36,438 nt of DNA. Source: Dichelobacter nodosus. Its GTDB lineage: Bacteria > Pseudomonadota > Gammaproteobacteria > Beggiatoales > Beggiatoaceae. Below, in pieces: positions 1 through 36,438 of the stretch. The notes under the pieces were generated by a model. That model ran no database searches. It saw nothing but the letters and a program-made list of their open reading frames with translations, and was not told where the DNA came from. The stretch spans positions 1-36,438 of the forward strand of contig DYPE01000015.1 in NCBI GenBank assembly GCA_020720085.1, given 5' to 3'. Both the position numbers and the translations under genes were made by a program. Within the stretch, counting starts at the first letter, position 1, and every line of letters begins with the position of its first letter.

Positions 1-39
1 AAAAAAACCTGCCAAGTCTTTTTTAGACTTGGCAGGTTT
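1..39 (-). terminator. Rho-independent terminator downstream of dnaB
   Basis: A perfect 15-bp inverted repeat (arms 5-19 and 25-39) encloses a five-T loop. On the minus strand the stem is followed by a run of T formed by the A-tract at 1-7. It lies about 70 bases past the dnaB stop. The arms resemble dispersed palindromes seen in repeat-rich genomes, so it may be a repeat that also serves as a terminator. Confidence 0.75.
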
Positions 40-111
40 GGTGTGGTAAAACAGCACATCGGGCATTGCTGATCAAGCGGTGGGGTGGATCGTTGCAAAA
101 AAAAAGGGGGT

Positions 112-1464
112 TTAATACTCCCCAGCATATTCGCCGGACATAAAATTCTCAAACCGGGTGTATTGGCCGAGGAACGCTAAACGTACCATGCCCGTTGGTC
201 CATTGCGTTGTTTGGCAATATTAATTTCCGCAGAGCCTTTATCTTCGCTTTCTTCGTTGTACACCTCGTCGCGATAGATAAATACAATTAAATCTGCATC
301 TTGCTCGATACTACCGCTTTCACGCAAATCGGACATTACCGGGCGTTTATTGGGACGTTGTTCCAGCCCCCGGTTTAATTGCGAAAGGGCGATGACCGGC
401 ACCTGCATTTCTTTAGCCAACGCTTTTAACGAGCGCGAAATTTCCGCCACTTCATTTGTGCGATTTTCTTTGCTGCCGGGAATTTGCATGAGCTGCAAAT
501 AATCCAATACAATCAAATCCACACCGCCACGCTCGCGTACTAAGCGGCGCGTGCGTGCGCGCACTTCAGTTGGGCTAAGCGCGGGCGAGTCATCAATGTA
601 CAACGGTACTTCGCTGAGTAGGCTAATGGCTGAGGTTAATTTTGGCCAGTCATCTTCTTCCAGTTTACCGGTACGTACTTTATGCTGGTCAATTCGTCCT
701 AACGATGCCATCAAGCGCATGGCCAGTTGTTCGCCAGGCATTTCCATGCTGAACACGGCCACGATTTTTTTTTCTGAAATCGCTACATGTTCCGCAATAT
801 TCATGGCAAACGAAGTTTTGCCCATGGAGGGCCGTCCGGCGACGATGATTAAGTCTGAACGCTGTAAACCTGAAGTTTTGGCGTCAAAATCCGCAAAACC
901 AGTGGAAATGCCAGTGATGGCCGCTTCCTGGTGGAACAGTTCGTCGATTCTGTCCACTGCATTAACCAAGTATTCTTTGATTGGTACAAAATTGCCCCGG
1001 CGTGATTGTTGCTCGGCAATGGCGAATACTTTTTGTTCTGCTTCATCTAACAACTCGCCTGTGGTGCGGCCTTGCGGCTGATACGCGCTATTGGCAATTT
1101 CTGTCCCCACTTTGGCCAATTGCCGTAATACCGAGCGCTGGCGGACGATACCCGCGTAGGTGGTGATATTGGCGGCGCTAGGCGTGTTTTTCGCCAGCAG
1201 CCCCAAATATGCTAGGCCACCACATTCCTCCAACTGATTCTTGATTTTCAGCCGATCCGCCAACGTAATGACATCGCAAGGCTTATTGTCTTCTGCCAGT
1301 GTTTTGATGGCTTGAAAAATGAGTTGATGTTCTAGGCGATAGAAATCTTTTTCATGCAGATGCTCGGCAATTTGAATCCAAGCATCATTGTCCAGCATTA
1401 AACCGCCTAATACAGATTGTTCGGCTTCAATGGCGTGAGGGGGGACTTTTATATCATCTTCCAT
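112..1464 (-). CDS. dnaB: Replicative DNA helicase DnaB
   Basis: This 450-residue protein is the hexameric 5'-3' helicase that unwinds DNA ahead of the replication fork and recruits primase. The N-terminal DnaB domain (about residues 8-110, starting PPHAIEAEQSVLGG) is followed by a linker and a RecA-like C-terminal domain. Walker A is GRPSMGKTS at 210-218 and Walker B is the DYLQLM stretch near 323. A late SEIRES-like segment reads SDLRESGSIEQDADL. Length is typical and no intein is seen. It is the last gene of the rpsF-rpsR-rplI-dnaB block on the minus strand. A strong terminator lies just upstream, so it probably has its own promoter or depends on readthrough. The ribosome-binding site before the ATG is weak. 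Confidence 0.97.
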   Translation of the reverse strand: MEDDIKVPPHAIEAEQSVLGGLMLDNDAWIQIAEHLHEKDFYRLEHQLIFQAIKTLAEDNKPCDVITLADRLKIKNQLEECGGLAYLGLLAKNTPSAANITTYAGIVRQRSVLRQLAKVGTEIANSAYQPQGRTTGELLDEAEQKVFAIAEQQSRRGNFVPIKEYLVNAVDRIDELFHQEAAITGISTGFADFDAKTSGLQRSDLIIVAGRPSMGKTSFAMNIAEHVAISEKKIVAVFSMEMPGEQLAMRLMASLGRIDQHKVRTGKLEEDDWPKLTSAISLLSEVPLYIDDSPALSPTEVRARTRRLVRERGGVDLIVLDYLQLMQIPGSKENRTNEVAEISRSLKALAKEMQVPVIALSQLNRGLEQRPNKRPVMSDLRESGSIEQDADLIVFIYRDEVYNEESEDKGSAEINIAKQRNGPTGMVRLAFLGQYTRFENFMSGEYAGEY

Positions 1465-1487
1465 AGCAGGCTAATAGAAAAAAGGCG

Positions 1488-1525
1488 AAAAAAAAGCTCA
1501 TTTTCTATAAAAATAAAAAATGAGC
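1488..1525 (-). terminator. Rho-independent terminator between rplI and dnaB
   Basis: On the minus strand a 9-bp stem (arms 1517-1525 and 1496-1504, GCTCATTTT/AAAATGAGC) is followed directly by eight T (A-tract 1488-1495). It sits 51 bases after the rplI stop and 24 bases before the dnaB start, so it should limit transcription from the ribosomal protein genes into dnaB. Confidence 0.8.
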
Positions 1526-1576
1526 ATTGGGGAAGAATGGTTTGTGCGCTACGTGTTCAAACGAAGCCGCAGGGCA

Positions 1577-2032
1577 TTATGCCTCAGCAATGATGTCTAC
1601 TTTTAACGTGGCATCCACGTCAGCGTGTAAACGCACTTTGATTTTATATTCACCCACTTGGCGAATTGGGCCTTCTGGCAATAAAATCTCCCGCTTGGCC
1701 AATTCCAGTCCCATGGCGTTGGCGGCCTCAGCAATGTCAGTAGGCGATACCGAGCCAAACAGTTTGCCTTCGCCACCAGGCGCTGTTTTGCGCTCAATAA
1801 CCAGCGTGGCTTCTTCGATTTGCTCCGCACGGCGTTGTGCCTTGGCCAAATATTCCTCTTGGGCACGCTCTAACTCAGCGCGCCGGGCTTCAAACCGCGC
1901 AAGATTTTCCTTGGTAGCAGGTGCGGCCTTGCCTTGGGGGATAAGGAAGTTGCGGCCATAGCCGGGGCGAACCTGGACTTTTTCACCCAACCCGCCTAAA
2001 TGCTTTACTTTTTCTAATAATACCAATTCCAT
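1577..2032 (-). CDS. rplI: 50S ribosomal protein bL9
   Basis: bL9 is 151 residues here (149 in E. coli). It binds 23S rRNA near the L1 stalk base and helps keep the reading frame. The N-terminal RNA-binding domain starts MELVLLEKVKHLGGLGEKVQVRPGY and contains the family signature GYGRNFLIPQGKA. A long charged connecting helix (about residues 45-75) leads to the C-terminal domain. AGGAG sits six bases before the ATG. It lies 13 bases downstream of rpsR and is followed by a terminator. Confidence 0.98.
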   Translation of the reverse strand: MELVLLEKVKHLGGLGEKVQVRPGYGRNFLIPQGKAAPATKENLARFEARRAELERAQEEYLAKAQRRAEQIEEATLVIERKTAPGGEGKLFGSVSPTDIAEAANAMGLELAKREILLPEGPIRQVGEYKIKVRLHADVDATLKVDIIAEA

Positions 2033-2045
2033 GTGGTGCTCCTAA

Positions 2046-2276
2046 TTAGGTCTGTTGGGAATCGGAATACGGCAAGAGCGCCAAAAAGCGGGCACGTTTA
2101 ATGGCTGTGGCCAATTGCCGTTGGTATTTGGCCTTAGTTCCTGTAATCCGGCTAGGCACGATTTTGCCTGTTTCTGAAATGTAACTTTTCAGAATGGCGA
2201 TGTCTTTATAATCAATTTGTTCTACTTTTTCAGCAGTAAAGCGGCAAAATTTTTTGCGACGGAAATAACGCGACAT
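2046..2276 (-). CDS. rpsR: 30S ribosomal protein bS18
   Basis: bS18 is a 76-residue small-subunit protein that binds 16S rRNA in the platform as a partner of bS6. The sequence shows the family hallmarks RRKKFCRF near the start, [19 protein letters not shown] in the middle, and [25 protein letters not shown] toward the end. The start has AGGAG upstream. It lies directly between rpsF and rplI. The primosome gene priB, which sits between rpsF and rpsR in E. coli, is absent: only 23 bases separate the two genes. Confidence 0.98.
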
Positions 2277-2299
2277 TACAATTCTCCTGGCGTTCTTGG

Positions 2300-2746
2300 T
2301 TAGCTTTGTTCTGGCGCATATTCGCCATGATCCGCTTCAATGGCGCGGCTCTTGTCATCCGTGTCTTCAGCGCTAGGGTTTTCTTCTTCGTAGGTATCCC
2401 CATCGTCTGTGCTGGGGCCTTGTTCATCCTTGGCGCGCAACATAATGGAAGGTTCGGTGACAGCCTTTTTGCAGATGATGACTAAATTACGGATTACCGC
2501 ATCATTAAAGCGGAACGAGGTAACCAATTCATTCAGTGTGGCTACGTCGCACTCAATATTCATCAGCACATAGTGCGCTTTATGAATTTTATTAATAGGA
2601 TAGGCCAACTGCCGACGCCCCCAATCTTCCAGGCGATGAACCCGGCCATTGGCAGCAGTTACCATGCCGCTGTAGCGCTCCATCATGGGAGATACTTGGT
2701 CACTTTGATCGGGATGTACTAAAAAAACCACTTCATAATGCTTCAT
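2300..2746 (-). CDS. rpsF: 30S ribosomal protein bS6
   Basis: bS6 is 148 residues here. It binds the central domain of 16S rRNA together with bS18. The fold begins [18 protein letters not shown] and contains the signature [16 protein letters not shown] and the [13 protein letters not shown]-type strand. After about residue 105 there is an acidic, low-complexity tail ([18 protein letters not shown]), longer than the glutamate tail of E. coli S6. AAAGGAG lies just before the ATG. It is the first gene of the ribosomal protein block. Confidence 0.98.
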
Positions 2747-3043
2747 AACACTCCTTTCGGCTTGTAAAAGCTGCGATTAGGCAGCAAGGAGAGGCAGCGG
2801 GTTTTGCAAATTTCCTAGAATGGATTGATTTTAGCGCCGCCATGGAAAAATCGATAATTATATCCATTATTTTATGGGTAAGCAATGATGACACGATTGA
2901 TCCAGCAGTTTTTAATTTGAAACCACAAGGTAGCAACCTTGTGGCCAAAATGGCCTTGCATTGAGAGTTGCTGCAAAAAAAAGCGTAATCACTTGAAGCA
3001 ACGCAGGTTTTTGATGCCTGTGAGTCTGCTAGAGAAGAGAAAT
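2747..3043. promoter_or_regulatory. Intergenic region between the tRNAs and rpsF
   Basis: No gene is supported here. It must hold the rpsF promoter unless that lies upstream of the tRNAs. A 9-bp hairpin (2923-2931 with 2936-2944) follows tRNA-Arg on the minus strand and leads into an A/T-rich stretch, so it may terminate the tRNA transcript. No clear -35/-10 pair could be assigned by eye. Confidence 0.4.
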
Positions 3044-3119
3044 TGGTGCCCTGAACAGGAATTGAACCTGTGGCCTTCCCCTTAGGAGGGGGACGCTCTA
3101 TCCCCTGAGCTACCAGGGC
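3044..3119 (-). tRNA. tRNA-Arg (anticodon CCU)
   Basis: The minus strand folds as a 76-nt cloverleaf. The acceptor is GCCCTGG paired with TCAGGGC, with one G-T pair. The anticodon loop is CTCCTAA flanked by TCCCC and GGGGA, giving anticodon CCT. The T-arm contains GGTTCAATTCC, and the 3' CCA is encoded. It reads the AGG arginine codon. Confidence 0.95.
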
Positions 3120-3212
3120 GGAGGAATGGGGCAATGCAGGTTGTAAAGAGGTGAATGATTGACTGGTGGCCATATCCAGCACGATTGCCGTCATCTGGCG
3201 GTTTGGCTGGAT

Positions 3213-3288
<76 letters not shown>

Positions 3289-3437
3289 GTTTGATTTATA
3301 AAGGCAATAGTTTACACCGTACGCGCCAAATTGGCTAGATCAGAATTTGCACGCAAGGCGTACAGGCATTCTTGGCAGTTGTTTTCTGTTCGCACCAACG
3401 CTCAAGCTTGCGCTCAAGCGTTGGATTTATGTCTATG

Positions 3438-4970
3438 CTACACCTGCGGATGGGTGCGTTGTGCCAGGGTAAAAATTTTATTCAGCGCATGAATGTATGC
3501 CTTGGCAGAAGCAATAATAATATCGGTATCCGCGCCTTGGCCGGTGATGATGCGCCCGTCCAATTCCAGCCGCACGCTGACCTCGCCTTGCGCGTCGGTG
3601 CCGTTGGTAACATTTTGTACTGAATATAATTGCAAGGCGCAACCAGTATTTAACAGCGCTTCAATGGCATTGTAGGTGGCGTCCACCGGGCCGCTGCCAT
3701 GCGCGTCGATGCTGCGTTCTTGCTCATCAATGCGCAAGGTGATGTGGGCGTGCGGCGTTTCGCCAGTTTCCGAGCATACTTTCAATGCCACCAGCTTAAA
3801 CCGCTCGCCTGCGGTGGCCAACGCATCGGTGATCAGTGCTTGCAAATCCTCGTCGTAAATTTCGTGTTTTTTATCCGCCAATTCCTTGAAACGCAAGAAC
3901 GTTACGTTCAATTCTTCCTCGGATTGAAATTCTATACCCAATTCCTTGAGCCGCTCGCGCAAGGCGTTGCGGCCCGAGTGCTTGCCCAACACCATGCGGT
4001 TGGCTTTCCAACCCACGTCTTCGGCGCGCATGATTTCGTAAGTCTCGCGGAATTTGATGACGCCATCTTGGTGAATGCCGGATTCATGGGCAAACGCATT
4101 TTCGCCCACCACGGCTTTGTTGGGCTGCACGGGAAAGCCGGTGATGGAGGATACCAAGCGCGAGCAGGTCATAATCTGCGTGGTGTCCAAGCCCACGTTG
4201 CATGGGAAAATGTCCTGGCGGGTGCGTACTGCCATAACGATTTCTTCCAACGCGGCATTGCCCGCGCGCTCGCCTAAGCCATTGACCGTACACTCCACTT
4301 GTCGCGCGCCGTGCATTACGGCGGACAGGGAATTGGCCACGGCCAAGCCCAAATCATTGTGACAGTGCACGGAAAACACTGCTTGATCGGCATTGGGAAT
4401 GCGCTGGATCAACTCGCCCACCAGCGCGCCAAAGCGGTCGGGCAAGTTATATCCCACGGTGTCAGGAATATTAATTGTGCCCGCGCCTGCGCGGATGACT
4501 GCTTCAATGACGCGGCACAAAAAGTCCACATCCGAGCGGCCCGCGTCCTCTGGCGAAAATTCCACATCATCGGTGAATTGGCGCGCATACTGCACCGCGC
4601 GCACGGCCTGCGCCACTACCTGATCCGGCGTCATGCGCAGTTTTTTCTCCATGTGAATCGGCGAAGTGGCAATAAAGGTATGAATGCGAAAGCGTTCTGC
4701 TGGGCGTAATGCTTCGGCAGCGCGGTCAATGTCCGCGTCCAGCGCGCGCGCCAAACCGCACACGGTGCTGTCTTTAATGGCAGCGGCTACCGCTTGCACG
4801 GCCTCGAAATCGCCTACGCTGGCAATCGGAAAGCCCGCTTCGATGATGTCCACACGCATTTTTTCCAATGCCTTGGCAATGCGGACCTTTTCTTCGCGGG
4901 TCATGGATGCGCCTGGGCTTTGTTCGCCGTCGCGCAAGGTGGTGTCAAAAATAATCAATTTGTTGTTCAT
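3438..4970 (-). CDS. leuA: 2-isopropylmalate synthase
   Basis: LeuA catalyses the first committed step of leucine synthesis, condensing acetyl-CoA with 2-oxoisovalerate. The protein is 510 residues, close to the 523 of E. coli. The catalytic TIM barrel opens with [13 protein letters not shown] (about 8-20), which supplies a metal-binding aspartate. The HCHNDLGLA motif near residue 200 gives further metal ligands, and [14 protein letters not shown] and HESGIHQDG follow. The C-terminal regulatory (LeuA dimer) domain covers roughly 390-500 and normally mediates leucine feedback. AGGAG precedes the ATG by eight bases. It is monocistronic here, with no leuB, leuC or leuD nearby. Confidence 0.97.
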
Positions 4971-5330
4971 GGACGTGCTCCTGCTGTGCGCCGCGCATGA
5001 GGCGTGGCGAATGAATCAATTTGCTTTAAGGGAAATGATGGAATTTTTGCGTATTTTCGCCCTCGCCAGGGCAAGCGTAGCGATTCTGCCCCTTAGGGCA
5101 GAAGCAACGGAAGCAGCAGGAAAAAAGCGCACAAGCCAACGCTGGCAGTGGCGCGCCAGGCTGTGCTTGTCAACAACGGGGAAAATGCAGATTGGGTATT
5201 CATACGCGCCACTTTTGCTATGCGGAGGAATTTCTTTCACTATACCGTCTTCGCCATGCCTTTACAAGGGGCAGATCGCGCCTGTATTATCCCACACCCA
5301 ATCGCTATTTCGGCAAAGGACAGCCCAACC
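4971..5330. promoter_or_regulatory. Divergent leuA-tadA intergenic region
   Basis: This 360-base region between divergent leuA and tadA should contain both promoters. Two small palindromes lie about 90-130 bases upstream of leuA: GCCCT/AGGGC around 5060-5074, and CTGCCC/GGGCAG around 5087-5102. They could fold in a leuA leader RNA. I see no leucine-codon-rich leader peptide, so classical attenuation is not supported. No gene is supported in the region. Confidence 0.4.
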
Positions 5331-5870
5331 GTGCAGCACTTCTTCTCCATGCAACCGCCAAACCCCAGTCCCAACGCTGCGGATAACGAATGGGATGCGT
5401 ATTGGATGCGCCAAGCGCTGGCCTTGGCGGAGCTGGCGGGCGCGTGTAATGAAGTGCCGGTGGGCGCGGTATTGGTGCGTGATCAACAAGTTATCGGGCA
5501 GGGCTGGAACCAGCCTATTCTGGCTCACGACCCCAGCGCGCACGCGGAAATTTTGGCGTTGCGCGCCGCTGGCCGTGCTGTGGGCAATTATCGTTTGCCG
5601 GGCAGTGTGCTGTACGTAACGCTGGAGCCGTGCCCGATGTGCGCGGGCGCGCTGATCCACGCCCGTGTGCAACGGCTGGTATTTGCTGCCGCTGATCCGC
5701 GCACGGGTGCGGCGGGCAGTGTGTATTCTTTATTACAAGACCCGCGCCACAATCACGCGGTGGCGATCACCAGCGGCGTGCTGGCGCAACCGTGCGGCGC
5801 GCTGTTGGCGGAGTTTTTCCAGCGCCGACGCGCTGAGCACAAATTGGCAAAATCAGTTGTGGCTGGCTGA
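5331..5870 (+). CDS. tadA: tRNA-specific adenosine deaminase TadA
   Basis: TadA deaminates adenosine 34 of tRNA-Arg(ACG) to inosine. From the GTG at 5331 the protein is 179 residues (167 in E. coli). The zinc site is intact: HAE at 71-73 gives the histidine ligand and proton-shuttling glutamate, and PCPMC at 100-104 gives the two cysteines. The TLEPCPMCAGALIHAR and DPRTGAAGS stretches are typical. The GTG is chosen because AAAGGA lies ten bases upstream; an in-frame ATG at 5349 (173 residues) is the alternative. The last 18 bases overlap, tail to tail, the 3' end of the V-ATPase subunit E gene on the other strand. Confidence 0.93.
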   Translation: MQHFFSMQPPNPSPNAADNEWDAYWMRQALALAELAGACNEVPVGAVLVRDQQVIGQGWNQPILAHDPSAHAEILALRAAGRAVGNYRLPGSVLYVTLEPCPMCAGALIHARVQRLVFAAADPRTGAAGSVYSLLQDPRHNHAVAITSGVLAQPCGALLAEFFQRRRAEHKLAKSVVAG

Positions 5871-6506
5871 CGCTGGCAGCAGGCGGGAGAGCACCACTTG
5901 GCGCAGAGCGTCCGCCAGTTGTTGGCTGCGCCCTTCAAACGTATTGTCCACGCGGATGCGCCGATCCACGCTGTACAGCACGACACCGCCCACACACTCT
6001 GGCGGCGGCATGATGGCGAGGTGTATGGTTTTGGTTGGCGCGATCATGGCGGCAATGGCAGACCAGCGGCTGTGCAGGCGGTGATAATCGCGCGTGTTCA
6101 CTTCTGCAATTAATTCATCGCGTTCCACAGCCTGCGCTGCTTCGCGCAATAAATGATGAAACAGCGGCAAATAGCGCGTGTCATCATCCAACAGCCCCTG
6201 CCAGAGGGAGCGCAATTGGGCCAGTGTGCCGTCCACCAGCGCCCAACGCGCGCGGTCGATTTCCGCTTGCAATTGCAATGTCACGCCCTGCACTGTGCGG
6301 TGATACGTGCGATCCGCTACCGTTTGCGCGGCCTTAGCCTCGCGCTCCTGTAATTGGCGCAAACGGGCATGGCACTCCGCCTCGATTTGTGCAGCAGCAC
6401 GGCGGCCTTGTTCGCGCTGCTCCTCTGCCAACTCCTGCGCGCGGCGCAAAATGGCTTGTTCCAGCGCCTGTGCGGGCGGCACTTCGTGGGATGTCGTAGC
6501 AGTCAT
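5853..6506 (-). CDS. atpE: V-type ATP synthase subunit E
   Basis: Subunit E forms part of the peripheral stalk of V/A-type rotary ATPases. The 217-residue protein has a long charged coiled-coil N-terminal half (about 15-90, rich in Glu, Arg, Gln and Ala). The conserved C-terminal domain contains GGVVLYS, then RRIRVDNTFEGR and a final helix, the family signature. The start is the ATG at 6506, which overlaps the subunit F stop as ATGA, with GGAGG seven bases upstream. Upstream in-frame ATGs would run far into gene F and are rejected. No gene for subunit A, B or D follows; tadA overlaps its 3' end instead. Confidence 0.85.
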   Translation of the reverse strand: MTATTSHEVPPAQALEQAILRRAQELAEEQREQGRRAAAQIEAECHARLRQLQEREAKAAQTVADRTYHRTVQGVTLQLQAEIDRARWALVDGTLAQLRSLWQGLLDDDTRYLPLFHHLLREAAQAVERDELIAEVNTRDYHRLHSRWSAIAAMIAPTKTIHLAIMPPPECVGGVVLYSVDRRIRVDNTFEGRSQQLADALRQVVLSRLLPASASHN

Positions 6507-6823
6507 TCTTGCGCCTCCAATGCCGACGGGCCGAGCACTTTGCGCACCAACGCTTCCACGGGCGGATGATAATCCTGCGGCGTAGCCAAGGATGGAATTT
6601 CGATTAAAATTAATGAGCCAGCCCGCTGGCGCGCGTGCGCGTAGCAGCGCCCCAACGCGGGCGGCAGGGTTTGTTGCAAAAACACCAGGGCTTTCTCCTT
6701 GCGTTGCAATAACGTGCACAGCATGGCTTCTACTTCAGCGGGCGCAGCGTTGGGAAAAGTTTCAAAGCCGAGCAGCACAAAACCATCCATCAACGCGGCC
6801 TCGCCGAACGCCAGCAAACGCAT
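6503..6823 (-). CDS. atpF: V-type ATP synthase subunit F
   Basis: The 106-residue protein matches subunit F of V/A-type ATPases, a small Rossmann-like protein of the central stalk. The N-terminal strand and GFETFPNAAPAEVEAM segment, the middle KEKALVFLQQ segment and the following LILIEIPSL strand are the typical pattern. Its start overlaps the subunit K stop (TAATG) and its stop overlaps the subunit E start (ATGA), so all three genes look translationally coupled. The family is divergent and the call depends partly on the neighbours. Confidence 0.78.
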   Translation of the reverse strand: MRLLAFGEAALMDGFVLLGFETFPNAAPAEVEAMLCTLLQRKEKALVFLQQTLPPALGRCYAHARQRAGSLILIEIPSLATPQDYHPPVEALVRKVLGPSALEAQE

Positions 6824-7266
6824 TACATTTTTCCCAGCAACAAAATCGAAACCACCAGCCCATAAATAGCGATGCCCTCAGCCAGGCCAATAAAAATCAG
6901 GCTGCGGCCAAACGCTTCGGGTTTTTCCGCCACCACAGCCAGTGCTGCGGCACCTATCGGCCCTACCGCCAAGCCCGCGCCTATGGTAGACGCCGCTGTG
7001 GGAATGCCTGCGCCCAAGATGGCCAAGCCCATACCTTCGCTGATGATTTTTGCTTCTTGCGCCACCTCTTGCACGGCCAACGCTTCGCGCGCACCCAACC
7101 ACAGCAGCACGATTAAGCCGCCGACAAAGGCCAGCAAATTCAGGCCCAGCACAAACTTCATCCGCCCCAACGGGGCAGCCGCGCGAGTTGCCCCGCACTC
7201 GTATTGCCAACCGGCAACGACCGTGCCCAGCACCATTGCTGTCATGAGAACCGTAATCCAATACAT
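6823..7266 (-). CDS. atpK: V-type ATP synthase subunit K (proteolipid ring)
   Basis: This 147-residue, four-helix membrane protein is a c/K-type rotor ring subunit. TM1 is about residues 4-20, TM2 about 37-59, TM3 about 78-112 and TM4 about 121-145. TM3 carries the small-residue GAGLAVGPIGAAA packing motif. TM4 carries the likely ion-binding carboxylate, Glu130 in GLAEGIAIYG. No equivalent acid is seen in the first hairpin, so each protomer probably has one ion site. The sequence resembles H+-type more than Na+-type rings, but the coupling ion cannot be fixed by eye. AGGAG lies eight bases before the ATG. The gene for subunit I, the usual upstream neighbour, is missing. Confidence 0.85.
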   Translation of the reverse strand: MYWITVLMTAMVLGTVVAGWQYECGATRAAAPLGRMKFVLGLNLLAFVGGLIVLLWLGAREALAVQEVAQEAKIISEGMGLAILGAGIPTAASTIGAGLAVGPIGAAALAVVAEKPEAFGRSLIFIGLAEGIAIYGLVVSILLLGKM

Positions 7267-7294
7267 AGTTTAAGCTCCTGTGTGAAATGGCCGA

Positions 7295-7330
7295 CTACGG
7301 CGGTGTTCCCGTCTACGGCGGTGTTCCCGC
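7295..7330. repeat. 18-bp tandem duplication upstream of the V-ATPase genes
   Basis: Two adjacent copies (7295-7312 and 7313-7330) of CTACGGCGGTGTTCCCG plus one variable base. Copy 2 includes GGCGG/CCGCC, so it can form a short hairpin. It lies about 30 bases upstream of the subunit K start, in its probable leader. Confidence 0.7.
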
Positions 7331-7402
7331 CCTGGTGCGGCCCGCCACAATTTTTTATTATAACGCCTTTTGCGCACCAACGGCGCATGGGAGATAAACA
7401 AC

Positions 7403-7610
7403 CAGCAATTCCCAATTTAAGACCATGAGATTAATATGGATATGACTTGCATGCCCAGAAAACATGCCGTTATTCCATCCAACAAGAAATATACGAAAAA
7501 TCCGGCTGCATAACGCCATGTCAATCACATGGATATTTATTATAAAAACACCTTTTTTCAATATGATATAAAGACATTTTAATAAAGTAATCTTAAATTG
7601 AGAATTGCTG
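7403..7610. repeat. MITE-like element with 18-bp terminal inverted repeats
   Basis: Terminal arms 7403-7420 and 7593-7610 match as inverted repeats at 17 of 18 positions (CAGCAATTCCCAATTTAA). The 172-bp interior is A/T-rich and has no supported gene. The same CAGCAATTCCC end bounds the element at 22218-22367. No convincing target-site duplication is visible. It occupies the place where V-ATPase subunit I would be expected. Confidence 0.55.
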
Positions 7611-7761
7611 CCTTTCAACTTAAGCGGGTTACTTTTTTGTGGATTATGAAGGTGCACAATATAATCAACTGTCTCATAATTTTCATATTTCGTGGAGATA
7701 GCGGATAAATACAGCCGGATAGGTAGGATAGGCAACATCTTTATCATGGACATTACCCTAA

Positions 7762-8101
7762 TCCCAAATTGAACCCTTCACCCCACACAAACTGGACTCT
7801 GGGCGTTATCGCTCGGTCAGTGAACTGGTGAACGCAGTGTTATGTCTGATGTTAGAGCGCGAGAAGCACCTGACGGAATTGAAAGCCGATATTCAAGTTG
7901 GCATTGCGTATGAAAATCCGCCAGCCGCAACCCGTGTTGCGCAAATCTTGATGCAGAGCAGGACGGCAACGGGAAGAGCTTGCGCCGGGGCTGCGCAGTT
8001 TTCTGGCAAAGAACTACATCATCTTTTACCGCGTTGCCGCAGAGCATGTGGAGATTATCCGAATTTTGAATGCGGCACGCGACATTGACAGTTTGTTTTG
8101 A
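7762..8101 (+). pseudogene. Decayed parDE toxin-antitoxin remnant
   Basis: In one frame, bases 7795-7910 read SGRYRSVSELVNAVL followed by a charged helix, like the C-terminal half of ParD antitoxins. There is no start codon or N-terminal ribbon, and a stop lies upstream at 7759-7761. After a frame change, 7964-8101 reads RQREELAPGLRSFLAKNYIIFYRV, then IIRILNAARDIDSLF and a stop, the typical C-terminal third of ParE-family toxins. Most of ParE and the ParD N-terminus are deleted, so neither product should work. The ParE stop overlaps the ribosome-binding site of the next gene. The assignment rests on motif recognition. Confidence 0.7.
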
Positions 8102-8112
8102 GGTAAAAAAAC

Positions 8113-9225
8113 ATGAGCGAATACCAATACTATGAATTCCAAGCCATTGACAAAGCTTTGTCCAAAGCGCAACAGGACAAAGTCCGCGCCCTGTCGAGAC
8201 GCGCCGAGGTGGATGCGCGTTCGGCGCGGTTTGTTTACAGCTACGGCGATTTTCGCGGCGATGAAGAAGCGCTGATGTGGGACTACTACGACGCCATGCT
8301 GTACATGGCAAACTGGGGCACGCGGCGCTTGTTGCTGCGTTTGCCTTTGGCGATGGTAGATAGCGACGCTTGGGCGGCATATACCGTTGCGGATACGATT
8401 ACGTTGCAAGCCAGAGAAAAAGCGCTGCTGTTGGAATTGATTTTCCAGGAAGTTGATCAAGGCGGGTGGCTGGAAGGCGAAGGCTGGCTGGCGTCTTTAC
8501 TTGAATTGCGCGAGGATTTGCAGCGCGGCGATTTACGCTTGTTGTATCTGGCCTGGCTAAAAGCCGCCGCAAAGCATGGTTTGCTGGAAGAGGATGCGCT
8601 GGAGCCACCAGTGCCTGCCGGATTGAACGAATTATCTGACGCGCACCGGGCATTTATCGAGTTGTTCGAGTTAGACCCAGGCTTGGTCGCCGCCGCAGCC
8701 CGCATCAACCTGCCTTTGCCGGAAAAAACCGCGCCACCTTCGCTGGCGGATTTTGAAGAAAATTTGCTCGGATTGCTGAACGAAATGAAAACGCGCTTGA
8801 GCCAAGCAGTGAAAGACGGCACAGTGGAGGAAACCGCCGCGCAATTGAAACAAACGCTGTTTGCAAAACCCTACGGTGACGCGCGCTCTGTGACTGGTCA
8901 GCGTACTGTCAAGCAATTACGCGAGTTAGCGGGAGACGCTGCCGAACAACTCGCCGCAGCTGAACGCCAACGTCGGGAAGCCGAGCGTTTGCGCGCTCTG
9001 GAAGCCCTCGCCAAACGGGAACCGCAAGCGTGGCAGCAGGTGGAAGACTTGTGCGAACGCAAAATTGCCAGTGCTTACGATGAAGCGGTGGCGTTGCTGG
9101 TGCAGTTGAATGAGTTAGCGCAACAGCGCGGCGAAACCATTGATACCCGCCTCGCGTCTTTGCTGGAACATTGGAAAAATCGCCCGGCCTTGTTGCGGCG
9201 TTTGAAGCAGCGGGGGGTGGTTTAG
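8113..9225 (+). CDS. Conserved hypothetical protein
   Basis: The 370-residue soluble protein has no function I can name. The N-terminal region contains YYEFQAIDKAL, then SYGDFRGDEE, YYDAMLYMANWGTRRLLLRLP and GEGWLASLLELREDLQRGDLRLLYLAWL. These stretches look like a widely distributed family annotated only as hypothetical. Residues about 270-310 are Arg/Glu/Ala-rich and predicted coiled coil (ERQRREAERLRALEALAKRE). There is no signal peptide or membrane segment. GAGG lies nine bases before the ATG, overlapping the stop of the ParE remnant. The gene stands alone between that remnant and mogA. Confidence 0.8.
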   Translation: MSEYQYYEFQAIDKALSKAQQDKVRALSRRAEVDARSARFVYSYGDFRGDEEALMWDYYDAMLYMANWGTRRLLLRLPLAMVDSDAWAAYTVADTITLQAREKALLLELIFQEVDQGGWLEGEGWLASLLELREDLQRGDLRLLYLAWLKAAAKHGLLEEDALEPPVPAGLNELSDAHRAFIELFELDPGLVAAAARINLPLPEKTAPPSLADFEENLLGLLNEMKTRLSQAVKDGTVEETAAQLKQTLFAKPYGDARSVTGQRTVKQLRELAGDAAEQLAAAERQRREAERLRALEALAKREPQAWQQVEDLCERKIASAYDEAVALLVQLNELAQQRGETIDTRLASLLEHWKNRPALLRRLKQRGVV

Positions 9226-9376
9226 CTGCGGAATTTCACGAAAGAAACACAGAAAATCTTCCGTAAAATTTCGTCTTGCAGCACGGAAATCAGGACTTTC
9301 TTGCCGCATAGCGATTTGAGAGCGTAGGAACGAGGTTTATCCCCGCGCCACAGTCGCGCACAGCAAAAAATTGAAT

Positions 9377-9919
9377 TCACCGAATGGCGTGTTTGGGTCG
9401 AAACGCGCGCACCGCTTCCGGGTGGGTCTCTAAGTAGGGGCCGTCAATGAGATCAATGCAGTAGGGAATAGCGGGAAATACTGCGTATAAGCAGTCAGCA
9501 ATCGCGGAGGGTTTGCCAGGTAAATTGATAATCAACGAGTTACCTCGTATACCAGCCACTTGGCGGGATAGGATGGCAGTAGGTACCACTTGTAATGACA
9601 CGGCGCGCATTTGCTCGGCAAAGCCGTCAAGCATTTTAGCGCACACCGCCAGAGTGGCTTCCGGCGTGACATCGCGGGGCGCGGGACCAGTGCCGCCCGT
9701 GGTAATCACCAAAGGACAATGGATGTCATCGCATAACTCGCGCAACGCATTTTCTATGAGCGGTTGTTCATCTGGCACCAGACGGGCTACCGGTACCCAT
9801 GGCGTGCTGAGTATATTAGCCAATTCCGCCTCAATGGCTGGGCCGCCTTGGTCTTGATATTCACCGCGAAAAGCGCGGTCTGATACGGTGACAATGCCAA
9901 TGGGAATCCGTGCATCCAT
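9377..9919 (-). CDS. mogA: Molybdopterin adenylyltransferase MogA
   Basis: MogA adenylylates molybdopterin with MgATP before molybdate insertion. The 180-residue protein opens IPIGIVTVSDRAFRG, has the nucleotide/pterin-binding motif TTGGTGPAPRDVTPEAT in the middle, and IRGNSLIINLPGKPSA near the C-terminal third, all typical of the MoaB/Mog fold. The ATG at 9919 is chosen over a start at 9970, because the longer form adds 17 unrelated residues and overlaps the preceding gene. It starts five bases after the FimL-like gene's stop, so it may be cotranscribed with the pil cluster, although no functional link is known. Confidence 0.93.
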   Translation of the reverse strand: MDARIPIGIVTVSDRAFRGEYQDQGGPAIEAELANILSTPWVPVARLVPDEQPLIENALRELCDDIHCPLVITTGGTGPAPRDVTPEATLAVCAKMLDGFAEQMRAVSLQVVPTAILSRQVAGIRGNSLIINLPGKPSAIADCLYAVFPAIPYCIDLIDGPYLETHPEAVRAFRPKHAIR

Positions 9920-9924
9920 ACCCG

Positions 9925-11607
9925 TTATGCCGCTGCCTTGGCTTCGGGCGCAAATAGAATTTGGATACAACGATAGGTGGTTTCCAACAATTGATTGCCA
10001 TCCATGGGCGTGCCTGCCAGCGTATCCAAGTATACATCTAGGCTGATAATGGCATCTGCCAGCGCTTTGCGGTGCGTTTCAGAAGGCACGCGGTTTTGCT
10101 TGACCAGCACTTCGGCGATATAGCGCTGGCAATGGCCCGCCAGTTGCGCGGCCTTATCGCGGCTACTGATTTTCAGCAGGCCTTGCAATTGGGTAAAGCG
10201 GTTGGGGATGTCTATCAATTCTTCGCTTGCTTTGCCAGAATCAAAAAAAGCGGTCATGTGTGGGATGAGTTCATTGATCTCAGATTTGGCCTCATCCACC
10301 GCAGATTTTAGCACCATGGCGAATTGTGTTTCTAATAGGCCCGTTTCCTCTTGCAATTGCTGGCGAGCATGGACACCACGTTGCGCCAAGGTCTCCAATG
10401 AAGCATTGATTTTCATCAGCGCGTCTGCAATGGAAAGCAATTGCGGAAGTTGATGATCTATTTCATTTTTTAACATGCGCTGCACCCGATTGGCCTGCTC
10501 TTTGAGTGTACGGCTCTGCGCTTCCAAGCCAAGCACTTCTAAGGTGTACGCCATGGCAAACAAAATATCTACTGCACCCGCCAAGTCATTGATGTCCGGG
10601 GCATCGGCGCGAGCGAAAATATCCATGGCCTCTTCCACGCGCGCCAATTCTTCTTTGATCGCGGCCACCACGGTATTGATCATTTCTATGTCTGGCCCAG
10701 AAAAAAGTTGCTGCGCCGCACGCAAAGCGGCCTCGCTGGGCGCATACTGTTCCAATTGGAAGACCTTGCGCGCCATGATAATTTGCGGGCCAGCCGATTT
10801 GGCGTAAGCAATGGGGTGTAGCAGTTGGATTAGCAATTTGGCTGGCGGCTGAATGTTGAGTCCCGCATTGCCGTGCTCGCTAATTTGTTTGATTAATGTG
10901 TCTAATTGTTTAAGAATAGTTGTAATTGCATTGCTTGGCGCAATCCCTTTTTGCAAAAAACCTTCTACAATCGCCATGACAGCCAACCAAAATTTGCTAA
11001 TTGGCAAATTACCACTCAACTGTAGCATCCGTTCCATGACGGTATTAATGTATTTTAACCCTTCTGCCCGGTTGGGGCCATTAATCCACAGAACCAGTCC
11101 TTTTTGGTACGCAGGGCGCAGTTTTAACGCGAACTCTTTGATTTTGTCGTCTGGCAGCTTGGGCGCAGGTTTCAACGGCAAGGGCAGGCTAAGGTTGGGA
11201 GCAAAAAAAGCACTTTCATCTAACAAAGGTTGATTGCGTAATTTACGAATTTTATTAATCAACCCCAGCAATGCTACTGGCATTTCTGGGTAGCCTAAGG
11301 TAATGTGATCTAAATAATTCGGCAGTTGCAATAAGGCTTGCAACAAAATGTCGTAAGCCCATTCCTTGTGCGTTATTTTTCCCGCGATTAAGTCTGAAGT
11401 CAGCAACTCCATTTCATACGCCATTTCCGTGGCGCTACGCACTTCTAGTACGGATAACGCACCATGAATCTCATGCAACCAACCTACCGCATCCTGCAAG
11501 GAAGCTGGATCATCTGGGTTTTCAACAAATTGCTCCAGTGATTGGCGGATTTGCTTAAGCAAATCGTCTATCGCAGGCTTTACCCAGATCAATGGAGTAT
11601 ATTTCAT
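9925..11607 (-). CDS. FimL-like / ChpA N-terminal-domain protein
   Basis: The 560-residue protein matches the N-terminal part of the Pil-Chp kinase ChpA (PilL) and the stand-alone Pseudomonas protein FimL. The tell-tale region is FVENPDDPASLQDAVGWLHEIHGAL, then AYDILLQALLQLPNYLDHI and an ESAFFAPNL segment. An Hpt-like first helical bundle has His45 in LHEIHG, followed by further helical-bundle domains. The parts that make a kinase are absent: no HATPase N/G boxes, no CheW-like domain and no receiver. It follows pilJ by 17 bases, where chpA normally lies. It may tune the system as FimL does, or be a truncated kinase gene. Confidence 0.8.
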   Translation of the reverse strand: MKYTPLIWVKPAIDDLLKQIRQSLEQFVENPDDPASLQDAVGWLHEIHGALSVLEVRSATEMAYEMELLTSDLIAGKITHKEWAYDILLQALLQLPNYLDHITLGYPEMPVALLGLINKIRKLRNQPLLDESAFFAPNLSLPLPLKPAPKLPDDKIKEFALKLRPAYQKGLVLWINGPNRAEGLKYINTVMERMLQLSGNLPISKFWLAVMAIVEGFLQKGIAPSNAITTILKQLDTLIKQISEHGNAGLNIQPPAKLLIQLLHPIAYAKSAGPQIIMARKVFQLEQYAPSEAALRAAQQLFSGPDIEMINTVVAAIKEELARVEEAMDIFARADAPDINDLAGAVDILFAMAYTLEVLGLEAQSRTLKEQANRVQRMLKNEIDHQLPQLLSIADALMKINASLETLAQRGVHARQQLQEETGLLETQFAMVLKSAVDEAKSEINELIPHMTAFFDSGKASEELIDIPNRFTQLQGLLKISSRDKAAQLAGHCQRYIAEVLVKQNRVPSETHRKALADAIISLDVYLDTLAGTPMDGNQLLETTYRCIQILFAPEAKAAA

Positions 11608-11624
11608 AGCGCGTTATTTCGTGG

Positions 11625-13844
11625 TTAATCCAGACTACCCTCTGGCAGTTTGAAGCCAGACACAGAATTCTTCAACTGCACAGCTTGTTCCGCTAACCGC
11701 TCAATAGCAGCGGCAGTTTCGTTGGTGCCCTTGGAGGTTTGCGTGGTGATTTCTTGGATAATGGTCATGGTGCTAGAAATATTCGACGCAACCGCTGCTT
11801 GAGTACGTGAGGTTTGCGCGATATTCTCGATTTGGCCCGCCAATTTTACCGATACATTTTCAATTTCAATCAGCGATTCACCTGCGCTTTCAGCGATTTT
11901 CGCACCGTCAACCACATTCGACGTGCTTTGCTCCATGGAACTGACCGCTTCGTTGGTATCGCTTTGGATGGTTTTGACCAACGCAGCGATTTGCTTAGTG
12001 GCATTCCCCGCACGCTCGGCTAGGCGTTGCACTTCGTCTGCCACCACAGCAAAACCGCGTCCAGATTCACCCGCCATAGCGGCCTGAATTGCCGCGTTTA
12101 GGGCAAGAATGTTGGTTTGGTCAGCAATATCATCAATCAAGCCAACGATTTCACCGATTTCCTGTGAGCTTTCACCCAAACGTTTAATCCGCTTTGAAGT
12201 TTCTTGAATTTGTTCGCGGATGTTATCCATGCCGGCAATAGTATCCTGCACCGCCTTCGCACCTTTACCCGCAATTTCCACCGACTTTTTGGCAACTTCG
12301 GCAGATTCAATGGCGTTGGCCGAGACTTTTTTCACGGAGTTTGCCATGCCAATAATGGCCTGGCTGGCCTTGGCAATTTGCTGCGCTTGGCGTTCGCTGG
12401 CTTCAGTCAGTTGCGTAGCTGTTTGACGACTGGCTTGGGCGGATTTGGTCACTTGGGTGGCAGTCTTATTGATTGTGATGACCAAATCGCGCAAGGAATC
12501 AATCGAGAAATTCAACGCATCAGCAATCGCGCCCGTGAAATCTTCGGTAACAGTGGCAGTAATGGTCAAATCGCCGTCTGCCAGGTCAGAAATTTCACTC
12601 AATAACCGCAATATGGCTTCTTGATTACGCTGGTTAGCCTTCATTTGTTCTTGCAGGCGGACACGCGATTCTTCGGCACGGGCTTTATTAATGACCACAA
12701 TCGCCATAAGCAGGACGATTAGCATAATCAGCACCAACACAGCCAGCACTGCGCCTAGCCAAGGTGATATCCAGCGTGTTTTAGTATATTCGATATAAGC
12801 GTCTTGTAGACTCTCAATAGCTTCTAGCAATTTCGGTGACGCTTCGAAAATTGACAGTTGCGCGTCTTTAGCGTTGAACAATTGTTCCGAAGTATCAAGA
12901 AAATTATTAATACTTTCATTACGGGTTTCAAACATTTTTAACAAGCTACGCACGGCTTGTTGCGCCATTGGATTTTTGAGCGCAGTGGGTTGTACCAGTA
13001 ATTTAATTTCCGCCTTGGGATCATCTTCTTCCCCAGCGGCGTCTGGATTTGCCTCTGCATCCGCGCCTTCGGGCATGTCGGCGGCTGGTTCTTCAGGGCC
13101 TACTGGGCCTTCTTCAACAGGAGAGGCTCCTGGAATTGGCGCGTCGGTTGTGGCATCTCCGAGTAAAGTGTGCAATGTGGTTAAAAAGATTTCTGTATCC
13201 TGGCCAAGTTGTTGATCGGCATTTAGAGCACTTTCATCTCCTTTAAACGAGGAGTGAATATTGTTGTTAATGCGTTCAAGCACCATTAACAGATGTGTAA
13301 CTGCATAAATTTGCTCAGAAGTAGCACCATTCTCCATCATGGTTTTAATGACAACGTTAGTTTGCTCCTCCAACTCTACTGTTAAATTAAGCAGTACAGG
13401 ACGTTGTTCATATAATGTGATGACAGCATCCTTAGTGCCTAGCAACGCAGTGATGAAGCTGTTGCTGCCAGATTCTCCTTCCCATAAAATACGTAAATCT
13501 TCCAATTGCTGCTGTATGGTTGCTGGAGTAATGGGCGTGTTGGTAGTGTCATCACCATTTTGAATGGCTTGCAAGTATTTCTTGAAATTAGCGTGGCGTT
13601 CTTTTACTGCTGTAAAACTTCCCTCTTTGCCGTTGGCAGCGCTCGCAGCGTGTTGCGAAATTTGCTGCATCAATAGGCGCATTTGGGTAATATTTTCTAA
13701 ATAGGCTTTGTCTTTAGCTGTGTTGATCGTGACGGTAGAAAAAGTCGCCACCATGCCCACAAATGAAAGCAGCAACGCCACTAGAAATGTATATAACGCG
13801 CTATTATTATCTCCCATTTTGGCGAGAGAACTTTTCATCTTCAT
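11625..13844 (-). CDS. pilJ: Type IV pilus methyl-accepting chemotaxis protein PilJ
   Basis: PilJ is the membrane chemoreceptor of the Pil-Chp system that controls twitching and surface sensing. The 739-residue protein has TM1 near 19-42 ([18 protein letters not shown]). A long periplasmic region is interrupted by an acidic, proline-rich low-complexity stretch at about 228-280. TM2 is near 365-390 ([18 protein letters not shown]). HAMP-like and coiled-coil signalling domains follow. The receptor tip reads [33 protein letters not shown], the hallmark of methyl-accepting proteins. The C-terminus ends [10 protein letters not shown], with no CheR-binding pentapeptide. It lies between pilI and the FimL-like gene. 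Confidence 0.93.
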
Positions 13845-13982
13845 AAGTTAGGCTCCTAGTTGACTGGGAAATAAAAAAATTATCGGCAAAACCCGCCACC
13901 ACGCAAATCTAGCTTTTCGTTCTGAAGTACCACTCATAAATATTGCGTCCTGTAACTTACTGTTGTCGGTTAATGAATGAAA

Positions 13983-14534
13983 TTAGGTTGCCGCATCGAG
14001 GAATACCCGACTTTGGTTGAGGGCATCCATATCAAAAATAGCCCAGGTGTCATCAGCTTCTGCGCATAAAAAAGCGCCGCGTATAAAACTTGCATACCAC
14101 GACGGCACATCCTTAGCCTGCGCCAGTCGGTTTTCCTCGGGAAAATGTTTGATGCCCATAACTTCTTCCACCAGCACGCCAGCAGATACGCCTGGCTGAT
14201 TGAGTATCATCATCCTGGAGCGATTATCTAGTGTCAGGGGGGTAAAACCAAGGCAAGCTTGCAGATCAACCACAGGCAACAGCAAGCCACGGACATTGGC
14301 AATGCCTTTTATCCACGGCTTTGAGCCAGGTACCTTGGCCAAAGTTTTGGGCGTGACCAAGACTTCCCGTATTTCTGTAATCGGCGCAACCAGTTTATTG
14401 TTGTCCATATAAAATGCAATGCCCCGCCACATTTTTTGCGATTTTTCTTGACGGGGTAACCCTCTGGCGCGTTGTTTCGCCAGGGTGTCCAAGGCTTGCA
14501 ACCATGCAAAGGGATTTTCCACCTTGCCAGCCAT
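13983..14534 (-). CDS. pilI: Type IV pilus CheW-like adaptor PilI
   Basis: PilI couples the receptor PilJ to the ChpA kinase. The 183-residue protein is a single CheW-like domain. The core has ITEIREVLV, WIKGIANVRGLLLPVVDL (the family-typical R-G-x-x-x-P-V-x-D stretch) and GVLVEEVMGI. The ATG at 14534 is preferred because AGAGAG lies about nine bases upstream; a TTG at 14567 would add 11 residues. It follows pilH by about 50 bases and precedes pilJ by about 140. Confidence 0.92.
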   Translation of the reverse strand: MAGKVENPFAWLQALDTLAKQRARGLPRQEKSQKMWRGIAFYMDNNKLVAPITEIREVLVTPKTLAKVPGSKPWIKGIANVRGLLLPVVDLQACLGFTPLTLDNRSRMMILNQPGVSAGVLVEEVMGIKHFPEENRLAQAKDVPSWYASFIRGAFLCAEADDTWAIFDMDALNQSRVFLDAAT

Positions 14535-14586
14535 ATGTTGTTTCTCTCTATTTACAAGTTGCGGCAATTTGCGCTAGACGTATAGG

Positions 14587-14946
14587 CTATAAAAATTTAG
14601 CAACCACTTCTAGGAGTTCTTTTTGTTTAATGGGCTTCACTAAGAACTCCTTTGCGCCTTGCATCAATCCCCAAGCCTTATCGCTGTCCATGTTCTTGCT
14701 AGAAATAATAATTACCGGAATCGAACTGGTATTCGGGTCTTTGGTGATTTTTCGGGTTACTTGGAATCCATTTAACCCTGGCATCACCACATCCATTAAG
14801 ATCAAATTAGGCTTTAATTCTTGGGCCTTGGTTATGGCATCCTCGCCGCTAGATGCTTCATAGGTTTGATAACCATGGCTTTCTAAAATATTTTTTACTA
14901 GATAGGCATCCGTAGGGGAGTCATCTACAATTAGAATATGGGCCAT
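14587..14946 (-). CDS. pilH: Type IV pilus response regulator PilH
   Basis: A single-domain CheY-like receiver of 119 residues. The acidic pocket is Asp8/Asp9, the phosphoacceptor is Asp52 (LILMDVVMPG), and the switch lysine is Lys104 (FLVKPIKQ). It matches PilH, which acts with PilG on the pilus retraction and extension motors. The position directly downstream of pilG and upstream of pilI is the order seen in Pseudomonas. Confidence 0.93.
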   Translation of the reverse strand: MAHILIVDDSPTDAYLVKNILESHGYQTYEASSGEDAITKAQELKPNLILMDVVMPGLNGFQVTRKITKDPNTSSIPVIIISSKNMDSDKAWGLMQGAKEFLVKPIKQKELLEVVAKFL

Positions 14947-14983
14947 GCACGCCTCCCTTCTTTAACATGCGTCTTTCTTCGGC

Positions 14984-15406
14984 TTAACTGGCCTTGGCTT
15001 TAGCTTTTACATCCACCACGAAGGTTTTGATGGTACTCAGCAGTTCTTCTCGTGTAAACGGCTTTGTCATATAGTGCTCAGCACCTACAATTCTGCCGCG
15101 TGCCCGTTCAAACAACCCATCTTTGCTAGATAACATAACCACCGGCGTTTTTTTGAACTGTGGGTTATTTTTGATAAGCGCGCAAGTTTGGTAACCATCC
15201 AGGCGCGGCATCATAATATCAACAAAAATAATATCGGGACGGGTTTCTGCCACCCTTGCCAAAGACTCAAATCCATCGGTCGCAGTAATTACCTCGCATC
15301 CAGCCTTCTTGAGCAAGGTTTCAGCGGTGCGCCGGATAGTCTTACTGTCATCAATAACGATGACCTTTATCCCTTCAAAACTCGCGTCAGAGCCTTCCGT
15401 TGTCAC
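14984..15406 (-). CDS. pilG: Type IV pilus response regulator PilG
   Basis: A CheY-like receiver of 140 residues with a short N-terminal extension. The acidic pair is Asp19/Asp20, the phosphoacceptor is Asp63 (FVDIMMPRLDGYQTC) and the lysine is Lys115 (YMTKPFTREELL). The VMLSSKDGLFERARGR stretch is typical of PilG. It is the first gene of the pil chemosensory cluster and is divergent from gshA. The promoter should lie in 15407-15597, where a small palindrome (TGTCCC/GGGACA, 15514-15531) is present. Confidence 0.93.
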   Translation of the reverse strand: MTTEGSDASFEGIKVIVIDDSKTIRRTAETLLKKAGCEVITATDGFESLARVAETRPDIIFVDIMMPRLDGYQTCALIKNNPQFKKTPVVMLSSKDGLFERARGRIVGAEHYMTKPFTREELLSTIKTFVVDVKAKAKAS

Positions 15407-15597
15407 GATTGCATCTACCAGTTGTTAGCAAATTCAATAGGATAAAATAAACCCCGGTATGCGAGGCTTCCGAAATTTTTATATAGTACCAGAAAAAACG
15501 GCGTAAATCCCGATGTCCCGGGTTGGGGACAAGTTGTACATTATAGTGGAATCTCATTATGATGGTTACAGTGTACCAATTGCAGGATAGGGATGTC

Positions 15598-16911
15598 ATG
15601 TATTTTCAAGGAATTTCCACAGTACCCCATTTGCACACGGCGCAGCAAGGGCCGTTATTGGCGTTAGAGCGCCATCTGCTCGCGCGCCAAACTGAAATCG
15701 AACGCTGGTTCCGCTTGGAATGGCAACGCTCCGCCCCCCCTTTTTACGCCTCAGTGGATTTGCGCAACGCTGGATTTAAGGTGGCTCCGGTGGACACCAA
15801 CCTGTTCCCAGCTGGCTTTAATAACCTGAATCCAGCGTTTCTGCCCAATTGCGTGCAGGCCGTGCAGGTGGCCATTGAGCAAATCGATCCGCACCTGGAA
15901 AAAATTTTACTTATCCCAGAAAATCATACGCGCAATTTGTTTTATCTCGAAAGCCTGGTGCGCATCCAGGAAATGCTGCAACTGGCGGGATACCAAGCGC
16001 GCATTGGCTCCCTACTGCCAGAATTGGATGCGCCGCACGAAATTCTTCTGCCCTCAGGTGCGGCCATTGTGCTTGAACCAGTGCACAGACAAGGCGATCG
16101 TTTACTAGCGGGTGATTTTAACCCATGTATGTTACTTTTGAATAACGATTTATCCAGCGGGCGTCCTGAATTTCTCAATGGACTTGGTCAGCACATCGTT
16201 CCACCGCTGGAATTGGGGTGGACGCAACGGTTAAAATCCGGTCATTTCACGCATTACCGCGAAGTTGCGCAACAGTTTGCCACTCTGATAGACACAGACC
16301 CCTGGTTGATTGATCCACTGTTCAATAATTGTGGGGAAATCAATTTCATGAATGGCGATGGCGAGGACTGTCTGGCAGAAAACGTCCATACATTGCTGGT
16401 GGCGATTCAAAAAAAATACAAGGAATATGATGTAAAACAACCGCCTTTTGTAATCATCAAGGCCAATGCCGGTACCTACGGCATGGCAGTGATGACCGTG
16501 CATAGCCCAGATGAAGTGCGCGGCCTAAACCGCAAGCAACGCACGCGCATGGCAGTAAGCAAGGAAGGAATGTCAGTGCGCAATGTTATTTTGCAAGAAG
16601 GCGTGTATACCTTTGAAACCTGGGGGCCGGAGGATGCGGTGGCAGAGCCGGTGGTCTATATGATCAGTCAATTTGTGGTGGGTGGCTTTTACCGCGTGCA
16701 TACCCAGCGCGGGATTAACGAAAACCTCAACGCGCCAGGAATGCAGTTTGAACCGCTGATGTTCGCGGAGTCCTGCATCACCCCCAGTCAACACCCATTG
16801 CCGGACACGAACCCGAATCGGTTTTATGCCTACGGCGTTATCGCGCGCTTGGCGTTGCTGGCAGCAGCGCGCGAATATCAGGAGTTTGCCAAGGTTGTGC
16901 GCCCTTGTTGA
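15598..16911 (+). CDS. gshA: Glutamate-cysteine ligase, type IV
   Basis: This enzyme makes gamma-glutamylcysteine, the first step of glutathione synthesis. The 437-residue protein fits the proteobacterial type IV GshA family, unrelated in sequence to the E. coli enzyme. The start MYFQGISTVPHLHTAQQGPL is typical, followed by SVDLRNAGFKVAPVDTNLFPAGFNNL, an ENHTRNLFYLES block, INFMNGDGEDCLAE, and the nucleotide-binding-like FVIIKANAGTYGMAVMTV. The ATG at 15598 is preferred over 15559 because AGGATAGGG lies just upstream and the family begins here. gshB is not in the window. Confidence 0.9.
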   Translation: MYFQGISTVPHLHTAQQGPLLALERHLLARQTEIERWFRLEWQRSAPPFYASVDLRNAGFKVAPVDTNLFPAGFNNLNPAFLPNCVQAVQVAIEQIDPHLEKILLIPENHTRNLFYLESLVRIQEMLQLAGYQARIGSLLPELDAPHEILLPSGAAIVLEPVHRQGDRLLAGDFNPCMLLLNNDLSSGRPEFLNGLGQHIVPPLELGWTQRLKSGHFTHYREVAQQFATLIDTDPWLIDPLFNNCGEINFMNGDGEDCLAENVHTLLVAIQKKYKEYDVKQPPFVIIKANAGTYGMAVMTVHSPDEVRGLNRKQRTRMAVSKEGMSVRNVILQEGVYTFETWGPEDAVAEPVVYMISQFVVGGFYRVHTQRGINENLNAPGMQFEPLMFAESCITPSQHPLPDTNPNRFYAYGVIARLALLAAAREYQEFAKVVRPC

Positions 16912-17026
16912 GCGCCTGTGCAGACTCATAGCGTCTCAGGCAGACTAGGCAAAAAACTACGGCGCGCATAACGTGAGTTATAATGAACAAAATCAGGATC
17001 ACCCTCTTCTACTGGAACTTGCTTTC

Positions 17027-19657
17027 ATGACCAATATCCCTCGCGGCACCACTGAATTACGCCAGGCATTTTTAGACTATTTTGCCTCCAAAGGCCACAC
17101 CATTGTCCCCAGCGCACCATTGATTCCGGCCAACGACCCAACCTTGCTGTTCACCAACGCGGGCATGGTGCAGTTCAAGGACGTATTTACTGGCCAGGAT
17201 AAACGCGCATACCTCCGCGCCGCCAGTTCGCAGCGTTGCGTGCGTGCGGGCGGCAAGCATAATGACTTGGAAAACGTCGGCTATACCGCACGCCACCATA
17301 CGTTTTTTGAGATGCTGGGCAATTTTAGTTTTGGGGATTATTTTAAGCGCGAAGCCATTGAATACGCATGGGAATTTATCACGCGCACACTGCAAATCCC
17401 GCCCAATAAACTGTGGGCGACCGTGTATCACGACGATGACGAAGCGTTTGACATTTGGACGAAAGTCATCGGAATTCCAGCAGAACGCTGTATCCGCATT
17501 GGTGACAAAGGCGAAAAATATAAATCCGATAATTTTTGGGCCATGGGTGACACTGGCCCGTGCGGCCCGTGTAGTGAAATTTTTTATGATCATGGCGCGG
17601 AAGTTTTCGGCGGCCTGCCGGGTTCCGCAGACGAAGACGGCGACCGCTATATTGAGATTTGGAACTTGGTGTTCATGCAGTTTAACCGCGACGCGCAAGG
17701 GGAGCTGCATTCCTTGCCTAAGCCTTCGGTAGATACTGGCATGGGTCTGGAACGCCTTGCCGCTGTCATGCAACAGGTACATAGCAATTATGAAATTGAT
17801 TTATTTTCCCATCTGATTCAAGCAATAGAACAATTGGCGGGTGCCGTGGCACCGGATAACACACCGTCACTGCGCGTGATTGCCGACCATATTCGTTCTT
17901 GCGCATTTCTGGTGGCTGACGGCGTGATCCCTGCCAATGAAGGGCGCGGTTACGTACTGCGCCGGATTATTCGCCGTGCATTGCGCCACGGCCATAAATT
18001 GGGGATTACTGGCACATTTTTTCACCAACTGGTCGCGCCGCTGGCAGTGGAAATGGGCGCTGCCCATCCCGCGCTGGCGGAACAAAAAGCCGTGATTGAA
18101 CGGGTGCTAAAACAAGAAGAAGAACGTTTCGCCGAGACACTCGCGCACGGCATGAAAATTCTGGATGACGCCATTACCCATCTGCACGGCGATGTCATTC
18201 CAGGCGACATTGTCTTCAAACTCTACGACACCTACGGTTTTCCAGCCGATTTAACGGCAGATGTCGCGCGCGAGCATGGCTTGCGCGTGGACATGGCGGG
18301 TTTTGACAAAGACATGGCCGAGCAAAAAGCCCGCGCCCGTGCGGCGGGCCATTTCAAACTAGACTGGGCGGATGGCAGCGCGCAGGCCCTGGTCAGCAGC
18401 TTCACTGGGTACGATGGCCTCAATGGCAGCAGCACAATTATTGCGCTATTCCGCGACGGCAGCCCAGTGGAATGCCTCAATGCCGGAGAATCTGGCCAAG
18501 TCATTCTTAAAGACACGCCGTTTTACGCCGAATCCGGCGGACAGGTTGGCGATCACGGCATCTTGCATAACGATGATGCAGAATTCAGCGTGACGGATTG
18601 CCAAAAAATGGGCAACGCCCACGCCCATATCGGCACGCTGCACAGGGGTCGTTTGGCGATTGGCGATACGGTCAGCGCGCACGTGGACGACCAGCGGCGT
18701 AGTGCGGTTATGCGCAACCATTCTGCCACCCATTTAATGCACGCCGCGTTGCGCAACATTTTGGGCACACATGTGCAACAAAAAGGCTCACTGGTCAACC
18801 CAGAACGCCTGCGCTTTGACTTTTCCCATTTTGAAGCAATCACTGCGGATCAATTGCAGGAAATAGAGCGATTGGTCAATGCCCAAATCATGTGCAATCA
18901 CGCGGTGGAAACCCGCGTTATGAACATGGACGACGCCAAAAACAGCGGTGCTATGGCCTTGTTTGGCGAAAAATACGGCGATCAAGTACGGGTATTATTC
19001 ATTGGCGATTTTTCCATTGAATTGTGCGGCGGCACACACGTGCGCCGCGCTGGCGACATTGGCCTGTTTAGGCTGATTGCCGAAGGCGGGGTTGCCGCTG
19101 GCGTGCGCCGGATTGAAGCGATTACTGGCAATGTCGCATTAGACGCTGTAGTGGAACAAAATGTTCTACATAACCGCCTGGCAAATCAGTTAAAAACCCA
19201 TCCCGACAACCTGGAAAACCGCATCGCGCAATTGCTAGAACACACCCGCGCCACAGAAAAAGAATTGGAACGCTTGCAGGCCAAACTCGCCAGCGCCCAA
19301 GGCGCGGATTTAGCCAGCCAAGCGACTGACATCAACGGCATCCAAGTGCTTGCCGCCCATTTGGAAAACACAGATGCTAAAAATTTACGCGAGATTCTTG
19401 ACGATCTTAAAAGCAAACTCGGCAACGCAGCCATCATTCTCGCCGCAGTGCATGGCGATAAAGTCAGCCTGGTGGCCGGGGTTACGAAAGAATGCACGAA
19501 CAAAATTAAAGCTGGCGATCTAGTTAATTTTGTCGCGCAACAAATCGGCGGCAAAGGCGGTGGGCGGGCCGATATGGCGCAAGCAGGCGGTAATAATCCA
19601 GCCGCCTTGCCCGTCGCGCTGGCTAGCGTGGCCGATTGGGTGCGCGCGCAGGTTTAA
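17027..19657 (+). CDS. alaS: Alanine-tRNA ligase
   Basis: AlaS charges tRNA-Ala and edits mis-charged Ser and Gly. The 876-residue length equals the E. coli enzyme. The class II catalytic core spans about 1-260 ([19 protein letters not shown], then [17 protein letters not shown]). The tRNA-recognition helical region follows, then the editing domain with zinc ligands HSATH at 565-569 and Cys667/His671 in CGGTH. The C-terminal DHHA1-type C-Ala domain ends [15 protein letters not shown]. The ATG at 17027 is chosen because the AlaS homology begins there; a GTG at 16973 would add 18 unrelated residues. It lies downstream of gshA on the same strand. Confidence 0.98.
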
Positions 19658-19875
19658 CGCCTGAAAGACACCTTAACTTAACTTTTTGCCTGCCAGTTTA
19701 TTGGTTTATTTGGTTTACACAGTCCGGTTCTACACGGCGTTTACGCCACACAAGTGGTCAATTATCCGGCGCAATTGGGTATTTTCTTTTTCGGCAATCG
19801 CCTAAAATCTTGCGGCAGACAAAAACCGGCGGCATGTGCCGCCGCATGGTGGCTTGGATCAGAGGAAATGACTTT

Positions 19876-21156
19876 ATGTTGAAAACAAAAGAGATTTTAG
19901 TACCTGATATTGGCAATTTTAAGGACGTGGCAGTTATTGAAGTCCAGGTAAAACCTGGCGACCGCGTGCAGGCAGAAACTCCGTTGCTGACGCTGGAAAG
20001 CGATAAAGCCGTCATGGAGGTGCCCAGCCCAGAAAGTGGTGAAGTGCGCGAAGTGCGGGTGAACGTAGGCGATAAGATTTCCCAAGGCCATCTTATCCTG
20101 CTGCTTGACGTGGAACAAAATGCTCAACCGCAACCCGCGCCAACGGCTGTCAAAGCGCAACCTGAACCCGCGCCTAGCGTTTCACCGCCCAGGCCGTCTG
20201 CGCCGCCGCTGCCCAGCGTGGAACTCTCAGCCGCACGCACGGGCAAGCCACATGCCGCCCCTGCGGTGCGGCGCTTGGCCAGTTCACTGGGCGCGGATTT
20301 AGCCAAAGTAAGCGGTACTGGACGCAAGGGTCGTATTTTACGCGAAGATATAGTGGCATTTATCAAGGGCGAAATGAGTAAGCCCAAAGGCAACGCGGCT
20401 TCTGGTGCAGGTTTGGCATTGCCAGAAATGCCGGATGTAGATTTCAGCCAATTCGGTGACATTGAAATCAAGCCATTAAGCCGCATTCAAAAAATTTCCA
20501 GCGCCGCACTGCACCGCAACTGGCTGCTTATCCCCCACGTCACCCAATTTGACGAGGCGGACATTACAGAATTGGAAGCCTTCCGCGTCAGCTTAAAAGA
20601 CGAAGCGGCTAAACGCAATGTCAAAATGACGCCGCTCATTTTTTTGGTGAAAGCGGCAGTGGCGGCATTGCGGGCATTTCCGCGCTTTAACGCTTCGTTG
20701 GCAGCGGATAAAGTCAATTTGGTAATAAAAAAATATTTTCACATTGGCTTCGCCGTGGACACTGCAGATGGCTTGGTGGTACCCGTCATCCGCGACGCAG
20801 ATCGCAAGTCGTTGTTTGAATTGGCTGTAGAAATCAGCGAAACCAGCCAAAAAGCGCGCGAAGGCAAGCTATCGCCTGCTGACATGCAGGGTGGCTGTTT
20901 TACGATTTCTAGCTTGGGCGGCATTGGCGGCACAGCGTTCACGCCGATTATTAACGCGCCTGAAGTGGCGATTTTAGGGGTTTCGCGCGCCAAAACCCAA
21001 CCGGTCTGGGACGAAGCGCAAGCGGCTTTTGTGCCCCGGCTGATGTTGCCATTGTCGTTATCCTACGATCATCGCGTCATTGACGGCGCGCAAGCTGTGC
21101 GCTTCACCTCGTATTTAAGCTACTTGTTGGCAGATACTCGGCGTTTGTTGCTATAA
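19876..21156 (+). CDS. aceF: Dihydrolipoamide acyltransferase (E2), pyruvate dehydrogenase-type
   Basis: This is an E2 component of a 2-oxoacid dehydrogenase complex, transferring an acyl group from lipoate to CoA. The 426-residue protein has one N-terminal lipoyl domain (about 1-80, lipoylated lysine in LESDKAVMEVPS) and a Pro/Ala linker (about 84-120). A peripheral-subunit-binding domain (about 122-160, APAVRRLASSLG and GTGRKGRILREDI) and the catalytic domain with HRVIDGA near the end follow. The VDFSQFGDIE stretch suggests a pyruvate-type E2. AGAGG lies upstream of the ATG. A GGCGGC/GCCGCC hairpin sits about 30 bases before the start. No aceE or lpd gene flanks it. Confidence 0.9.
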   Translation: MLKTKEILVPDIGNFKDVAVIEVQVKPGDRVQAETPLLTLESDKAVMEVPSPESGEVREVRVNVGDKISQGHLILLLDVEQNAQPQPAPTAVKAQPEPAPSVSPPRPSAPPLPSVELSAARTGKPHAAPAVRRLASSLGADLAKVSGTGRKGRILREDIVAFIKGEMSKPKGNAASGAGLALPEMPDVDFSQFGDIEIKPLSRIQKISSAALHRNWLLIPHVTQFDEADITELEAFRVSLKDEAAKRNVKMTPLIFLVKAAVAALRAFPRFNASLAADKVNLVIKKYFHIGFAVDTADGLVVPVIRDADRKSLFELAVEISETSQKAREGKLSPADMQGGCFTISSLGGIGGTAFTPIINAPEVAILGVSRAKTQPVWDEAQAAFVPRLMLPLSLSYDHRVIDGAQAVRFTSYLSYLLADTRRLLL

Positions 21157-21285
21157 GCGACCAATGAAACCATACGTGTAGACTGTCAAAAAAACGCGCG
21201 TATCCATGAGTCAAGGCGTGGGAAATGCGGCACAATGCGTCTCCCGCGCCAGTCCAGTGGCGCTATGTGCGGTGAAGTTAGGCAC

Positions 21286-22173
21286 TTACAAAGCATCGAT
21301 TTCAGCGGCAGACAAGCCAGTCGCCTCGGCAATAGTTTGCGCTGGCAACCTCATCTTTTTCATGGTTTTCGCAGTAGATAACACGCCTTCCATCCGTCCC
21401 TCCGCTCGGCCCTCCGCTCGCCCTTCCAATTGCCCTAAGACATAAGTGGATTGATACATGCTGGCTTGATAATGCAGTTCTTCTTGATGACGTTCATACG
21501 CCAATCGTTCTTGTGGTTTCATTTTTAATACATCTAGGGTTTCTTTGGCTTCTTGGAGTCCTTTGGCAGTGAAGTTTTCTTGTATTTCTTCATTTTTTAG
21601 AAAATAAACCCATTCATCTAAAGTGTCTTTTGCCACATTATTGAAATTACGCAGTTCAATTAAATAATATTCTGGATATAAATCCGCGATTTTCTGTGCG
21701 GTGTATAAGTTTTTCTGTTCCACGCTCAATTCCAATTCGGTTTGGTTATGCAAACCAATAAAGCAAGTTGTGCCGTGATAAATGTAGTCATCGCCTTTGC
21801 CTAAATCAAAATGCAGGATGTTGACTGAAATGACTTTGCTGACATCCGAATACGGTGCACCTTTGGGTAAATGCTCAATAATTACTTTAGAAGTGGCATA
21901 GAGAATCCGCTGCAAATAATCCAGCTCACGCGAGAATTGTATTTCAATAATATAAATTTTCTGATCGTGGTCTTTTACTTTAATATCTACACGATTGAAT
22001 TTGTTATCTTCCGTCTCTTTATTCGCTTCGCTTTCTAGCACTTCGATAATCTGAATATCGGTAAACAACAGTTCAGATAAAAAACCTTCCAAAATTCCAA
22101 AATTGGCTTTACTGCGCAGGATTTTTTTGATTGCCCAGTCAAAACTGATGAGTTTTCTCGTTGAGCTTTGCAT
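21286..22173 (-). CDS. Rpn family PD-(D/E)XK nuclease / putative transposase
   Basis: The 295-residue protein belongs to the Rpn-type, transposase-31-like group of PD-(D/E)XK nucleases, proteins linked to recombination in E. coli. The N-terminal domain starts FDWAIKKILRSKANFGILEGFL. The nuclease core shows Asp63 in NRVDIKV and the Glu77-x-Gln79 pair in YIIEIQFSRE. The C-terminal region is helical and ends with a repetitive GRAEGRAEGRMEG segment plus a helix-turn-helix-like LPAQTIAEATGLSAAEIDAL. The ATG at 22173 is preferred because GGAG lies seven bases upstream; an ATG at 22185 overlaps that site. These genes are usually multicopy and mobile by unknown means. Confidence 0.85.
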   Translation of the reverse strand: MQSSTRKLISFDWAIKKILRSKANFGILEGFLSELLFTDIQIIEVLESEANKETEDNKFNRVDIKVKDHDQKIYIIEIQFSRELDYLQRILYATSKVIIEHLPKGAPYSDVSKVISVNILHFDLGKGDDYIYHGTTCFIGLHNQTELELSVEQKNLYTAQKIADLYPEYYLIELRNFNNVAKDTLDEWVYFLKNEEIQENFTAKGLQEAKETLDVLKMKPQERLAYERHQEELHYQASMYQSTYVLGQLEGRAEGRAEGRMEGVLSTAKTMKKMRLPAQTIAEATGLSAAEIDAL

Positions 22174-22217
22174 GATGGACTCCATTTATTTCTAGCTTGC
22201 AAAAGTACGTTACACTA

Positions 22218-22367
22218 CAGCAATTCCCGTTGGGTTGTCAGCCCTTGTAAAATCAGGGCGGTAAATCGACCATTTTACGGCGTATTTAACCTAAATGGCA
22301 TGGTCAGTGGTGGCATTACGACCACCCTTCGGCAAGCTCAGGACACCGTTCCCAATGGGAATTGCTG
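22218..22367. repeat. Palindrome-bounded repeat element (150 bp)
   Basis: Terminal arms 22218-22234 and 22351-22367 match as inverted repeats at 16 of 17 positions (CAGCAATTCCCGTTGGG/CCCAATGGGAATTGCTG). The interior includes a GGTGG/CCACC hairpin and CTTCGGCAAGCTCAGGACA, related to the CTTCGACA-GCTCAGG words at 33680-33780. It lies in the 450-base gap between the Rpn-type gene and glgP. The rest of that gap has no supported gene. Confidence 0.6.
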
Positions 22368-22623
22368 GTTTTTCGGCATACAAAACGCTCAGCATGTGTT
22401 CGAGGTATCGCCTTCGCTGACTGCGTTTCGCCTTGCTCTATTCATCCTAACCTTGGCGGATTTCGTGGAAAGCAGCAAAAATAAGCAGGCGTAGCGCGCC
22501 AAAATCACCTTGCCGCATGACGGATAAATTTTGCACACTGGCAACGCACTTCTGTTAGGAATAGGCTATATAATCTTCCAACTTACACGCCAATTGTGCA
22601 TCTAATACACCACAGGAGATTCT

Positions 22624-25146
22624 ATGCCCCGCCCAGACCCATCTACCGTGTTGCATCCCCGCCTTGGTTCCCGCACTGGCATGACTGCGGAATCCTTGCT
22701 GCAAGGGTTTGCCGACAGTCTATTTTTTGAGCAAGCTCGTTTTCCCGAAGTTGCTACATGGAACGATTATTACCTGGCCTTAGCCCACACAGTGCGTGAT
22801 CGTTTGTTACACCGCTGGGCACACACCGCACACACCTATTTTCAACAACATAGCCGCACAGTGTGTTATTTTTCCGCTGAATTTTTACTTGGCCCGCACT
22901 TGGGCAACAACTTGTTAAACCTTGGCATTTACCCTCAAGCGCGTGAAGCGATGGAGCAAGCCGGGCTGGTGTTGTGCGAACTGCTGGAGCAAGAAGAGGA
23001 GCCTGGTCTAGGCAATGGCGGTTTGGGACGTTTGGCCGCTTGTTACATGGATTCGCTGGCCACGCTGGAAATTCCGGCCATAGGGTATGGCATCCGCTAC
23101 GAGTTTGGCATTTTTGACCAGAATATCAAGGACGGATGGCAAGAAGAAACCACGGACAAATGGCTGCGTTATGGCAATCCATGGGAAATTGCCCGGCCTG
23201 AATTGGCGTTTGATGTGAAGCTCGGCGGGCATACGGTGCATGAACGCGATGAGCAAGGTCATTTGCGGGTAAGCTGGGTGCCGGAGCGCGTGGTGAAAGG
23301 CGTTGCCTTTGATACGCCGATTTTGGGTTATCGTGTAAATACGGTCAATTTATTGCGGCTGTGGAAGGCTGAAGCCACTGAATGCTTTGACTTTCAAGCA
23401 TTTAATGTGGGCGATTATTATGGTGCGGTAGAGGAAAAACTGTCCTCAGAAAACCTTACCAAAGTGTTATACCCCAATGATGAAGCCGTGGGTGGCAAGC
23501 GTTTGCGGCTGGAACAGCAATATTTTTTCGTGGCGTGTTCGCTGCAAGACATGGTGCGCATTCATTTGCAAGATAATGCCAATTTAGATACCTTCCACGA
23601 AAAATACGCCGCGCAACTCAACGATACCCATCCGTCCATCGGCATCGTTGAATTGATGCGCGTTTTGCTAGACGAACATTATTACGAATGGCAACAAGCG
23701 TGGGACATCACCCGCCAAACCTTCGCCTACACCAACCATACGCTATTGCCCGAGGCGTTGGAAAAATGGCCAATCGCATTATTTGGCGCGGTACTGCCGC
23801 GCCACTTGGAACTGATTTACGAAATTAACCGCCGCTTTTTAGAAGAAATCCGTGCGCGCTATCCTCAGGATGAGGCCAAAATGAGCCGTATGTCCATCAT
23901 TGATGAAATGGGTGAGCGCTATGTGCGCATGGCGCACCTTGCCTGCGTGGGTTCCCATGCCATCAATGGCGTGGCCAAATTGCACAGCGAATTGCTCAAG
24001 CAGGATGTATTGCGCGATTTTCATGGCCTATGGCCGGAAAAATTCACCAATGTGACCAATGGCGTTACCCCGCGCCGGTTTCTGGGATTGGCTAACCCGG
24101 GCCTGGCAGACCTGATTTCTGCCTATATCGGTGCAGATTGGCTGAACCACTTGGACCATTTGCGCAAGCTGGAGCCATTGGCCCATGATCCTGTGTTCTG
24201 CCAAGCTTGGCGCCAAGTCAAGGAAGACTGCAAAATTGAATTGGCGGGGCTGGTATTGCACCGCGTGGGCATCCAACTCGATCCACTGGCCATGTTCGAT
24301 ATTCAAGTCAAACGCATTCACGAATACAAACGCCAGCATTTGAGTGTGTTGCATATCATCACGTTATACAACCGCATCTTGCGTAATCCGCAAGCGCCGA
24401 TCACGCCGCGCGCGTTCATTTTCGGCGGCAAAGCCGCACCGGGCTATTTTATGGCCAAGTTAATTATCCGTTTGATTCATGGCGTGGCTGATGTGATTAA
24501 TCGTGATCCGCTGGTCAATAACCGTTTGAAAGTAATATTTTTCCCGGATTTTAACGTAAAAAATGCGCAACGCATTTATCCCGCCGCCGACTTGTCAGAA
24601 CAAATTTCCACTGCTGGCAAAGAAGCGTCAGGCACAGGCAACATGAAATTTTCCATGAACGGCGCGCTCACCATCGGCACGCTGGACGGGGCCAATATCG
24701 AAATCCGCGAGCAAGTGGGCGCGGAAAATTTCTTTTTATTCGGTCTGTCTGCCAGTCAGGTCAGCGAGTTACAGCGCCAAGGCTACCATCCTTGGCAATA
24801 TTATCAAGACAATAACGAATTAAAAGAAGCAGTTGACGCCATCAGCTCTGGCCAATTTTCACGCGGCGACCGCAACTTATTCAAGCCGTTGGTAGATTCA
24901 TTATTGGCCTATGACCCCTACCTGCTGTTGGCGGATTATCCGAGCTATATCGAATGCCAGGAGCAAGTCAGCCTGGCATATCAAAATCCAGATACGTGGA
25001 CGCGCATGTCGATTCTGAACGTGGCGCGCATGGGCTATTTTTCGTCAGACCGCGCTATTGGCGAATATTGTCAGAACATTTGGCGCGTGCAACCTGTGCC
25101 CATTCAGTTGACAAAGTTCGCGCCAGGGACAACCCATCGCACCTGA
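22624..25146 (+). CDS. glgP: Glycogen/alpha-glucan phosphorylase
   Basis: GlgP releases glucose-1-phosphate from alpha-1,4-glucans. The 840-residue protein is typical of the GT35 family. The N-terminal half contains VCYFSAEFLLGPHLGNNLLNLG, then EEEPGLGNGGLGRLAACYMDSLATL and the AQLNDTHPSIGIVELMRVL block. The C-terminal half contains FGGKAAPGYFMAKLIIRLI, FFPDFNVKNAQRIYPAADLSEQIS, and EASGTGNMKFSMNGALTIGTLDGANIEI. The pyridoxal-phosphate lysine is Lys675 in that last motif. CAGGAG precedes the ATG. No other glg gene is adjacent. Confidence 0.97.
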   Translation: MPRPDPSTVLHPRLGSRTGMTAESLLQGFADSLFFEQARFPEVATWNDYYLALAHTVRDRLLHRWAHTAHTYFQQHSRTVCYFSAEFLLGPHLGNNLLNLGIYPQAREAMEQAGLVLCELLEQEEEPGLGNGGLGRLAACYMDSLATLEIPAIGYGIRYEFGIFDQNIKDGWQEETTDKWLRYGNPWEIARPELAFDVKLGGHTVHERDEQGHLRVSWVPERVVKGVAFDTPILGYRVNTVNLLRLWKAEATECFDFQAFNVGDYYGAVEEKLSSENLTKVLYPNDEAVGGKRLRLEQQYFFVACSLQDMVRIHLQDNANLDTFHEKYAAQLNDTHPSIGIVELMRVLLDEHYYEWQQAWDITRQTFAYTNHTLLPEALEKWPIALFGAVLPRHLELIYEINRRFLEEIRARYPQDEAKMSRMSIIDEMGERYVRMAHLACVGSHAINGVAKLHSELLKQDVLRDFHGLWPEKFTNVTNGVTPRRFLGLANPGLADLISAYIGADWLNHLDHLRKLEPLAHDPVFCQAWRQVKEDCKIELAGLVLHRVGIQLDPLAMFDIQVKRIHEYKRQHLSVLHIITLYNRILRNPQAPITPRAFIFGGKAAPGYFMAKLIIRLIHGVADVINRDPLVNNRLKVIFFPDFNVKNAQRIYPAADLSEQISTAGKEASGTGNMKFSMNGALTIGTLDGANIEIREQVGAENFFLFGLSASQVSELQRQGYHPWQYYQDNNELKEAVDAISSGQFSRGDRNLFKPLVDSLLAYDPYLLLADYPSYIECQEQVSLAYQNPDTWTRMSILNVARMGYFSSDRAIGEYCQNIWRVQPVPIQLTKFAPGTTHRT

Positions 25147-25342
25147 TCGGAATTTTGCTGTGGATTTCAAATCCGCAGCCCATCCAGTGGTGGAAGTTCA
25201 ATGCGCTGTGCGCAGTTTCACAGAATTGCCACATAATTCTGAAATAGTACCCACGGCTTTTCGCGCAATGTCTGAAAAGCCGTTTTCGCACCTGGCGGCA
25301 TACTATGCCCGGTGGCATATAAAAAATAGGGGAGCAACCAGC

Positions 25343-26152
25343 TTGAGTGAAGTCACTACACATTACCGCGCCATTTGGATTTCCGATGTACACTTGGGCA
25401 CACGTGGATGCAAGGCCAAGTTTTTATTGGATTTTTTAAAACATCACGAATGCGACCATCTGTATTTGGTGGGGGACATTATTGATGGCTGGCGGCTTAA
25501 ACAAAGCTGGTATTGGGTAGGGCAGTATAATGACGTGATTCAAAAAACCTTGCGCAAGGCGCGCAAAGGCTGCCAAGTGACTTACATTCCAGGCAATCAT
25601 GATGAATCGTTGCGCGAATATTCAGAAATGCACTTTGGCGGCATTTATGTTGCCAGCGAAGCCATTCACACTACAGCCGATGGGCGTAAATTGTGGATTA
25701 TCCATGGTGATCAATATGATGGTGTGGTCACCTATGCCAAGTGGCTGGCCGTGTTGGGCGACCATGCCTACAATTTGGCATTGGCACTCAATCAAATTTT
25801 CAATGCGCTACGCCGCAAAATGGGCTATCCATACTGGTCATTGTCTGCATACTTAAAGCACAAGGTAAAAAACGCGGTAAGTTTTATCAGCAATTACGAA
25901 CGGCTGGTGGCCGAGGAAGTACGCAAACGCGGCCTAGATGGCGTGGTGTGCGGCCACATACACAAAGCCGAAATGCGCTACATTGATGGCATTTTGTATT
26001 GCAATGATGGCGATTGGGTAGAAAGCTGCACTGCGCTGGTGGAAGAAATGGATGGCACCTTGCGCATTGTGCATTGGGCAGACGAACACTACGAAGTGAT
26101 TAGCGAAAAAAGTTTGGTTAAAGAAATGCCTGCGCTAGAAAATGCGGCATAG
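25343..26152 (+). CDS. LpxH-like metallophosphoesterase
   Basis: The 269-residue protein is a calcineurin-like phosphoesterase of the UDP-2,3-diacylglucosamine pyrophosphatase-like family. Metal motifs are complete: DVHLG (Asp15, His17), GDIIDGW (44-50), GNHDE (84-88), HGDQYD and GHIHKAE. The LKQSWYW and KWLAVLGDHAYNLAL segments fit the LpxH-like group whose members often act on unknown substrates. I would not assign lpxH itself. The TTG at 25343 is chosen because AGGGGAG lies eight bases upstream and homology begins a few residues later. An ATG at 25268 would add 25 residues. Confidence 0.87.
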   Translation: MSEVTTHYRAIWISDVHLGTRGCKAKFLLDFLKHHECDHLYLVGDIIDGWRLKQSWYWVGQYNDVIQKTLRKARKGCQVTYIPGNHDESLREYSEMHFGGIYVASEAIHTTADGRKLWIIHGDQYDGVVTYAKWLAVLGDHAYNLALALNQIFNALRRKMGYPYWSLSAYLKHKVKNAVSFISNYERLVAEEVRKRGLDGVVCGHIHKAEMRYIDGILYCNDGDWVESCTALVEEMDGTLRIVHWADEHYEVISEKSLVKEMPALENAA

Positions 26153-26158
26153 CGCACC

Positions 26159-26890
26159 TCATGCCAGGATGCGCAGTGTATCGCCAATGCCCACGCCCAA
26201 TTGCTGTGCAGCCGAACCTTGATGGATAGCGATTTCCACCAGCCCCACTGCGTTTTCATACCACAAGGCTGTACCCATTGGCGTTGCGCTGTACGTGCGC
26301 GCATAGGCAATGACGGTTTGCCCCAATTCCAACCGCCACGCGGGATTGGCCTGGCTAAAACGCAGGCCCGTGAACAGGTTGCCATAATGGTCTTGATAAA
26401 TCACCGTGGCTGCGTCAGCAGCGGGCAGTGCCTGCTGGCTGCGCCATTCGGGCCAGGGCGTTAGGCCGCCGGATTTACCCAGCGCCAGGCGTGCGGCCAC
26501 GGGTGCAAACCAATCGCGGCCATGAAACGTGTTGGACAGCCGGGCGGGTCGCCAGTCAATCCGCCACGCCTGCAACTCCGCATTGCGTGCGGCCAGCACA
26601 GCAAGCAAGCCATTGTCCGGGCCTACGTACCAGCGTCCTAGGCTCTGCACCACCAGCCCCAAACGGGCAGGATCGCCCACGCCAGGGTCTACCACGCATA
26701 AAAATACACTGCCCGGTGGAAATTCCTCAGCATAGGCGGCCAGCAAATACGCCGCCGCGCTGGGATTAAAGCAGGGCGCGTCTGCGTGCAAATCGATAAT
26801 CGGAATGCCTGGCGCACGTTGGTGCAACACCGCCTTCATTTGGCCCAGATAGGGGCTGCCCACGCCAAAATCTGTAAATAAAATCAACAT
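26159..26890 (-). CDS. SAM hydrolase (SAM hydroxide adenosyltransferase, DUF62)
   Basis: The 243-residue protein belongs to the chlorinase/fluorinase fold family. Most non-halogenating members hydrolyse S-adenosylmethionine to adenosine and methionine. Motifs are LFTDFGVGSPYLGQMKAVL at the start, CVVDPGVGD near 65, VGPDNGLLA near 90 and NTFHGRDWFAPVAARLA near 120; the C-terminal beta domain has YQDHYGNLFTGL. No halogenase-specific insertion is evident, so hydrolysis is the likely reaction. Its start lies inside the 3' end of the hybrid kinase gene (7-base overlap), with GGGGG upstream, suggesting translational coupling. Confidence 0.9.
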   Translation of the reverse strand: MLILFTDFGVGSPYLGQMKAVLHQRAPGIPIIDLHADAPCFNPSAAAYLLAAYAEEFPPGSVFLCVVDPGVGDPARLGLVVQSLGRWYVGPDNGLLAVLAARNAELQAWRIDWRPARLSNTFHGRDWFAPVAARLALGKSGGLTPWPEWRSQQALPAADAATVIYQDHYGNLFTGLRFSQANPAWRLELGQTVIAYARTYSATPMGTALWYENAVGLVEIAIHQGSAAQQLGVGIGDTLRILA

Positions 26891-29274
26891 GCTGCCCCCT
26901 TTTTGTAGCCATTAAGCAGGCTTTCTGCCAATGCGCACAATTGGCCCTCCTGAAATTGTCCGGCCAAGGCCCGTGCATAGTGCGCGAATGGCCGTAACTC
27001 TGGCGTTTGCGCTTCCAACTGATTGACAAATTTAAGCACCCCAGCAATATCACCGCGCTGAGCTAAGGCATAAAACTCTTGGCGTTGTTCAAGTTCCAGC
27101 ACAGCGGCAGCGGCTTGCGCAGATTCCAATTCATTTTCATTGGGCACAGCATCCGCGTCTTCTGCGGCGCACACCCAGTGCAATGGCAGCAAATTGCCTA
27201 TGGCATCAAGCAGTTCGGGCAGTTGAATGGGTTTGGCAATAAACGCATTGGAGCCTGCGGCCAAGCTCAGTGCCTTGTCCTTATCAAACACGCTGGCTGA
27301 GGCCACCAACACGGGCAGTTGCGCCAGCGCAGGCAGCGCACGCATGGCCTGGATAAATTGTGGGCCATTCATGCGCGGCATGAATAAATCTAAAATAATC
27401 AAATCCGGCGGCGGCGGGGATTGCGCCTGCTTCAGCCCAGAATCGCCATCATCTGCGTCGTCCACCACAAAACCCAACGGTTCAAGCAACTGCCGCAACA
27501 CCTGGCGATTGTCCAATTTGTCATCGATCACCAGCACACGCAACGGGCCGCTGTCAGTATCTACTGGCATACGCTGGTAGCCAGTGACCCGTGCGGGCGG
27601 ATGAGACGCCACAGGCAGGTCTGCCACAGCCGGCAACACCAGGCTGAACCAAAAGCAACTGCCCTGGCCCACTGTGCTGCGTACATGCAGGGTGCCGCCC
27701 ATCATTTCTACCAGCCGTTGGGTGATGGCCAAACCCAAGCCTGTGCCTTCGGCTTTTTGCATGGCCGTGCCAGCCTGCTGGAAAGGTTGGAAAATTCGCT
27801 GCAAATCCTCGTTGGCAATGCCCATGCCCGTGTCTTCTACCGCAAAGCGCAAACGGGGTTCAGACCAGAGGTCTACGCCATTATCTGCCATGGTTTGGTA
27901 GCCCACTTTGAGCCGCACCTCACCGTGTTGCGTAAATTTCATGGCATTGCCGAGCAGATTGATTAAAATTTGGCGCAAACGCTTTTCATCCGCGTATAAG
28001 GCACGCGGCAGCGGCGGGAGTTCGGGCTTCTCGCACACAAAGGCGATGCCTTGCTGCTGCGCGCGCAGGCTAAATAGCTCGGTGATGCCGGTTAAAAAAT
28101 CCGCAAACCCAAACGCACTGGGAAATAACTCCGCCCGGCCTGCTTCGATTTTGGATAAATCCAAAATATCGTTGATCAGCGTGAGCAAATAATTGCCGCT
28201 ACGATAAATCACCTGCACGCCATGGCGTTGTTTGGTCGCCAACCCTGGGTCTTGCTCCAAAATTTGCGCGTAACCTAAAATGGCATTGAGCGGCGTGCGC
28301 AATTCGTGGCTCATGTTGGCCAAAAACGCGCTTTTGGCATGATTGGCACTTTCGGCCAATTCTTTGGCCTCGGCCAATTCACTGGATCGGCGTTGCAACG
28401 CCTCGTTCGTGGCCAGCGCTTCATCGCGCGATTCCTGCAATTCGGCTGTGCGCCGTTTGACCATATCTTCTAAATGCGCTCGATATTCAAACAATTGGCG
28501 CGTGCTCATTTCAATCTGGCCTAGCATTCGATTAAAGCCATCTACTAAGCGGCCCATTTCATCTTGCGATGGATAATGGGCGCGTAACGAATAGTCGCGG
28601 GTAACGCCAACTTCTTCAGCAATATCAAGCAAATGCAATACGGGTGCGGTTACTGCACGTTGAAAATGGGCGGCCAGGGCATAGGCCAGCAACAGGGAAA
28701 GCGCAAAAGAAAGCAGGGTAATTTTGGCCATGATGGCCAAGCGCTGGTAAAACTCTGCGAGATCAGCACGAATATATACCGAACCAACCAATTGATTGTC
28801 TATATGAATTTGCCGCAGCACATCCAAATGACCCTCCGCAAAGCTAAATACCCCCGCACTGGGCGGCATGGAAATGGCGGGACTGGCATTCATGGCGCGG
28901 CGAATATCTTCGTATTCCCCCAAGCGGCTATTGGTGTAGCGCCAGCGCGTTTCCTCGCGCACATCACTGCGGAAATAGCCTGTAAAGCGTTCCCCCTGGC
29001 TAGTAAAAATTTGGGTATGCACAATGTGCGGCTCTGCTTTCAACACATCCAAGCCACGCGCCACCGCCTCACGGTCTTGCACCATCAGCCCCGGCGCGCT
29101 GCTGATACCCACCAAATCAGCCAATACAAAGCCATCCCGTACCATCCCTTCGCGGAAATTCAGTAAATCATTGACCACGAAAGTGATGGTAATCAGCGTG
29201 GCCAACAGGCCGCCAGTCAGTACAATCAGCAGGCGCAATTTGTGTTGAATGGAAAGTTGTGTAAATTTAAACAT
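26884..29274 (-). CDS. Hybrid sensor histidine kinase/response regulator
   Basis: The 796-residue protein senses an unknown signal. Domains in order are TM1 (about 14-35), a periplasmic sensor (about 36-175) resembling CHASE8, TM2 (about 180-200) and HAMP (about 200-255). A coiled coil (about 255-310) leads to HisKA with His323 in SHELRTPLNAILGYA. The HATPase follows with N-box LINLLGNAMKFT and G-boxes VEDTGMGIA and GTGLGLAI. The receiver domain has Asp629 in LIILDLFMPRMNG and a lysine in FIAKPIQL. A C-terminal helical tail of about 95 residues follows. It overlaps the SAM hydrolase gene. No output regulator is adjacent. Confidence 0.92.
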   Translation of the reverse strand: MFKFTQLSIQHKLRLLIVLTGGLLATLITITFVVNDLLNFREGMVRDGFVLADLVGISSAPGLMVQDREAVARGLDVLKAEPHIVHTQIFTSQGERFTGYFRSDVREETRWRYTNSRLGEYEDIRRAMNASPAISMPPSAGVFSFAEGHLDVLRQIHIDNQLVGSVYIRADLAEFYQRLAIMAKITLLSFALSLLLAYALAAHFQRAVTAPVLHLLDIAEEVGVTRDYSLRAHYPSQDEMGRLVDGFNRMLGQIEMSTRQLFEYRAHLEDMVKRRTAELQESRDEALATNEALQRRSSELAEAKELAESANHAKSAFLANMSHELRTPLNAILGYAQILEQDPGLATKQRHGVQVIYRSGNYLLTLINDILDLSKIEAGRAELFPSAFGFADFLTGITELFSLRAQQQGIAFVCEKPELPPLPRALYADEKRLRQILINLLGNAMKFTQHGEVRLKVGYQTMADNGVDLWSEPRLRFAVEDTGMGIANEDLQRIFQPFQQAGTAMQKAEGTGLGLAITQRLVEMMGGTLHVRSTVGQGSCFWFSLVLPAVADLPVASHPPARVTGYQRMPVDTDSGPLRVLVIDDKLDNRQVLRQLLEPLGFVVDDADDGDSGLKQAQSPPPPDLIILDLFMPRMNGPQFIQAMRALPALAQLPVLVASASVFDKDKALSLAAGSNAFIAKPIQLPELLDAIGNLLPLHWVCAAEDADAVPNENELESAQAAAAVLELEQRQEFYALAQRGDIAGVLKFVNQLEAQTPELRPFAHYARALAGQFQEGQLCALAESLLNGYKKGAAC

Positions 29275-29399
29275 AAGCCAACTGGATTTTGCGCAAGGAA
29301 AATATCACTTTACCTGCAAACCGTAACGATTTGAATACAGATAAGCCTAACTGGCTGGTGGGCAACAAAATGTATGGCGGATTTGAAATCTCTGGCGTT

Positions 29400-30065
29400 T
29401 TACTGCCAAAACAGATTGAGTATCGCCAGGATCACCAATAGAATACCCGCGCTACGGCGCGTCCATGGCGAACGCGCGAAGCGCCAGAGCAGCCCGCCAA
29501 ATAGGGCAGTGGAAAATAGCGCGGGGAAGGTGCCTAGGCCAAAGGCAAACATATTCAGGGCACCTTGCCAAGGACTGGCGGTGGTGGCAGCCCACAGTAG
29601 CGCGGTGTATACCAAACCGCAGGGTAGCCAGCCCCAGATTAGGCCAAAGGCAAAGGCATGGACAAGGGTGCGCGGTGGCAGGAATTGACGGCCCAGCGGT
29701 TCTAGTCTGCGCCATAATGGTACGCCTATTTTTTCCACGTAGGCAAATTGCGGGAACCAGCCCGTGAGGTATAGGCCCATGCCAGCCATGAGTGCTGAGC
29801 TGATAAAAATAGGTATGGCGAGCGCCAGATGACTGGTGCTACCGGGCATGAGCGCACCTGTGCTGGCCAATGCGCCAGCAAGTGCGCCAGCAAAGGTGTA
29901 ACTGGTCAACCGTCCGCTGTTATAGGCGAGCACAAAATGCCAGGTACGCGCGTTGCCGCGCGCTACGCTGGCGGCGAGCGCGCCGCTGATGCCACCGCAC
30001 ATGCCTAGGCAGTGTGCGGTGGCAAATACGCCAGCCGTGAAGCTGAACAGTGGGGTGAGTTCCAT
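29400..30065 (-). CDS. TauE/SafE-type (COG2836-like) membrane protein
   Basis: The 221-residue protein has about six membrane helices and fits the sulfite exporter TauE/SafE family of the type found near cytochrome cbb3 assembly genes, also compared to DsbD/CcdA-like transporters. Motifs are HCLGMCGGISGAL (18-30, with Cys19 and Cys23) and GWLPCGLVYTALLWA (Cys149). A role in metal transport or redox across the membrane is plausible but unproven. Its GGAGG ribosome-binding site is part of a stable hairpin just after serC (30074-30092). It lies 27 bases downstream of serC. Confidence 0.82.
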   Translation of the reverse strand: MELTPLFSFTAGVFATAHCLGMCGGISGALAASVARGNARTWHFVLAYNSGRLTSYTFAGALAGALASTGALMPGSTSHLALAIPIFISSALMAGMGLYLTGWFPQFAYVEKIGVPLWRRLEPLGRQFLPPRTLVHAFAFGLIWGWLPCGLVYTALLWAATTASPWQGALNMFAFGLGTFPALFSTALFGGLLWRFARSPWTRRSAGILLVILAILNLFWQ

Positions 30066-30072
30066 TCTTAAG

Positions 30073-30092
30073 CCTCCGCGCGGAGCGCGGAG
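30073..30092 (-). promoter_or_regulatory. Hairpin that covers the ribosome-binding site of the TauE-like gene
   Basis: On the minus strand CTCCGCG (30086-30092) can pair with CGCGGAG (30074-30080) across a five-base loop. The 3' arm contains most of the GGAGG (30073-30077) that serves the ATG at 30065. The hairpin starts right after the serC stop codon, so terminating ribosomes could open it. Confidence 0.6.
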
Positions 30093-31172
30093 TTACCCGT
30101 GGCGGGCAGCAAAGTGTTGCATGAATTGAATCAACGTATCCACACCCGCTTCAGGCATGGCGTTGTATATGCTAGCGCGCATTCCGCCTACGGAACGATG
30201 GCCTTTGAGGGTAACCAGGCCCTGGGTTTTGGCTTCTTTGAGAAAAGATTCGTCCAATTCCGGGTTGCTGAGGGTAAATGGAATGTTCATCCAGGATCGG
30301 TAGCGCGGGTCAATGGGATTGTTATAAAACGGGTGGTTATCGATAGCAGTGTACAATTTTTGCGCTTTGCGTTGATTGCGCTCCGCCATGGCAACCAGCC
30401 CGCCTTGTTCTTTAAGCCAGGCAAAGACCAGTCCGGCGATGTACCAGGCATAGGTGGGTGGCGTGTTATACATGGATTCGTTGTCTGCGTGCGTTTTATA
30501 GTCAAACATCACTGGCGTGTTGGCGGGTGCATGGCCGAGTAAATCGTCGCGGATAATCACTAGGGTTAGCCCAGCTGGGCCGATGTTTTTTTGCGCACCT
30601 GCGTAAATCAGGCCAAAGCGGCTGATGTCAATGGGCCGCGACAATAGGGTGGAGGACATATCGGCCACCAACGCTACGTCGCCAGTGACAGGAATGTCTT
30701 GGAATTCTAAGCCGCCAATGGTTTCATTGGGGGTATAGTGTAGATATGCGGCCTGTGGATCGAGTTGCCATGTGCTAGGGTCAGGAATGGTGGTGAAGTT
30801 GTGCGCTTCCGCACTGGCAGCTACGCGCACGGCGCATATGCGCTTAGCCGCTTTTACTGCCTTTTTGGACCATTCACCCGTGACCAGGTAATCCGCACTG
30901 GCTTTACCGCGCAGCAGATTGAGCGGAATCATGTCGAATTGGCTGGATGCGCCGCCCTGTAAAAATAATACTTTATAATTTGCTGGAATGGCTAGCAATT
31001 CACGTAAATCAGCTTCTGCTTGGCTTGCTATGGCAGTAAATTCTTTGCCACGGTGACTCATCTCCATTACGCTCATGCCGCTGCCGTTCCAGTCTAGCAG
31101 TTCGTCGCGCGCATGTTGTAATACCGCTTCCGGCAGCATGGCTGGGCCAGCGCTAAAATTGTACACTCTCAT
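30093..31172 (-). CDS. serC: Phosphoserine aminotransferase
   Basis: SerC converts 3-phosphohydroxypyruvate to phosphoserine, and acts similarly in pyridoxal phosphate synthesis. The 359-residue protein starts VYNFSAGPAMLPEAVL, has the phosphate-binding FLQGGASSQFDMIPLNLL, the FGLIYAGAQKNIGPAGLTLV motif with the pyridoxal lysine near residue 195, and TYNTPPTYAWYI-like and GGMRASIYNAMP stretches. GAGGA lies seven bases before the ATG. It is about 100 bases downstream of fabF on the same strand. Confidence 0.97.
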   Translation of the reverse strand: MRVYNFSAGPAMLPEAVLQHARDELLDWNGSGMSVMEMSHRGKEFTAIASQAEADLRELLAIPANYKVLFLQGGASSQFDMIPLNLLRGKASADYLVTGEWSKKAVKAAKRICAVRVAASAEAHNFTTIPDPSTWQLDPQAAYLHYTPNETIGGLEFQDIPVTGDVALVADMSSTLLSRPIDISRFGLIYAGAQKNIGPAGLTLVIIRDDLLGHAPANTPVMFDYKTHADNESMYNTPPTYAWYIAGLVFAWLKEQGGLVAMAERNQRKAQKLYTAIDNHPFYNNPIDPRYRSWMNIPFTLSNPELDESFLKEAKTQGLVTLKGHRSVGGMRASIYNAMPEAGVDTLIQFMQHFAARHG

Positions 31173-31275
31173 TAAAAAATCCTCATTGGGTTAGTGGGGA
31201 ATGGGGTAAATGGCGTGGGTAGTGGTGGATTATCATGACGACCTATTCACCTACGCACCTCCCATGATGCGCCAT

Positions 31276-32535
31276 TTAATCACGCAATTTTTGGAAAATT
31301 AGCGTGCCGTTGGTGCCGCCAAAGCCAAACGAATTGCTCATTACAATTTCCAGTTTCTGTTCGCGCGCGGTGTGCGGCACGAAGTCTAAGTCGCATTCGT
31401 TGTCTGGGTCGTCTAAATTGATGGTGGGCGGTATGACTTGGTCGCGCAACGCAAGGACGCAAAATACCGCTTCTAAACTGCCAGCCGCGCCCAGCAAGTG
31501 GCCGGTCATGGATTTGCTAGAACTCATGGCCAAACGATGGGCATATTCGCCAAATACGCTTTTTACTGCGCGCACTTCGGCGAGGTCACCTGCGGACGTA
31601 GAAGTGCCGTGCGCATTAATATAGTCTATTTGTTCCGGCGCAATTGCTGCATCGCGCAAGGCATTTTTCATGCAACACGCCGCGCCTTCGCCATGGGTAG
31701 GCGGCGAAGTCATGTGGTATGCGTCGCCGCTCATGCCAAAGCCAGTCAGTTCAGCATAAATATTCGCGCCGCGTTGCCGTGCGTTGTCATAAGCTTCCAA
31801 CACCAGAACTGCCGCACCTTCACTGAGCACAAACCCATCACGCCCGCGATCCCAGGGACGGCTGGCCTTGGCGGGTTCGTCATTGCGCGTGGACAGCGCA
31901 CGCGCTGCGCCAAAACCACCCAAGCCCATCGGGCTGATGGGCATTTCCGCGCCACCCGCAATCATTACGTCCGCATCGCCATAAACAATCATGCGCGCCG
32001 CGTTGCCAATATTATGCGTGCCAGCCGCACACGCGGTAACAATGGCATAATTAGGGCCTTTGCAGCCATATAGAATCGATAAATTGCCAGCAATCATATT
32101 AATAATATTGCTGGGTACAAAAAAAGGGGAAATTTTTCTTGGGCCGCCTGCCAAATATTGATTGTGGCCTTGTTCTATGCCGTATAGACCGCCAATACCG
32201 GAGCCAATGGCAATGCCCACGCGCTCGGCGTTGGCGTCGTGGATTTCAAATCCCGCGTCTTGTATGGCTTCAGCAGCAGCGGCAATGCCGTAATGAATAA
32301 AAGGATCCATTTTTTTAGCTTCCTTATTATTCAAATAACGACTGATGTCAAAATTTTTTACTGTACCGCCAAACTGTGTGGCAAATTGGCTGACATCAAA
32401 TGCAGTAATCAGGTTTATGCCACTGATACCTGACAATAAATTTTGCCAGGCAGCGGGCGCGGAATTGCCTAACGGGCAAACGGCCCCTACACCGGTTACG
32501 ACTACTCTGCGTTTATGCACTATGGTTTGTGTCAC
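31276..32535 (-). CDS. fabF: 3-oxoacyl-ACP synthase II
   Basis: FabF condenses malonyl-ACP with acyl-ACP in fatty-acid elongation. The 419-residue protein (413 in E. coli) has the catalytic triad: Cys169 in [14 protein letters not shown], a histidine in [11 protein letters not shown], and a histidine in [14 protein letters not shown]. The [11 protein letters not shown] ending is typical. The GTG at 32535 is chosen: AGGAG lies six bases upstream, and the protein begins [15 protein letters not shown]. It lies about 260 bases downstream of acpP with two hairpins between them. Confidence 0.97.
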
Positions 32536-32727
32536 ACTCTTCTCCTGCAAATCCCGCCGCAATGGAGGTAGCGCCGAACCAGGCGTGTTGGTTCACGCCG
32601 TATTTGCTAGTTTCAGCACTATGGGCGGGCGGAAATGCTGTATGCATCTGTTTTATCCAAAAATTTGGCATAACAGAATTGCGATACCTAATATTCCGCA
32701 TAATCTTTAATTCATTACGTTGCACAA

Positions 32728-32787
32728 GGCCGGAATACCCGGCCATGTGCGTAACCAATGCCGGGATGGTGGGTAACCAACCCGGCA
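32728..32787 (-). promoter_or_regulatory. Paired hairpins between acpP and fabF
   Basis: Two GC-rich stems lie between the acpP stop and fabF: 32759-32769 with 32777-32787 (one mismatch), and GGCCGG/CCGGCC at 32728-32744. Neither is followed by a proper T-run in the minus direction, so they look more like partial attenuators or RNA-stabilising structures than full terminators. Confidence 0.5.
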
Positions 32788-32793
32788 AAAAAA

Positions 32794-33042
32794 TCAATTT
32801 GCTTTTAGATGTTCTTTAACATAATTAATTGCTTGTTTTACCGTGGTAATACTTTCCGCGTCAGTGTCTGGAATTTCACAGCCAAATTCTTCTTCTAGCG
32901 CCATAACTAATTCTACGGTGTCTAGGGAGTCGGCACCTAGGTCTTCAACAAAGGATGCATCGTTGGTAACCGCATTTTCTTGCACGTCCAGTTGTTCCAT
33001 TACAATTTTACGAACACGCTCTTCAAGTTCAGCGTCAGTCAT
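32794..33042 (-). CDS. acpP: Acyl carrier protein
   Basis: ACP carries growing acyl chains on a 4'-phosphopantetheine arm. The 82-residue acidic protein has the attachment Ser39 in [15 protein letters not shown]. The ATG at 33042 is preceded by GGAGG about nine bases upstream; an in-frame start at 33108 would add 22 unrelated residues. It lies upstream of fabF, as in E. coli, but fabG, fabD and fabH do not precede it. Confidence 0.98.
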
Positions 33043-33620
33043 ACAAAAATATCCTCCAGGATAGGTTATCAAATTGGCGCATCTGCGCCAGGGACAGGTG
33101 AATCGCAAGCCAGGTAGGTTGCGCTAACATCATGAAAATTCATGATGGCATAACCTTAGACTAAAAGCAAAATGCCATAACAAGCCATCTTGCCAAATGA
33201 TGATTGTAGCTGTGATTGAATAAACGCATCAACCACGCCTTGCGTAACATATTGTTTATTAAGTTGTATTTGTATTTTTGGCGGCCAGGGTTTAAACACA
33301 TACCCTTTTTACATAATCAATGCTGTAAATTGATAATTTTATATTTTTTAGTGATGAATAATAATAGAGGGGGTTAACAGTGGGGAAAAGTCATAAAATT
33401 AATTTTTTATCAATAGGTTAATTGATGTATGACATAATGGATAACTCAGTATGTATAGGATCGTTTTTCCGCGCTAGGCTGGCATACTGCAACAGTATGC
33501 GGTAGGCATGGGAAAAATGACGCATTGCTTGCTATGAATGCCCGGGTTATGTACGGGTTATCCACGCCGTTATACCTGAATCGCATATTTTGGTTTTTGG
33601 TAAGGGCTATGCTGAAATTC
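33043..33620. promoter_or_regulatory. Non-coding region upstream of acpP
   Basis: No gene is supported here. The stretch 33290-33440 is markedly A/T-rich and may include the acpP promoter. One DnaA-box-like word (TTATCCACG, 33558-33566) is present, but alone it does not suggest an origin. Short open frames have no recognisable features. Confidence 0.4.
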
Positions 33621-33815
33621 AGAAGCTGTTGGTAAAATTGCAAGTCATTGATTTTCCGTTCCCTGAGCCTTGTGCTGAGCCTGTCGAAGCATTGTCGAAG
33701 GGCACGGAAAATCAATAACTTGTAATCACCAAACCGCGCACCCTTCGACAGAGCTTCAGGGCATCGCTTCGACAGGCTCTCAGTGAGCAGTTTGGTGATT
33801 TTACCAACAGCTTCT
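33621..33815. repeat. Three-way-junction repeat element (195 bp)
   Basis: Outer arms 33621-33637 and 33799-33815 (AGAAGCTGTTGGTAAAA) are a perfect 17-bp inverted repeat. Inside are two side-by-side stems: 33641-33659 with 33704-33722 (18 of 19), and 33724-33734 with 33790-33800 (11 of 11). The loops carry CCTGAGCCTGTCGAAG-type words in both orientations. The single strand can fold as a three-armed structure. No transposase is present. Confidence 0.8.
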
Positions 33816-34077
33816 CAGTTATTCCCGGTCGAAATCACATAACACATTGATACTAAATGCATATTATAATGTTGGTACGTGCTAAGCCTCAAAAATATAT
33901 CATTATTTATCAATGGGTTACGATGCGGTCGGGAATATCCGCCCTTTCGCGGGTTAATTTTCGGCTTGGAAACCCACATTTTTTTCGTGAAACTGAAGGG
34001 AAAGCCTCATGTTTCTAGGCAAAGTTGCTTGCGGCTAATGGGGCGTTCTTTGAAACCAGTCAGGTCTATTTTACCAC
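33816..34077. other. Intergenic region downstream of the SLOG-like pseudogene
   Basis: About 260 bases with no recognisable gene on either strand. The plus-strand open frame across 33879-34259 is antisense to the pseudogene's 3' end and has no family resemblance. Confidence 0.4.
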
Positions 34078-35803
34078 TTACACTTTCGGCAAATTCACCG
34101 GTCTTTCGCGGTGCAATAACAACCAATCACTGTTTTCCTCCAACGCCGCCTTACCCAATTCCAACAAAATTCTGCGCTGCGCGGTTTCGTCTAACTGTTT
34201 GTTACGCAAAGCCGCCGCCGCACGTTCAAACAAGGTCGCCATTTGCTAATAACGCTTAAAATGCGCGTCAAAACCGGCTTTTTCCATGTAGCCGTCCAAC
34301 GCCGCACCGACAGCGGGCAAAAACACCATCAACACAATCAAGCCGCTGTGCAGGGCGTGGTGGTGATGAATACTGTCAGGCGCGAGCCAGCCCCAAAAAA
34401 ACACCCCGGCAGTCAAGCCCAAACCCAGCATGAACAATGTCCCGGCTATCGCCCCTAAACCGTGCATCCGTCGGTGATTATCCAAACTGCGACGCTTGAA
34501 GTATTTGGTTTGTTTATCAATCCAATCATCCAATACCAGCTCAATGCTGTGCTGATCATGCACCCAATTATGCGTACTCAACGCCCGCACCGCACTGCGT
34601 ATCCATTCCAACTCGTTGCGGTACTTGCGCTGATAAAAATCCGCCACTGATTCGCTTAAACCGCCCAATTGCCAAAACATCTGCACCCGCAAAGCCGCGA
34701 TATTGCAAGTATTTATCGTGAATTTGCCGCGCACTTGCCCAGCGATACACCGCATAGCCAAAGCTGAATAAAACAAAATACACACCCAACAGCCAGTTAG
34801 GATATTCGCCACTGTGCAGCCAAGGCGGATGCGCGTACAGTTCAATTGCCAACACCATCAAGCCGCCGATAATAAAAATCCAGCGCATCGCCTGTTCAGT
34901 AGGGCGGTGATTATGAACCGAAAGAAAACTGGCAAGCTCATAAATCCGCGCCATTTTCTGAAACGGCTTAGACAGATTACCCGTTTCAAACTTAGCCTTT
35001 TTGAACATCTTACCTTTATCAAAATGAATCTCGCCGTGTTGCGCCTGATACTCTTCGACATCGCGGTTAAATTCATCCGTTTGACGAAACGCTGCCGAGT
35101 GCAAATCCCGCAAATCGCGTGATGGCGTACCTTGTTCGGGTTCGGGGCTGAGAATATGAATATTGCCCGCATCAATAAAGCGTTGCGGATCATTATCACG
35201 CGACACTTTGATATGACACACCTTACCCGTATCCACAAAATCCAGGGGATTCACTGGTGCTTTATACGCCTCTGGCAATTCTTTCATCGTGCCGGTCAAA
35301 CGAAACTGAATCACCTCATACGTGCTGCCCGGATTGGGCTGCTTACGCCCATCCCACAACGCCAACAAAACGTGACAATGCCGCGCCACATACGCACCGA
35401 CCAGCGTATATTGCGCAAACCGTGCTGGGCTTTTTTTCACCTCTGAACCCGTTTGCAATTGCGGCAAACTGAAAACATCCGCTTGCGCAAGCAACTCATC
35501 AAACTCCTTCAGACTGTCCTCAGTTTTGAAATCGTGGCGATAATCCTCCAACGCAAACGGCAAGGGCGCGACCAACTGCACCCCCTCTTCCAATTCCAAC
35601 GCCACCTGTGCCACCAAGCGATCCGCGCCCTCTGCCAACGGCGACAACAGTTTCAGCGGCGTATGCGGATACGCCTCGCGCAAACTGCCAATGACCTCTT
35701 TTAAGCGAGTACGGATCAGCGCAAACTCATCAGGATGCAGGTTACGGTGTCCCGTCACCCCTAAAACCAAGGGGATTTTTTCGATTTTTTCTTCAATAGG
35801 CAT
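34078..35803 (-). pseudogene. Broken SLOG domain / multi-TM (SLATT-like) membrane protein
   Basis: The minus strand encodes one protein cut by two lesions. The N-terminal part (from the ATG at 35803, AAGGAG upstream) has a SLOG-like nucleotide-binding fold: LVLGVTGHRNL, then LLSPLAEGADRLVA and a LPFALEDYRHDF stretch. TM segments follow (MRWIFIIGGLMVLAIELYA, LLGVYFVLFSFGYAVYRWA). Near 34690-34705 the frame shifts at KYLQY and resumes as AALRVQMFWQLGGLSES, with a second TM pair. A TAG at 34246-34248 interrupts KRY/QMATLFERAAAAL; the tail then runs in frame to a TAA at 34078, ending ENSDWLLLHRERP, typical of SLATT-like proteins. Intact relatives are predicted nucleotide-sensing conflict effectors. 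Family assignment is tentative. Confidence 0.7.
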
Positions 35804-35838
35804 GATATCAACTCCTTACAGGTTGCAAATCTCTCGTT

Positions 35839-36097
35839 CCCACGCTCCAGCGTCACTGCCATTAAGTTAAGCCCCGAAGGGGCGAAATCAATATAGCCCA
35901 GGGCGAAGCCCTGGGCATGGCGCGTCCCCAAATTCAGCCCTGAAAGGGCGAAATAAAATCTGGGACGCACTCTATTTCGCCCTTTCAGGGCTTAGCCGAA
36001 CACAATCCGCTTACCCAGGGCGTTGCCCTGGGCTATATGGATTACGCCCTTTCAGGGCTTCAGCCTTAACTTAATGGCAGTGACGCTCCAGCGTGGG
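35839..36097. repeat. Multi-hairpin palindromic repeat element (259 bp)
   Basis: Outer arms 35839-35871 and 36065-36097 are 33-bp inverted repeats differing only in the central CC/GG of CGCTCCAGCG. Inside is a perfect 20-bp inverted repeat (35936-35955 with 35973-35992). Several tight hairpins have three-base loops: GCCCAGGGC-GAA-GCCCTGGGC (35896-35916), GCCCT-GAA-AGGGC (35937-35949), CCCAGGGC-GTT-GCCCTGGG (36014-36032), GCCCT-TTC-AGGGC (36046-36058) and GCCCC-GAA-GGGGC (35871-35883). It separates the SLOG-like pseudogene from the toxin-antitoxin pair and cuts the toxin gene. Confidence 0.85.
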
Positions 36098-36200
36098 CTT
36101 GCGCCAGGCGCGTTAATTCTTCATCAATCTTGCGCCGATACTTTGCCAAGCCTTCAAAGCGGGCAATCCAGATTGACGAATCAACATAGGCAAGCTTCAT
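36066..36200 (-). pseudogene. PIN-domain toxin, truncated by repeat insertion
   Basis: From an ATG at 36200 (overlapping the antitoxin stop as ATGA) the frame reads MKLAYVDSSIWIARFEGL, then a helical stretch to LTRLAQAHAG, and stops at 36066. This matches the first 35 or so residues of PIN-domain (VapC-like) ribonuclease toxins, including the first catalytic Asp7. From base 36097 onward the coding sequence is the arm of the 259-bp repeat, so the remaining two-thirds of the PIN domain and its other acidic residues are gone. It should be inactive. Confidence 0.75.
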
Positions 36201-36424
36201 TGGGTTTCTCGAAAGGCGCGCACATCCGCCAATATATCGTCAATGTGCCGCTGTCGGTTGGCATTCAATCCATCCACCTGCTGCAAAGCAGAAACGATAG
36301 CTGCCCAATTTGAGGCGGCATTCTGCGTATCCGCCACCACCGACAATACCACGCGCTTGCCTTTTAAGTCCGGTAAATAGGCTTGTAACATGCCGTCTTG
36401 ATTAACTTCGCTGTGTAGAATCAT
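36197..36424 (-). CDS. Putative antitoxin of the truncated PIN toxin
   Basis: The 75-residue protein starts MILHSEVNQDGMLQAYLPDLKGKRVVLSV and ends in a charged helix (HIDDILADVRAFRETQ). I do not recognise a named family. Its small size, ATGA overlap with the PIN-toxin remnant and strand-rich N-terminus with helical C-terminus fit a type II antitoxin. AGGA lies about seven bases before the ATG at 36424. With its toxin truncated, it may be a solitary antitoxin. Confidence 0.65.
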   Translation of the reverse strand: MILHSEVNQDGMLQAYLPDLKGKRVVLSVVADTQNAASNWAAIVSALQQVDGLNANRQRHIDDILADVRAFRETQ

Positions 36425-36438
36425 GGGATTTTCCTAAT

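Follow-up and report, generated by a model that had tools for sequence, protein, structure and literature searches.

Two short inverted-repeat elements with sister end types, very probably MITEs of an ISNCY-like DDE insertion-sequence family

The window analysed here, a stretch of 36,438 nucleotides, holds two short elements with matching inverted ends, and this observation, made in a first-pass annotation of the sequence, is confirmed. The first element (7403-7610, 208 bp, no strand assigned) carries the left terminal inverted repeat (TIR) CAGCAATTCCCAATTTAAGA at 7403-7422 on the forward strand and the right TIR CAGCAATTCTCAATTTAAGA, read inward, at 7591-7610 on the reverse strand, with 19 of the first 20 bases matching between them. 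The second (22218-22367, 150 bp, likewise unstranded) has a left TIR that begins with CAGCAATTCCCG (22218-22234, forward) and matches the right TIR (22351-22367, reverse) at 16 of the first 17 bases. The earlier counts of 17/18 and 16/17 matching end bases, respectively, were correct on recount, and the interiors do differ, as had been noted together with the lengths. Neither element contains a transposase gene, and ORFs of 131 and 108 aa that run across the two elements have no Pfam match.

Both elements lie outside the adjoining Pfam-supported genes. The 22218-22367 element has a PDDEXK_2 gene on one side and a carbohydrate phosphorylase gene on the other, and 7403-7610 starts 137 bp past the start of the gene for subunit K of a V-type ATPase (6823-7266), which is followed by the subunit E gene. 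This element had been proposed to sit where V-ATPase subunit I would be. We saw no sign of disruption: an open 646-aa subunit I gene lies near the start of contig C78, followed by unrelated genes, so no loss of subunit I is attributable to 7403-7610. The E and K genes of the window (5853-7266) stand without a subunit I gene.

The end motif CAGCAATTCCC, with at most one mismatch, occurs at five sites in the window, whereas 100 shuffles had 1.05 on average and never as many as five, and four of these five sites are the ends of the two elements. A genome search for the motif, which the first-pass annotation had proposed, recovered 45 exact sites in the 2.97-Mb assembly (170 contigs), compared with one for the reversed control. 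Not every such site need be the end of an element; some single sites may be plain coding sequence.

The core CAGCAATTC is common to both elements, and beyond it the ends in this genome split into two groups. Type I ends (CAGCAATTCCCG) are found on the family of 22218-22367, on longer elements (e.g., of 315 and 369 bp) and on their relics. Type II ends (CAGCAATTC[C/T]CAATTTAAGA, also given as CAGCAATTC[C/T]CAATTTAAG; the form CAGCAATTC[C/T]CAATTTAA accounts for 12 distinct ends) are found on 7403-7610, on a 120-bp element at C156:7121-7240 and on several longer relics. Judged by these terminal sequences, 22218-22367 (type I) and 7403-7610 (type II) are assigned to two sister lineages, rather than to the single MITE family suggested earlier.

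The 22218 family is repeated in the genome. Six two-ended copies of 108-190 bp, including the window copy, can be aligned, and a search with a 123-bp copy returned 17 matches, with the query itself and partial copies counted; several copies share one layout, are 80-96% identical to the query and lie at unrelated places. In 41 further genomes from the taxonomic family of this one, the same query had no match at E 0.001; a weak match in the L166 genome (E 0.03, 26 bases) was not accepted as a copy. By eye, the interior of the family showed no resemblance to the longer type I elements beyond the ends. The 67-base end of those longer elements had no match in 19 relatives; the 315-bp element (C151) has both ends in common with other copies. 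Both the copy in the window and that on C121 also hold stretches of another dispersed repeat, and the stretch in the window copy (CCCTTCGGCAAGCTCAGGACACCG, 22321-22348, forward) is missing from four of the six that align. This repeat of about 25 bp (CCTTCGGCAAGCTCAGGACACC, within 22321-22348) is also present at about 29 other places in the genome, and 29 of the 44 matches of one search fall roughly in 22321-22348. For the interior of 7403-7610, a single close relative was found, the 120-bp type II element (90% over 96 bp, BLAST), which shares the right part of the window element (7517-7610, forward). The case for mobilisation in trans is thus weaker for 7403-7610 than for 22218-22367.

A widespread DDE-transposase family, present in many bacteria and some archaea, has matching ends, and one relative is annotated as ISNCY, a group whose named subgroups include ISDol1 and ISMae2. 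Of 503 stretches that code for a relative in a named genome collection, the best 80 were kept; all 80 loci and three plasmid loci made up the survey of ends (n = 83), 77 with sequence on both sides. With an end defined as CAGCAATTCCCG within two mismatches (a looser version with four mismatches let 273 of 660 shuffles pass), both ends were detected at 46 of the 83 loci, compared with 1 of 770 shuffles. Among the 43 relatives with both ends and readable flanks, 25, from 17 sources, have a perfect target duplication of one fixed length, 9 bp, nine of these being copies in NaphS2; the other 18 match at 0-4 of the nine bases (17 relatives) or at seven (one relative). As a control, none of 1806 crossed flank pairs reached at least 8 of 9. 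Elements of Gloeothece and Aureispira have CAGCAATTCT ends (identified by eye in Aureispira, with a 9-bp duplication), and a Legionella element has CAGCGGTTCCCGG at one end and CAGCGGCTCCCGC at the other. In three relatives searched for the Pfam domain DDE_Tnp_1, the match was below the cut-off in two and absent in the third.

Autonomous elements that share these TIRs are present in the relatives, and in this genome as relics. A profile built from three relative proteins (profile A1) gave eight relic matches here and had matches in nine of the 185 genomes searched from the class, counting the present one; together with BLAST matches to Gloeothece, these relics point to a DDE transposase related to one annotated as ISNCY. 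Relics adjoin ends of both types: N- and C-terminal transposase pieces lie between type I-like ends at C93:3931-4882, and, at C159 and C8, sequence coding for the C-terminal part of a transposase adjoins type II ends. The profile search found relics only and no intact transposase in the assembly, so the search for transposase-bearing copies recommended in the first-pass annotation yielded remnants beside both end types and no intact parent. Several contigs terminate 53-55 bp inside type I ends (C58:1-54, C125:1-54 and C106:19224-19278) or type II ends (C122:16299-16351 and C128:1-53), and these five contig-terminal ends are identical within each type, except for one base in C58. Contigs breaking inside near-identical ends are expected at multi-copy elements, and intact parents presumably lie in unassembled DNA.

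Searches of three relic pieces against Pfam and NCBIfam gave one sub-cut-off Pfam match (DDE_Tnp_1_assoc, E 0.0098) and one chance match in NCBIfam, and around two DDE_Tnp_1 hits (C19 and C160) no type I or II end was present in the stretches read. Against plasmid records, the C105 relic gave good matches to Legionella and Aureispira and weak ones to Methylomagnum (E 0.06) and the Gloeothece ISNCY transposase (E 0.1). Among the fetched loci, the C159 piece is best matched by the Gloeothece ISNCY-annotated protein (43% over 68 aa) and next by L174 and L198, the ends of which are of the form ...CCCG or ...CCCA. Best matches to the C93 pieces are L156, L124, L165, L213 and others; six of the eight best matches to the C-terminal piece have both ends in ...CCCG forms (e.g., CAGCAATTCCCG, TAGCAATTCCCG or CAGCGGTTCCCG); of the remaining two, one is unclear and the other has no readable left side. 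Each end type is likely paired with its own transposase lineage, as judged from the best matches of short pieces rather than from a tree.

Thirteen two-ended copies in this genome were hand-picked for a test of target duplication, with degenerate pairs (e.g., C74, C83 and C89) left out. A perfect 9-bp duplication (GCGTAGTGG) was present at only one, C112:19897-20019 (L031:1498-1620), while at each of the other 12 between one and five of the nine bases agree. The target-site duplications that the first-pass annotation had suggested looking for are absent from both window copies, where 4 of 9 bases match in each case. Most of the 12 copies have well-kept ends, and since copies that are 80-96% identical should retain most of a duplication, decay alone is an insufficient explanation. 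A swapping of duplications by recombination between copies found no clear support when the outer 9-mers of 95 distinct ends were cross-matched; besides the true duplication, two pairs reached 8 of 9 (0.46 expected), one of which is probably a shared short motif. A rather doubtful account is that the two-ended copies kept their ends and lost or never made the duplication, either through recombination of palindromic copies or through a variant transposase that inserts without duplication.

The missing duplications are also consistent with both elements being decay products, that is, insertion sequences that suffered an internal deletion and have not moved since, for which the term mobilised in trans would be wrong. 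The many single-ended or degenerate relics in the genome, the resemblance of C91, C93 and C25 to such deletion forms and the single relative of 7403-7610 point the same way. However, the 22218 family comprises copies of one layout, 80-96% identical to the query copy, at unrelated places, and one of its copies has a perfect 9-bp duplication, which argues against decay products; we consider this explanation unlikely, although it deserves to be kept in mind. Far less probable is a conserved regulatory or terminator hairpin that does not move: each element is able to form a long hairpin (z -5.28 and -4.27) and both lie outside neighbouring Pfam-supported genes, but inverted ends by themselves yield a hairpin, these ends belong to a transposase family represented in many bacteria and some archaea, and the 22218 family is missing from all 41 genomes compared within the taxonomic family. 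Sharing of the ends by chance merits almost no credence given the motif counts in the genome (45 against 1) and the window (5 against a mean of 1.05), even though an 11-mer can be common without elements, as in a relative genome (G010) with 41 CAGCAATTCYC sites, 23 of which (20 stretches) were read and revealed no convincing two-ended element.

We conclude that both elements are very probably MITEs of an ISNCY-like DDE insertion-sequence family, with two sister lineages at work. A full element elsewhere would supply the transposase, which would bind at the conserved CAGCAATTC ends and, through a 9-bp staggered cut, insert the element, the type I lineage serving 22218-22367 and the type II lineage 7403-7610. 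Presumably each element was moved by the matching transposase, and the elements may be active at present. The earlier proposal of non-autonomous elements mobilised in trans is thus supported by the insertion-sequence-family ends, the transposase relics in the same genome and the repeated 22218 subfamily; it holds best for 22218-22367 and more weakly for 7403-7610, with its one interior relative. Mobile DNA of this kind is ordinary; here it is traced to its likely parents. The terminal motif (CAGCAATTCCCG with 9-bp duplications) ties orphan short repeats to a transposase family across distant hosts and would allow similar MITEs elsewhere to be assigned to parents, and the genome hosts two sister lineages together, distinguished by their end variants and each accompanied by transposase relics.

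The portions available to us of the literature on ISNCY elements and MITEs, including PMC8147514, PMC11448079 and PMC4853749, hold no description of these elements that we could find, and a literature search with the letters CAGCAATTCCC returned no insertion-sequence paper, judged by titles. According to the part of PMC4853749 consulted, the hupL MITE of Candidatus Thiomargarita nelsonii has a 10-bp direct and a 19-bp inverted repeat, the dsrA MITE has TATAG ends, and no parent of the Thiomargarita nelsonii MITEs was found in ISfinder. Like the window elements, these MITEs are short, repeated and without a transposase gene, a likeness that compares descriptions only. Another close counterpart is the ISNCY element on a plasmid of Gloeothece verrucosa PCC 7822 (transposase WP_013335080.1; 1766 bp), with ends CAGCAATTCTCATTTTG matching at 16 of 16 bases and a transposase akin to the type II relic. 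It is a full element with an open transposase, which the window elements lack, and that copy has no target duplication. Full-length relatives in Delta proteobacterium NaphS2 and Candidatus Parabeggiatoa sp. HSG14 end in CAGCAATTCCCG or nearly so, and many of the full-length bacterial and archaeal relatives have 9-bp duplications, yet these elements differ from those of the window in that they are mostly 1.6-1.8 kb long, encode a transposase and have other interiors.
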